A stretch of 64,000 nt of DNA from an uncultured Oceanospirillaceae bacterium. Lineage in GTDB: Bacteria > Pseudomonadota > Gammaproteobacteria > Pseudomonadales > Balneatricaceae. The position numbers and the translations under genes are program-made. Shown in pieces: positions 1 through 64,000 of the stretch (position 1 is the first letter of the stretch; the number at the start of each line of letters is the position of its first letter). The stretch is from contig CAKZOD010000050.1 of the NCBI GenBank assembly GCA_937136055.1, positions 1 to 64,000 on the forward strand, read 5' to 3'. The notes beneath the pieces were generated by a model. That model saw only the letters and a program-made list of their open reading frames with translations. It made no database searches and was not told where the DNA came from.

Positions 1-70
1 AGGAACGACGATAACCCCGAAGGGGTGAAGAGCGTAGCGATGAATAATCCCTCCCTCACCGCCATCTTAT
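1..70 (+). repeat. Repeat unit, copy 1, ending in a tRNA-Ser(GCU)-like 3' end (CCTCACCGCCA)
   Basis: Near-identical to 179-248; the tail AATCCCTCCCTCACCGCCA resembles a tRNA-Ser T-arm/acceptor 3' strand. No complete tRNA is visible in the window. Confidence 0.6.
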
Positions 71-80
71 TTATAGCAAT

Positions 81-112
81 AGAGCCTTGGTTAACACCAG
101 GGCTTTTTTGTG
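81..112 (+). terminator. Probable Rho-independent terminator after repeat copy 1
   Basis: Inverted repeat CCtTGGT-TAAC-ACCAgGG followed by CTTTTTTG. Confidence 0.6.
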
Positions 113-139
113 CGCTAAAGCTACTCAGGAGGGGGAGAT

Positions 140-248
140 CCCTCGCGGGTTCGAGCCGAGCGAAGCGACGCATATCGGAGGAACGACGATAACCCCGAAG
201 AGGTGAAGAGCGTAGCGATGAATAATCCCTCCCTCACCGCCATCTTAT
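140..248 (+). repeat. Repeat unit, copy 2, with extended 5' part and tRNA-Ser-like 3' end
   Basis: 179-248 matches 1-70 with one visible substitution; the 5' part (GGGTTCGAGCCGAGCGAAGCGACGCATATCG) recurs at ~6747-6772. Confidence 0.6.
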
Positions 249-988
249 ATGCTTATAAAACAAGTATTGATAAATATTGCATAGGTAACCTTTACAGAAG
301 TCTAATAGAACATGAGAGGGCATTTTGTAAAGTTATAAGCAAAAGTAGACAGTTGGAAGCAAATAGTCATTTTTTAAACCACTGTCGATAATTGAGCAAG
401 TCGGAAATCAAAAGGAGGTTAGGTGCTTTTTTCATGGAGATATCGAGCGGATAAGTTGAAAGGGTTTTGCAAGCTCAAAAACATACAGATGTAAGGCTTT
501 GCAACTAATTGATATTAAAAAAATGGTCGGAGTAGTAGTGTTTGGAGCTACGTCCACTTGTCCCCCAGTCTAGTATTTAATCTCTTTCAAGTGATTGAAA
601 AACATACATAAAAACTTTAAACGGTGTGTTTTAAAAGAACAGGATTACCAAAATCCAACCTTTATAAATCAAATAGTTACATAGGGGTTTTGCAAGTTGA
701 GCTTGCTGAATTACCAGTTTTCAGTTCATTCAATTAAAAATGATACTTCTCACTGATTTCTGTTTGAAGTTTTCTAAATGAATCATGGATTAACTCATGG
801 TGTGTCAGTACCGCAATTTTTTGCTTTTACAAGAAATAGGTCATTTTTGGGCTTTTTTGGTAAAAAAAAGTGTCAAAACTAGTAACTAGTTGCAGGTTCT
901 TAAGTAGTTGATTTGTAGTAGAATACTTTCGGAAATTGGCCTGTTTTTATTATGTTTGTTTGATTTTAGATCGTAGGCTATCAGCAGA

Positions 989-1021
989 TTTAGGTTTAGG
1001 TTTAGGTTTAGGTTTAGGTTT
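989..1021 (+). repeat. TTTAGG hexanucleotide microsatellite, 5.5 units
   Basis: Direct reading: (TTTAGG)x5 followed by TTT. Confidence 0.95.
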
Positions 1022-1090
1022 GAAGGTGGAAATCTGCTCTGAAATGAGATCGTTTTTGGTATTGCCTATGGCTGGTTTGCTGCCCTATCT

Positions 1091-1294
1091 GATGGCTGAA
1101 AGCGGACATTTTAAAGGGCGCTTGATTATTTTAAACAGCTGATACTATATACAGTACTGGTTTGGTTTATTACTAATTTAGTACGCATTTACACTTGTTG
1201 TTAAGTGGGAGTTTATCCAGCAGGAACAATAGAGTACGTTTTTATAGGAATTACTTTACTGCGTAAATGTACATGCACAAGATTAAGCTGTTAG
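1091..1294 (+). repeat. Long imperfect palindromic direct repeat, copy U; possible attC-like site
   Basis: Aligns with 4184-4438 over its whole length; both end in GATTAAGCTGTTAG. AACAGCT (1134-1140) pairs with AGCTGTT (1286-1292); GTACGCATTTAC (1182-1193) pairs with GTAAATGTAC (1263-1272). Confidence 0.6.
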
Positions 1295-1306
1295 TTTTAT
1301 CATCAT

Positions 1307-1564
1307 TTGTCAACAAGGATAGAAATGGATACTTTCATAGAATTTGTAAAATCAGATATTGGGGTCACGCTGGCTTGGGTATGCACTGTAGGAAGTGCGT
1401 TGTTTGCTGGGATTACATCAAAGAAAAATAAACAGTTGAAAATAAAAATTGGTGAAATAACAAAGAATTTAACAGTAGATAATAGTCAGGATAGTGTTAT
1501 GCAAAATGGCCAGAAGAATGTATATACAAAGAACAATTCCGGCGGCATGAAAATTGACATGTAA
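1307..1564 (+). CDS. Small single-TM protein, first gene of the ABC-3C cassette; ATG at 1325 is a plausible alternative start
   Basis: Hydrophobic segment IGVTLAWVCTVGSALFAGI and a polar C-terminal tail; 11 nt upstream of the next ORF, same strand. Confidence 0.55.
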   Translation: MSTRIEMDTFIEFVKSDIGVTLAWVCTVGSALFAGITSKKNKQLKIKIGEITKNLTVDNSQDSVMQNGQKNVYTKNNSGGMKIDM

Positions 1565-1575
1565 GGGACTGAACC

Positions 1576-2160
1576 TTGACCATAGGAAATAAAGGGGAGA
1601 ATCCTCTTGAGAGTAAAATAGTTAAAGTTGAGCGTAATGCTGGAAATATCATATTTGGGGATTCGCCCGAATATGAGATCAGCTCAGCTATAAATGAATT
1701 GCTAAAGTCATTAGCTAATAAGCCATTTACGTTTAAGAAAAGCAGAAGACGCCCGTCTTCGGAAACAGTTGTGAAGATAAAACATAATAATCTTAAAGCT
1801 AAAAGTCATATCATAAAGCAATACTTAGATCATTCTTCAAAAGTAGAAGAAGCCTATTCTGAGATTGACTCCTTGATAACTTTCGGAAAAGATACAATCC
1901 TGCAAAATTTAAACGATTTATACTATCTTGCTCTAGACTCTGTTGAAATTGATTATCTAATTTGCGATATAGACATAGCTAAAGTCAAAGAAAATTCAGA
2001 GTTCATTTTGGACTTCATCATTCAAAGATTAAAAAATACTGTATTTGAATCAAAAAATACTCCTGCTTACAAAGAGCATGTTGAGTTGGGAGTGAATGTT
2101 GTTGTCGCTCACGCTTTTATTGAGTGCATCATCATGGAGAATCCAACTTATGATCCCTAG
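1576..2160 (+). CDS. ABC-three-component system protein with ABC-3C C-terminal domain
   Basis: C-terminal part (VKIKHNNLKAKSHIIKQYLDHSSKVEEAYSEID ... LGVNVVVAHAFIECIIMENPTYDP) resembles the ABC-3C effector CTD; followed directly by a small middle-component-like ORF and a DUF2326-like ATPase. Confidence 0.65.
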   Translation: MTIGNKGENPLESKIVKVERNAGNIIFGDSPEYEISSAINELLKSLANKPFTFKKSRRRPSSETVVKIKHNNLKAKSHIIKQYLDHSSKVEEAYSEIDSLITFGKDTILQNLNDLYYLALDSVEIDYLICDIDIAKVKENSEFILDFIIQRLKNTVFESKNTPAYKEHVELGVNVVVAHAFIECIIMENPTYDP

Positions 2161-2374
2161 AAGTGGTTGTGACCCAGAAATAAATGTTGTGAGCATAGGG
2201 GCAAAAATTCTACAGAAAGTGGCAGAGGAAAGTCTGTCCTTAGATGCGATACTCATTGACTGCTCTTCAGAACTAAAAGTATCGATTGATCACATCATAT
2301 TGTCGTTAGATTGGTTGTTTTCAATTAAGGCTATTGGAATTAATGGAACAGAGGTTTTTATAAATGAAGCTTGA
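2150..2374 (+). CDS. ABC-three-component system middle component (small wHTH-like protein); ORF track starts at 2096 but ATG 2150 is more plausible
   Basis: Overlaps both neighbours by about 11 nt; SIGAKILQKVAEESLSLDAILIDCSSELKVSIDHIILSLDWLFSIKAIGINGTEVFINE resembles ABC-3C middle components. Confidence 0.6.
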   Translation: MIPRSGCDPEINVVSIGAKILQKVAEESLSLDAILIDCSSELKVSIDHIILSLDWLFSIKAIGINGTEVFINEA

Positions 2375-3965
2375 TAGCCTTGAAATAAAGATAAATAGCG
2401 AAGTAAAAAGATTGGTTAAATTTGAATCAGGTCTTAATCTCATCACAAATAAGCCAAATTCTGGCCGTACAGGTAACAGCGTCGGGAAATCAACATTATC
2501 AAGGGTGGTTGATTTTCTAATGCTAGGAAGCATAGACAATATTTACATTGATGAAGAGTTCAAAAAGCCAAACCTTGAGATAGAAGCGCTTTTTAAGAAC
2601 AACTTTGTGACTGCTTCTCTCAGTTTCTTTGATTTTTCAAACAAAATAAATCAAATTTCTCGCAATTTGTGTATTGATGGAGAGTCCGAATCTAAATTCT
2701 GGATAAATGGTGAAATTGTTGAAGAAAAGGGATATGAGTCGTTTATTCAGAATAAAATCTTTAATATCTCTACTAGAAGGCCTTCAGTTAGAGCTGTAGC
2801 TCCGAAGTTCATTAGAAATGACAGTCATAGAATGCTGAGTACGACTAAGTTTCTTGATAAGCGACAAGGCCCAAAAGATTATAGCGAACTTTTTTTATAC
2901 CTTTTCGGTTTCAACAATACGTCTCTACTTACGGAGAAAAGAGATGCAACGAATCTAGTCACCAGACGAAAAAGGAACTCCACATCAATTAATGCCCTAG
3001 TGAAAGAGCAGAAGCCAATAAGTGAGATCAATAAATATAAGGCAGATGCTAAAGAGCTAGAGAAGAATCTTTTAAAATTCGAATATTCGTCAGAATATTC
3101 AAACCCAATAGAAAGACTTTCAGAACTACAAGTAAAAGAAGACCGATATACTGAAGAGCTTCTATCCATACATCGAAAAGTAGACAACATCAATCATACT
3201 ATCGAACTATTATCCAAAGACAAAGATGGTTATTTAATCAACGAACTTAAAGCGATATATAGTTTTTCTGGTGTAGCAATTGAAGGAGCCTTACGAGAAC
3301 TTGAAGACGTTATTTTGTTCCATAGGAATCTCGTTGAGAAAAAGAGACACTTTCTTACGATAGATTTACCTAGGTTGAATGAAGAATCTGAAGGTCTTCA
3401 GGCAGAGCTCAGTTCAATAAGGAAAGATAAGTTACAAGTTTTTTCTGATATGAGGTCTAAGGAAAGCTTAGACAATGTGACTAAAAATCTGAAACGTCTT
3501 GGTGAGCTTAAAGTTGAGCTTGGAAAGTTAGAAGGTCTAATGGAGCAGCAGTCCAAAGCAAATTCAGATCAAACTGAAGCAAAAGCTCAATTGCAAAAAA
3601 TCCTTGAGGCTATTTCTAAAGAGATTGACAATGTTTATGAATTTGAGAAAAAATTCAATACATATTTAAGGTCTCTTACTAAAAGTCTTCACGATGAAGA
3701 ATACAGCATAGACTTAGAATTCAATAAGGATAGTGGTACTTGTTCTATAGAACTCAATAACTCAGCAACTAATCCTGAGGGTGGGAAGAAGAAAGCCGAA
3801 GTTATTGCTTTTGATTTTGCATATATACATGCCATTAATGGGTCAGAGCTGAATCGACCGAATTTTATTTTCCATGACAGTATTGAGGATATTGACAAAA
3901 AACAAATTGAAGATATTTTCAAAGAAGCTCCCTGGTCAACAGATTCTGTCAATGTTATCAGATAA
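2364..3965 (+). CDS. DUF2326-type ABC ATPase of the ABC-3C system; apparent frameshift at 3930-3932, natural C-terminus probably extends to 4047
   Basis: Walker A-like GNSVGKSTL, long coiled-coil middle, C-terminal FIFHDSIEDIDKKQIEDIF. The +1 frame after 3930 reads PGQQILSMLSDKISEETYKNISKNIILSLDEDEKFFCV*, as expected for this family. Confidence 0.75.
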   Translation: MKLDSLEIKINSEVKRLVKFESGLNLITNKPNSGRTGNSVGKSTLSRVVDFLMLGSIDNIYIDEEFKKPNLEIEALFKNNFVTASLSFFDFSNKINQISRNLCIDGESESKFWINGEIVEEKGYESFIQNKIFNISTRRPSVRAVAPKFIRNDSHRMLSTTKFLDKRQGPKDYSELFLYLFGFNNTSLLTEKRDATNLVTRRKRNSTSINALVKEQKPISEINKYKADAKELEKNLLKFEYSSEYSNPIERLSELQVKEDRYTEELLSIHRKVDNINHTIELLSKDKDGYLINELKAIYSFSGVAIEGALRELEDVILFHRNLVEKKRHFLTIDLPRLNEESEGLQAELSSIRKDKLQVFSDMRSKESLDNVTKNLKRLGELKVELGKLEGLMEQQSKANSDQTEAKAQLQKILEAISKEIDNVYEFEKKFNTYLRSLTKSLHDEEYSIDLEFNKDSGTCSIELNNSATNPEGGKKKAEVIAFDFAYIHAINGSELNRPNFIFHDSIEDIDKKQIEDIFKEAPWSTDSVNVIR

Positions 3966-4183
3966 AATATCAGAAGAAACTTACAAGAATATATCCAAAA
4001 ATATAATCTTGTCTCTTGATGAAGATGAAAAATTCTTTTGTGTTTAAACAAAAACTAACAAGTCAAATCACTTGGACGCAGCACAGGTGTATGAGGTACT
4101 AAAATATCCGCTTTGCGTCAAATACAGTCTTTTAGGTAATGGCAGCGACTGGCCAACTCTCGTCTATTTGGAGCGTTAAGATC

Positions 4184-4438
4184 GATGGCTGAAATCGGCC
4201 AAAAGCGGACATTTAATGGTCGTTTGATTATTTTTAATAACTGATAATATATGCAGTATTATTTTGATTTGTTGCTAATTTAGTGAGCACTTAGCCAATA
4301 GTATTTATTTTTCATGCGCATTTATCCAGGAAGGTTTTTTGTTAAATGGAAATTTATCGAACTGGAACAATAGTCTACTTTCTTTTTATAGAAATGACTT
4401 TACTGTGTAAATGCGCATGCGCACGATTAAGCTGTTAG
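4184..4438 (+). repeat. Long imperfect palindromic direct repeat, copy D; possible attC-like site ending in GTTAGGT
   Basis: Aligns with 1091-1294. CATGCGCATTTA (4313-4324) pairs perfectly with TAAATGCGCATG (4408-4419); GTTAGGT at 4434-4440 fits the attC R' consensus GTTRRRY. Confidence 0.6.
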
Positions 4439-4463
4439 GTGAAGGAGCTAGCTCGGAGAATAT

Positions 4464-5189
4464 ATGAAGAATAAGGAAGTAACCGAGTGTGTAAAAAAAT
4501 ACGCCTCATACATGGAAGAGGTAAAGAAAAGAACAGATGTTGTTTCTAGGCTTATGAAAATGCATAGGGCTGGTCAGTCAATGACTGGCTATATTGAGAC
4601 CGATATAGACACTGTTTATCTTCAGCTGAGAAAAACAATTGAATTGGTAATGTTTGCATGTATTGTTGCAAACAAATCCGCAGGTTTGGCTCTAAATAAA
4701 ACCCTCCGTAAGGGCTATGAAATCCAGAAGATTAAATCCGAGCTACAGAGATTCAATTTGAAGTTTTTTCCTACTCCAAAGCTAGAAGATGGGAAGGATT
4801 CAGATGGAATAAGAAAAGTAAAGAACCTGACTCAGGATGCTCGCCCCTTTATGAGTGAGGGTGAGATTTTTAAAGCCTATGGAAAGGCAGGGAATTATCT
4901 ACACTCCCAAAGAGATTATCAGTATGGTGGAGAAGAGGCTAAACTAAAAATCCTGGAGCGTGGCGTAGACAGTATCAATCAACTAGTTAGCCTGCTTAAT
5001 CACCACTGGACTGATATTACCAACGATTCATTCTTTGCAGTTGTTATGCAAGGAGAACAAGATGGCAAGGTACACGTATCCTATATGGAGCGCGTGGAAT
5101 CACCTAACAATTCAAGCAAGAAGGACGCGCTAACGCGCGCCTCTTCTAGAGGCGTTACGTTTCATGGAGACTATGAGTGCGAACAATAA
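4464..5189 (+). CDS. Hypothetical protein, 241 aa, putative cassette gene
   Basis: Long ORF starting about 24 nt after GTTAGGT; no family recognised. Confidence 0.6.
   Translation: MKNKEVTECVKKYASYMEEVKKRTDVVSRLMKMHRAGQSMTGYIETDIDTVYLQLRKTIELVMFACIVANKSAGLALNKTLRKGYEIQKIKSELQRFNLKFFPTPKLEDGKDSDGIRKVKNLTQDARPFMSEGEIFKAYGKAGNYLHSQRDYQYGGEEAKLKILERGVDSINQLVSLLNHHWTDITNDSFFAVVMQGEQDGKVHVSYMERVESPNNSSKKDALTRASSRGVTFHGDYECEQ
5102..5155 (+). repeat. Hairpin with attC-like left half (ACCTAACAATTCAAGC) within the 3' end of the 241-aa ORF
   Basis: ACCTAAC fits the R'' consensus RYYYAAC; followed by the hairpin AGAAGgaCGCGC-TAAC-GCGCGccTCTTCT. The matching right half is not seen. Confidence 0.4.
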
Positions 5190-5359
5190 AGGTTAGGACG
5201 CAAGGAAATTCTATTAGATTCACATGTCCTGTTTGTAGGGTGGCTTCCTTATGCGATATCCACTACATGGCTATTCAAGTACATATGAGTACCGAGACTC
5301 ACATGTTGGTTTGTCGCGCTTGTGGTAATGGCTCTGTTTGGAAGCTGTTCGATAGTTAA
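5177..5359 (+). CDS. Small zinc-ribbon-like protein, 60 aa
   Basis: Two CxxC pairs (CPVC, CRACG); overlaps the end of the preceding ORF. Confidence 0.45.
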   Translation: MRTIKVRTQGNSIRFTCPVCRVASLCDIHYMAIQVHMSTETHMLVCRACGNGSVWKLFDS

Positions 5360-5413
5360 TCGAGGACAGCCATGTTTTGTAAAGAGTTAATCGAGGACAG
5401 CCATGTTTTGTAA
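5354..5413 (+). repeat. Tandem direct repeat AGTTAATCGAGGACAGCCATGTTTTGTAA x2 (period 31 bp)
   Basis: 5354-5382 and 5385-5413 are identical by eye. Confidence 0.9.
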
Positions 5414-5488
5414 TGTCAGTTTTACTGAACTATGCTTAATCTTTATTGAATATTAGATCAGAGAAAGTAGTCCTGAGCAGGAGGTTAT

Positions 5489-6493
5489 ATGACTCGTGCC
5501 CGTGAACAGCAAATTTGCTGTGAAGATACTCCTTATTATCACTGCATTTCCCGCGTAGTTCGCAAAGCGTTTCTTTGCGGTTTTGATAAATCAACTCAAC
5601 AAGATTTCGAACATCGAAGGCAATGGGTCATTGATCGCATTGCAGAGATTGATGCTGCGTTTTGTATAGATGTTTGTGCTTATGCCATCATGTCAAATCA
5701 CTACCATCTAGTTCTTTATATTAATAAAAAAGAAATTGATGGGTTAACCGATCTCGAAGTCATTGAGCGCTGGAGAAAGCTTTTTAAAGGGCCTGAAATT
5801 ATTGAGCGCTATTTAAAGGGTGAAAAGTTATCGGCTTCACATCATTTACTCATTAGTGAAATTATTCAGGAGTGGCGTGATCGGCTAGCTGACATCAGTT
5901 GGTACATGCGTTGTTTGAATGAGTTTATTGCTCGTAAGGCGAATTTTGAAGATAACTGCAAAGGCCGTTTCTGGGAAGGACGATTCAAGAGTCAGGCATT
6001 ACTTGACGAGCAAGCCTTGTTAACCTGCATGGCGTATGTTGAGTTAAATCCTATCCGAGCTAGGATGGCTAATAGACCTGAAACCTCCGAATTCACTTCA
6101 ATTAAGCAGCGTATCGAGAAAGAGGTTGTTAGCCTTGAAGCTGATTTAATAGAGCCAAAATCTCCAAAAGTTTCTTTAAAGGATTTTGTTGCTGGAAATG
6201 AAGTACTAAAAGATCAAATTCCTTATCAAATAAATGAGTATCTCTACTTAGTTGATTGGTCTGCTCGCGCTGTTAGGGAAGATAAGAAAGGTGCTATTGA
6301 CGATCAATTACCGCCCATACTACAGCGTTTGGGTATTGATGCAGGGTATTGGTGTGAGGCAATGCAGCCAAAAGGCAGTCGTTATTTTAGTCGTGCGGTT
6401 GGTCGTCGAGATCACCTTCAAGCTTACGCCAAAAAGCTTGAAATAGGTTGGATTAAAGGTGTAGGCCTTTGTACTAAGCTGTTTCCAAGTTAG
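5489..6493 (+). CDS. REP-associated tyrosine transposase-like (Y1_Tnp / RAYT) protein
   Basis: Y1 HUH motif MSNHYHLVL and typical YYHCISRVVRKAFLCG N-terminus. Confidence 0.85.
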   Translation: MTRAREQQICCEDTPYYHCISRVVRKAFLCGFDKSTQQDFEHRRQWVIDRIAEIDAAFCIDVCAYAIMSNHYHLVLYINKKEIDGLTDLEVIERWRKLFKGPEIIERYLKGEKLSASHHLLISEIIQEWRDRLADISWYMRCLNEFIARKANFEDNCKGRFWEGRFKSQALLDEQALLTCMAYVELNPIRARMANRPETSEFTSIKQRIEKEVVSLEADLIEPKSPKVSLKDFVAGNEVLKDQIPYQINEYLYLVDWSARAVREDKKGAIDDQLPPILQRLGIDAGYWCEAMQPKGSRYFSRAVGRRDHLQAYAKKLEIGWIKGVGLCTKLFPS

Positions 6494-6746
6494 TTCGCAT
6501 CATCCTTTAATTTACCATTCACTTAAATTTTGAACGGGATTGCTGTGCCCAAAACTTAGGCAATTCTTTGTTTTAAATGTATTTTGATCACTTTCTGACT
6601 TTATTAAAAATAGTGCTTAGTAAGTTGTAATTTATGAAGGTTAGTTAAATTAATGTGAGTGTCCTGCAATTATTCCTAAGAGCGTCCATATATGTCCTGC
6701 AATGATCCTGCTAAGTGCTTACTTCCTGTAAGCAAGATTTCCCGCG

Positions 6747-6831
6747 GGGTCGAGCCGAGCGACGCATATCGCAGGAACGACGATAACCCCGAAGTGTAAA
6801 GAGCGTAGTAATCAATAATCCAACTTTTATT
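6747..6831 (+). repeat. Third, diverged copy of the 1-248 repeat, lacking the tRNA-like tail
   Basis: TCGAGCCGAGCGACGCATATCGCAGGAACGACGATAACCCCGAAG...GAGCGTAGTAATCAATAATCC. Confidence 0.8.
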
Positions 6832-7261
6832 AAATCTGATCCACGCAGTACGGCTTTTCTTGAAGATGGAGTTCTATGTTAATGCCCCTTTGCTCAAATC
6901 TATATCAACCTCAAATACCTTTGATAACCATTAACTGGTTTAAAGTTTGCTATATCAAGTTAATATAATGTTCATAGTTTTTTCTGTAAATGTGTCTTCA
7001 TTAGGTGTCAGATATTTATTAAAAAAATTGTGAATGTGATTTTATTATGTTATTTAATGGCAAAACTTGTCAGTTTTTTTCTTAAAAGAATAGTGCAGTG
7101 TTATTTAAAGTAAATATGAAAAATTAATATGTTATAATTTGATTATTATAATGTATCTAATATGCGTCATTATTTTTGATTTTACAGTGGTTGTTAAATT
7201 AAAAATTATGAGTTTTAAAAGTTTTTATTTATTTGCTTAGCAGTAATTAACAGGGGTTTCT

Positions 7262-7432
7262 ATGTTCAGCTTGGTCTCTATCAATGTTTTTTTGTTTGCA
7301 CTAGCTGCTGTGTTTGCAGCGCTTGGTTTCTTTATCACTTTGAAAGGTAGACGTGGTGGGGTTATTTATTTTAGCCTATCTTCAAGTTTTATTGTTTTCT
7401 GCGTGGGGAATTACTTCTTTAACCTTATGTAA
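7262..7432 (+). CDS. Small hydrophobic protein, 56 aa (below ORF-track cutoff)
   Basis: ATG...TAA reading MFSLVSINVFLFALAAVFAALGFFITLKGRRGGVIYFSLSSSFIVFCVGNYFFNLM; two TM-like segments; preceded by AGGGG. Confidence 0.55.
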   Translation: MFSLVSINVFLFALAAVFAALGFFITLKGRRGGVIYFSLSSSFIVFCVGNYFFNLM

Positions 7433-7758
7433 TCCATGCTTTTTTGTGGTGTAAATGTTGTGCTCAAAAGGCCTGTAATCAAACTCTGTAATGAAAACCT
7501 GTAATAAAGTTAACTAAATACATCGCTCATGCAGCTTGTAGAAGCCTAACCCTAGCTCTCTAGGGCTATCTAAACTTTGATAATTAGTCATTAACAAAAC
7601 ACCGTTGTAACGTTGATGCTTGTAGCTGAACTGTTTAATGATTATTCCTTCCAGTTTTTCGTTTAAATAAATACCGTCTTTCATATATATATCGTTCAAT
7701 ATTGATTATTATCATCTATAAATGGATTTAAATTATTCTTTCTGGATGTAGAGTTGTT

Positions 7759-8820
7759 ATGGATAACAATAAGAAAACAGTATTGAAAACTTGCCTGGTA
7801 GTTGTCTGTTGTTTATTAAGTGCTTGCCAGTTCATTCGTGTAGAGCAAGCGAGCTTTAAGTTAACAGAGCCTCTGCAACTTAATTCTAAATCTCAATTTA
7901 TCTTTAACCCCAGTGGTAAAGAATCTTTTTCTCTCAAGTCTAAACCTACTGATAAACAAAAAGCGGGTTATCGTCGATTTTGCCAGAATACGCAAAAACT
8001 TCATTGTCGTAACAAGCTTCCCTATTTAAGGTATGTTGGGCTAAAAGGTTATTTTGACACTCAGCAAGCCATTAAAACTGACAACCCTAATTATGAATAC
8101 CATCCTGTAGTGCTTGAAAATGGTGATAAATACTTCTTTCTATCGCTTAAATCGGAGGGTGGTAAATATGGTGAAAAATCACCAATTAAGGCACTCTCGT
8201 TTGCTGAGAATATCCAACAGCGGCCGTTGATGGAAAACTCAACTATCAACATAGTGGGTGAATACTCAAGTTTTGGAGATTCTTTTTTAAAGCTTAGTAA
8301 TGGGCAGGTGATTACTGAAAAGCAGTTGTCGTATATAAAAGAGATTAGTGCAAAATCTTTCAAGCCAAATACAGTCAGTGAGTTACTGCTAGACACAACA
8401 ATTGAACATAATGATGCATTTGACTCATATTTAATCTCTCAGAAGGGGACTGATAATAAAAATATTATCACGATGTTAATTGGTTTAAATGAGGTGGAGC
8501 CTTGGCTGCGTTTCAAAGTTGGCTACCAAGGGGCTAGAAAGCTTGATTTAACAGCTTATAGCATTGTTGCAGATGACTTTACGTGGCGCTCACCTGCTTT
8601 AGCATTTGAAAAAAAGCAAAAGGCACCTAAAGTTATTGAAAGCTTCGAAGTGATGGCAAATGACCGTGAAATTAGGAATGTACAAACGCTCGCTAACGCT
8701 TCAAAAGCCTCAATTCAATTACATGGTAATAGAAAGTCTGTACAGGAAACTTTGAAAGAGGATCAAAAAAAGCAGCTCGCTAACATGATTACTTTGTATC
8801 AATTATTAGCCAAAAAATAA
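7759..8820 (+). CDS. Putative lipoprotein
   Basis: Signal peptide with lipobox LLSAC. Confidence 0.7.
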   Translation: MDNNKKTVLKTCLVVVCCLLSACQFIRVEQASFKLTEPLQLNSKSQFIFNPSGKESFSLKSKPTDKQKAGYRRFCQNTQKLHCRNKLPYLRYVGLKGYFDTQQAIKTDNPNYEYHPVVLENGDKYFFLSLKSEGGKYGEKSPIKALSFAENIQQRPLMENSTINIVGEYSSFGDSFLKLSNGQVITEKQLSYIKEISAKSFKPNTVSELLLDTTIEHNDAFDSYLISQKGTDNKNIITMLIGLNEVEPWLRFKVGYQGARKLDLTAYSIVADDFTWRSPALAFEKKQKAPKVIESFEVMANDREIRNVQTLANASKASIQLHGNRKSVQETLKEDQKKQLANMITLYQLLAKK

Positions 8821-9038
8821 GCATATAGAGGCTTTTTGAAATCGATCATTGAAATTTATTGATATGTTTGTTGTATGTCAAACTACACAATACTTCTTAT
8901 ATGAGCCGCTCTTTTAGTAGAGTGTCTCTATTTGTAGGAATAGTCATCTTCATTTTAGGTTGAAAATGAATCTTTTTTAGGTATTTGGACTATAGTTTAT
9001 CTATAGCGCATTTTTCCATTTAAGAATTGAAGATAACT

Positions 9039-11978
9039 ATGAAATTATTAAAACAGTTTAACAATCTGCTGCTTTCAACACGACTTATTGTATTAATGCT
9101 GATGATAGGTTTAATACCTTTGATCGCAGTAGGTGTGACGAACGTTATTGCGGCAAAATCTGCGGTGTATAAAGCTGAGTTTAGCCTATTAGAAAATTTA
9201 AAATTTGCCAAGAAAGACCAAATAGAAGCGTACTTCGATCAGATTCGAAATCAAGTCAGTGTGCTAGCAGAGAACAAAACGATCGTTAAAGCGGTTAAGC
9301 AATTTAGCACTGATTTAGCATCGCTCCCTAAAGATTTGGCGTTTGATGATGAAAAGCGCAACGCGTATAAAATGAGCGTTGAGGGGTATATTAATAAGGA
9401 CTTCCAACAGCAATATAGTAAAGAAAACCCCAGCCGCAAGCTTCATACACAGGGGCTAGTGCCCACTCAAGATGATGTTATAGCTGCTCAATATCTTTAT
9501 ATTAGTAACAACCCAAAATTGATTGGAAATAAAGACTTGCTCTTGTCTGCCAATGACGCGAGTGCATACACCAAGTCACATAAGAGTTATCATTCTGAGT
9601 TCAAACGGTATCTAGAAAAATTTCACTTCTACGATATGTTTTTGATTGATGCTCAGTCAGGTAGCGTTGTCTACAGTGTTTATAAAGAAATTGACTTTGC
9701 GACGAGCTTGAAAACGGGGCCTTTTAAAGATTCAGCTCTTGCTAGCATTTTTCAAAAGGCTTCTTTGTTAAAGCCGAACCAGCAAGCGGCGATAGTGGAT
9801 ATTAACTATTACCTTGCCTCCTACGATCAACCAGCTTCTTTCATAGGCTCACCGATTTATGAGAACGATCAGTTAATTGGCGTGCTCGTTTTTCAAATTC
9901 CGATTTCGATTATTAATAAAATACTTAATAAAACTGAAGGGATGGGCGATACAGGAGAAGTTTATCTCGTCGGTAAAGATAAACTGATGCGCTCTCAATC
10001 ACGCTTTGATACCCAGATGACTGTAATAAAGGCTAAAGTTGACACACTAGCGTCACAACAAGTTTTTGCTGAAGATAAAGATATTCACACAATGGATAAT
10101 TATTTAGGTAAAGAGGTTATCTCTGTGTATGCGAAGTTAGGAATTGAAGGTTTGGACTGGGCTATTATTGCCGATATTGAAACAGATGAAGCATTAGCTG
10201 CGATAAAAACGGAGATAATTTTTAACCTGATAATAGGGGTTGTATCTGCGGTTGTAGTTATTTGGGTTGCTACTTATTTTGCTCGAAGTATCGCTAATCC
10301 CTTAAATGGCGCGGTGGAAATAGCTGAAAAAGTGGCTCATGGTAAGTTAGACAATACAATAGTCGTCAACACTTGCTGTGAGGTGGGTAACTTACTGCGC
10401 TCTCTTAATAAAATGCAGAATAACTTAAAGCTACGTATCGAAGCTGACCAAAAGGCGCTGGCAAAGAACACGCGTATAAAGCAAGCGTTGGATAACATAA
10501 GTGCCAATATGCTGGTGGTTGATGTGAATAACACCATTGTTTATAGCAATAACGCGATGGACAACTTTTTTCGCTTTGCACGTCGTCAGTTAGAGTCTGA
10601 AAACGCTAATTTAGATATCTCAAACGTAGTGGGGCAGCACTCACTATTCGAACTACTTCCAAATGCACAGCGACAACTAAATACTTTACTGCATAACGAA
10701 AGTAATAATAATGAGAGCAGATGTCATATCCAATTGACAGACTTGCAAATCACTCTAACAGCGAACCCTGTGCTTAATAGTGAAGGTAGAAGGTTAGGTA
10801 CGGTGATTGAATGGAAAGATAGGACGATAGAATTAGCCACTGAGAAAGAAGTACAAAAAGTAGTTGATAATGCATTGAAAGGTGACCTATCAAGCCGTAT
10901 TGAAATTGCTGCAAAAGACGGTTTTTTTGCTAATTTAGCTAATAGTGTAAATCAGCTAATGGCCGTATCTGAAGGGGTAACTAATGATATTTTATCTGTG
11001 TTAGAGGCCATGGCTAAAGGTGATTTAGATCAGAAGATGGAAGCTAATTATCAAGGGGTTTATCAGCAGTTGAAGTTAAATGTAAACGCTACTTGCGATA
11101 AGTTAAAAGAGGTCGTTAGCCAGATACAGGCCTCAGCCAGTTTTGTAAAACTAGGCACGTCAGAAATATCTATGGCGACACAAGATTTAAATAAGCGCAC
11201 AGAAGAGCAGTCAGCCAGTTTGCAACAAACAGCAACTAGCATGGCTTCTATACATGACAAGATGCAGCAAAATGCAGCGCTGTCACAGCAGGCTAGTGAG
11301 TTGGTGAATCAATCACGCTCAACCGCATTAGAAGGTGGAGAGGTGGTCGATCTAACCTTAAAGGCAATGATCGATATTGAAAAGTCGAGCAAGAAAATTG
11401 CTGAAGTGATTAGTGTTATCGATTCCATATCTTTTCAAATTAATTTACTGGCTTTAAATGCAGCGGTAGAAGCGGCTAGAGTTGGAGAGCTAGGTCGCGG
11501 CTTTGGTGTGGTGGCCAGTGAGGTGAGAAAGCTTGCCAGTATAAGCGCGGAATCTGCAAAAGAGATTTCAGTGTCTATCGCATCAAGTAATGAAAAAGTT
11601 AAAGAGGGAATGCGCTTAGCGTATGAGTCTGGGGGCAAACTGACAGAAATAGTGGGTAGTGTGAATCAAACTGCAGAATTTGTTGAAGAAATTGCCGCCT
11701 TAAATCTGGAGCAATCAAATAGTGTTGGTGAAATAAATACTGCGGTAAGCTACATTGATGAAATCGCTATCCAAAATGCAGCGATGGTCGAGCAAGCGAC
11801 CAAAGCGAGCGAGCATTTAGGAGAGCAAGCCCACCAGTTAGAGAAAATGACCAGTTTCTTTTCGCGGGAATCTTTAGATCGTTTATATCAGCAAGGAGAT
11901 GCTGAGGATACTCAAAAAAATGAGAGGCCAGCTTCGCATTCATCGCATGAGGCTGCTCCATACAAAACCAATAGTTAA
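9039..11978 (+). CDS. Methyl-accepting chemotaxis protein (periplasmic sensor, HAMP, PAS-like region)
   Basis: [36 protein letters not shown] signalling hairpin; N-terminal TM and large periplasmic region. Start moved from 9027 to the second ATG. Confidence 0.9.
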
Positions 11979-12083
11979 AACTTATCTATTAAATGTACGA
12001 GTCGATAATAAGCAGGCTTTTATAGAGATCTAAGTGTTCTTTCGATAGACTCTCCTTTTTGAATAACATTCAGGGATCTCTTT

Positions 12084-12578
12084 ATGCTTAATGTAGTGAA
12101 GACCACGCGTTTTTATCAATCCACAGTCACCGCTATAAAGTGGGCTATTACAGCTTCATTGTTATCAGCAGCCAGTGTCAATGCTGAACAAGTTGGTAGC
12201 GTTGATACTAGTTTTAAGCTACTTGGCGCTAACCATAAAATTGTTATTGAAGCCTTTGATGACCCTAAAGTCAGCGGTGTATCTTGCCATTTATCACGTG
12301 CTAAAAAGGGCGGTATTACAGGTAGTTTAGGGCTAGCAGAAGACACTTCTGATGCATCTATTGCATGTCGGCAAGTAGGGCCTATTACTATCAATGAGGA
12401 GCTTAAAGATGGCGAAAAAGTTTTCAAAGAGCGAACCTCCATTCTTTTCAAAACAATGCAAGTCGTTCGCATGTTAGATAAAAAGCGTAATGTGCTCATT
12501 TACCTTGTTTACTCTGACAAGCTAGTCGATGGTTCACCAAAAAATAGTATTTCAACAGTGCCTATTCGCCCTTGGTAA
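12084..12578 (+). CDS. creA: CreA family protein
   Basis: [41 protein letters not shown] matches the CreA family. Confidence 0.85.
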
Positions 12579-12690
12579 AAGCCAGCTATACGCGGTTGTG
12601 GTTGAATCTAAACAAGAAATTGCAACGTACCTAGCAATAATGAAATTAATCTATTTCCCCGTACTAACGTAATAAAATAGGCTGCTAAAC

Positions 12691-13455
12691 GTGTTAGATA
12701 AAGTATCAAGTTGGTTACGACCGCAACAGTTAGTGGATGATCAAAGTGCAATTTGGATTGTCGATTGTTTTCAATATGCGCTAGAGCATTTTGATCGTGA
12801 GGAGTTTTTTAATCGCTGCCAATTGATTCAGCCGACAAATACATTTTTTCCGGGGAATGTGAGTAGTGTGCAAGAAAAAGCGCAAAATATTTTTCAGCAC
12901 TGCATTCGCTATGCAGGCCTTAGCCACTGGCCTTTTAAGCTGAGCCACACAGGGATGTCAATGTCGAGCGCGGTTTTAACACCTGATACGCTTACAATTG
13001 AGCGTGACTCAAAAAAAGAACTGAATCAGATTGAGGTTAAAAATGACCATTTTACGATTGGTTATAATAGCCAACAAACGTTAAAGCCTGAGGATTTAGC
13101 AGCGAGCTTTGCTCAGCTGTTTGCTCAGTACATGATATTTCACGCTGCTCAATTGCCGCCGCGTGGCCAAACACATCTGATGGAAGCGAGTGAGGTAATT
13201 TCAGTATTTATGGGGTTTGGTGTGGTATTAGCCAATTCTGCTTATACATTTAGAGGTGGTTGTGGCAGTTGCTTTAATCCTTCTGCAAATCGCCAAGCGA
13301 GCTTGACTGAAAACGAAGTGTTGTTCGCCCTAGCAGTATTTTGCTGTTATAAAGATATTTCTAATAAAGAAGCCACTCAGCATTTAAAAAAGCATCTACG
13401 CCGTTCTTTTATTGCTGCCAGAAAACAAGCGCAGCAACTACTATCTGATGGCTAA
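12691..13455 (+). CDS. Hypothetical protein, 254 aa
   Basis: Long ORF with coding-like composition; GTG start. Confidence 0.6.
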   Translation: MLDKVSSWLRPQQLVDDQSAIWIVDCFQYALEHFDREEFFNRCQLIQPTNTFFPGNVSSVQEKAQNIFQHCIRYAGLSHWPFKLSHTGMSMSSAVLTPDTLTIERDSKKELNQIEVKNDHFTIGYNSQQTLKPEDLAASFAQLFAQYMIFHAAQLPPRGQTHLMEASEVISVFMGFGVVLANSAYTFRGGCGSCFNPSANRQASLTENEVLFALAVFCCYKDISNKEATQHLKKHLRRSFIAARKQAQQLLSDG

Positions 13456-13468
13456 TATAAATAGCGCT

Positions 13469-13509
13469 CATAAAAAAGCGAACAGACATTGATCCGATCG
13501 CTTTTTATG
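13469..13509. terminator. Bidirectional terminator between convergent genes
   Basis: CATAAAAAAGCGA ... TCGCTTTTTATG inverted repeat. Confidence 0.75.
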
Positions 13510-13546
13510 TACTTTTTGCATTTTTCATCGATCCTTTCCAGCATCT

Positions 13547-14371
13547 TTAAATATTGTTAGTGACTCTGCCGTTTGCATTGAGAGTGATTGATTTATAAAG
13601 CAAATCATAATTATTTAAGTATCTTGAGATACTGCCAAAGGTCGCTGTTTTGACTTTCGATTTATGATCAGCAGTCGTTACCCCTGATACAAAAGCATTA
13701 CCTAGCATGAGCTTAAATGGGCTGCTATGCACTGTTTGAGGTGTGAAGTAGGTTTTATGGTTCTCATACAAGCGCTCTAAGTTGGTCGTCTGATAAATAG
13801 CTGAGTTGAGTACCAATAACGTATGTTCAGTACAGTTTTGGTATTTATTGTTCATTGGGTTGGCGATAACAGAATAGTTCGGGTTGTGCACTTGTTGTGC
13901 GACGCCGTTGTTAATGGCTTCTATTAAGCGCTGTTGCACTGCGGGCGTCGGGATACTAATGCCAGCACTTAAGCGTTGCGCTCCCCAGAAAAAATCGACA
14001 GGGAAATCAGTGACTAAATCACTTTTATTAGGACGCTTGTTACGCTGATACAAATTGTGAATGACATAACCTTTTGCGTTTTCTCCGTTTTTCAGTTTTA
14101 TCTGAGAGTAGACCGCAATAGCGGTATGTGTGAATTTAATACCTCTAGGTAACCCTTTTGGGTCTTGTCCAATACGGCCAATAATGAAAGCGCGAGCACC
14201 TTGGCGAGCAGCATAATGCTCAACTTGCTTAGCAAAGTTAGCTATTTGATCAGCAGAAAAATGTGCCTTTGCATTGCTTTGGCTGCCAGCTATTGCAGGC
14301 ATTGTGATTGCTGTGGTTAGTGTCAGTGTAGCAGCGATTGATAGCGTCTTTAAAATTGATGGCGTTTTCAT
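13547..14371 (-). CDS. DUF2145 family protein with signal peptide
   Basis: RGIKFTHTAIAVYSQ...YVIHNLYQ...FFWGAQ; start reset to MKTPSILKTLSI at 14371. Confidence 0.75.
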   Translation of the reverse strand: MKTPSILKTLSIAATLTLTTAITMPAIAGSQSNAKAHFSADQIANFAKQVEHYAARQGARAFIIGRIGQDPKGLPRGIKFTHTAIAVYSQIKLKNGENAKGYVIHNLYQRNKRPNKSDLVTDFPVDFFWGAQRLSAGISIPTPAVQQRLIEAINNGVAQQVHNPNYSVIANPMNNKYQNCTEHTLLVLNSAIYQTTNLERLYENHKTYFTPQTVHSSPFKLMLGNAFVSGVTTADHKSKVKTATFGSISRYLNNYDLLYKSITLNANGRVTNNI

Positions 14372-14408
14372 GATTACTCCTTGTATTAAAACGTTGTAAG
14401 CTGTGTTG

Positions 14409-14741
14409 TTACTGCATTGCTTTAGCAGGTGAAGGGTCCTGAGTAATTGCAACATCTGTTATTTCAAGCGGTTGGTATGCTTTTACCGAGCGATCAATCT
14501 CAGAGGCTGTTGCAGCACTTGCCATACCCACAGAGCCCACAGCAATTAAAGGTACTGCGACAACGCTGGCTGCGGTTTGAACTGAACCGGCTGTTAAATG
14601 TGAAGCCGCAAGTGCGCTGTAAGCGCTGCCTTCAGACAAGTTTTCAGAAGCAGAAGATGCAAAGCTCGTAGAAGAAAATAAAGCTGTAGAAATGATTGTT
14701 GTCGCAATTAAAGACAGTGTTTTAAAGTTTAGTTTTTTCAT
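14409..14741 (-). CDS. Small exported protein, 110 aa, upstream of the DUF2145 gene
   Basis: Clear Sec signal peptide MKKLNFKTLSLIATTIISTALFSSTSFAS. Confidence 0.65.
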   Translation of the reverse strand: MKKLNFKTLSLIATTIISTALFSSTSFASSASENLSEGSAYSALAASHLTAGSVQTAASVVAVPLIAVGSVGMASAATASEIDRSVKAYQPLEITDVAITQDPSPAKAMQ

Positions 14742-14862
14742 TTGAATTCACCTTTTGAATTATTGTGTTGACGAGAAATAGTATTTATCGAAAGTAAGTT
14801 CAGATAAACTAATGAAAAAAATGTATCGTTATTAACGACTAAAAGTATAAAAAGACAATACT

Positions 14863-15594
14863 ATGACTCAAGTTCAGCAAATTACCTCCGTTGTCAAAGG
14901 GTTGCTCAAGCAGCAACATATTACGTATGCAATGCTGGCAACGGCACTTGATATGAGTGAGGCGAATGTTAAGCGTATGTTTGCCAAACAAGCTTTAAGT
15001 TTGCAGCGTTTAGAGCAAATCTGTGATGTATTGAAATTAACCATGAGTGATTTGTTTCTGCATTTAGAGCGCCAAAAAGAGCAAACGACAACTTTGTCAA
15101 AAGAGCAAGAACAGCAACTTGTTAAAGATGTAGAGCTTTTACTAGTAGCCGTATGTGTTCGTGATGCATGGACTTTGCAAGAAATAGTTTCGCACTATCA
15201 AATAGAAGAGCATCGCTGTATCCAGTTGCTTGCGCGTCTTGATAAATTGAAAATGATTGAGTTATTACCGGGTAATCAATATAGGCTGCTTGTTGCTCAA
15301 GATTTTAAGTGGCTGCCAGATGGGCCGCTAGAACGCTACATTACTCATTATGTGCTGAAAGACTTTTTGGCCGCACGCTTTAAAGAAGAGGAGAGTTTTC
15401 GTTTTTATATGCCGGGCACCTATTCGGTGACGTCGGTTGACACGTTACGCCGTCGCTTGGAGGATCTTACCAGGGAGGCGGCAAGTTTAAATCAGCAGGA
15501 TGCAAAATTGCCGGTTAGCCAACGTAAACGAATTGGCCTGCTCGTTGCGATGCGTCCATGGGAGCTAGAGCAGTTTCAAAAGCTGCGTCGATGA
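14863..15594 (+). CDS. XRE-family HTH transcriptional regulator
   Basis: N-terminal HTH (ITYAMLATALDMSEANVKRMFAKQALSLQRLEQICDVL). Confidence 0.75.
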   Translation: MTQVQQITSVVKGLLKQQHITYAMLATALDMSEANVKRMFAKQALSLQRLEQICDVLKLTMSDLFLHLERQKEQTTTLSKEQEQQLVKDVELLLVAVCVRDAWTLQEIVSHYQIEEHRCIQLLARLDKLKMIELLPGNQYRLLVAQDFKWLPDGPLERYITHYVLKDFLAARFKEEESFRFYMPGTYSVTSVDTLRRRLEDLTREAASLNQQDAKLPVSQRKRIGLLVAMRPWELEQFQKLRR

Positions 15595-15628
15595 ATCCTT
15601 ATTGATTGTTAGAGAGGTTTGATAAACG

Positions 15629-16231
15629 ATGACACAATTACTGGATAGAAATAATTGCGGTTTAATCTTTGTGGATGTGCAAGGTGAACTTGCGCGTAAA
15701 GTTCATCAAAGCCAGCAGCTTATGACAAATCTGACATTTTTGATACAAAGCTTAGAAGTGCTTGGCATCCCTATTATTTGGCTAGAGCAATACCCAAAAG
15801 GATTAGGTACGACAGTGCCTGAAATAAAAGAGACACTGCAGTCTTATTCTAAAGCCAGCCCTGTATTAGAAAAAATGTACTTTAATGGTATGTCAGAGCC
15901 ATCGATTAAAGCGGCAGTAAAGGATGCAAACTGCCAGCAATGGCTTGTTGTTGGAATAGAGGCGCATGTGTGTGTTTACCAAACAGTGATGGGCTTAATA
16001 AATGCAAACTACAGTGCTTATCTACTGTGTGACGCAATTGCCTCACTCAGAGAGGAGGATATGCAACTAGCCGTTAAGCGTTTAACTCAGGAGGGGGCAC
16101 ATATTAGCAGTGTTGAAATGGCTGTTTTTGAATTATTAGAAGCGGCAAATAACGATGAGTTCAAAGCTGTTTTGTCTTTCATCAAACAACGCCAAGAAGC
16201 GTTGCGTCAAAATGCAAAAATTGTTTTATAG
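15629..16231 (+). CDS. Isochorismatase/cysteine hydrolase family protein
   Basis: LIFVDVQGEL...VVGIEAHVCVYQTVMGL. Confidence 0.85.
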   Translation: MTQLLDRNNCGLIFVDVQGELARKVHQSQQLMTNLTFLIQSLEVLGIPIIWLEQYPKGLGTTVPEIKETLQSYSKASPVLEKMYFNGMSEPSIKAAVKDANCQQWLVVGIEAHVCVYQTVMGLINANYSAYLLCDAIASLREEDMQLAVKRLTQEGAHISSVEMAVFELLEAANNDEFKAVLSFIKQRQEALRQNAKIVL

Positions 16232-16421
16232 TGTGGTTAAATACCGACGATACTAAGGAGGGGTATCGATCATAGTGTTGATTTGAGACAATGCTAACTA
16301 TTCTTTTCGTTGGGCCAACTTGTTAAAATATAACTATAAAAATAAGAAAGGATAAGTAATAAGTAGGGAGTATTTGAGTTGATAGGCATTAAAAGAATTA
16401 ATGCTTTATTAATGAGGCGGT

Positions 16422-17333
16422 ATGAATATGAGCAACACGGATAAAGCACCATTAACGAAACAAGACCATCTATTACAGGCCGTTATAAATGCTGTGCCTG
16501 CACCAATCTTCTACAAAAACTCCGACGGATGTTATCTGGGGTGTAATAAAGCATTTGAGGAATATGTTGGCTTATCTAAAAAACAGCTTATCGGTAAAAC
16601 CGTTTTCGAACTATTTGATCTAGATTTGGCACTTATTTATGATGAGGCCGATAGAAAGTTGCTTGATCATAAAGCGCCACAAGTTTATGAGGCTCAAGTA
16701 CGCTACGCTGATGGAAGTTTGCATGACGTTATTTTCCACAAAGCGGTTTTTAGTGCTGTCCTTGAAAATATAGACGGCATTGTAGGGGTTATTCTCGATG
16801 TCACTGAGCGTAAGCAAGCTCAAAAAGAGTTAGAAAAATTAGCTATTACAGATGACTTAACGGGACTCGTGAACCGTTATTTTATCGTAAAAGCGTTAGA
16901 AAAAGCTTTGTTGCGTGCTGATCGAAACAATACGCAAGTCGCTTTTTTGATGCTCGATTTGGATAACTTTAAAGCCGTGAATGATACTTATGGACACCCA
17001 ACGGGCGATGCTCTCATCATTGATGTGGGCAAGCGTATTCTCAGTGCAGTTAGAGGCAACGATATTGTTGCGCGTATTGGTGGGGATGAGTTTGCGATAT
17101 TGCTCGATGGAGAAAATGTGCATGACATGGCGCAAAAAGTCGCTCAAAAAGTACTGACCCTTTTACACCAAACATTTGTTATTGATGGTAATGATTTGAA
17201 TATCGGGGTATCTATTGGTATTGCTACTTCAAACTGCGAAAAGTTAACGGCTAGCGATATTATGAAAAGTGCAGATATTGCGATGTATGAAGTGAAAGAG
17301 AGAGGAAAAGGTGATTATCAGTTTTATCACTGA
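16422..17333 (+). CDS. PAS-GGDEF diguanylate cyclase
   Basis: PAS fold then ARIGGDEFAILL. Confidence 0.9.
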   Translation: MNMSNTDKAPLTKQDHLLQAVINAVPAPIFYKNSDGCYLGCNKAFEEYVGLSKKQLIGKTVFELFDLDLALIYDEADRKLLDHKAPQVYEAQVRYADGSLHDVIFHKAVFSAVLENIDGIVGVILDVTERKQAQKELEKLAITDDLTGLVNRYFIVKALEKALLRADRNNTQVAFLMLDLDNFKAVNDTYGHPTGDALIIDVGKRILSAVRGNDIVARIGGDEFAILLDGENVHDMAQKVAQKVLTLLHQTFVIDGNDLNIGVSIGIATSNCEKLTASDIMKSADIAMYEVKERGKGDYQFYH

Positions 17334-17399
17334 TTAAAAGTGCTTTGTAAAATATGAGGCAGTGAATACGACTTTCGTTATTTTAGTATTATACAAAGC

Positions 17400-17580
17400 C
17401 GTTAAATTGTCATCCGTAGTCGCCAGTATGCCAATTAATGATCTCTTTCAGCGTTTTATCAACCATTGTTACACTTTTAGCAGGTAGAATACCGATAACT
17501 TTTTACACGCCAATTTAATGATCCTTAGCGACTTTTATTGCTTCGAAAGAGTTAAAAATACCAAACGTATTTAATTGGTT
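17400..17580 (-). pseudogene. Possible decayed reading frame
   Basis: Reverse strand reads NTFGIFNSFEAIKVAKDH*IGV*KVIGILPAKSVTMVDKTLKEIINWHTGDYG* with two in-frame stops. Confidence 0.3.
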
Positions 17581-17617
17581 GTTGGCTCAATAACACAAAC
17601 GGAAAAAACCACATATT

Positions 17618-18325
17618 ATGAATTTATCAGACTTTTATTCCCCAGCTTCGCAAACAGAAAGCTTCGTATTTAGCCGTACTCAAGGCAGCCAATTTGCAAA
17701 AAAAATAGCGGGAGATTTCAACCCATTGCATGATGTTGATGCCAAGAAATTCTGTGTACCTGGGGATTTACTGTTTACGCTTTCACTTGCCAAACTCGGA
17801 GTGAGTGAAAAGATGAAGTTCGATTTTAGCGGAATGGTTAGCGAAGATATTGAGCTTAAATTTGAAGAGCAAAATTCAAATCTTATTAAAGTGGTAGATG
17901 ATCAAGAAAAGCAATACTTGTCTATTGAGCGCGATGGGCAAAAAAGTACAAATGAGCAATTTGCAAACTTGTTAGCACAGCGCTATGTGGCTTTCTCGGG
18001 TTATACTTTTCCGCATATTCTGGTGCCGTTAATGGCTGAGAAAGAAGTGATGATTAACCCTGCTAGACCTATGGTTATCTATCAGAGCATGTCGATTGAA
18101 ATGCAACGTTTTGATGTGACAGAACTTAGCTTAGAAATGATGGAAAGCACGTTAGAAGTAGAAGGTAAGCGCGGTACTGCACTCTTAAAATTCTGCTTTA
18201 AAAGCGCAGATGAAATTGTGGGCTACGGTGAAAAAACAATGATTCTTAGTGGTTTGCGAGCATTTGACCAAGCAGTGATTGATAACTTGGTAAATGATTA
18301 CGAAACTCGAAAAAACACGGGCTAA
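17618..18325 (+). CDS. DUF3581 family protein
   Basis: KKIAGDFNPLHDVDAKKFCVPGDLLFTL is typical of this family. Confidence 0.75.
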   Translation: MNLSDFYSPASQTESFVFSRTQGSQFAKKIAGDFNPLHDVDAKKFCVPGDLLFTLSLAKLGVSEKMKFDFSGMVSEDIELKFEEQNSNLIKVVDDQEKQYLSIERDGQKSTNEQFANLLAQRYVAFSGYTFPHILVPLMAEKEVMINPARPMVIYQSMSIEMQRFDVTELSLEMMESTLEVEGKRGTALLKFCFKSADEIVGYGEKTMILSGLRAFDQAVIDNLVNDYETRKNTG

Positions 18326-18385
18326 TTTTTAGGGGGCACTGTTAGGTGGGTGCGAAAGTTTTTGTGAGTTCAGAGGGGATTTTGC

Positions 18386-19438
18386 GTGAGTAGTAGTATG
18401 AAAAATATCGTATTTACCAATAAACAAAGTTTTGAGAAAGGCCCATCTAACAGCATTACAGATGTCTCAGGCATCAGTGTGGGGCATTGCACACTCAGTG
18501 ATGGAGATATTCAAACGGGTGTAACTGCTATCCTTCCCCATCAAGGAAACCTATTTTTAAATAAGTGCGTTGCAGCTGTTGATGTGATCAATGGCTTTGG
18601 AAAATCAGTTGGCTTGATGCAGTTAGAAGAGCTAGGTCAGCTTGAAACACCGATTGTTTTAACCAATACACTTTCAGTCGGTACCGCTAGCGATACATTG
18701 ATTAAATATATGTTAAAGGATAACCCGCTTATTGGCGCAAATGGCACTGTTAATCCATTAGTGATGGAGTGTAATGATGGTTTTCTTAACGATATCCGAG
18801 CACAGAATATTACCGCTGAGCATGTTCAAACAGCCCTTGCTAATACTTCAATTGATTTTCAACAAGGCAGTGTAGGTGCCGGTAGAGGGATGTCTGCATA
18901 CAAATTAAAAGGGGGGATTGGTAGTGCCTCTAGAGCTCTTTCGTTTGCTGATAAAAGCTATACAATCGGCACTCTTGTCATGAGCAATATGGGGCGACTT
19001 GAAGATTTTTGCCTTTATAGTGCTGATCTTAAAGAAACGTTACAAGAGTTGTTAGATCTAGAGAAACAGCAAATATCTGCAGCAGATAAAGGCTCAATTA
19101 TCATGCTTATCGCTACGGATTTGCCGTTAGATGCAAGGCAACTTAAGCGTGTCGCAAAGCGTGCTGTAATCGGTTTAGCGAAGACCGGCAGCCAGTTAGG
19201 TACCGGTAGCGGGGATGTATGTTTGGCGTTTAGTACTGCCAATCAAATTGCCCATCAAGGGGAGGCTATTGAATCTGTTAAGCGCTTTAGTGATGCGCAT
19301 ATCGATACTGTTTTTGATGCCAGTATTGAAGCGATCGAAGAAGCTATTTTGAACAGTATGTGGCATGCACAATCCGTTACAGGTCATCAAAAAAATACTC
19401 GTATATCTCTGCAATCACTATTAAACCAAAGTGCTTAA
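18386..19438 (+). CDS. P1 family peptidase (DmpA/BapA-like)
   Basis: ITDVSGISVGHCTLSDG..QTGVTAILPH; GAGRGMSAYKLKGGIGSASR. Confidence 0.85.
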   Translation: MSSSMKNIVFTNKQSFEKGPSNSITDVSGISVGHCTLSDGDIQTGVTAILPHQGNLFLNKCVAAVDVINGFGKSVGLMQLEELGQLETPIVLTNTLSVGTASDTLIKYMLKDNPLIGANGTVNPLVMECNDGFLNDIRAQNITAEHVQTALANTSIDFQQGSVGAGRGMSAYKLKGGIGSASRALSFADKSYTIGTLVMSNMGRLEDFCLYSADLKETLQELLDLEKQQISAADKGSIIMLIATDLPLDARQLKRVAKRAVIGLAKTGSQLGTGSGDVCLAFSTANQIAHQGEAIESVKRFSDAHIDTVFDASIEAIEEAILNSMWHAQSVTGHQKNTRISLQSLLNQSA

Positions 19439-19442
19439 ATTT

Positions 19443-20345
19443 TCACATAGAGTGGGCATGTAAAGCAAAGCGTTCAAGCTGCTGGGCTAATGAGCGGCTA
19501 ATTTCAGTATTGATCCCCCAGTGTTGCCAGTATAGGGGGATATCTATCGATGATTCTGGGGTAACAAGTACTAACTCTTTACTGTTTAAATAACGTTGCA
19601 CTTGCTCTTTAGGTGCCATGCCAAAGCCCATTCCTCGTATAATCCATTCGATATACCCCTCGGAAGATGGCACAAAATGATGATACTGCTGATTTGCTTC
19701 TATATTAAAAAAGCGTTTTAGGTATTCATGTTGTAGCTGATCTTTGCGGTTAAAAATGACCGTGGGGGCCTTCTTAAGCGTATTACCATTCACACCTTGT
19801 TTAAAATACTTCGCAACAAAGCTTGGGCTGGCAATGCAGTGGTATTTAACTTTGCCCAGTGATGTTGTCGTACAGCCTTGGAAAACTTGTTTAACAGAGC
19901 TGATACAACCAATCACATCACCACTCCGCAGCAGCTGGTGGGTTTGATCTTGATCGTCAATTTTTAAATCGAGCAGCACTTTGTGTTGCTCGCACCAAGG
20001 CGCTAAAGCACTTAATAACCAAGTAGCAAGGGTGTCGGCATTAGTGGCGATTGATATTTTCATCCATTGAGATTGTTTGCGCGGTGCTAAATCTGTCATC
20101 AAACTACGTTCAAGTAGTGATAAAGAGTTTGCATATTTAAGTAGCGCTTGGCCTGCTCGAGTAACTTTTATTTGCGGCGAGCGTACCAGTAAACTTTCAC
20201 CGAGCTGTAACTCTAATGACTTTAGACGCTGAGATACAGCTGACTGTGTTATACACAATTGGTCAGCAGCGCGCTCAAAGCTCTCTTGAGAGACAACTGC
20301 CATAAAAGCAGCCAATCCTTTTGTATCAACCATTATTGCCACCAT
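19443..20345 (-). CDS. argP: LysR-type regulator ArgP
   Basis: LysR HTH; length and sequence ArgP/IciA-like; divergent from an argO-like exporter. Confidence 0.85.
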   Translation of the reverse strand: MVAIMVDTKGLAAFMAVVSQESFERAADQLCITQSAVSQRLKSLELQLGESLLVRSPQIKVTRAGQALLKYANSLSLLERSLMTDLAPRKQSQWMKISIATNADTLATWLLSALAPWCEQHKVLLDLKIDDQDQTHQLLRSGDVIGCISSVKQVFQGCTTTSLGKVKYHCIASPSFVAKYFKQGVNGNTLKKAPTVIFNRKDQLQHEYLKRFFNIEANQQYHHFVPSSEGYIEWIIRGMGFGMAPKEQVQRYLNSKELVLVTPESSIDIPLYWQHWGINTEISRSLAQQLERFALHAHSM

Positions 20346-20352
20346 TTATATG

Positions 20353-20623
20353 CTAAGGAACATGCGATTAAGTCCCAAAATCTTCTCTGTGGATAACTAA
20401 GGGGCCAGATCCGCGGAAAAATACGCAGTGAATGGCCAGTCCTTTACAAGTGTTTTGACAAAGGAGGTGGCCCCTTAGATATCCACCCTACGGGGCGTAC
20501 AGGATATTCCGTGCTCTTCGTTAATGCTTTTCGCCGGGCAACCAGCCCGCCTGTAAGCATTGCCTCAATCACGAAAAACCCTGTGCGCCAGAGGCGTTTG
20601 GGACTTCATCGCATGTTCCCTAA
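20353..20623. repeat. Structured repeat element, copy 1 (271 bp)
   Basis: Terminal inverted repeat GGAACATGCGATTAAGTCCC/GGGACTTCATCGCATGTTCC; inner stems GTGGATAACTAAGGGGCCA/TGGCCCCTTAGATATCCAC and GGCGTACAGGAT/ACCCTGTGCGCC; homologous to 27171-27516. Confidence 0.9.
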
Positions 20624-20738
20624 ACAGATAGTTATGCGAACTATATTAATTATTCTAATGGATATTAAAAATCTTTAATTTTACTTATTTGTGATGATAG
20701 CGCATAGTCAGCGCCATTGTGAATAGTGAGGTGCAGGT

Positions 20739-21350
20739 ATGTTATTTTTTCCCTTCTTTAAAGGTTTAGGTATTGGAGCTAGTTTAATTATTGCGATTGG
20801 AGCACAAAATGCTTTTGTGCTGAGTAATGCGGTGAAAAAGCAACATGCTTTCGCGATTGGCACAGTGTGTATGGTGATTGATATTGTGCTGATCTACAGC
20901 GGGGTTTTAGGGTTGGGTGCAATCATTAAAAAGTATCCTGTGATGATTACCTTCGCGAGCTACTTTGGTGCAGCATTTTTAATAGTGTATGGTTTTTGGG
21001 CGTTTAGAAGAGCGCTAAACCCTAGTGCCTTAGCCACTCAGTCAGTGAAGAAAATGTCTTTATTAGTGGCTGTATCAAGTACAGCTGCTTTGAGTTTATT
21101 AAATCCACACGTGTATTTAGATACTGTTATTTTACTTGGTAGTATCGGCGGGCAATTACCTGGTAACCAGCCTTTATGGTTTGCTTTTGGTGCAAGTGTG
21201 GCATCCGTGTTGTGGTTCAGTGTACTGGTAGTAGGTGGGATTGCACTGGCTCCTTGGTTTAAAAGTGAGAAGAGCTGGCAGTTATTAGATTCCTTTGTAG
21301 GAATCACAATGTGGATTATTGCAGGCTTTTTAATTAACTCTGTTATTTAG
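20739..21350 (+). CDS. argO: LysE/ArgO family amino acid exporter
   Basis: GLGIGASLIIAIGAQNAFVLSNAV; divergent from argP. Confidence 0.85.
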   Translation: MLFFPFFKGLGIGASLIIAIGAQNAFVLSNAVKKQHAFAIGTVCMVIDIVLIYSGVLGLGAIIKKYPVMITFASYFGAAFLIVYGFWAFRRALNPSALATQSVKKMSLLVAVSSTAALSLLNPHVYLDTVILLGSIGGQLPGNQPLWFAFGASVASVLWFSVLVVGGIALAPWFKSEKSWQLLDSFVGITMWIIAGFLINSVI

Positions 21351-21362
21351 TTGCTAATCGGC

Positions 21363-21968
21363 TCAGTGAGCATTATGTCTGGCTGAGAAGTGTTGAGTTA
21401 ATGCGCCTAAAAAAATCATGGAATAACCCAGTAATTCTAAGCTTTCTTGAATAATATTTTTGATATAGCTGGCATCTGACCGCGAGAGCATTGTTAACCA
21501 AATGGTGCTATTGCCGTATAAGCGCGAGAAGATCAAGGTGATCGCTAATCCACACATCATATAGCCGAAAGCTTTGGTTTTTATTGCTAGTGCAAGTGGT
21601 GAAAAGATGGGTAGCTTATTTTTAATCACAGTGTACATGCCAAAGCAAAAAGTGATGAAAACAGGGACTTTCCAAGAACCGTGATAAATAAAGTCTAAAT
21701 AATAATCAGCCTCTCTAATGAATATCATTGCGAGTAAGGTGGTTGCTAAATACAACGGAGCTTTGAGTGTATCGCTAAGCTGGGCTTCTTTGTAGAACAT
21801 AACAGTACTTGCTAAAACAAGTGACGATTGGCTTATCTCTGTTAGTGATAGTTCAGACATTCGGTTTTGGAAGATAGCCGTATCGATGTAGGCGGCAGCA
21901 GGAATGAACAGCATAATGAAAAATAGGAATGAAATATCGAGTAAAGGTATCTTTGAGTCGTAGTGCAA
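21363..21968 (-). CDS. Hypothetical multi-pass membrane protein
   Basis: Several hydrophobic segments across 201 aa. Confidence 0.6.
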   Translation of the reverse strand: MHYDSKIPLLDISFLFFIMLFIPAAAYIDTAIFQNRMSELSLTEISQSSLVLASTVMFYKEAQLSDTLKAPLYLATTLLAMIFIREADYYLDFIYHGSWKVPVFITFCFGMYTVIKNKLPIFSPLALAIKTKAFGYMMCGLAITLIFSRLYGNSTIWLTMLSRSDASYIKNIIQESLELLGYSMIFLGALTQHFSARHNAH

Positions 21969-22135
21969 AGCTTTTCTCCTCTAGATCGTTTCTCTTTCAA
22001 AATAACATGTTTAGGTTTTGGATAACAAATAAGTAAAATGTTTTTACTATAGATGGTTTTGTGGCAAGGAAAGCTAAAGCAGCGCTATGAATGTATTATT
22101 CAATAGTACTGCTTTTAATACTTTTTAGTTTAATA

Positions 22136-22891
22136 TTAGAACGTGTAGCCAACACCAATAAAAGTATTCCACGTTGTACTGCGATCAACAATTGAAGAAT
22201 CTTTAATATCACTATCTAGCTTTTTAATACTGCTTCCATGGATAACTTTTAATTTATCATTTACAGGGTAAACAAAGTTGTAAGCAAGGTAAGGGTTGAT
22301 GGCTGTGTCAGCTTTATAAGCGGCGCGTGTTGCAGTCGCTTCATTTGCTTTAACGCCATAGTAATAGTCAGTGAAATCTTCACTTAAGATTTCAAAGCCA
22401 GCAGCAGGTTGGAAAAAACCGCCCATTAATGGCATTGATTGTGAATAATTCATATCAAACACATAACCTTTATGCGTTGATGAAACATCAGCGAGTAGGC
22501 TTGCCTCGATTGCACCAGGACCGACTTCATATCCTAATTGTAATCCCAGATCGATACTCGCTTTACGTTTTTTCATACCCGAAAACGCATCAGAGTCATC
22601 ATCATCAAAGCCACTACCGGCAGAGTTTAATAGCGCTGAAACAGATAGTGGAGACTGCTCGTTATCGTACAAGTCAACAGTGACTCCTGATGCTCCTATA
22701 CTCCAGCCTTCACCTTGGTATTCGATCAGTGGCATAGCGCCGGATTCATCTTTAAACCCTTTGTATTCTGACTTTGAAGTGTATACGCCGGCACCAAGTG
22801 TAAATTCTCCCGCTTGTGCTTGTTGAGCTGCGATAACAGCTACAGCACTTAATGATAGCGCAAGTAATGTTTTAAGTTTGCTAAGTTTCAT
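22136..22891 (-). CDS. MipA/OmpV family outer membrane protein
   Basis: Signal peptide, SKSEYKGF...PLIEYQGEGWSIGASGV, C-terminal F. Confidence 0.8.
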   Translation of the reverse strand: MKLSKLKTLLALSLSAVAVIAAQQAQAGEFTLGAGVYTSKSEYKGFKDESGAMPLIEYQGEGWSIGASGVTVDLYDNEQSPLSVSALLNSAGSGFDDDDSDAFSGMKKRKASIDLGLQLGYEVGPGAIEASLLADVSSTHKGYVFDMNYSQSMPLMGGFFQPAAGFEILSEDFTDYYYGVKANEATATRAAYKADTAINPYLAYNFVYPVNDKLKVIHGSSIKKLDSDIKDSSIVDRSTTWNTFIGVGYTF

Positions 22892-23065
22892 AATGTCTCT
22901 CAATAGTAAATTTATGTAATGAGCATATGATGCCTAAAAGGTTGTAGAGACAATATTGTCATTGTGTATCTTTTTGTACCAAGAAATTAAGGGGAATAAA
23001 GAGAAAGGAGACAATGTATGTTGATGTGTATTCGGGGGTATTGAGGGAAGAGGGTATAAAGTTTA

Positions 23066-23101
23066 TTAGCGATGCTAAGAAGAAGTGTTTAGCATCGCTA
23101 A
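23066..23101 (-). terminator. Perfect hairpin downstream of the histidine kinase gene
   Basis: TTAGCGATGCTAA ... TTAGCATCGCTAA. Confidence 0.6.
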
Positions 23102-23125
23102 CATTTAGTATTTTATAACAGGTGT

Positions 23126-24412
23126 TTAAGCAGGTGTACTCAGTGGCAAGTATAAGCAGACAGATGCACCCCCTAATTGGGATTGAGTGATAATTATCTT
23201 ACCGCCGTGTTGTTGGGCGATGCCTCTAACGATCGACAACCCTAAACCGTGCCCACCTGAGTTACGTGTGCGGGCATCATCTAGGCGCTCGAAAGGCTCT
23301 ACCACTCTTTGTCTTTCAGATTCAGGAATACCAATGCCGTCATCTTCTACGCAGACAATGGCGTATTCGTCATTTTGTGTATAGCGGATTTGAATTTGCT
23401 GCTGAGCATGAATGTCAGCATTGCGTACTAGGTTACTCAAAGCACGCATTAGTAAACGGGAGTCAAAAGCGAGTGAGATTTTATCACCCAGCTCAATGGA
23501 AAGTGCTTTTTTGCAGCTGCGTTGTAAGATAGGACGATGCTCATTTAGCCAGGCACTCAGCTCTTGAGTATGTAAAACAAAGCTCTCTTCATTTAGCTCC
23601 ATACGTGCATATCTAAGCATTTCATCAACTAGCTGATCAAGTTCGGTAAGGTCTTCCTCAATCCCTAATATGTAGTGTTGATGCTCTTCTTGAGAGATAC
23701 CGTATTCGAGCAACTCACTTTGACAGCGCAGTCTAAAAATAGGTGTTCGTAACTCATGGGCAACAGCGTTAGTTAGGCGTTGATGGCTACCGATGAGCTG
23801 CTCGATGCGCTCAGCCATTTTATTGAAAGCTGCATTTAAACCGCCAACTTTGCATTTGTAATTTTCAGGTACACGGGTGCTAAATTCACCGTTTGATATC
23901 TTAATTGCGGATAGCTCTAATACTTTGAGCTTGCGGTGAAAAAAGTACACCCAAAGCGCTAATATAATCGCAATGGTGAAGAAGAAACCGAGCATATAAA
24001 TATTGCCCAAAGTACGCTCAGCTTGCCAGCGCCGAGAACTTTGGTCGGGTTCTACACTAAATATTTGATCGTTGAACATGCGAAAATATACTTTGAATCC
24101 GCGTCCAAACTTTGTTTCAACAATTGAATTAGTGCCATCAAAGGGTTCGAGGTTGAGCTCTCCTGGGTCTTTAACTTGGCGCAAAACCAAGTCTTCAGCA
24201 CTCAATGCTTTGTACATTGACTCGAGCATGATTTCTTCGTTGCCAAGCTCCTCTATCTTGGAGAATAAAACAGAATAAGCTTCAACCGATTTTGAAATGT
24301 TTTCAACTTCTACATTATAAAAGTTCTTACTGGTAATGTAGTCGATGGCAAAGAAAATGCTAAAAACTGCACCAATGATTGTAATGTAAAGGGTGAAAAA
24401 TAAACGTGCCAT
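23126..24412 (-). CDS. Sensor histidine kinase (RstB-like)
   Basis: HAMP, HELRTPIFRLR, GHGLGLSIV. Confidence 0.85.
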   Translation of the reverse strand: MARLFFTLYITIIGAVFSIFFAIDYITSKNFYNVEVENISKSVEAYSVLFSKIEELGNEEIMLESMYKALSAEDLVLRQVKDPGELNLEPFDGTNSIVETKFGRGFKVYFRMFNDQIFSVEPDQSSRRWQAERTLGNIYMLGFFFTIAIILALWVYFFHRKLKVLELSAIKISNGEFSTRVPENYKCKVGGLNAAFNKMAERIEQLIGSHQRLTNAVAHELRTPIFRLRCQSELLEYGISQEEHQHYILGIEEDLTELDQLVDEMLRYARMELNEESFVLHTQELSAWLNEHRPILQRSCKKALSIELGDKISLAFDSRLLMRALSNLVRNADIHAQQQIQIRYTQNDEYAIVCVEDDGIGIPESERQRVVEPFERLDDARTRNSGGHGLGLSIVRGIAQQHGGKIIITQSQLGGASVCLYLPLSTPA

Positions 24413-24543
24413 AAAAAATACTCAATTGCTTACCCACAGGGAAGAGCTCGGGATTGATTCGCTGTTTTAACACTTTGACACATTAGTGGAGTAATAACAG
24501 TCCGATAATGTATCTGTTTGTAAGAGCGTGATTGATTATTTCG

Positions 24544-25275
24544 TTACCATTCGCTTGAAACGAGCAAATAGCCTTTTCCTCTTAAAGTAATAATACGCTT
24601 AGGTAGTGCGGGATCATCTTGCAGCTTTTTGCGCAGCAATACGATTTTGTTATCAATGGTTCTATCAATGCCGTCATAGTCGATGCCGCGCGTCAATTTA
24701 ACTAAGTGCTCACGTGACAGCACTTGGTCAGCATGTGAGACTAAAATGAGTAAAAGGTCAAATTCACTAGGAGTGAGATTAATGAGTTCGCCATCTAATA
24801 GGCAACGCTGTGTGAGTTTGTTGAGTTGCAAGCTACCTAGCTGCAAGACATTATCATCTTCATTTGCTTCTAAGTGATCGCTTTCATCTTTTGGGCTGGG
24901 CTCTGAAGCGAGCTCTTTGCGTCGTAATAACATGCGAATCCGCGCTAATAAAACTCTCGGCTGCAGCGGCTTACACACAAAATCATCGGCACCCATCTCA
25001 AGGGCTGCAACTTGATCCATATCATCGTCACTAGCGGTTAAGATTAAAATCTTGCCTTTAAAATCAGCACGTATCTCACGACAAACACTCAAACCATCCA
25101 TTTCGGGTAACATTAAATCCAAAATAAGTAGATCAGGGTTATGGCTATCGATTAAACGTTTTGTGTCAGTACCCTTGTGTCCAACCTCAACGCAAAAGCC
25201 ATTACGGGTTAGATATAAGCTCAGTAATTTAGTGAGTTTTTCATCATCTTCAATTAATAAAATGGATTCTGACAT
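24544..25275 (-). CDS. OmpR-family response regulator (RstA-like)
   Basis: REC domain plus winged-helix C-terminus. Confidence 0.88.
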   Translation of the reverse strand: MSESILLIEDDEKLTKLLSLYLTRNGFCVEVGHKGTDTKRLIDSHNPDLLILDLMLPEMDGLSVCREIRADFKGKILILTASDDDMDQVAALEMGADDFVCKPLQPRVLLARIRMLLRRKELASEPSPKDESDHLEANEDDNVLQLGSLQLNKLTQRCLLDGELINLTPSEFDLLLILVSHADQVLSREHLVKLTRGIDYDGIDRTIDNKIVLLRKKLQDDPALPKRIITLRGKGYLLVSSEW

Positions 25276-25533
25276 GCTTTTTTTACCTGCGCTATTTGTA
25301 CGTAAGTGCGAGTTTTATCGCTAACTTATTGAGTGAGTGCATCAATTTAAGTGGCAAGTGTAAAGGTATTAGATGTTCTGCTCTAGTATTGCCCGCAAAT
25401 AAATTGTCAATTATAAGGGGTGTTAGAGAGTGTGATAGCGGTGAAACTGTCATGTTGAATATCCTCTCAATGGCCGCTTTAGTATAGAGATTAAGCCTCG
25501 CAACCATTGAGAGCGTTTATTTAATCAATCAGT

Positions 25534-26925
25534 TTAGTGATTAGCTGATCTGCTTTTAAAATAGCTATAGATACTATCGATTACAAAAAACAGCACTATG
25601 GCTACTCCGGTTACTGGGAATACCACTGATAGAGTTACTAAGGTAAATATACCCAGTTTCCATGCTTTCGGGCTAACTACTTTTGCAGGTGCTGCCAGTG
25701 CATAGCCTTTTGCTGGTCTGCGTTTGAACCAAATGATAATACCTGTGATACAGATAATGATCATAATGATACATAGCAAAGTATTGGCCCATAAATTGAG
25801 ACTGCCAATGCCGCCTTGGTGTAGTGCAATTCCTGCAGCCATGAATTTTGCCATGGGTGAATACTCATCCCAGCCAATATCAGCGAGAATTTTGCCGCTG
25901 TATTGATCGATGTGAACAGTACGATCCAAACGTGGGTCGGTAATATCACCTGACATTGTATTAGCAGTTAGGCTGTATACCGCTTTTTCACTCAAGGGTA
26001 TGCGCAGCTGATAATTTTGCATGTTTAAGCTTTTGGCTTGGGCGACTATTTGGTCGATACTGACTTTTTTGAAAGCAGTCGACTTAGCCACCTGAGTATC
26101 AGATACAGGTAGTTTCGTTTGCTCTAAATTCCAAGGCATTTCCTCCATTACGCCTTGATTGAGAGAGCTGTGAGGTAGTTTAGATAAAGGCACATTGCTC
26201 GATTTCTGCATTGGAAAGCTGCTCCAAGGCTGCACTATTTTACTACCCCAAACACCTGCCCAAGCCAAACCACTGATAATGAAAAAAAGCATAACAATGG
26301 CTGTATATAACCCTAGAGCACTGTGAAGTTCTCGATAGTAGGCACGTTTACCTCTGCCTTTTATCGGCCAAAAGACGGCGCGCTTACTACTGTTATTACT
26401 TGGCCACCACATATATAAACCGCTGAGAATAAGCAGCAGCATTAATCCTGCTGCCGCTTCAATTAAGCGATCGCCAGTATCACCAATTAATAAGCTTCCA
26501 TGAATGTCATTGGCCCAGGCATAAAAGCTACTATTGCGATCAAGTTTATCGAGTATCTCACCGCTGTAGGGGTTTAACGCGATATGCAAGGTTGTCGAGC
26601 CATCTTTGATGATCACAAAAGCAGGCAGCAATTGCGCCTTTGCAGGCATGTACTTCTTGATATGAGCTTCAGGATACCTCTGTTGTACATTGGCTATTAG
26701 TGTTGATACGGCGAGTACATCGTCTTGTTCAGACGGTTGGATGACTGCTAGATTGTATCTGGCAGATTGTATTTGTTTATCAAAGAGCATCACAGTGCCC
26801 GTTATTGATAGCATCAGTAAAAAAGGGATGACAAATAGCCCTGCGTAAAAGTGCCATCGCCAAGCCATTTGATAAAAGGCGCGAGATACTGGCTGAACAA
26901 GGTTCTTGTTTGTTAATTGATTCAA
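25534..26925 (-). CDS. PepSY-associated TM protein
   Basis: WRWHFYAGLFVIPFLLMLSITGTVMLF; HGSLLIGDTGDRLIEAAAGLMLLLILSGLYMWWP. Confidence 0.88.
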   Translation of the reverse strand: MNQLTNKNLVQPVSRAFYQMAWRWHFYAGLFVIPFLLMLSITGTVMLFDKQIQSARYNLAVIQPSEQDDVLAVSTLIANVQQRYPEAHIKKYMPAKAQLLPAFVIIKDGSTTLHIALNPYSGEILDKLDRNSSFYAWANDIHGSLLIGDTGDRLIEAAAGLMLLLILSGLYMWWPSNNSSKRAVFWPIKGRGKRAYYRELHSALGLYTAIVMLFFIISGLAWAGVWGSKIVQPWSSFPMQKSSNVPLSKLPHSSLNQGVMEEMPWNLEQTKLPVSDTQVAKSTAFKKVSIDQIVAQAKSLNMQNYQLRIPLSEKAVYSLTANTMSGDITDPRLDRTVHIDQYSGKILADIGWDEYSPMAKFMAAGIALHQGGIGSLNLWANTLLCIIMIIICITGIIIWFKRRPAKGYALAAPAKVVSPKAWKLGIFTLVTLSVVFPVTGVAIVLFFVIDSIYSYFKSRSANH

Positions 26926-27170
26926 AATTAAATTTCCATTGAAAATGCAGTGCTCAATATAATGCCCGTCATCTTTAATATGAGGGTATTAATACCGCTG
27001 TGCTAAATATAGAGCACTTACAGTATAGAGTTGATAGAGATCCATAGCGGGGCTTGGAGATTTATTATCCACGCAAAAATACCCCGCATCCTCTATCGCG
27101 AAACGAGTGGCTATGTACGCCATTATCCAAAAAACTCTAAGTCTTCAAAGCGCTTAAATAAGTGCTCAAA

Positions 27171-27516
27171 CTAAGGAAACAGTGAATAAGTCCCTAGATG
27201 TTCCCTGTGGATAACTAAGAGGCCAGTACCCAAAGGGCATGCTAATCCGCGAAAGAAGGCGCAGTGAATGGCGAGTCCTTTACAAGCTTTCTGACAAAGC
27301 AAACCCAGATGAAACAAGGTTTCATCTCTGATGGCCTCTTAGCTTTCTTTGAATAAGTAAGACCCTACGGGGCATGCAGGATATTCCGTGCTCATCGTTA
27401 ATGCATTTCGCCGGGCAACCAGCCCGCCTGTATGCATTGCCTTAATCACGAAAAATCCTGCATGCCAGTACCCGGGGGCATAAAGGGCGTCTAGGACTTG
27501 TTCACTGTTTCCCTAA
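27171..27516. repeat. Structured repeat element, copy 2 (346 bp)
   Basis: Terminal inverted repeat GGAAACAGTGAATAAGTCC/GGACTTGTTCACTGTTTCC; inner CTAAGAGGCCA/TGGCCTCTTAG, GGCATGCAGGAT/ATCCTGCATGCC, AATGCAT/ATGCATT. Confidence 0.9.
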
Positions 27517-27617
27517 GCTCGTAAAGTAAGGCTTGTAAAATAAGACACACGAAATTTTGTGTGTATGTCCACAAGCAAAGATCTTAATGTTTAAAAGATA
27601 ATTAAAAAGAGAGTTGT

Positions 27618-27965
27618 TTATACGTTTAAAGGAGGGGCTCTAGTGCGGTGCTGGTTAAAGATACTCGATGGAACAATGACACTGTTATAACTAACACTTA
27701 CCTGTTGCGGTAAAGCATAGGTTAAATGGTCACTGTTGAAATGATGAGCAATCGATTGCCCGCTACACGGACAGTCAACACTCGTATGGCTAGCGGAGTT
27801 GCCGAGTTGGACAACTTTTACCCCTAACTGTGTACACAGTGTGACTCTTTGGTCTGCAGATATACTGTTTTGAGCTTGGTTTAATATCGGAATATAAAAC
27901 AAGAATACCCAACACAGCAAACTGACACACTGCATTACAGGATTGTTTTTTATTGAGAAATTCAC
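27618..27965 (-). CDS. DUF2946-like small protein (tentative)
   Basis: N-terminal hydrophobic segment, VTLCTQLGVKVVQL ... DCPCSG pattern. Confidence 0.45.
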   Translation of the reverse strand: MNFSIKNNPVMQCVSLLCWVFLFYIPILNQAQNSISADQRVTLCTQLGVKVVQLGNSASHTSVDCPCSGQSIAHHFNSDHLTYALPQQVSVSYNSVIVPSSIFNQHRTRAPPLNV

Positions 27966-28138
27966 AGTATTTACACGGTTAATTAGGACGTTGGCAACCT
28001 TATCATAAACCGAGTGAGATGGAGAAAATAAAAACTGCTTTGTAAGGCTGTCATACTGATAATTGACTTAACGCAATTTTGCCTGAATTGGCAGATGACA
28101 AAATGAGTGACTTATAAAGCGTATAGGGCTCTTTATCG

Positions 28139-28645
28139 TTAACTATTATTAGTGCGCCACAATAAGCCTGCAATAGAGCTATAACCAACACTTTTCTCTA
28201 AAACTTTTCCCTTATTATCAACAACGTAATAACTTGGAAAAGCGTTAACTTTATAATCAATTGCAACTCGGCTATTACCCATTAGAACAGGTACATCTAC
28301 GCCTAAGCCATCAATGAAGTCTTTCACTTCAGAGCGATTAGTGTATTCCAGTGCAACAACGACTGTATTGATATCAGAGGAAACCGTTGAAAGGTTGCCC
28401 ATGCTGAGTTTACAAATACTACACCAAGGCGCAAAGAAGTAGATCAGCGTGGTTTTTTGACTATCCAGTATTGAGTGTGAATCGCCCAGTAAACTCGGTA
28501 AATTGTAGTCGACTACTTGTGTATCATTTTGCAGCATATCCCGTTGCATCCACCAAGTGAGGCCGCTAAAAATAACAATGGCGAGGGCGATATCTTTCCA
28601 GTGACGTAAAGGGTAAGACCCGAGCTTCAAGAATGCTTTTTTCAT
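28139..28645 (-). CDS. Thioredoxin/redoxin-domain membrane-anchored protein (ScsD/TlpA-like)
   Basis: TM anchor; FFAPWCSICKLSMGNL. Confidence 0.8.
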   Translation of the reverse strand: MKKAFLKLGSYPLRHWKDIALAIVIFSGLTWWMQRDMLQNDTQVVDYNLPSLLGDSHSILDSQKTTLIYFFAPWCSICKLSMGNLSTVSSDINTVVVALEYTNRSEVKDFIDGLGVDVPVLMGNSRVAIDYKVNAFPSYYVVDNKGKVLEKSVGYSSIAGLLWRTNNS

Positions 28646-28891
28646 TATTACTCTTATTAAATGACAGAAATAGAAGGTGGATTAACGCAAAATTTGACTA
28701 CGACATTTTGCATTAGTTTAAGCCAGTTTATCTATTTTGCTTGGTTTTTTTGAGATTATTTAAATTATTTTGAATTAAGCAGTGAAGTTTAGGGGGGCTG
28801 GGGATTGAGAGTATGCACTTAGGTAGCGTCTCAAGCGGTTGTATGCACTATAGGGGCTAGGTATAATCGCTTTTTTCTTTTAGAGTTAGCA

Positions 28892-29356
28892 TTGATGATT
28901 TACTTTGCCATAGCCACAGGCTGCTTATTAATTGTTGTATTGAGTTTATATATCTATCGAACGTTAAATACTCAAAAACAACGCCAACAAGCTCAGCAAG
29001 AAATTCTTGATCAACACCTCAAAGAACATCAAGAGCAGCAAGAGTATGTAAGCAGTAGCATTAATATAATTGTTAAGGCGTTGGCAACAGGCCAAATTGA
29101 AGTAGTTGAAGCGAGCATACGTTTAAAGGTTTTAGTTGATCAATTAAGACCAAATTTAGAAGAAAATAATTTTCCGGTGATGGAAAGCGTGTTTGAAGCG
29201 ACGAAGCATATACCCAAACTCAAAGCTTGGAAAGCGCTAACAAAACAAGAGCGTAAAACCTATACAAAGCTGATCAACGAGCTAGAAGTAAAACATGCAG
29301 ATACTGTTAAAGCAGAAGTAGTGCAGCTCGGTGAATTAATGGCGCAGCGCACGTGA
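28892..29356 (+). CDS. DUF2489 family protein
   Basis: N-terminal TM and characteristic LATGQIEVVEASIRLKVLVDQL. Confidence 0.65.
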   Translation: MMIYFAIATGCLLIVVLSLYIYRTLNTQKQRQQAQQEILDQHLKEHQEQQEYVSSSINIIVKALATGQIEVVEASIRLKVLVDQLRPNLEENNFPVMESVFEATKHIPKLKAWKALTKQERKTYTKLINELEVKHADTVKAEVVQLGELMAQRT

Positions 29357-29730
29357 TTGAATTTGTCGTTGTTTTTATCGTTACAGCGATAGTGCTTTGC
29401 GGTTTAGCCGTGGCACTCTATTTTGGTAGGCCGCCGATTTACCAAATATCTCGTGAAGATGCCCTTTCGTTAATGAAGGATTTAGTTAAAGGTCAACTAA
29501 CGGAAATTAAATGGCTGGTGTATATCGGGCATGCCATTACGATGGATCCTGAATTAAATGAAATTAGATTGCTCTGCAATGAAATAGAACTAGCAGCAGA
29601 GCAAGGCAAGCAAATAACTTTTGTGACAGGCCCTCAACGTTACGATAAAGTAGGAATTGAGCAGTTAGAGATTGTAATAACGAGATTGGAAAAACTGATT
29701 ACAGATACGCCTATTAGTAAAGAATTCTAG
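29353..29730 (+). CDS. Hypothetical membrane-anchored protein
   Basis: Overlaps the upstream ORF by 4 nt; N-terminal TM; GTG start. Confidence 0.6.
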   Translation: MIEFVVVFIVTAIVLCGLAVALYFGRPPIYQISREDALSLMKDLVKGQLTEIKWLVYIGHAITMDPELNEIRLLCNEIELAAEQGKQITFVTGPQRYDKVGIEQLEIVITRLEKLITDTPISKEF

Positions 29731-29738
29731 CTTAATCG

Positions 29739-29778
29739 ATAAATAGTGACTTTTAGCAGGTCACTATTTATGTTTTTA
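29739..29778. terminator. Bidirectional terminator between convergent genes
   Basis: ATAAATAGTGAC-TTTTAGCAG-GTCACTATTTAT-GTTTTT. Confidence 0.85.
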
Positions 29779-29787
29779 ATAAGCAGA

Positions 29788-31008
29788 TTATATTTCATCA
29801 TTTTCAAGTTCCGCATCAAGAGGGTTGTTCATCACAATCCTTTTTAAGCGTGATAGGCAAACCCAAGTTTCACGTACATCGCCAGATTTAACAGCAGTTT
29901 GCAGAGCTAATGTACTTAACTCAACCTCCGGCAATTCATAAAGGCCTGCTAAGCCAACTAGTTGGTGGGCAGCGCTGCGCATTTCATCGTTATCATTTTT
30001 AGCAAAACTATCATCGAGTAGCGTGAGTAAACGCTCTAGCTCAACTTTTAAAATGCTTTGATCTAAATCGTAATCAGCTATATTTGTACCGCTGGCAGCT
30101 GCTTTGTGCATGTCATTGGCAGTGCCTTGATCTGTATCACAAGAAGGCTTAGGTGCTGTATCATTTTTTGCTGCTGAACTTTGCTGCCGGGCAGCTTTCA
30201 CCTTTTTATTCTTGGTGAGTTCTTTTATACGTTGAATTAATTCCACATCGTTGATCGGCTTTAGCACAATTGCATTACTGCCAGCAGCAGTAATTTTTTG
30301 ATGGTCTTTTTCAATGATATTCGCAGTCAGGGAAATAATAGGTAAGTCACTGTTTTCGCGAATGATACGTGTCGCCTCGAAGCCGTCCATAATTGGCATG
30401 TGGATATCAATAATTGCAATGTCAGGTTGATGCTGATCGATTAATCCTAAGGCTTCTTTACCGTTAGAAGCTATATGAGCTGTGATATTGTGCTTTTCGA
30501 GTATCTTGCCGATCAGTATCTGGTTAAAGAAATTGTCCTCGGCGATAACCGCACAAATATCTTTAGGGAATGTGTGCGTGTGATTAGTCAGTGTTTGTGT
30601 GGTGGTTGACTGATCATCACTTGGGATAATAGATTCAGGGCGAATGGGTTTGTTGATGACGGACACTTGCTTTGGAAGAGCCGGTAGCGGGTGTCCGTTT
30701 GGTAAGGCGAGCGTCACTATAGTGTGGAAATCGCTAATTTGTTCAGCCACTTTTTGAATCAATTGGTTTTTATAATCCGTAGCACTGACACCAATAATCA
30801 AATGCTTATAACTAGGCATTAACTTGATGAATTCATCGACATTAGAGAGTGAGCGATAGCGGTATTTCTTACGCTCTAATAACAGGCAGAACGAGCGGCG
30901 TGTGTGCTGGTTTTCATCGTATACCAATACCGGCTGAGTATCAGAGATAGGATTGGGCTTACCGGTATCGAGCTCTGTGTTACTCAGGGCAGGGATCTGT
31001 AGTGTCAT
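29788..31008 (-). CDS. REC-Hpt portion of a BarA-like hybrid sensor kinase (separated by a frameshift from 31010-32533)
   Basis: Two REC-like regions (AEDNFFNQILIGKILEKH...), C-terminal Hpt (AAHQLVGLAGLYEL). Confidence 0.8.
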   Translation of the reverse strand: MTLQIPALSNTELDTGKPNPISDTQPVLVYDENQHTRRSFCLLLERKKYRYRSLSNVDEFIKLMPSYKHLIIGVSATDYKNQLIQKVAEQISDFHTIVTLALPNGHPLPALPKQVSVINKPIRPESIIPSDDQSTTTQTLTNHTHTFPKDICAVIAEDNFFNQILIGKILEKHNITAHIASNGKEALGLIDQHQPDIAIIDIHMPIMDGFEATRIIRENSDLPIISLTANIIEKDHQKITAAGSNAIVLKPINDVELIQRIKELTKNKKVKAARQQSSAAKNDTAPKPSCDTDQGTANDMHKAAASGTNIADYDLDQSILKVELERLLTLLDDSFAKNDNDEMRSAAHQLVGLAGLYELPEVELSTLALQTAVKSGDVRETWVCLSRLKRIVMNNPLDAELENDEI

Positions 31009-31009
31009 G

Positions 31010-32533
31010 TTAGTACCACGACCTTGCTTTGAGTATATCTCGAGTTTCCCGCCCCATCAGTTTAGTTAACGCTTTTGCAATTACCAAACCTAGCCCAGAG
31101 CCACCAAAGCGGCGCGTGATAGAAGTATCTGCTTGCACAAACGCTTTAAACAATTTGTTGAGCTGTTGCTCTGAGATGCCAATTCCGGTATCGGTTACAC
31201 TGATAATAATGAGTGATTGGTGGCTGCTGATGTGCTGAATATCAAGACTAATAGCAACAGAGCCCTTATCGGTAAATTTGATAGCGTTAGAAACAAGGTT
31301 AGAGAAAACTTGCTTAAAGCGCGTCGGATCGCCTTTGATTTCATAAGAGCGTCCGTTGCTGCTCACGAGTGATAACTCTAGCCCCTTAGAGTGAGCCATT
31401 GGTGCTTGCATCTCAAGAATATCAAGCATGGCTGTTTCAAGGTTGTAATCTATACGCTCTAAAGTGATAGCATTTTTCTGAAGCTTTGAGTAATCCAAAA
31501 TATCATCGACAATCGATAGCAATAATTGTGATGTATGGTTGATGATACGAATAGGCTCTACTTGTTCTTCAGTAATATTAGTTTCTTGCAATATTTTTGA
31601 AAAGCCCAAAACTGATGTTAATGGTGTGCGTAACTCATGGCTCATACGCGCAAGAAACTGATCTTTTGCTTGGTTAGCTTCAATGGCTTTTTCGCGGGTC
31701 GATTCAAGTGTTTCGTTTTGTTGCTCCAGGTGATGCATTGCTGATTGTAAGCGGCGAGTTGCACTGTCTACGCGGGTTTCCATATCGGTGTTAGAAACTT
31801 TAATTCGCAAGGCCATGCGGTTTATCCCGCTGGCCAGCGCATGTAATTTCCCAGCATGTGATTCACGTGCACGGGCATCAAAATTACCTTTTTGAAAAGC
31901 CTCAACAACCGATGTGATTTCTGAAATAGGGATCATTATTTGTTTGGTTAATCGTTTAGCAAACCAAAAGGCAAACATTAATATGGCGGCGATTATGGCG
32001 ATAACACTGAGAATGATATTTTGATTGCGAAGCTTAGCAGGCTCTTCTGACAGTAACACAACGACCCAACCGACTATTTCTGTTGAATTCAACGTTTGGC
32101 TGGGTGGGGCATAAAGGGAAGTCAGTGGGGTGCTGGTGGAGATAGGTTGAACAAAATACCAATGTTGCTCGCTGTTATAAACAGAAGGTGCAGTTAGCTG
32201 TAGGTTAAGTGGGAAATCAGCATTGCGGTTAAGCACTTGATAGCGGCTATTGAGGAAGATAATGTCTTCTACGTCATCAAGTTCTAGTGGCGCTTCACTC
32301 AGGGCAGATAAGCGTTCAAATTTTTCATCTAAAAAGGCGTTTTTAGCCTCAGCTGAGAGAATTTTGGCGATGGTGTTGCCCTGTATCATCAGCATCTTTT
32401 TACTGTCTGATGTTTGTGTCCAAATAAAATAGATAGTCAATACAATTGAAAGCATCACCAGAGGAACGAGGGTGACCACCATTATTTGGCGATTTAAGCC
32501 GGAACTTGAATTATCCAGTATATTCAACAGCAC
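31010..32533 (-). CDS. Sensor kinase portion of a BarA-like hybrid kinase
   Basis: TM, HAMP, MSHELRTPLTSVLGFSKIL, GGSGLGLVIAKALTKLMG, then the reading frame is lost. Confidence 0.85.
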   Translation of the reverse strand: MLLNILDNSSSGLNRQIMVVTLVPLVMLSIVLTIYFIWTQTSDSKKMLMIQGNTIAKILSAEAKNAFLDEKFERLSALSEAPLELDDVEDIIFLNSRYQVLNRNADFPLNLQLTAPSVYNSEQHWYFVQPISTSTPLTSLYAPPSQTLNSTEIVGWVVVLLSEEPAKLRNQNIILSVIAIIAAILMFAFWFAKRLTKQIMIPISEITSVVEAFQKGNFDARARESHAGKLHALASGINRMALRIKVSNTDMETRVDSATRRLQSAMHHLEQQNETLESTREKAIEANQAKDQFLARMSHELRTPLTSVLGFSKILQETNITEEQVEPIRIINHTSQLLLSIVDDILDYSKLQKNAITLERIDYNLETAMLDILEMQAPMAHSKGLELSLVSSNGRSYEIKGDPTRFKQVFSNLVSNAIKFTDKGSVAISLDIQHISSHQSLIIISVTDTGIGISEQQLNKLFKAFVQADTSITRRFGGSGLGLVIAKALTKLMGRETRDILKARSWY

Positions 32534-32934
32534 TTCCTCAGATCGAGCGTTAATGGCTTTGTTTCAAAGCGCTCTTCAATCATATCAATGTTAAAAAATT
32601 ATTATCATATAGATAATAGTAAATGCTAATAGATAAACCAATAATATAGAAGGGAGTTTTTCAATTGTGGGAAAGATAATGGGGTAGAAAACGAGGTGGA
32701 GAGTAAGATGAAACTGGTATCACAAGCGATTAGAACTGCTAAAATTTTTACTTAATAGCTATTTTTAAAGAGTGTTATTTGAAACGGTAGGTACAGGTTA
32801 GCGCTAAATGAGTACATTGCGTAATATCACTGAAATGAAAAAGGAAGGGAAAGCGGTAGATCAATATCATTAGATAGCGAATATAAAGCATTTATCACTA
32901 TCTAATGTTGTGAAACTGCAATCACTGTCGCAGC

Positions 32935-33144
32935 CTAAAGCATACCAACAGCAAGTTTCGCAGTGTCTGATAAATCGCTGCCGTCAGTTTTTAAATATTC
33001 GATGATATCTTCTTTCATCGAGCGAGCCCAAAATTTCTTCATATGCACACTCGTTGCAGCTGCTGCTTTTTCAGGGCCGCCGTGTTGATTGTTTTCAACA
33101 ATCTGGTTAACCATGTGAATGAGTTGTTCCTTCGAGTTTCTCAT
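32935..33144 (-). CDS. fdsD: Formate dehydrogenase subunit delta
   Basis: LIHMVNQIVENN...AAAATSVHMKKFWARSMKEDIIEYL. Confidence 0.85.
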   Translation of the reverse strand: MRNSKEQLIHMVNQIVENNQHGGPEKAAAATSVHMKKFWARSMKEDIIEYLKTDGSDLSDTAKLAVGML

Positions 33145-33216
33145 AAGCTTGATTTCTCTATGTCTGTGTTTTTATAAAGGCGCATTGTTATCCTTGTATG
33201 CAGGAGCGCATTTATA

Positions 33217-34044
33217 TTAGCTTTGCGAGCTATGGTATATGTTGTGTTTACCGTTACGCGCAAAACCGATTAAATTTATATTGAGTTGCTTCGCCTGCTC
33301 TATTGCCAGTGATGTTGGGGCGGATACAGCCACTAAATTAGCACATTGTAAGAAGCTGGCTTTATGCACCATTTCATAACTTGCTCTACTTGAAATAAGT
33401 GCAAACCCTTGTGTCTCATCAATTTCTTGTGCTCTCATTGCGCCAATGAGTTTATCAAAAGCATTGTGCCTTCCCACATCTTCTCGCAATAAAACCTTGT
33501 TACCTTGCCAATCACACCAAGCAGCGGCATGACAGGCACCCGTAAAGTGCTGAATACGCTGCCATGAGTTTATGGCGTCCACCGCAGCATGAATCGCTAC
33601 AGGATCCGGTAGTGCAGCGGGTGTTACTGATTTACCACTACGCAATGCAGCATTGAGCGATTCAACACCGCATAAACCGCAGCCTGTATTGCCGACCAAA
33701 CTGCGACGATAGCTCTTCAGAGCTTGCATTTTCTCGCTGCTGATTTGGAGATCAATTTGAAAGCCGTTGTGCTCTTGTGTGATCTGCAAGTCATAAATTT
33801 GCGAGGACGAATCAACAATACCTTCTGTTAGGCTAAAACCCAGTGCGAAATCTTCCAAATCGCACGGGGTAGCCATCATCACTGCTTGGCTGATACCGTT
33901 ATAGACGAAGGCAACAGGTACTTCTTCAACAACAAAGTCTTCGAAAGACTGAAACTGTTGTCTGCGCCATTGCACGGTATCTTTTTGAGTATACCCTGTG
34001 CGCGATTGCTCACAGGGGGCGTTTTCAGTCATTAAACAATCCAA
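33217..34044 (-). CDS. fdhD: Formate dehydrogenase accessory sulfurtransferase FdhD
   Basis: GNTGCGLCGVESL; REDVGRHNAFDKLIG; SSRASYEMVHKA. Confidence 0.95.
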   Translation of the reverse strand: MDCLMTENAPCEQSRTGYTQKDTVQWRRQQFQSFEDFVVEEVPVAFVYNGISQAVMMATPCDLEDFALGFSLTEGIVDSSSQIYDLQITQEHNGFQIDLQISSEKMQALKSYRRSLVGNTGCGLCGVESLNAALRSGKSVTPAALPDPVAIHAAVDAINSWQRIQHFTGACHAAAWCDWQGNKVLLREDVGRHNAFDKLIGAMRAQEIDETQGFALISSRASYEMVHKASFLQCANLVAVSAPTSLAIEQAKQLNINLIGFARNGKHNIYHSSQS

Positions 34045-36909
34045 TTATTGAGCTGTTTCAGCGGGTGCTTTTTCAGCGCGTAAAAATTGTAATTGCTTTT
34101 TATCCATCGCCTGGAACTCTTTTTGCCACTCAGACGGTTGCGTTACTTTCTCAACCTGCACAGCTGTGACTTTGTATTCTGGGCAGTTTGTTGCCCAGTC
34201 AGAGTTATCAGTGGTGATTACGTTAGCGCCACTACCAGGGTGGTGGAACGTTGTGTAAACAACTCCCGGTAATTGGCGTGTGCTAACCAATGCTCTAAGT
34301 ACAGTATTACCTGCACGGCTAGTGATACCTAACCAGTCACCATCGCTGATACCGCGCTCATTAGCATCATACGGGTTAATTTCAAGTACATCTTCTGCGT
34401 GCCATACCATGTTATCCGTACGACGGGTTTGAGCACCTACGTTGTACTGTGAAAGGATACGTCCTGTTGTCAGCAGTAGAGGTAAGCGACGTGTACTGCG
34501 CTCCAACGTTGGGATGTATTCAGTAATCGCGAAGTTACCCTTACCAATTGGGAAGTCTTCAACGTGCATCGTTGGAGTACCCTCAGGGCTTTCATCGTTA
34601 CAAGGCCATTGGATGCTGCCAAGCTTTTCAAGCTTGTCGTAGTTCACACCTGTAAAGGTAGGTGTTAGCAATGCAATTTCATCCATAATTTCACTTGGGT
34701 GGTTGTAGTGCATTTCATAACCCAGTGCTTTAGATAGACCTAGTGTTACTTCCCAATCTGCAAGACCAGCTAGTGGCGGCATTACTTTACGTACACGGTT
34801 GATACGGCGCTCACCGTTAGTGAAAGTACCGTCTTTCTCTAAGAAGGTAGAACCTGGTAGTAAAACGTGTGCAAACTTAGCGGTTTCGTTCAAGAAAATA
34901 TCTTGTACGATTAAGCAATCTAGTGCGCGCAATGCTTTTTCAACGTGTTGTGTATTTGGATCAGATTGAGCAATATCTTCACCTTGTACATACATGCCTT
35001 TGAAGTTGCCATTGATAGCTGCATCAAACATGTTCGGGATACGAAGACCTGGCTCTTCATCGATCTTCACGTTCCAAACGGCTTCAAACTTATCGCGTAC
35101 ATCTTTAACGCCAACGTGTTGGTAACCTGGTAGCTCGTGTGGGAATGAACCCATATCACAAGAACCTTGTACGTTGTTTTGACCACGTAGCGGGTTAACC
35201 CCTACGCCTTCTCTACCTAAGTTACCGGTTGCTAACGCTAGGTTTGCAATACCCATAACCATGGTTGAGCCTTGTGAGTGCTCAGTTACCCCTAGACCGT
35301 AGAAAATCGCACCGTTACCTGCATCCGCGTAAACTTTAGCCGCTTTTCTGACAAGCTCAGGTTTTACGCCAGTGATCTCTTCACTTGCTTCAGGTGAGTT
35401 GCGCTCTTCACAGATAAATGCTTTCCATTGCTCGAACGCTTCTTTATCACAGCGATCGCCGATGAAGGCATCATCTTGTAGGTTTTCAGTCATCACCACA
35501 TGACCCAGTGCGTTGATCAATGCAACGTTAGTACCTGGGCGCAGCTGAAGATGAATTGCTTCACTTAAGTGCGGTGTTTTTAATAGATCAATATCACGTG
35601 GATCTGCAACAATTAAACTTGCACCTTCACGTAATCTACGGCGAATCATTGAACCTACAACTGGGTGAGCATCTGTAGGGTTAGCACCGATAACAACAAT
35701 GCTGTCTGCTTTGCTAACTGATGGGAAAGTTTGCGTTCCTGCGGATTCACCTAAAGTTGTTTTTAAACCAAAACCAGTAGGGCTGTGACAAACACGTGCA
35801 CAAGTATCCGTGTTGTTGTTGCCAAAAGCGGTACGAATCAGCTTTTGTACTAAATAAGTTTCTTCGTTGGTGCAGCGTGATGATGTGATACCACCAACAC
35901 TTTCGCGGCCGTGTTCTGCTTGGATTTTGTGGATTTTCTTCGCCGAGAATTCGAATGCTTCTTCCCAGCTTACTGCGCGCCAAGGCTGATCAATGCTGTC
36001 ACGAATCATCGGCTCTTTAATACGATCGCCGTGGGTGGCGTAACCGAACGCGAAACGCCCTTTAACACAAGAGTGACCTTCGTTCGCTTCACCGCCTTTG
36101 TAAGGCACCATGCGAATGAGCTTATCGCCTTTCATCTGTGCTTCAAATGAACAACCAACACCACAGTATGCACACGTTGTAACGATAGAGTGCTCAGGCT
36201 GGCCCTGATCGATAACTGACTTTTCCATCAGTGTGGATGTTGGACATGCTTGTACACAAGCACCGCAAGATACACAGTCAGAATCGACAAAATCTTGTGC
36301 AACACCTGCACTGATTTTTGAGTCAAATCCACGACCATCAACAGTCAATGCAAATGTGCCTTGTACCTCTTCACAGGCGCGAACACAGCGTGAGCAAACG
36401 ATACACTTGCTTGGGTCAAAGCTGAAATAAGGGTTTGAATTGTCTTTTTGAGCATCGAGATGGTTTTCGCCATCAAAGCCGTAACGAACTTCACGCAAGC
36501 CAACGGCGCCGGCCATATCTTGTAGTTCGCAGTCACCGTTTGCAGGGCAAGTTAAGCAATCTAATGGGTGATCTGAAATATACAGCTCCATTACATTGCG
36601 GCGTAATCTGCCGAGCTTTTCGTTTTGAGTGGTAACTTGCATACCCTCAGCAACAGGCGTAGTACAAGATGCTGGATAGCCGCGACGACCTTCAATTTCT
36701 ACCGCACATAAGCGGCAAGAACCAAAGGCTTCTAAGTTGTCAGTTGCACACAGTTTAGGGATGTTAATATCGTGCAGCGCTGCAGCACGCATGACAGAAG
36801 TACCTTCTGGTACACTCACGCTAACACCGTCGATTTCAATGCTAACCATGGTTTCAGATAAAATAGCAGGTGTGCCTAAATCTTTTGTTGGGTCAAAATA
36901 CTCTAACAT
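34045..36909 (-). CDS. fdsA: NAD-dependent formate dehydrogenase alpha subunit
   Basis: NuoG-like 2Fe-2S/4Fe-4S N-terminus, molybdopterin domain with TCARVCHSPT and MGIANLALATGNLGREGVGVNPLRGQNNVQGSCDMG. Confidence 0.93.
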   Translation of the reverse strand: MLEYFDPTKDLGTPAILSETMVSIEIDGVSVSVPEGTSVMRAAALHDINIPKLCATDNLEAFGSCRLCAVEIEGRRGYPASCTTPVAEGMQVTTQNEKLGRLRRNVMELYISDHPLDCLTCPANGDCELQDMAGAVGLREVRYGFDGENHLDAQKDNSNPYFSFDPSKCIVCSRCVRACEEVQGTFALTVDGRGFDSKISAGVAQDFVDSDCVSCGACVQACPTSTLMEKSVIDQGQPEHSIVTTCAYCGVGCSFEAQMKGDKLIRMVPYKGGEANEGHSCVKGRFAFGYATHGDRIKEPMIRDSIDQPWRAVSWEEAFEFSAKKIHKIQAEHGRESVGGITSSRCTNEETYLVQKLIRTAFGNNNTDTCARVCHSPTGFGLKTTLGESAGTQTFPSVSKADSIVVIGANPTDAHPVVGSMIRRRLREGASLIVADPRDIDLLKTPHLSEAIHLQLRPGTNVALINALGHVVMTENLQDDAFIGDRCDKEAFEQWKAFICEERNSPEASEEITGVKPELVRKAAKVYADAGNGAIFYGLGVTEHSQGSTMVMGIANLALATGNLGREGVGVNPLRGQNNVQGSCDMGSFPHELPGYQHVGVKDVRDKFEAVWNVKIDEEPGLRIPNMFDAAINGNFKGMYVQGEDIAQSDPNTQHVEKALRALDCLIVQDIFLNETAKFAHVLLPGSTFLEKDGTFTNGERRINRVRKVMPPLAGLADWEVTLGLSKALGYEMHYNHPSEIMDEIALLTPTFTGVNYDKLEKLGSIQWPCNDESPEGTPTMHVEDFPIGKGNFAITEYIPTLERSTRRLPLLLTTGRILSQYNVGAQTRRTDNMVWHAEDVLEINPYDANERGISDGDWLGITSRAGNTVLRALVSTRQLPGVVYTTFHHPGSGANVITTDNSDWATNCPEYKVTAVQVEKVTQPSEWQKEFQAMDKKQLQFLRAEKAPAETAQ

Positions 36910-36910
36910 T

Positions 36911-38515
36911 TTAACGCCCCTCCACTGATGGGTTTTGATCGCTTAGCTGTGTTTGACTACCCAATTGGGCTTGATAAGCTTTCATTGCACTTTGTACAGG
37001 GAAAGGTGTCATGCCGCCCATAGCGCACAGTGACATATCTATCATGGTTTCACACAAATCGTCTAACAGCGCTAAATTAGCGTCAACATTTTCACCGCTG
37101 CGAATTTTTCCAATTACCTCTGTGCCACGTACCGAACCAATACGACAAGGCGTACATTTACCGCACGATTCTTCAACACAGAATTCCATCGAGAACTGAG
37201 CTTGCTCAGCGAGATCGACAGTATCATCAAAGACCACTATACCACCGTGGCCTAATACAGCGCCAATCGCGGCAAACGATTCATATTCTAATGGGGTATC
37301 CCATTGATCTTTAGTGAGGTAAGCCCCTAATGGTCCGCCGACTTGAATACTGTGCATGTCACGACCATTAGCAGTGCCTTGTGCAAACTCTTCAAGTAGT
37401 GCGCTTAACGTTGTACCAAAAGCAAGTTCAACAAGGCCGCCGCGGTTCACGTTGCCGGCGATTTGGAAGGGGAGAGTACCTTTAGAGCGTCCCATACCAT
37501 AGCTTGCGTACACTTCACCGCCATCAGCAAGGATGTGAGGCACAGCACCAAAAGAAAGCACGTTGTTAACGATAGTTGGCTGGCCAAACAAACCTTCAAT
37601 AGCAGGAAGTGGAGGCTTGGCTCTGACTAAACCGCGTTTGCCTTCCAAGCTTTCAAGCAATGATGTTTCTTCACCGCAGATGTATGCGCCAGCACCTAAG
37701 CGAACTTCCATATGGAAAGTTTTGCTAGAGCCACAAATTGCATCGCCTAAAAAGTTGCGATCATAAGCGCGGGCAATTGCTTCATTCAAAATGATGTGTG
37801 CTTGCGGGTATTCAGAGCGAAGGTAGATGTAACCTTGAGTTGCGCCTACTGCTAAACCCGCAATAGTCATACCTTCAATTAATGCTAATGGATCAGCTTC
37901 CATAAGTAGACGGTCAGCAAACGTCCCTGAGTCACCCTCATCGGCATTACATACAATGTACTTTTGTTGCGGTGGGCAGTTCAATACTGTTTGCCATTTG
38001 ATACCGGTCGGGAAAGCTGCACCACCACGACCACGCAGGCCCGACGCACTGACTTCATCCACGATGCCTTGTGGTTCAAGTTGCAGTGCTTTAGCTAGGC
38101 CTTTGAAGCCGTCGTGAGCAATGTAATCATCTAGATCCGTTGGATCGATAACACCCGCTTTGGCAAAGCTTAGACGTTGCTGCTTTTTAAGGTAAGGAAT
38201 TTCTTCGGTTAAACCGAGGAACAAAGCGTGTTGTTGAGTACTGTGTGCATCAAAGCTTGCGTTGGTGAAATCAGCGGCGAATAAGCTCTCAACATCTTCA
38301 GGTTGAACCGGTCCGTATGCAACACGGCCTTTATCAGTTTCAACCTCAACGAGAGGCTCTAACCAAAACATACCTCTTGAGCCATTGCGTACGAGTTTGA
38401 TTGATTTATCTTGCTGATTTGCAAGTGCGCTAATATCTGATGCAACTTGGTTACCATCTAATGACAGTGTCGTTGTGTCTCTTGGAACATATACAGTAGT
38501 TGTCATGGTGGTCAC
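36911..38515 (-). CDS. fdsB: Formate dehydrogenase beta subunit (NuoF-like)
   Basis: GLRGRGGAAFPTGIKW; ESCGKCTPCRIGSVRG. Confidence 0.93.
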   Translation of the reverse strand: MTTMTTTVYVPRDTTTLSLDGNQVASDISALANQQDKSIKLVRNGSRGMFWLEPLVEVETDKGRVAYGPVQPEDVESLFAADFTNASFDAHSTQQHALFLGLTEEIPYLKKQQRLSFAKAGVIDPTDLDDYIAHDGFKGLAKALQLEPQGIVDEVSASGLRGRGGAAFPTGIKWQTVLNCPPQQKYIVCNADEGDSGTFADRLLMEADPLALIEGMTIAGLAVGATQGYIYLRSEYPQAHIILNEAIARAYDRNFLGDAICGSSKTFHMEVRLGAGAYICGEETSLLESLEGKRGLVRAKPPLPAIEGLFGQPTIVNNVLSFGAVPHILADGGEVYASYGMGRSKGTLPFQIAGNVNRGGLVELAFGTTLSALLEEFAQGTANGRDMHSIQVGGPLGAYLTKDQWDTPLEYESFAAIGAVLGHGGIVVFDDTVDLAEQAQFSMEFCVEESCGKCTPCRIGSVRGTEVIGKIRSGENVDANLALLDDLCETMIDMSLCAMGGMTPFPVQSAMKAYQAQLGSQTQLSDQNPSVEGR

Positions 38516-39028
38516 CTATTTAATTTCGAGAGCGCTAGTGCTAAGAGCATTAACAACTTTATCGAACTTGTCATTGCTAACACGACCAATAATGTCATCG
38601 CCAACACGAATGTTAGGGCCACATGAACAGTTACCTAAGCAATAAACAGGATCTAAAGTGATATTGCGATCAGCTGTTGTCTGGTGGTAATCGATATCCA
38701 AGCTTTCTTTGATATGTGCTTCTAAAGCTCTTGAGCCACGTGCTTGGCAAGCCTCAGCCCTACAAACTTCAACGCGGTGAGCACCCGCTTTTGTCGTATG
38801 GAAATGACGGTAAAAGCTGATGACGCCGTGAACTTCAGCTGCCGTTTGCTTCAATGATTTAGCAATCGGCTCTATTGCATTGGCTGGAATATAGCCAAAC
38901 GCATGTTGTACTTCGTGCAAAATGGGTAGCAAAGCACCCGGCTTATCACTGAGTTGATCAATGATCTGTTGAATTTTTATATTTGAGTGCTCGGATGTAG
39001 CATCCATAGATTCACCTAGTCTTGTCAT
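38516..39028 (-). CDS. fdsG: Formate dehydrogenase gamma subunit (NuoE-like)
   Basis: VCRAEACQARGS; YCLGNCSCGPNI. Confidence 0.92.
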   Translation of the reverse strand: MTRLGESMDATSEHSNIKIQQIIDQLSDKPGALLPILHEVQHAFGYIPANAIEPIAKSLKQTAAEVHGVISFYRHFHTTKAGAHRVEVCRAEACQARGSRALEAHIKESLDIDYHQTTADRNITLDPVYCLGNCSCGPNIRVGDDIIGRVSNDKFDKVVNALSTSALEIK

Positions 39029-39357
39029 ATGAACTAAATTGCATATTTAATTCTATTATTCGTGTAGTTATGGATAGAAAGTACCATTTATGGGGTGTTG
39101 GGCAAATATGAAATAATGTGCATATTGTAAATACAGGTCGCATTTAGCATAAATTAGCCGTTTAAGTTTGCATTCATATTACTTAATACCCCTTGGAATC
39201 TAAATAACCTTTTGAAATGTAAGATTTTTGTTGTATGTTGGATTGAAAGGCTGTTTTTTGATCGAAACTTGCTTAATTGTTTTCTTGGTCCAAGCTTATA
39301 TGAGATAAGGAATATCTGTTGATTAATTAAACCCTGTTGCTTCATTCGGGTTTCAAG

Positions 39358-39419
39358 CTAAGGAACATGCGATTAAGTCCTATAGAGAAGATTTGGGGGC
39401 TTGATCGCATGTTCTCTAA
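39358..39419. repeat. Mini-version of the structured repeat family (62 bp, outer stem only)
   Basis: CTAAGGAACATGCGATTAAGTCC identical to the left end at 20353; right end GGGCTTGATCGCATGTTCTCTAA. Confidence 0.9.
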
Positions 39420-39456
39420 TTGCCAGCAAAGTGAGTTTTGAATAAATGATCGATGT

Positions 39457-40068
39457 TTGTATATACCAACGCGAGATGCATGTGAGGCAAAAATGGAAGA
39501 ACAAGAAAGAGAGTTACAGCTAGCTGAACCTTTAATAATGACGATGTTAATGACACCAGAGATGGCAAACTTTAGCGGTAATGTTCACGGTGGTGCGATA
39601 TTAAAAATGTTAGACCAAGTGGCTTATGCTTGCGCTACTCATTACAGCCATCACTACGCTGTCACATTGTCTGTCGATCAAGTGACTTTTAATAAGCCGG
39701 TAAAAGTCGGTGAGTTAGTGACTTTTTATGCGCAAGTGAATTATGTTGGCCGTTCAACAATGGAAGTGGGTATTAAAGCGGTCGCTGAGGATATTCATTC
39801 TCGTCAAACACGTCATACTAATAGCTGCTATTTTACAATGGTTGCGGTAGATAGTGATGGTCGGCCAGTGACTGTTCCTAAATTAATGCTAGATAGCCCA
39901 AAAACAAAAGCGCGTTATGTTGCGGCTAAATTGCGCCGCCAATTGCGGATTGAGCACGACTCAACAATGCAAGCAATTGACTTGAAATGGACTGATCAGC
40001 TAGATACATTGAGTGAGCAAGAAATAGAAGACGCACTCAATGCGGAAATGGAAAACACGCGCGAATAG
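39457..40068 (+). CDS. Acyl-CoA thioesterase (hotdog fold)
   Basis: ANFSGNVHGGAILKMLDQVAYACATHYS. Confidence 0.88.
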   Translation: MYIPTRDACEAKMEEQERELQLAEPLIMTMLMTPEMANFSGNVHGGAILKMLDQVAYACATHYSHHYAVTLSVDQVTFNKPVKVGELVTFYAQVNYVGRSTMEVGIKAVAEDIHSRQTRHTNSCYFTMVAVDSDGRPVTVPKLMLDSPKTKARYVAAKLRRQLRIEHDSTMQAIDLKWTDQLDTLSEQEIEDALNAEMENTRE

Positions 40069-40079
40069 TTAGTGCCCAT

Positions 40080-40222
40080 CCAGAAACAGTTGTCTGCTGC
40101 GGCTGTCCCACTGGATCGATCTGAACATTACTAGATGTAGTTGTTTGGAATAACCAAACGCCTACATTTAGTCACGCCCATCTCGAACCATTGGATCAAC
40201 CTCGCCACGACCCCGTTTCAGG
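40080..40222. other. Hairpin-rich convergent intergenic region
   Basis: ACTAGATGTAG..GTTTGG....CCAAAC..CTACATTTAGT hairpin (40130-40172) with possible outer pairing CCaGAAAC/GTTTCaGG. Confidence 0.6.
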
Positions 40223-40233
40223 ACAAACACTAG

Positions 40234-40515
40234 TTAGTGCGTTTTCTTTGATTTGAGCTCGTAAGTAAATGCGATAACCTCGGCAATGGCGCGATATAGC
40301 GCCTCGGGGATTTCATCGCCTATTTCAAGTCGAATAAGAATTTCGAGTAACTCGGGGTTTTCATGAATGTGAACATCATTCTCTTGAGCTAGCTCGATAA
40401 TTTTGTCGGCAATTTCCCCTTTACCCTTCGCGACAACTGTTGGAACACCGCCTGCCTCCATGTCATATTTTAGGGCGACCGCGGAATCTGTTTTTTTGGT
40501 TGAGTGGTCATTCAT
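40234..40515 (-). CDS. FlhB C-terminal-domain-like protein (EscU/YscU/HrcU family)
   Basis: AVALKYDMEAGGVPTVVAKGKGEIADKIIELAQENDVHIHENPEL. Confidence 0.85.
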   Translation of the reverse strand: MNDHSTKKTDSAVALKYDMEAGGVPTVVAKGKGEIADKIIELAQENDVHIHENPELLEILIRLEIGDEIPEALYRAIAEVIAFTYELKSKKTH

Positions 40516-43142
40516 GTGCGAATATCAATAATACGTTTGCTGATGGGATTGTTGGCACTAGCCGCTTGCGATCCTTGCGTGCAATGTAATGTTTGCACAT
40601 CAAATCCATGATCGTTTAATTGGCTTCTAAAGCCCGTCATGCGCTGCTCAATTTCATGTACGGTACTCATTTTAGTGCACAAAAAAGTAGTTGAAATTGA
40701 GTTGTCTGTCGGATTAAGCGCCACTTCTGCATCAACTTCTCCGCGCTCTTCTAAATCAAAGTGCAGTTTAACACTCCATATTGAGACAAAGTCACCTTCA
40801 TCGTTTAAGTGTTTACGCTGCTTGATCTCCATTTCTACATTGTCTAGCTTTTCATTGTGTTGCACAGGGATGTCAATTTGAAAGCTACGCTCGTTACTTA
40901 TATCAGATTTAACATGTTGTTGCTGTACATGCGTCAACTGATTAGTCGTCACTCTTGCTAGCATACGATCTGCGGTGTTTTTCAGCATATCACGTTGTTC
41001 AGCGGGTAGTTGATCAGCTAGTTTACTCAATTGCGAGAGGAAACTCTTCATATCACCGGGCTGGCTGCCTTGATTGAGTAGCTTGCCCTCGGTAAACAAG
41101 CCGCCTTGTTGGACGTTGCGCTTTATTGTATCACTTGAGTTGTTGGCGCCTGGTTTTACGCCAAACATTTGCATAATACTTAAGGCAACTTTATCAACAG
41201 CAGTATTGATAGCGCCAGGTGTATTAGCAAGCTGCGCGCTCTGTGCGACAAGTTGATTAATACCTTCTGCAATAGGTACTTGTTGAGGGAGTGCTTGGCG
41301 TAAGCTTTGTTCTACCAGTGTCGCTTGTTTTGGCGTTAAATTGCTTAACGACTGAATAGGCTGTGCGGTAGGCGGGCTCGCTTGTTGCCATTGAATATTT
41401 GCTTGTACACCCTGTACCCGAGTTATCTGTACATTTTTAAGCTCGGGTAAGTTTGCCGGGGCTTGCAGTGACACTTCTCGCCCAGCAACAGCGATCTTAA
41501 GTATGGCTGTTGGATTAGCTAGCACGTTTAACTGTGCATTTTGAGGTGCTGGGCTCTGGGCTATAGGTTGTTGAGGTGCTGATTGTGTAGCCGCTGACGT
41601 CAATGTGGGTGTTGGGGCTTGTGTCTGAGCAGCTGATTGACCTATTAGTTGCCCTGTAGAGGTTCCTGTCGATAGACTTGCAGCACTATTTTGCTGAGGA
41701 GCATTAGCAGTAGCCGGTGTGCTCGTGTTTACTGTTGTCTGTTGCGCTGGAGTCGTTGTGTTTGCAAGTGAATTAGGAGGTACAGTCACACTTGGTATTG
41801 GCGAATTTGTCGTAGGTATAGATGTTGCTACAGGGGGTACAATAGAAGTTGCTCCTTGTGGTGAGGTAGCAGCAGGTGTTGACGGTGCAGATGTTGCAGG
41901 AGCAGGACTGGAAGCGGCTGCATTAGATGGCAATAAGTTAGAGGGTGCTGGGTTTGAAGGTGCTAGGTTAGAAGATGCCTGGTTAGCTGTCGAGTTAGTA
42001 GCAGAAGTAAGCGGTGCAGGATTCGGCAGAGCAGTATTTGGCAGAGGTGCCGTTTGTGCAGGCGTTTGCGCTGCAGGGCTCGCAGGAACCATCATGCGAA
42101 TGCTATAAGTATCCGTTGTAACTTGTTTGGGTGCGAATGAAGCGGCTTGCGAGGGTGCTTGTGGTTGTGCAGAGGCGCTTGGTGTAGGCTGGCTTGCAAC
42201 TTGAGCCGTACCAGTGCTTGCTAATGGTGATGCAGGTGTTACTTGGGGAGCTGATTGCAACGCAGTGGCTTGATTGGGTTGCACTGACACGGCTGTCTGT
42301 AAGTTTTGTGGGTTAACAGTTTGTGATGAAGTTGGACTAGTTGCTGTATTAGTGGCCGCATTGTTAGCTGCTGTGTTTTGTACTGCTGAATTAGGTTGCG
42401 TATTGGCGATTACTCGGTTGTTTGACAAGGCTCGCGCTGGGTTTTGAGCTTGGAGGGTCGTTGTATTTTGAAGACTTGCCTGAGCATTGGCTTGATTCAA
42501 CGGTTGAGTGTTTGAAGTAGCAGGTCTACTTGGGCTTAGGATATTGCTTGGATTTAAAAGTGCTGTTTGTTTGCTGGTGTTTGCCAGCGCACTTTGATCA
42601 ATGACTCTAGCAAGTAGCGTTTGTCCTTTAGGTAATGATTTTTCGATAACCGCTAGTGATTCACCGCTTGCGTTAATAATAACAGGCGCCTTCAAAATAA
42701 CGCTTTGATTGCTGGCTGAACTAGTATTAGGTGCAGGGGTAGAAAGGTTGTTGATTAATGATCTAGCGGCATTTTGGAGTTTACTGTCGCTCGTGCTTAA
42801 GTGTGCTTGGCTAGGTTTAGCAGATGTTTGATCACTATTTACAGATAGCTGTATTTGTCCGCTTTGGCTGCGCGTGATAGAAACAGAGCTTCCAGGTTCC
42901 GGAGGCTTTCCCGTAAATTTAGCTGAAATTTGCAGTAGCGTGTTGTTGATCTCTAATTTTACTTTGTGGCTATTTGCCTGAGCTTGATCAGGTGTTACTT
43001 GGGTAACTTTAGCGGTCACAGTTTTATCTGCAGGAAGAGCTGCTTCTACCGACTTGGCAGGTGAAGTGGATTTAGAGTCCAAGGCTTTAGCTTGAGCAAT
43101 TGCCGGAGCGTCCATAGGTTGTGTCTCTTGATAAAAATACAA
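40512..43142 (-). CDS. FliK-like flagellar hook-length control protein with long low-complexity region
   Basis: C-terminal FliK-like domain (WSVKLHFDLEERGEVDAEVAL); A/P/S/T/N/Q-rich middle. Confidence 0.75.
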   Translation of the reverse strand: MYFYQETQPMDAPAIAQAKALDSKSTSPAKSVEAALPADKTVTAKVTQVTPDQAQANSHKVKLEINNTLLQISAKFTGKPPEPGSSVSITRSQSGQIQLSVNSDQTSAKPSQAHLSTSDSKLQNAARSLINNLSTPAPNTSSASNQSVILKAPVIINASGESLAVIEKSLPKGQTLLARVIDQSALANTSKQTALLNPSNILSPSRPATSNTQPLNQANAQASLQNTTTLQAQNPARALSNNRVIANTQPNSAVQNTAANNAATNTATSPTSSQTVNPQNLQTAVSVQPNQATALQSAPQVTPASPLASTGTAQVASQPTPSASAQPQAPSQAASFAPKQVTTDTYSIRMMVPASPAAQTPAQTAPLPNTALPNPAPLTSATNSTANQASSNLAPSNPAPSNLLPSNAAASSPAPATSAPSTPAATSPQGATSIVPPVATSIPTTNSPIPSVTVPPNSLANTTTPAQQTTVNTSTPATANAPQQNSAASLSTGTSTGQLIGQSAAQTQAPTPTLTSAATQSAPQQPIAQSPAPQNAQLNVLANPTAILKIAVAGREVSLQAPANLPELKNVQITRVQGVQANIQWQQASPPTAQPIQSLSNLTPKQATLVEQSLRQALPQQVPIAEGINQLVAQSAQLANTPGAINTAVDKVALSIMQMFGVKPGANNSSDTIKRNVQQGGLFTEGKLLNQGSQPGDMKSFLSQLSKLADQLPAEQRDMLKNTADRMLARVTTNQLTHVQQQHVKSDISNERSFQIDIPVQHNEKLDNVEMEIKQRKHLNDEGDFVSIWSVKLHFDLEERGEVDAEVALNPTDNSISTTFLCTKMSTVHEIEQRMTGFRSQLNDHGFDVQTLHCTQGSQAASANNPISKRIIDIRT

Positions 43143-43659
43143 TGTGACTGATAAAGCTATTACAGTCGGATGCTTATGTATACGACATTGGGTATAGCAT
43201 GTTGCACTTGCTAATATTGCACTGCTGAATTCTGCTTTGTTTATTTCTGCATGGTTTCATCATGAATAGTAGTAAAAAACTGATCTACAGCAATGTGTAC
43301 CTATTTGAGATGCGTTTATAATACTGCCATTCACATAAGGTGTATATAAAACGTCGAGTTGATCAGCGTGCCACCATTTAAGTGATATCGGCAATGATAG
43401 TGAAATGTTAAGAGATTAATCATTAAGCCTAATATAAGTGCTGAATGTTAGTTGTTCGATATTTCGCTGAAAACTGGGCAAAACATCGCAGGGGCGTTAG
43501 AGAAAAACAGTTTTGTTTGTTTCTTGCACAAAAGCTTTGAGAGAAGCTGAATATTGTCGAGCTAGTTGTATGAATAATTGCTGAAAAAACAATATATATG
43601 CTGATATAATGGCGCGCTTTTTGAAGTAGACTTTTTATTAAATAAGTAAGGGGCGCACT

Positions 43660-44307
43660 GTGGCAGCTTTGCTGTTAAATATTACTGATCTATATTGTGA
43701 AAGAGACGATAGAGTTTTGTTTGAAGATCTATCATTTACGCTTAATAGCGGGCAAATTTTACAATTAGTGGGAAAAAATGGCAGTGGCAAAACATCGTTG
43801 TTACGCATTCTTTGTGGTTTGTATCACGCTTATGAAGGGTCGGTTAAATTTCTAGGCCATGAAATTGACGAAGATAGAGATAGTTTTCATCGATCACTGA
43901 CTTATATCGGTCATCATGTCAGTGTGAAAGCAGGGCTAACCACGCAAGAAAATTTGCGCTGGTACGCCAAAATACACCCTCAGTTGGATGTGCAGAGAAT
44001 TGAGTCAGCATTGGCAAGTGTTGGTTTGGCAGGCTATGAAGATGTGGTTTGTCAGAACCTATCAGCAGGGCAAAAGCGCAGGGTCAATCTAGCTCGATTG
44101 TTTATGTTGCCAAGTACAGCATTTGCGAATTCACTGTGGATTCTCGATGAGCCTTTTACTGCTATTGATGTGCAAGGTGTCGCAGAATTAGAGAACAAAA
44201 TTTTAGAATACAGCCGCGCTGGCGGGGCGGTTATTTTGACTACACACCAAGCTTTACAGATTAGTGAAAATGTATCGCAGTTAAATTTAGATAACTGGGG
44301 AACTTAA
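43660..44307 (+). CDS. ccmA: Heme exporter ATP-binding protein CcmA (GTG start)
   Basis: ABC Walker A VGKNGSGKTSLLRIL; LSAGQKRRVNLARLF. Confidence 0.93.
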   Translation: MAALLLNITDLYCERDDRVLFEDLSFTLNSGQILQLVGKNGSGKTSLLRILCGLYHAYEGSVKFLGHEIDEDRDSFHRSLTYIGHHVSVKAGLTTQENLRWYAKIHPQLDVQRIESALASVGLAGYEDVVCQNLSAGQKRRVNLARLFMLPSTAFANSLWILDEPFTAIDVQGVAELENKILEYSRAGGAVILTTHQALQISENVSQLNLDNWGT

Positions 44308-44379
44308 AGGCATTTCTTTGGGCTAATAGTTGCGATGTAGCCTTTGAATGACAATATTGATGATGATAGCAGATTTATG

Positions 44380-45048
44380 ATGAAAGTATTTTGGGCAGAG
44401 CTAAGCCGAGATTTGCTGCTCGCCTATCGGCGCAAAGGTGATTTACTGAACCCGCTACTGTTCTTTGTGATGGTGCTTGCTCTGTTCCCACTTGGCGTTA
44501 GCCCAGCACCTGATTTTCTAAGTCAGCTTGCTCCTGGTGTGTTGTGGGTAGCAGCATTGCTGGCTGCGTTACTATCGCTAGATAATTTATTTAAATCAGA
44601 TTTTGAAGACGGCACTCTAGAGCAATTGTTGTTAAGTTCTGAATCAACGTACCCAATTGCTCTAGCAAAAGCACTTGTACATTGGCTTACCACTGGATTG
44701 CCGCTCGCTTTATTAGCGCCTTTGCTGGCTGTTATGTTGTTTTTGCCTTCTCACGCTATTCCAACACTGGTGGTTTCGTTATTAATAGGAACTCCCACGT
44801 TGAGCTTAATAGGAGCAATAGCTTCTGCACTAACAGTAGGGTTGAAAAAGGGTGGCGTATTGATTTCGTTATTGGTTATTCCTCTTTATATACCCGTTTT
44901 AATCTTTGGAGCGAGTGCCGTACAAAATGCAACGCAACACTTACCCGTGCAAGCCTATTTAGCGATATTAGGGTCGATGTTGGCGCTGAGTATAGTGTTA
45001 GCACCTTTTGCGATTGCCGCTTCTTTAAGAGTTTCAGTGAGTAGTTAA
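44380..45048 (+). CDS. ccmB: Heme exporter CcmB (ORF track start 44344)
   Basis: DLLLAYRRKGDLLNPLLFFVMVLALFPLGVSP. Confidence 0.92.
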   Translation: MKVFWAELSRDLLLAYRRKGDLLNPLLFFVMVLALFPLGVSPAPDFLSQLAPGVLWVAALLAALLSLDNLFKSDFEDGTLEQLLLSSESTYPIALAKALVHWLTTGLPLALLAPLLAVMLFLPSHAIPTLVVSLLIGTPTLSLIGAIASALTVGLKKGGVLISLLVIPLYIPVLIFGASAVQNATQHLPVQAYLAILGSMLALSIVLAPFAIAASLRVSVSS

Positions 45049-45049
45049 C

Positions 45050-45805
45050 ATGGTAAAAAAACAGTTCATGCCTAAATGGTTTTATCAATTAGCTTCGCCA
45101 AAGTGGTGCTACCAAATATCGGGGACATTGCTGCCGTATTTTTTAATAACAGCGCTGGTGCTGTTAACTGCTGGTTTAGTGTGGGGGTTTGCGTTTGCTC
45201 CTCAAGATTACCAACAAGGTAATAGCTTTCGCATCATTTATATTCATGTGCCAAGTGCAATTTTAGCGCAGTCAATTTATTTGACGATGGCGATAGCAGG
45301 TGGCATCGGTATTATTTGGAAAATGAAAGTCGCTGACATGGTTGCATATGCTTGCGCACCTATTGGTGCATCAATGGCCTTCATCGCGCTGCTGACAGGA
45401 GCTATATGGGGAAAGCCTACTTGGGGCTCATGGTGGGTGTGGGATGCGCGATTGACCTCAATGTTAATTTTGCTGTTTCTGTACTTTGGAGTAATGGCAC
45501 TCTATTCTGCTATGGAAAAGCCGGAAACAGCAGCGCGCTCTGTCGCAATTTTAGCACTGGTAGGTTTGGTGAATATTCCAATTATTAAATACTCGGTAGA
45601 TTGGTGGAATACCTTGCACCAGCCTGCAACTTTTACGCTGACTGAAAAACCGGCTATGCCCGTTGAAATGTGGTTGCCTCTGCTTGTGATGGTTATTGGT
45701 TTTTACTGCTTTTTTGCCAGTGCACTGATGCTTAGGTTACGCAATGAAATTCTCAATCGCGAAAAACGTGCTGGCTGGGTCAAGCAGTTAGTCAGTGGCC
45801 AGTAG
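45050..45805 (+). CDS. ccmC: Heme exporter CcmC
   Basis: WGKPTWGSWWVWDARLTSMLIL. Confidence 0.95.
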   Translation: MVKKQFMPKWFYQLASPKWCYQISGTLLPYFLITALVLLTAGLVWGFAFAPQDYQQGNSFRIIYIHVPSAILAQSIYLTMAIAGGIGIIWKMKVADMVAYACAPIGASMAFIALLTGAIWGKPTWGSWWVWDARLTSMLILLFLYFGVMALYSAMEKPETAARSVAILALVGLVNIPIIKYSVDWWNTLHQPATFTLTEKPAMPVEMWLPLLVMVIGFYCFFASALMLRLRNEILNREKRAGWVKQLVSGQ

Positions 45806-45819
45806 AGTAGGAGCTGAGC

Positions 45820-45999
45820 ATGCAATTTGAATCATTAAATGAATTTATCCACATGGGCGGGCACGGTGTGTATGTGTGGACAAGCTTTGCCGTTACCGTT
45901 GCGGTGATTGCACTGAACATCGTGTTACCGGTGTTAGAGCAAAAGAAGATCAAAGTATCACTTTATAAAAAGTTACAACGAGAGAATAACCGGAAATGA
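45820..45999 (+). CDS. ccmD: Heme exporter CcmD, 59 aa (below ORF-track cutoff)
   Basis: [45 protein letters not shown]...; 4-nt ATGA overlap with ccmE. Confidence 0.92.
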
Positions 46000-46493
46000 C
46001 TCCCAAGAGAAAGAAGCGCTTAATCCTAGTTTTATTCGTGATTTTTGGTGGTGCAACAGCAGTGAGTTTAGCGCTGTTTGCATTAGATCAGAACATCAGT
46101 TTGTTTTTCTCTCCTAAGCAGATTGCTAATCAAGAAGCACCTGTGGATACCCGCATAAGAGTCGGTGGCATGATTGTTGATGGAAGTGTTAAACGCGACC
46201 CTGAAAGCTTGAAGGTAGAGTTCGTACTGACTGACTATGCTGAAAGTGTCACCGTTGTGTATGAAGGAATTTTGCCAGATTTATTCCGTGAAGGGCAGGG
46301 GATCGTGGCGCAAGGAAGTTTAGATAAGCAGGGAACCTTCAAAGCAATCGAAGTACTCGCTAAGCACGATGAGAAATATATGCCGCCAGAAGTCACCGAT
46401 GCATTAGAAAAAGCTGCCAGTGGCGGTGCGACAACTTATCAAGGACAAAACTCAAATAGCAAGGGAAGCTATCAACAAGGGGATGCTCAATGA
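45996..46493 (+). CDS. ccmE: Cytochrome c maturation protein CcmE
   Basis: [26 protein letters not shown]. Confidence 0.95.
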
Positions 46494-48451
46494 TTCCTGA
46501 GCTAGGTGAATATTCACTAACATTAGCATTAGTATTATCAGCCTTTTTAGCGATAGTTCCTATGATAGGTGCGGCTAAAGGAGATGTGTTTTTAATGGGA
46601 TTTGCTAAGCCGTTAGCAAAGTCGATGTTCTTCTTTCTTGTTATCAGCATGGTTTGCCTTGGCTACTCTTTCGTTACTGATGACTTCAGTGTGAAATATG
46701 TAGCGGGTAATTCAAATAGTGCGCTACCTATCTATTACAAGCTAAGCGCCATTTGGGGTGGCCACGAAGGGTCATTGCTGCTGTGGGTATTTATCCTCAC
46801 GGGGTGGACTTACGCGGTGGCTTTAAAAGCAGATGGTTTGCCGATGGACATTATGGCAAGAGTACTTTCTGTTCTGGGAATGGTGGGTGTAGGTTTTATT
46901 TCATTTACATTGATTACCTCGAGCCCGTTTGACCGCTTACTTTTAAACACACCTTTAGAAGGCGCTGATTTAAACCCTCTCTTACAAGACATTGGATTAA
47001 TTATTCATCCCCCGCTACTTTACATGGGGTATGTCGGTTTTTCAGTTGCGTTTGCGTTTGCGATAGCAGCGTTACTTTCTGGTAAATTAGATGTTGCATG
47101 GTCGCGCTGGACACGTCCTTGGACCAACGTTGCCTGGGCGTTTTTGACCATTGGTATCACCCTTGGTAGCTGGTGGGCATACTATGAGCTTGGCTGGGGC
47201 GGCTGGTGGTTCTGGGATCCTGTTGAAAATGCATCTTTCATGCCTTGGTTAGTGGGCACTGCATTAGTGCACTCGTTAGCTGTTACCGAAAAGCGAGGGC
47301 TGTTTAAAAGCTGGACTTTATTATTAGCCATATTTACATTCTCATTGAGTTTGCTAGGAACATTCTTAGTGCGCTCTGGAGTGTTAACCTCTGTTCACTC
47401 CTTCGCCGCAGATCCGCAGCGAGGCATGTTTATTCTGGTATTACTCGCGATAACGGTTGGTGGCTCTATGCTGCTCTATGCTATTAAAGCGTATGATGTA
47501 AAAAGTGAATCAAATTTTGAGCTGTTCTCCCGTGAGACATTCTTGCTGATTAATAACGTAATGCTAGTGATCGTATGTTCAATGGTATTAATTGGCACAT
47601 TGTATCCTTTAGTGTTTGATGCATTAGGTGCTGGAAAAATCTCAGTTGGACCTCCTTATTTTAATGCGTTATTCGTGCCCTTTAGCTTGTTACTTTGTTT
47701 CTTTATGGGGATTGGTGTTTTATTACGTTGGAAGAAAAGCAGCCCAGCGCAGATATTGAAGATACTTGTCCCTAGCTTTGTTCTAGCAATTATTGCAGGT
47801 GTAGCGTCAGCTTATTTGTTTAACCCTGAAATGGCACTTAAAGCAACGATTGCACTCGTTATCGCTTATTGGGTTATATTTACCTTACTGATTGATGTAC
47901 GCAGTAAAGTTAATAATAAAGCACTAAAAGTAGCAGCTTTAATGAAGCTTCCGAAAAGTTACTGGGCGATGCAATTAGCGCATTTAGGTGTGGTGGTAAC
48001 ACTCATCGGTATTGCGCTAGTGGCAACCTATAGTGAAGAGCGTGATATTCGTATGGTGCCTGGAGATAAAGCATCAATCGCAGAATATACCTTTGAATTT
48101 AAAGGTGCCAAAAAATTCACCGGACCTAACTATCAAGGTGATGTAGGTAGCGTGTTAGTCACTAAAAATGGCGAATTCTTTGCAACCCTCAGACCTGAAA
48201 AACGTGTTTATACAGCACGTGGCAGTATGATGACAGAAGCGGATATCGATGCTGGGTTGTTTGTCGATATATTTGTTGCCCTTGGCGAGCCATTAGCTGA
48301 TGGTGCGTGGGCAGTAAGGCTGCAATATAAGCCCTTTATGCGTTGGGTATGGCTCGGTGGTTTAATGATGATGATTGCAGGTTTGCTGACCGCTTTTGAT
48401 CGTCGTTATCGAATGAAGAAAGGTTCTCATTCTGTACCTGCTCAAGCGTGA
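46490..48451 (+). CDS. ccmF: Heme lyase CcmF
   Basis: [42 protein letters not shown]. Confidence 0.96.
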
Positions 48452-48476
48452 AAATGAATTTTTAGGATAGCTATTT

Positions 48477-49049
48477 ATGCGTCGCATTTTATTATTTATT
48501 CCCTTTGTCATTTGCGTGATATTGGGCGTGTTTTTTGTCAAAGGGTTGTCACTAGACCCGACTCAATTGCCATCGGCGAAGATAGGTAAAGCGTTTCCAG
48601 CGTTTAGCCTAGAAGATTTGATTAAGCCCGATGATCTACGTAGCCAGTCACAATTAACAGGTGAAGTACGTTTGGTTAATGTATGGGCTACATGGTGTCC
48701 AACGTGCAAGCAAGAGCATAGTTTTTTAAATAAGCTGGCGAGTACAGAAGGCGTTAAAATCATTGGTATTAATTATAAGGATGAGCGTAGTAAAGCTGTG
48801 CAATGGCTTAAGCGTTATGGCGACCCTTATCAATTTAATGTTTACGACAACAAAGGTAGTTTAGGATTGGACCTAGGTGTCTATGGTGCTCCTGAAACTT
48901 ACATCATAGATGCGCAAGGGGTTATCCAGTATCGCCATGTAGGGGCTGTGGATAATAAGGTGTGGTTAGGCGTGAAAGAGAAAGACGGCAGTGTGAAGCT
49001 AGAAGGCTTAAAAGCGAAGATGCTTGCATTAGGGTGGAACCCTCAATGA
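48477..49049 (+). CDS. ccmG: Thiol:disulfide interchange protein CcmG/DsbE
   Basis: VNVWATWCPTCKQEH. Confidence 0.95.
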   Translation: MRRILLFIPFVICVILGVFFVKGLSLDPTQLPSAKIGKAFPAFSLEDLIKPDDLRSQSQLTGEVRLVNVWATWCPTCKQEHSFLNKLASTEGVKIIGINYKDERSKAVQWLKRYGDPYQFNVYDNKGSLGLDLGVYGAPETYIIDAQGVIQYRHVGAVDNKVWLGVKEKDGSVKLEGLKAKMLALGWNPQ

Positions 49050-49513
49050 TCAAACACTATTTATGGATGGTTTCTCTCTTAGTCAGCACTTCGTTATTTG
49101 CTGCTATTGATACTTATGAGTTTAGTAATGATGCTCAGAGAGAACGCTTTCAGCAACTCAGTGAAGAATTGCGTTGTCCTAAATGTCAAAACCAGAATTT
49201 AGCGGATTCAAATTCGGGCATCGCTAAAGATTTAAAAGACGAGCTTTACCGTATGGTAACGGATGGGCAAAGCACACAGCAGATCACTACCTTTATGGTT
49301 GATAGGTACGGTGAATTTGTATTGTATAAGCCAAAAGTTAATCCTATGACTTATGTCTTATGGTATGGGCCTTTCGGATTATTAGCACTGGGCGCTGTTG
49401 TCGTTTTGATACTGGCACGTAGTAAGAAAACCAAAGTTGCACCCAAAGAGCAGGCTGCTGCAATTGAGCATGAGCAGCGTTTAAAAGATTTATTGGATAA
49501 GAAACATGATTGA
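49046..49513 (+). CDS. ccmH: Cytochrome c maturation protein CcmH (ORF track start 48962)
   Basis: LRCPKCQNQNLADSNSGIAKDL. Confidence 0.94.
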   Translation: MIKHYLWMVSLLVSTSLFAAIDTYEFSNDAQRERFQQLSEELRCPKCQNQNLADSNSGIAKDLKDELYRMVTDGQSTQQITTFMVDRYGEFVLYKPKVNPMTYVLWYGPFGLLALGAVVVLILARSKKTKVAPKEQAAAIEHEQRLKDLLDKKHD

Positions 49514-50762
49514 GTTTTGGCTTGGCATCACGTTGTTGACGTTAGTAGCACTGGCGTTTATTTGTCGTCCACTGTTTGGTTCTTTAAAAGCTGTGATTCC
49601 AGAGGCACAAGTAGATAGACAGCAAGAAAATATTGCTATCTTTGAAGAGCGTTTAGCGGAATTAGAATTAGAGCGACAGCAAAACCTGCTCAATGAGCAA
49701 AGTTTTGCTGAGCTTAAATTAGAGCTAGAGAAAAATTTGCTGACAGATGCTGCAGGTGAAAATACGGTCACTGAAACTATTACAAAGTTGAAAAAGCCGC
49801 ATATGTTAATGGTGCTAGCCCTATGCATAAGTTTACCGCTGTTTTCTTTAGGCTTGTACGCCAAGTACGGTAGCTTTGATGACTATATGTGGTCGCTGAA
49901 TAAGAGCAGTTCGCACCAATTACCAGCGGGTGAAAAGCCAACAGCAGAACAAGCAATTGGCTTGTTGGTTAAAGAGCTAGAGCGCAACCCGGGTAACGCA
50001 GAAGGCTGGTATATGCTAGCTGGAGCTTATATGGGTATGAACCAATACGGTAAAGGTGCAGAGTCTTTTGCGAAAGTGCTAGAAATTTTACCTGAGCAAA
50101 CACCACAGTATCCAAGTGTGGTTGGTCAATATGCACAAGCGTTATTTTTCGAGACAGGGCGCGTATCTGATAAAGTAAAAGTACAAATCGATCGAGCGCT
50201 GGGATTAGATGCGAACGAAGTTGTTTCCTTAGGATTATTAGGGATTCAAGCATTTGAAGAGAAGTCTTATCAAACAGCAATTGATTATTGGGAAAAAGCA
50301 TTAGCTAACGCTCAACCTAATGCTGCTCAAGCACTAAAATCAGGTATTGCTAATGCGAAACAAAAGCTTGCTGAAGCTGGAATTACTGCCACAAGTAAAC
50401 AAGTAAAAGCAGAACCTATTGGGGTGGCGCTAGATGTAAGCTTATCTGCTGACTTACAAGGAAAGGTTGATCCTAACGCTATCGTATTTGTTTTTGCTAA
50501 ACCGGTGGATGGAAAAATACCACTGGCAGCGTTGAAATTACGAGTATCTGAACTGCCAAAACAGGTTATTTTAGATGATAGTTATGCAATGATGCCAACA
50601 GCTAAAATTTCTTTGCAGAAAAAGGTTCAAGTTAGTGCTAGAATCTCGTTGTCTGGACAGCCCCAAGCACAATCGGGCGATATTCAATCAGCTCTACTTG
50701 CAATCGATGTTAGTAAAAATCCATTGCCAGTTAAGCTATTGATAAATAAAGTTGTTGAATAG
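49506..50762 (+). CDS. ccmI: Cytochrome c maturation protein CcmI
   Basis: N-terminal TM, TPR region, position after ccmH. Confidence 0.9.
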   Translation: MIEFWLGITLLTLVALAFICRPLFGSLKAVIPEAQVDRQQENIAIFEERLAELELERQQNLLNEQSFAELKLELEKNLLTDAAGENTVTETITKLKKPHMLMVLALCISLPLFSLGLYAKYGSFDDYMWSLNKSSSHQLPAGEKPTAEQAIGLLVKELERNPGNAEGWYMLAGAYMGMNQYGKGAESFAKVLEILPEQTPQYPSVVGQYAQALFFETGRVSDKVKVQIDRALGLDANEVVSLGLLGIQAFEEKSYQTAIDYWEKALANAQPNAAQALKSGIANAKQKLAEAGITATSKQVKAEPIGVALDVSLSADLQGKVDPNAIVFVFAKPVDGKIPLAALKLRVSELPKQVILDDSYAMMPTAKISLQKKVQVSARISLSGQPQAQSGDIQSALLAIDVSKNPLPVKLLINKVVE

Positions 50763-50819
50763 TCATATTTTGTTTTATAGTCAATAGTATTTTGTAATGT
50801 AAGTTGGTGATTTTGATCT

Positions 50820-53800
50820 ATGGAAATAGGTTTGCGTGAGTGGTTAATCGTAGGGGCAATAATAGTCATTTTATTGATTGTTATTGATGGCTGGCGCCGT
50901 ATGAGAGCGCAAAGTAATTCCCTAAAAATTGATATCGATGACAAGCTAGCAGATCTTGGGGATGATAATTATAATCCCGAATTGACGTTAGGTACCGCGC
51001 GTGTTTTCAAACCGCAAGATGGGGATAGCGCTCAAGGTGTTGAGCAATCCTCGGATGCTCAACCCGCTGTTGCAACAAAACGCAGTGAACCTGAAGTTTC
51101 CTCCCAAAACATTGATTCTCAGAACAATGCACCTCAAAACCATGCTCCGCAAGGAAGTACTTCTTTAAAAGAAGTCAGCCACAAAGATCAACAGCATACA
51201 AAAGCTGAAGTAATCCAACCAGTTACTGAATCTTCACCTCAGGTAGCAGAAATTGATGACGCACTGATGGCGCCTGTAGCTAAGGCCCAGCAAACGCCAA
51301 AAGCACCATTAGTCACAGACTCAGATATAGAGCCAAACTTGAAATCCAGTTCACATGAATCTGATCTGCTTGATTCTTCTACCGCAGATGCGTTTGATGA
51401 AAATTTAGATGATGGAATGGTGTCGCACTCACGTGTGGCATCACCAAAAGCAGAGCCTGAAGTCACTCAGACAGATACTCAATCCGCTCCTATTGATGAC
51501 AACCAGGCTATCACTAATGATATCGGCTTTTCGGCATTTGATTCTGATAAACCACTTTCTAAAGAAAGCGCAGCCACAGAGCCAGAGTTTGAAGAAGCTA
51601 CAGTTGATAGTAATGTTGAAAAAACGCGAGAAACGCAGGCATCAACACCAGACGCTGATGCTTTTACAGTACCTGATATTTTAAAGAAACAGTCTGGCAA
51701 AAATGTTGAATCTGTTGCCAGTGAAATGCTTGCTGAACGCAATGAGTTTAGTGTTCCAAAAGAACCACTTTTGCATGAAGTGGTGCAAAGCGCTAGTGAT
51801 GAAAATGCAGCATCAGAGAATGCGGTCAGTGCTGAGCAAATTGTCAATGATCTTACAGCGCAACTTGATACGGATTTAAATAGCAACTTAGCTGCAGCGA
51901 CAGATAACACTAACAGTATTGTTAATAATTTATTGAATACTCGAGCGCTTTCTAAGCAAGAGCTTTCTGTTGAAACTGAAGAAGAGCCTTCGCAGCAAAA
52001 ATATAATAATGATGAAATGCCGACAGAGTCGGTGTTAAGACGTCAAGAAGCCGTTGAAGCTCAGGCTCCTTCGCGCTCACAAATTAACTTGGGACCCGAT
52101 AAATTTGAAACGTTACTGGCAGAAAGAGAAAAGGATGGGTTTCTTCCTGAGCCAGATACCGCTTTGCAAACACAAAGTGAGACGTATCCAGTAGAAGAGG
52201 AAGTCATCTCTGAACATGCGGATGTAAACCCAGTTGATGATTACAATGAGGCTGATTTTGATATTAATGAGCATCAACTAGATGACGATGATGAATCTGC
52301 TCACAATTTAATGCCAAACCCGTTTCAGCGTCAATCTAACGAATTAGATCAGGCTGCTAGCTCTGATGAAACAAATAGCACTGATGAAATAAGTAATACT
52401 GATAATCTTGACGGTCAAAGAGATGAGCAGGCAGGGCTATCTGAATCAATAGAGCAGGTTGCACAGAACTCACATGAAACATTAGACCCGCAATCTGAGA
52501 TCGAAGCACTAAAAGCACGACTTAAGGCGCTAGCACCTGATGAATTTGATGCTTTAGAAGAGGGGGCGACAGCGCCTTCTCAAGAAGAAATCAGTGAAGA
52601 TTCAGAGAGCGAAAGCAGCGTTAGCGCAAAAAAATCTGAAAATTTAGATATTATTCCTCAGCGCAGCGAAAACTTTGATCAAATCATTGCCGAGTTAGAC
52701 AAGCAAATTGAAGATCAAGCAGCAGAGAATCAATCGATAGATGACTCAGCAGTCGATCAAGCATCAGAAGTAACTACTGTTATTGATGATGATGTCAATT
52801 TAGAAGATATCGATGATAATATTTCCCACCTAAGCCAAGTCGAATCGATTGAGCAACAAAACATTGAGCCATTAGCAGATCCACTCATGGATGGCTTTAA
52901 AGATGACGGCAGTGCCAATGATTTAATGGCACAGTTCGAACATGATTTACAACTAGATCAGCAAGCGGTTTCTAATGAACTTGATCGCCCAATTTCTGAG
53001 ATACTTAGAACACAGAAAGCACAATCAGTAACGCAAGAAAGCGAACAAGCAGATGAAGTAGCAGAAGATGCTCTGTTAGCGAGCTCTCATGATAATGCGC
53101 TTTCAGAAAGTTTGTTGTTGGGCGAGAACTTTGATGATCAAGATGAAAGTGATTTTTATGAGCAGGATCTTAAACAGCATGCTCAGAATGAAATGGAAGA
53201 TGACGGCATTGATCATGCAAATGATTTAGGCTTTAGTGCATTCGAGCAGGACGTTATTGCACCTGCTTCATCTAATTCAAATGATCATGATAGCGATGAT
53301 CCTTTGATGGCTGGATTCAACGAGCCAGAAGAATATGTACAACAAGATTCTCAATTAGATGATATTGAAGATCAAAACTCTCAGAAAAGTTTATTTAATG
53401 AAGGTGAGCTAGAAGCTGTCAGTGCTGCTGCTGTTGCTCCATCTAAACCAGCTAAAAAGCCTCGTAAAGCCATCGCTAATGTTGACGATCCAAATGTTGT
53501 ATTGATCGTGACTGTTGTTGCTAAAGATCAATACCTCAATGGGGCAGCATTAAGACGTGTTGTTGAAGCATGTGGTATGGAGTTTGGCGATATGGCCGTT
53601 TTTCACCGGTTCGAAGATGGAGCTGATCAGGGAGCTGTGCAATTTAGCATGGCAAATGCGATCAACCCAGGTATCTTCGATATTGAGAATATGGACGAAA
53701 CTTCCACACCTGGCGTGTCTTTCTTTATGTCGATGGATGAGCCTCTCGATCCTAAAAATGCATTAGAGTGCATGATGGCTACCGCTGAAACGGTTGCCAC

Positions 53801-53921
53801 TCACCTCAATGGTGATTTGCTCGATGATGATCGATCAGTCTTACGTCCTCAAACCAAAGAGCATTATCGTGAACGTGTTCGTATTCACGAAATGAATAAA
53901 CTGCGCCAACGTGCTTTGTAA
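50820..53921 (+). CDS. zipA: Cell division protein ZipA, unusually long (1033 aa)
   Basis: N-terminal LREWLIVGAIIVILLIVIDGWRRMR; C-terminal FtsZ-binding domain (VVLIVTVVAKDQYLNGAALRRVVEACGMEFGDMAVFHRF); upstream of ligA. Confidence 0.93.
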   Translation: MEIGLREWLIVGAIIVILLIVIDGWRRMRAQSNSLKIDIDDKLADLGDDNYNPELTLGTARVFKPQDGDSAQGVEQSSDAQPAVATKRSEPEVSSQNIDSQNNAPQNHAPQGSTSLKEVSHKDQQHTKAEVIQPVTESSPQVAEIDDALMAPVAKAQQTPKAPLVTDSDIEPNLKSSSHESDLLDSSTADAFDENLDDGMVSHSRVASPKAEPEVTQTDTQSAPIDDNQAITNDIGFSAFDSDKPLSKESAATEPEFEEATVDSNVEKTRETQASTPDADAFTVPDILKKQSGKNVESVASEMLAERNEFSVPKEPLLHEVVQSASDENAASENAVSAEQIVNDLTAQLDTDLNSNLAAATDNTNSIVNNLLNTRALSKQELSVETEEEPSQQKYNNDEMPTESVLRRQEAVEAQAPSRSQINLGPDKFETLLAEREKDGFLPEPDTALQTQSETYPVEEEVISEHADVNPVDDYNEADFDINEHQLDDDDESAHNLMPNPFQRQSNELDQAASSDETNSTDEISNTDNLDGQRDEQAGLSESIEQVAQNSHETLDPQSEIEALKARLKALAPDEFDALEEGATAPSQEEISEDSESESSVSAKKSENLDIIPQRSENFDQIIAELDKQIEDQAAENQSIDDSAVDQASEVTTVIDDDVNLEDIDDNISHLSQVESIEQQNIEPLADPLMDGFKDDGSANDLMAQFEHDLQLDQQAVSNELDRPISEILRTQKAQSVTQESEQADEVAEDALLASSHDNALSESLLLGENFDDQDESDFYEQDLKQHAQNEMEDDGIDHANDLGFSAFEQDVIAPASSNSNDHDSDDPLMAGFNEPEEYVQQDSQLDDIEDQNSQKSLFNEGELEAVSAAAVAPSKPAKKPRKAIANVDDPNVVLIVTVVAKDQYLNGAALRRVVEACGMEFGDMAVFHRFEDGADQGAVQFSMANAINPGIFDIENMDETSTPGVSFFMSMDEPLDPKNALECMMATAETVATHLNGDLLDDDRSVLRPQTKEHYRERVRIHEMNKLRQRAL

Positions 53922-53948
53922 GCTTTAGCGAGCCGCTATTAACCTCTA

Positions 53949-53981
53949 TAGCTAATTTACTAATCCAGAGTAAATTAGCTA
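53949..53981. promoter_or_regulatory. Perfect hairpin in the zipA-ligA gap
   Basis: TAGCTAATTTACT-aatccag-AGTAAATTAGCTA; no T-tract follows. Confidence 0.7.
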
Positions 53982-54020
53982 GTCATACTGTTCAGTAAAC
54001 ATCTTAAGATGATCGGATAA

Positions 54021-56302
<2,282 letters not shown>

Positions 56303-56322
56303 TTGCTGGCAACATTTGTCGA

Positions 56323-56964
56323 TTAAGCCCAGCGCTCAATGCGCGCACCACTGATCATTAAGCGTAATAAATCTGAGCGACAAACGATGCCAAGTAATTG
56401 CTCGTTATGATCAAAGATAGGGATTGCGTTTATATCGTACTCTAGAAAACAAGCGGCTATTTGCACAACTTCAGTATGTGGGGCACCTGCAATCAGCTTT
56501 TTAGAATAATAGGGTGTTATGCTCAAAGTGGAATCTTTACCCAGCGCTAGAAGATCTTTACTTGATAAAATACCAACCGTTTTATTGCTGATATCGACAA
56601 CCATTAAATGATTGACTGATAGCTCTTGCATGCGCTCCCAAGCGGTATGTACTGTTGTACCCTCAACAATACTGTGAACAGGAGAGCTCATGATTTGTTC
56701 GGCGATAAGACCGTGCTTTTTTTGAGTAGGTGCAGCACTTGGCTTAAGTGCATCATAGGTGCCAGCGGTACTCTCTTCATGGCTACCTGAGGTGCGTTGC
56801 ATAATTTTACGAAATTCATCGTTCTTCGTTTGCAAGTCTTTGTCGTTATGAGTGCTGCTGTGTAAGCTTTCACCCGCACTTGATTGGTCGACTCCTTTTG
56901 TTGGCAACAAAGTACGCAACGGCGTTTTTACTCTACGTCCTTGATCAATAATGGCGAAAGACAT
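56323..56964 (-). CDS. CBS-domain protein
   Basis: Two CBS motifs (IMSSPVHSIVEGTTVHTAWERM; LIAGAPHTEVVQIAACFLEYDINAIPIFD). Confidence 0.85.
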   Translation of the reverse strand: MSFAIIDQGRRVKTPLRTLLPTKGVDQSSAGESLHSSTHNDKDLQTKNDEFRKIMQRTSGSHEESTAGTYDALKPSAAPTQKKHGLIAEQIMSSPVHSIVEGTTVHTAWERMQELSVNHLMVVDISNKTVGILSSKDLLALGKDSTLSITPYYSKKLIAGAPHTEVVQIAACFLEYDINAIPIFDHNEQLLGIVCRSDLLRLMISGARIERWA

Positions 56965-57157
56965 AAAAGGCCTCCGAGGTTTATTTTCCTAGTCAATTAG
57001 GATAATCAGTTAGTAATAGCTAACTGACGTGTTCTCTGCTGTTAATTTATACAGTGATTACTTCATTAGTCAATAATTTTGTAAATAAGTTTAATCATGG
57101 CTTTCTAGCAACAACCTTCGTCTGGAAAAAAGGCCATTATTATTATTCCCTTATCTA

Positions 57158-59152
57158 TTATATCGCCCGACGAATCAATTGCTTAATGACAAATCTAGCA
57201 GGGTGTATTACATTCGACAAGTTATTACTCAATGGGCTGGGTTGATTTGTCAGCATACAGGCTAGATGTTCTGCGCTTAATGGGCAAGTTATCAAACCTT
57301 TAGATCCATGCCCAATATTTAAAAATAATCCTTTGTAATTAGGTGCTTGCGTCTGTGTAAAACGCCAGTTTTTATCTTTCTTTAGCTTTTTAAAATCATT
57401 AATAAAAGCGTTGGTAATGGGGGCTGGACCCACTAGTGGTAGATAATCAGGTGTTGAGCATCGCAAGGCAACTTTTCCATCAAGCTGCTGCGAAAACTCT
57501 AACTGCGTGCTAAGTTCAGGGAGTACTTTGTTCAGGTTTTTAATGTTGGTTTGTTGATCTTGCTCTTTGAGTATAAGTTCTTGATTGTGCAAATCAAAAC
57601 TTGCACCGAAACAGTATTCATTATTTAGCGCTGGTGAAATATAGCCTGCACCACACACGACTGTATTTAATTGGGGTGACTGGCTGTCTGGTACATGAGT
57701 AACTTGCCCGCGAATTCCTTTAGATGATGTTTCACGTAGCTGTTCAAACTGTTTGGCGCTATTAGCATTAGCAACGATCACGGCATCAAATTGCTGATTA
57801 ATGGCATCTTTAGTGTTTGTCATCAACTGCCAACGATCATCTGACAGTTGCTCTATAGCGGTGATCTGAGTGTTTAGGCGCAGTGAAATTTTACTCTGGG
57901 CATCGATTAACTTTTGACAAAAAGCTTTAGGAGCAACCCAGCCAGCACGCTCGAAATATAGCCCGCTAAATTCTATTTTCGTGCCTGCTAATTGACTCGC
58001 TTGTTCCGCGCTAACAGCCCTAACTACATCACTGTGGTAATAACCTTGATCTAACAAATCTTGTTGCTGTGCTTGTTCTTTATGATTAGTCGCTATTTGT
58101 AATAAGCCACATTGATCTGCAGTTTGCTTATCGAAACATTGGTAAATGTTGAGTAAGCGCAAGCTGTACTCTAAACCTGTTAAGTGTAGATCTCCGCCAA
58201 GTGTGGGTTTTGAGGGAAGCTTAGCGTAAAGCGCTCCTTGTAAATTACCTGAGGCGTGCTGGCAAATTTCATTCTCACTATCAAATAAGGTTACTTGCAC
58301 ACCTCGCCTAGCGAGTGCTTCGGCACTAGTGCAACCTGCTAAACCGCCACCGATAATAGCGACATGTTTTACATTTTTACTTTTTGCGATATTGAACCAA
58401 GGCTTGCTGTTTTCTGTAGTGTTATTTATCTCAGTAGTATCACCTGTAAAGTTAGCGCTAATCATTTCGCGCTTTTTGCCAAAGCCTGGATGCTTAGTGA
58501 TACTAAAGCCTTGTGCTTGCAGTGCCCTTCTAACGAAGCCTGCCGAGGTAAAAGTTGATAGGTGAGTTTGTTGAGGGCTGCTTAAGCGGGCGACTTGTCG
58601 AAATAAAGGCTCTTGCCACATAGTGCTGTTTTTGGCCGGTGAAAAACCATCTAGATACCACACATGTGTTTGATGGCGACACTGTTGGTAAGCGCTAACA
58701 CTGTCATCAAACATCAAAGTTAAATAGACCTCACCAGCGTTTATTATAAGGCGATGAAAGCCTTTTATTGGCGGTGGGTATTGCGCCACTATTTGCTTGG
58801 TTAATGATTCAAATTGGGGGAAGACAGCGGCTGCTTTTTGAAAGTCTCTCACGTTTAAAGGAAACAATTCACTGGAAAAAAAGTAAACGGGTTTATCACG
58901 CTTAATTTCAGTTATGTTGGAGATTGCTTGTAAACTTGCATACATATTTAGGCCGGTTCCAAAACCAGTCTCATTGATGCAAAAATAACTTTCAGGGCAT
59001 TGCTGATAGCGTTCAGGTAAATGACTGGGGGCAATAAAAACGTGTTGGCTTTCATCTAAACCACCATCAGAATTAAAATAGTAGTCGTCAAACTGCTCGG
59101 AAATGGGAGTGTTGTCTTGCCAGCTGATCTGGCTATTTTGAATCTTTTTCAT
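57158..59152 (-). CDS. mnmC: Bifunctional tRNA modification protein MnmC
   Basis: DDYYFNSDGGLDESQHVFI N-terminus; FAD motif VAIIGGGLAGCTSAEALARRG. Confidence 0.95.
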   Translation of the reverse strand: MKKIQNSQISWQDNTPISEQFDDYYFNSDGGLDESQHVFIAPSHLPERYQQCPESYFCINETGFGTGLNMYASLQAISNITEIKRDKPVYFFSSELFPLNVRDFQKAAAVFPQFESLTKQIVAQYPPPIKGFHRLIINAGEVYLTLMFDDSVSAYQQCRHQTHVWYLDGFSPAKNSTMWQEPLFRQVARLSSPQQTHLSTFTSAGFVRRALQAQGFSITKHPGFGKKREMISANFTGDTTEINNTTENSKPWFNIAKSKNVKHVAIIGGGLAGCTSAEALARRGVQVTLFDSENEICQHASGNLQGALYAKLPSKPTLGGDLHLTGLEYSLRLLNIYQCFDKQTADQCGLLQIATNHKEQAQQQDLLDQGYYHSDVVRAVSAEQASQLAGTKIEFSGLYFERAGWVAPKAFCQKLIDAQSKISLRLNTQITAIEQLSDDRWQLMTNTKDAINQQFDAVIVANANSAKQFEQLRETSSKGIRGQVTHVPDSQSPQLNTVVCGAGYISPALNNEYCFGASFDLHNQELILKEQDQQTNIKNLNKVLPELSTQLEFSQQLDGKVALRCSTPDYLPLVGPAPITNAFINDFKKLKKDKNWRFTQTQAPNYKGLFLNIGHGSKGLITCPLSAEHLACMLTNQPSPLSNNLSNVIHPARFVIKQLIRRAI

Positions 59153-59251
59153 GACGCCATTTTAACAGGAAAATCTGGGGTTTAAGTATCACAACTGCTA
59201 AAATATGGCTAATTAACTATTAGCATCAAAAATATATATGAAGAGGTCATA

Positions 59252-60418
59252 ATGAGAATTGCAGTTGCAGGAACAGGTTACGTAGGGCTATCTAATGCCA
59301 TGCTGCTGGCTCAGTCGCACAGTGTTATTGCGGTCGATATAGACGCTGACAAAGTTGCACTATTAAATGACAAAAAATCTCCCATTGTTGATGTGCAGAT
59401 AGAAGCATTTTTAAAACGTGACGATTTAGATTTTACGGCGACTTTAGATCCACAGTTAGCTTATGAAAATGCAGATTATGTCATCATAGCGACACCGACC
59501 GATTATGATCCAACAACGAATTACTTTAATACTTCCAGTGTTGAAGCGGTTATCGATAAAGTTAGTCAGATAAATCCAGATGCCATCATGGTGATTAAAT
59601 CGACAGTACCGGTTGGCTACACAGAAAGAATAAAACAGGAAAAAAACAACGCCAATATTATGTTTTCACCTGAATTCTTACGAGAAGGGCAGGCGCTACA
59701 TGATAACCTTTATCCATCGCGTATTATTGTTGGTGAGCAAAGTGAGCGGGCAAGTGTGTTTGCTCAATTACTAGCGCAAGGTGCTTTAAAAGAGGATGTT
59801 GATACGCTATTGCTCGACTCTACAGAAGCCGAAGCCGTAAAGTTATTTTCAAATACATACCTTGCAATGCGTGTCGCATATTTCAACGAGCTGGATACCT
59901 ACTGCGAGAGCAGTAATATCAGTAGTCGCCAAGTGATCGAGGGTGTTGGTTTAGATCCAAGAATTGGTTCGCATTATAACAATCCATCATTTGGCTATGG
60001 CGGGTATTGCCTTCCAAAAGATACCAAGCAACTGCTAGCAAATTATAACAATGTACCGAATAATTTAATTGGTGCAGTTGTTAATGCAAACGTCACTCGT
60101 AAAGATTTTATTGCTGATCAGATACTTAAGCGCAAGCCAGAGGTTGTTGGGGTCTATCGTTTGGTGATGAAACATGGCTCCGATAATTTTAGAGCCTCTG
60201 CGATTCAAGGGATTATGAAGCGTATTAAAGCAAAAGGTGTTCCTGTTGTTGTATTTGAACCAAGCTGTGAAGAAGATGAGTTCTTCCATTCAAAAGTCAT
60301 CAGAGATTTAGAAGAGTTCAAAGCTTGTTCGGATGTCATTATTGCGAATCGCATCGATGACAGCATCGAAGATGTGGTGAGTAAAGTTTATACCCGTGAT
60401 TTATTTGGCCAGGATTAG
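59252..60418 (+). CDS. ugd: UDP-glucose 6-dehydrogenase-like nucleotide sugar dehydrogenase
   Basis: [48 protein letters not shown]. Confidence 0.92.
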
Positions 60419-60485
60419 TCGACGAGATATTTGTTCGGATAAAGAAACCTAGCTGCCTGAGTGATAGCAGGCAAAGAAGACATAA

Positions 60486-61394
60486 ATGATGAACAACATT
60501 TCTTGGCGCGCTACTCGCTCATTTATTCTCGTTGCAGAGCAGGGCAGCTTTACTAAAGCTGCTGAGGTTTCTGGGTTTTCTAAAGCAAACCTTAGTCAGC
60601 AAGTGACGGAGCTTGAAGCATCTTTAAGTGTGCAATTATTGCACCGAACTACTCGTAAGTTAAGGCTTACAGAAGTGGGGGAGGGCTATTATAAACGCGC
60701 TAAACATGCCATGTTAGCCCTAGACAGTGCAGCGCAATGGGCCATGCAATCTACTCAAGAGTTGAAGGGCGTTATTCATATGAATGCGGTTGGCGGTCCT
60801 ATTGGCGAGGAGTTAATAGCGCCGATTGTGATGTCTTTTCAACGAAAATACCCTGATGTGGACGTGCATTTAGATTTTTCGAGTATCAGAGTCGATTTGA
60901 TTGATGGGCGCTATGATCTCGTTGTGCGTATGGGAGAGCTGGAAGATTCAACGCTAGTGATGCAAAAACTGGCGACAATTAAAACCAAGTATGTCGCAAG
61001 TGCAGAGTTTGTGAATAAAAACGCTGTCATACAGTCTCCTGAAGACTTAAAAACACTTCCTTTGATTTATGGCAGTGTTGCGCAGTGGACACTAGTCAAA
61101 GGCTCACAGCGCTATCCTATTCAGGCCCAGGGTATTAAAGTGACCAGTGGTAGGGTAATGCGCAAAGCTGCATTAGAAGGACTTGGCATTGCACGCCTTG
61201 CTGATGTTTATGTGCAAGCCGATATTGCCGCTGGGCGTTTAGTTGAAGTGCTACCGGATTGGTCAGAAGAAACCGCATTGTCAATGCTTTGTCCCCCTCA
61301 CCGCTTCCAGCTGCAACGAGTGAAAGTGCTCATGCAGTGCTTAAAAGCGCATTTCAACAACAGTCATCAACAGATGCTACAAACGGGACTGTAA
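60486..61394 (+). CDS. LysR-family transcriptional regulator
   Basis: SFTKAAEVSGFSKANLSQQVTELEASLSVQLLHRTTRKLRLTEVG. Confidence 0.9.
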   Translation: MMNNISWRATRSFILVAEQGSFTKAAEVSGFSKANLSQQVTELEASLSVQLLHRTTRKLRLTEVGEGYYKRAKHAMLALDSAAQWAMQSTQELKGVIHMNAVGGPIGEELIAPIVMSFQRKYPDVDVHLDFSSIRVDLIDGRYDLVVRMGELEDSTLVMQKLATIKTKYVASAEFVNKNAVIQSPEDLKTLPLIYGSVAQWTLVKGSQRYPIQAQGIKVTSGRVMRKAALEGLGIARLADVYVQADIAAGRLVEVLPDWSEETALSMLCPPHRFQLQRVKVLMQCLKAHFNNSHQQMLQTGL

Positions 61395-61423
61395 CTCCAG
61401 TCTGTTCTCCCAACTTTTCGTTT

Positions 61424-62590
61424 TTATAAACCCACTTTTTTAATTAATAGCAGTGCTGTTTGATGTTGCTGTGCAATTGCGGCAAGGGATACTGTATCTC
61501 TTTTAAAATCGGGCATATATTGCTGTAGCAAGAGAGAAGGCTCAACCTTGGGATTAATAGGGAATTCGTGATTTTGACGCGCATAAGCCTCTTGCGCTTC
61601 GTCACTACTGAGATACTCCATTAAGGCGATTGCATTATCTTTATTCGGGGCGTGTTTGGTAAGTGCCATACCGCTAATATTTATATGTGAGCCACGGTCT
61701 TGCTGATTTGGAAATACCAAGAAAACAGACTGAGCTGATTTAATCTGATCTGGCTTACGCTTATTGGTGATCATTTTGGCGAAGTAATAGGAGTTAACTA
61801 ATGCAATATCACACACTCCTTCACTGATTGCTTTAACTTGCGCTCGGTCATTTCCTTGGGGTTTGCGTGCTAAATTATTTTTCAAGCCTTGTAGCCACTG
61901 TTCGGTAGCAGCTTCCCCGCTTGCCACTATCATTGAGCTGATAAGCGATAGCATGTAGTTGTGCTTACCTGAGCGGGTGCATATTCTGCCTTTCCATTTT
62001 TTATCGACAAGCTGTTCATAATCGATAATTTCACCAGACTCTACTCGTGCTTTTGAAGCAAAGATAATTCGCGCGCGAGCGGTTAAACCAAACCATTGCT
62101 GTTGTGGATCACGATACTCTGCAGGGATGTTATTTTTCAGTAGCACACTGGATACAGGTTGGGTTAGGCCTAATTGGGCAAGCTCATAAAGTGGAGCGAT
62201 ATCAGATGTCAGAACTATATCGGCAGCAGAGAAAGTGCCTTCCAGTTTTAAACGCTGAGCAATATCTTGTTTCGCGTAAACAATATTTGTAACTATGCCT
62301 GTGCTATTAGTAAAATCATTTAAAATTTTACTGATGAGAAAAGGTTGCCTTGCAGAGTAAATATTGACTTCAGCAGAGGATACAAAGGCTGTATTGGCAA
62401 TGATTGAAGCTGTTATTGTGAGCTTAGCTGCAAAGGAGCTTGTGAGTATCCGTTTTATTCGCAAAGCTCGCTTTGCTGTAAGATAGCTTTTGCTTGAGTA
62501 ATGGCTTTTCACAATGAAGTAGCTATTTCTTTTAACAAAGTGAATAAGGTTGCAGTGATCATCAGCATCAACCCGTTTTAAGTGGCGCAT
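61424..62590 (-). CDS. Extracellular solute-binding protein (Fe3+ ABC transporter SBP-like)
   Basis: EVNIYSARQPFLISKILNDFTNSTGIVTNIVYA; SDEAQEAYARQNHEFPINP. Confidence 0.85.
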   Translation of the reverse strand: MRHLKRVDADDHCNLIHFVKRNSYFIVKSHYSSKSYLTAKRALRIKRILTSSFAAKLTITASIIANTAFVSSAEVNIYSARQPFLISKILNDFTNSTGIVTNIVYAKQDIAQRLKLEGTFSAADIVLTSDIAPLYELAQLGLTQPVSSVLLKNNIPAEYRDPQQQWFGLTARARIIFASKARVESGEIIDYEQLVDKKWKGRICTRSGKHNYMLSLISSMIVASGEAATEQWLQGLKNNLARKPQGNDRAQVKAISEGVCDIALVNSYYFAKMITNKRKPDQIKSAQSVFLVFPNQQDRGSHINISGMALTKHAPNKDNAIALMEYLSSDEAQEAYARQNHEFPINPKVEPSLLLQQYMPDFKRDTVSLAAIAQQHQTALLLIKKVGL

Positions 62591-62602
62591 TATATAACCT
62601 AT

Positions 62603-64000
62603 TTAATGAAGTATTTTGTTAAAGGTTTTAGGTGCTTTACTGGCGTGGCTGGTGTCAATCAATAGATTATCAATGGCTAATACCGATAGCGGCTTATGGA
62701 AAAAATATCCTTGAGCATAGTGGCACTCAAGGTTTTTGAAAAAGTCGAGCTGGTAAGTTTGTTCAATACCCTCAGCAGTAATTTCTAATCTTAGCAGGTG
62801 CGCCATTCTTACAGTTGCCTCTAAGACAATAGCATTATTTGAATTCAGTGCTAAATCAATCACGAATGAGCGATCGAGCTTGATACCTTTAAGGGGATAA
62901 TTTACCAGCCTTTCAAGTGAGCTGTGGCCTGTACCAAAATCATCAATATAAATGCCGACCCCCAATAAATGGATACGGTTGAGTTGCTCCATGAGGCGTG
63001 CTTCATCGTTATAAATTTGCGTCTCAGTTACTTCGATATGAAGGTTTTGTGCAGTAATGTGATGTTTTGAAATCTGCTTCTCAATCAATGAAGCTATGTC
63101 TCTTTGGATTAGCTGCTTGGGGGCGACATTGATATTGACGAACAGCTGCTCATTGGCACTGGCTTTAATCCACTGTGAAATTTGTGACAATGCCTGTGCA
63201 ATAATCCACTGTCCTAGGTCCGAAATTAAGTTTAGCTCTTCCATCAAAGGTATAAATTCACTCGGAGGTACTTCACCGAGTTCTTTAGGGTACCAGCGAA
63301 CAAGTGCTTCAAACCCAGCAATTTGTCGATTTTCGATATTCATAATTGGCTGGTATACAAGCTCAAATTCATTGTTATCAAAGGCGCTGTTGAGTAGGTG
63401 CTCAATCTTTAGGCGCCTAGTGAGCAGTAGTGATAAATGTTGGCCATAAATAGCGCAATTATTTCTACCACTGTGTTTCACCTCATACATAGCAAGGTCA
63501 GCTTGTTGTAGTGCTTGGCTGGCACTGGTGCATTGATTGGTGAGTAAGCTTGCACCAATGCTGGCGGTGACACAGAGCTTGATGTCCTCATTGATACTAA
63601 AGCGAGGTTTAAGAATATCCAATAGGTTGTGAGAAAGCTTATCGAGGCTTTCAGTATTGGGCGTTTCCTCACTATACAGTGCAAACTCATCACCGCCGAA
63701 GCGGGCGATTTGGGCGTTTGAAAAACACTGCTTTAATCGCTGAGCAAATTGAATTAATAATTCATCTCCCACAGCATGGCCAAAATTATCGTTAATTGAT
63801 TTAAAGCGGTCGATATCAATAAACATAATAGATAGACCCGTTGCCCTATCTGTATTGAGCTGTTGCTCTAAAGATTCAACAAAGGATGCGCGATTACGCA
63901 AACCGGTGAGTGAATCGTAGTTTGCCTGATACTGTAGTTTAAATTCTGCTTTTTTTCTTTGCGAAATAATACTGATAAAGCCTTGATAGTAAGGCTCTTT
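62603..64000 (-). CDS. GGDEF-EAL domain protein, 5' end beyond the window
   Basis: FGGDEFALYS; EALVRWY; EGIEQTYQL. The frame stays open past 63901 to the edge (KEPYYQGFISIISQRKKAEFKLQYQANYDSLTGL). Confidence 0.92.
   Translation of the reverse strand, partial: KEPYYQGFISIISQRKKAEFKLQYQANYDSLTGLRNRASFVESLEQQLNTDRATGLSIMFIDIDRFKSINDNFGHAVGDELLIQFAQRLKQCFSNAQIARFGGDEFALYSEETPNTESLDKLSHNLLDILKPRFSINEDIKLCVTASIGASLLTNQCTSASQALQQADLAMYEVKHSGRNNCAIYGQHLSLLLTRRLKIEHLLNSAFDNNEFELVYQPIMNIENRQIAGFEALVRWYPKELGEVPPSEFIPLMEELNLISDLGQWIIAQALSQISQWIKASANEQLFVNINVAPKQLIQRDIASLIEKQISKHHITAQNLHIEVTETQIYNDEARLMEQLNRIHLLGVGIYIDDFGTGHSSLERLVNYPLKGIKLDRSFVIDLALNSNNAIVLEATVRMAHLLRLEITAEGIEQTYQLDFFKNLECHYAQGYFFHKPLSVLAIDNLLIDTSHASKAPKTFNKILH

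Follow-up and report, generated by a model that had tools for sequence, protein, structure and literature searches.

The 64,000-nucleotide stretch analysed here, referred to as the window, contains a family of repeats with long complementary arms, and the question raised by this locus is whether their fold is maintained by selection and, if so, which molecule folds, RNA or DNA. The initial annotation had described three copies, all of which are present, and the arms and paired stem changes quoted in it read as described; the CTAA...CTAA that it took for the ends of the element is instead a target duplication lying outside it. The features of the three copies are as follows.

20353-20356, no strand: left target duplication CTAA of copy 1
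20357-20619, plus strand: copy 1, a complete element of 263 bp
20357-20375, plus strand: left terminal inverted repeat (TIR) GGAACATGCGATTAAGTCC, of IS5-group type, forming the 5' arm of P1
20389-20486, plus strand: P2 arm, stem and hairpin with the conserved loop GCAGTGAATGGCCAGTCCTTTACAAG...TTTTGACAAAG
20486-20495, plus strand: mini-hairpin CCCTACGGGG linking the arms, CCCnnnGGG in other lineages
20486-20589, plus strand: P3 arm (domain D), CGTTA ... GGGCAACCAGCCC ... TGCCT, matched by covariance model R1 (E 1.7e-19)
20601-20619, minus strand: right TIR, GGAACATGCGATGAAGTCC on the minus strand
20620-20623, no strand: right target duplication CTAA of copy 1
27171-27174, no strand: left target duplication CTAA of copy 2
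27175-27512, plus strand: copy 2, 338 bp long, its arms carrying additional hairpins and its TIR being the variant GGAAACAGTGAATAAGTCC
27513-27516, no strand: right target duplication CTAA of copy 2
39358-39361 and 39416-39419: CTAA duplications of the mini-copy
39362-39415, plus strand: mini-copy, a 54-bp TIR-only hairpin whose core is lost

Copy 1 is located between a LysR-type regulator gene (19443-20345, minus strand) and a divergent LysE-type translocator gene (20739-21350, plus strand), and copy 2 has a 99% identical sister elsewhere in its own genome (G000:C88:48900-49246).

The ends of the element point to its mode of transposition. Elements of 263 bp with 19-bp TIRs are short and occur in many copies, as is characteristic of MITEs. 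Identical 4-bp flanks were found in 36 of 74 copies with both ends present, and YTAR occurs on both sides in 39 of the 74, with the same target across the named genera; YTAR is the target-site duplication of IS5 (PMC10359306). A 1.16-kb IS in another genus of the same family (G021) carries the TIR GGAACATGCGATTAAGTC, CTAG on both flanks and an intact transposase of 321 aa, assigned to the NF033581 IS5 family (E 1.2e-106) and to Pfam DDE_Tnp_1; similarly, the TIR of the Pontibacterium MITE, GGAACCTGCGAATAAGTCC, resembles that of an IS in genome G027. Because the 19-bp TIR and the YTAR target match those of an intact IS5-group IS, the window repeats are, judged by their ends, MITEs moved in trans by an IS5-type transposase. 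The initial annotation had likewise regarded the element as devoid of ORFs and mobilised in trans, and no ORF of at least 100 aa, the threshold applied, overlaps the window copies. Divergence of the TIRs in step with the transposase accounts at least in part for the outer-stem change from copy 1 to copy 2.

A partner transposase in the same genome is no requirement for MITE status, and partner transposases occur in other genera. In the own genome (92% complete), neither protein nor family searches detected one, so the copies there would either be stranded or depend on an IS in the part of the genome that the assembly lacks; the same type was also undetected in the other MITE-rich genomes G215, G325, G403 and G425. 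Derivation of the core from an IS by internal deletion found no counterpart in the autonomous IS loci L039 and L054, neither of which was matched by R1.

The own genome harbours about 45 copies, 69% to 97% identical to copy 1, and none of 30 lies inside a gene. Further copies were found in six genomes of the same genus and two of a second genus, while a loop motif served to locate the element in Neptuniibacter, Amphritea, Pontibacterium and Marinobacterium, where copies mostly share the 263-bp length, the offset and TIRs of IS5 type. The length of the core is fixed, amounting to 263 bp overall in most Nitrincolaceae copies. Two MITEs of approximately 260-270 bp in genome G031 (L061 and L062) have the same TIR type and an interior missed by BLAST with copy 1; given its strong R1 match (E 2e-12), this interior is a diverged member of the family at the level of the model. 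Insertion sites, scored on the flanks of copies in the own genome, its relatives and the named genomes, lie between divergent genes in 32 cases and between convergent genes in 8, as raw counts from crude ORF calls without scaling for spacer length. Carriage as plasmid or phage cargo was considered and discarded, copy 1 having no match among plasmids and phages and the loop motif being absent from viral contigs.

Confinement of the element to Nitrincolaceae was also rejected: the exact loop motif had been too narrow, and both Vibrio copies and the model search refuted it. In Vibrio penaeicida (G425), a 266-bp element is present in at least 40 copies; it shares the plan, the P2 loop (GCAGTGGAATGACGAGTCCTTTCCAA) and the CCCnnnGGG mini-hairpin and combines them with new stems and unrelated ends, TATACCCAAGTGACCTCAAG, of which this genome contains about 150. 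Relatives occur in V. campbellii, V. tritonius, V. casei, Photobacterium and Pseudoalteromonas, the unrelated TIRs TATACCCAAGTGAC being found in Vibrio, Photobacterium and Pseudoalteromonas. These Vibrio-type relatives end in TATAC..GTATA, which we take to resemble the ends of ERIC, and the window copies use YTAR. Covariance model R1 was trained on the P3 domain of Nitrincolaceae only, and the Vibrio-type elements had been found through P2; its matches to them, at the predicted place and mostly with E of 1e-5 to 1e-9, therefore constitute an independent test. In a class-wide sample, R1 was positive in 20 of 370 genomes, which represent 15 families with the own one counted, and several of these genomes have 10 scored copies; a phylum-wide sample added five further families, all of the same class. 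The search of related genomes thus extends the element to at least 19 other gammaproteobacterial families, in which plan and loops are kept and stems are new; many of these relatives measure 259-271 bp and have IS5-like TIRs such as GGAACCTCTG. On the V. tritonius plasmid pMA35 (L315 2528-2695), a 168-bp gene for a hypothetical protein, WP_342610029.1, is annotated inside a relative, and this ORF is probably spurious.

The two arms appear to be related to each other. In several elements (L319, L320, L329, L339, L340, L349, L164, L314 and L317), R1 also matches the minus strand in the P2 half, approximately 96 bases left of the P3 match. Matches at about 34-42 bits are not decisive, because a palindromic domain scores 33-45 bits against its own reverse complement, as seen at P3 in Nitrincolaceae; those at 50-63 bits are stronger. 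In L319, CATCGTTG...CGCCTTGAT in the reverse complement of P2 agrees with CTGCGTTA...TGCCTTGCC in P3. On this sequence evidence, the arms are recognisably head-to-head (inverted) copies of one domain in several lineages; in the window copies P2 has diverged below detection.

Selection on the fold, claimed in the initial annotation from paired changes between copies, was assessed by energy and covariation. Against dinucleotide shuffles, z was -10.4 for copy 1 and -9.1 for copy 2, and -9.2 for copy 1 with DNA parameters. Covariation was evaluated in the manner of R-scape with our own implementation of a tree-based null, in which the substitutions on each branch are re-dealt among columns sharing the same parent base; 60 null alignments were used in the first test and 80 in the second, so that a printed E of 0 means below approximately 0.02. 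On 74 copies, three column pairs reached E < 0.05; each belongs to the structure, and two, 46-117 (P2) and 172-200 (P3), lie within the arms. On 113 copies from more genera, all six significant pairs fall in the fold, P2 contributing one and P3 three, so that four lie outside P1, and when only the pairs of the structure were tested on these 113 copies, 27 of 104 reached E < 0.05 (P1 10, P2 8, P3 9). Among 95 matches to the P3 domain, both sides have changed in 33 of 35 pairs and the covariation score is 0.76, against 0.20 when shuffled and 0.07-0.10 when slid, an alignment which, being fitted to the model, supports and does not prove the pairing. The fold is under selection, including the arms beyond the TIRs. 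The view that the element is more than an inert MITE accordingly holds as regards its fold; what had not been foreseen is that its ends are ordinary IS5-group TIRs with YTAR, which make it a MITE. DnaA boxes (CTGTGGATAAC in P2) were dropped as a candidate, since those stem positions vary between copies.

The nature of the folded molecule can be approached through mismatches. In RNA, a Watson-Crick pair can drift to G-U and not to A-C, and the roles are exchanged on the opposite strand. Events of both kinds were counted on trees, at pairs predicted on both strands only, and RNase P RNA, taken from 30 genomes belonging to the same family and order, served as control. RNase P RNA gave 36 G-U against 5 A-C events (p = 8e-7), whereas the MITE gave 132 against 100 (p = 0.04), with 24:23 on inner branches and, in a diverse subset, 10 G-U against 15 A-C on inner branches. 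The ratios by arm were 54:50 (P1), 64:49 (P2) and 53:57 (P3). Distant relatives showed 94 A-C and 62 G-U cells, and the interiors of seven lineage consensuses, in which the decay of dead copies is removed, comprised 491 Watson-Crick, 10 G-U and 17 A-C pairs. A raw count of cells, 473:152 for G-U:A-C, was discarded as biased, the fold having been chosen on the plus strand, and replaced by this strand-neutral version. Copies in tandem gene contexts lay on the same strand or on the opposite strand in ratios of 7:8, 1:1 and 13:12 in three sets (21 and 21 in sum), without orientation preference. The pairing constraint is nearly strand-symmetric, unlike that of a one-strand RNA, and therefore either DNA folding or a requirement for both transcripts remains. 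The slight G-U excess in the 132:100 ratio may reflect a weak RNA component; overall, the evidence favours selection on folded DNA rather than RNA. The initial alternatives of a mobile structured RNA or ssDNA element and a dispersed ncRNA thus stand as regards a dispersed, mobile and folded element, while the RNA part is weakened by the G-U/A-C symmetry and by orientation.

Two readings nevertheless place the fold in RNA. A MITE-borne RNA, in which the transcript of one strand folds into a three-way junction and serves as an ncRNA or cis-regulator, would suit the strong covariation, the conserved loops and z values of about -10, and MITE transcripts in other bacteria have been reported to regulate neighbouring mRNAs (PMC2229807); we consider it unlikely, as a G-U preference comparable with that of the RNase P RNA control is absent, both strands fold about equally (-128.4 vs -125.6 kcal/mol) and copy orientation is unbiased. 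No Rfam covariance model matched the element; the sole Rfam match in the window is an RtT RNA (RF00391) at 113-242 on the plus strand (58.9 bits). Strand symmetry and an inverted-dimer design are what would be predicted of an RNA device that works both ways, yielding, for instance, a terminator or mRNA-processing hairpin in whichever orientation it lands and rendering insertions harmless to neighbours, and the intergenic position of the own-genome copies (0 of 30 inside genes) agrees with it. This second RNA reading is also improbable: U-runs are absent at either end of window copies 1 and 2, convergent sites, the best for terminators, were the rarest in the raw counts (8 vs 32 divergent), and if only the sense domain D were used, tolerance of G-U would be expected in P3 on the plus strand and of A-C in P2, against the observed 53:57 and 64:49.

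Pairing over time bears on whether the fold is selected at all. The 11 young copies of the own genome compared show 39 single changes against one double, two other sets of young copies show 20 against 5 and 37 against 7, and long branches are compensated; therefore, selection acts on the lineages that propagate, and the pairing is not explained by simple repair of the palindrome. That template switching or quasi-palindrome correction at replication merely maintains the complementarity of long palindromes, which would lead one to expect strand symmetry and few wobble pairs, is accordingly very improbable, given the nearly uncompensated decay of young copies and the conservation across families of unpaired loop positions, inexplicable by correction.

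We thus consider it probable that the DNA fold of a trans-mobilised IS5-type MITE is selected, most likely because it aids mobilisation. A DDE transposase acting in trans on the IS5-group ends would insert the element at YTAR, here CTAA, with a 4-bp duplication. The core of fixed length would fold, on either strand, into a three-way junction of the TIR stem P1 and the arms P2 and P3. The domain that both arms repeat in several lineages consists of an outer stem, the CnnCGTT side, a middle stem, an apical hairpin that varies and the CCTTG side; propagating lineages keep Watson-Crick pairing on both strands as well as the loops. The selected form may be a cruciform, or a hairpin in single-stranded DNA at the replication fork, and we infer that it could help mobilisation by joining the two ends or by making the arms available to the transposase or to some factor of the host. 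Against this reading stand the transposase searches, negative in the own genome and in several other MITE-rich ones, and the fact that strand symmetry would equally be expected of an element required to function as RNA whichever way it lies. More tentatively, the element is possibly a class-wide mobile element whose functional form is a folded DNA inverted dimer, its stems, ends and transposase being replaced and its shape and loops kept. Under this broader proposal, the folded domain would be the feature recognised by a factor of the host or of the transposase; the ends around it are IS5-type YTAR ends in many families and TATACCC ends in Vibrio, Photobacterium and Pseudoalteromonas.

Folded DNA is the functional form of REP/BIME elements and integron attC sites, as proposed here; these are recognised by HUH enzymes or tyrosine recombinases without target duplications, whereas the present element has IS5-type TIRs and duplications. 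It shares with IS5-group IS (NF033581-type) and their MITE derivatives the TIR type GGAAC.TGCGA.TAAGTCC, the 4-bp YTAR target and a trans-acting transposase, but its core differs from IS5 sequence, is kept across families and is found behind unrelated TIRs as well. RUP of Streptococcus pneumoniae, a MITE of IS630-Spn1, is likewise a short repeat whose TIRs match the IS supplying the transposase, but it is 107 bp long, targets TA and has no other signature of structure or function in the review (PMC2229807), whereas the element described here has 263 bp, a YTAR target and a covarying core. ERIC/IRU and NEMIS/Correia elements are also intergenic, palindromic, multi-copy and MITE-like with stable folds, but are shorter and form a single stem-loop, and for ERIC an orientation-dependent RNA effect has been reported (PMC2229807), in contrast to the near strand symmetry found here. 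The CIR elements of Caulobacter and Brucella, set beside the present element by description, have two inverted-repeat arms with a linker and a phylogenetically conserved fold, and are only partially MITE-like according to the review (PMC2229807).

Bacterial MITEs are usually seen as remnants of deletion whose interior is arbitrary. In the present element the interior is constrained in about 20 families, persists when the terminal repeats change and shows a constraint that does not look like that of a one-strand RNA, so that selection on folded DNA can be tested in a non-autonomous transposon. The covariance model makes the element searchable in other genomes, and the G-U versus A-C strand test with its RNase P control may serve generally before a covarying repeat is called an ncRNA. 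Structured MITEs are already known (PMC2229807; PMC10969869), and no description of this element was found in the literature, which is weak evidence of novelty since subscription papers were poorly covered; the novelty, as far as can be told, lies in a single double-arm core that is conserved in many families and sits behind ends of at least two kinds, together with the evidence that speaks against a one-strand RNA.

Shortened forms of the element accompany the complete ones. TIR-only or near-TIR-only hairpins of about 54-105 bp occur with both TIR systems, in the own genome (G000:C91:34035, C74:38195, C92:46653, C103:45223) and in V. penaeicida (G425:C45:29095, C13:57125, C3:6475), and are apparently derivatives by core deletion. 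Such mini-elements, of which the one in the window has its duplication, are a weak point of the proposed role in mobilisation, since the core may be dispensable for transposition or may have been lost afterwards. In L072, L073 and L074, most or all of the P3 arm is gone and both ends are kept; these one-armed copies, together with those lacking both arms, fit hairpin- or palindrome-mediated deletion in vivo.
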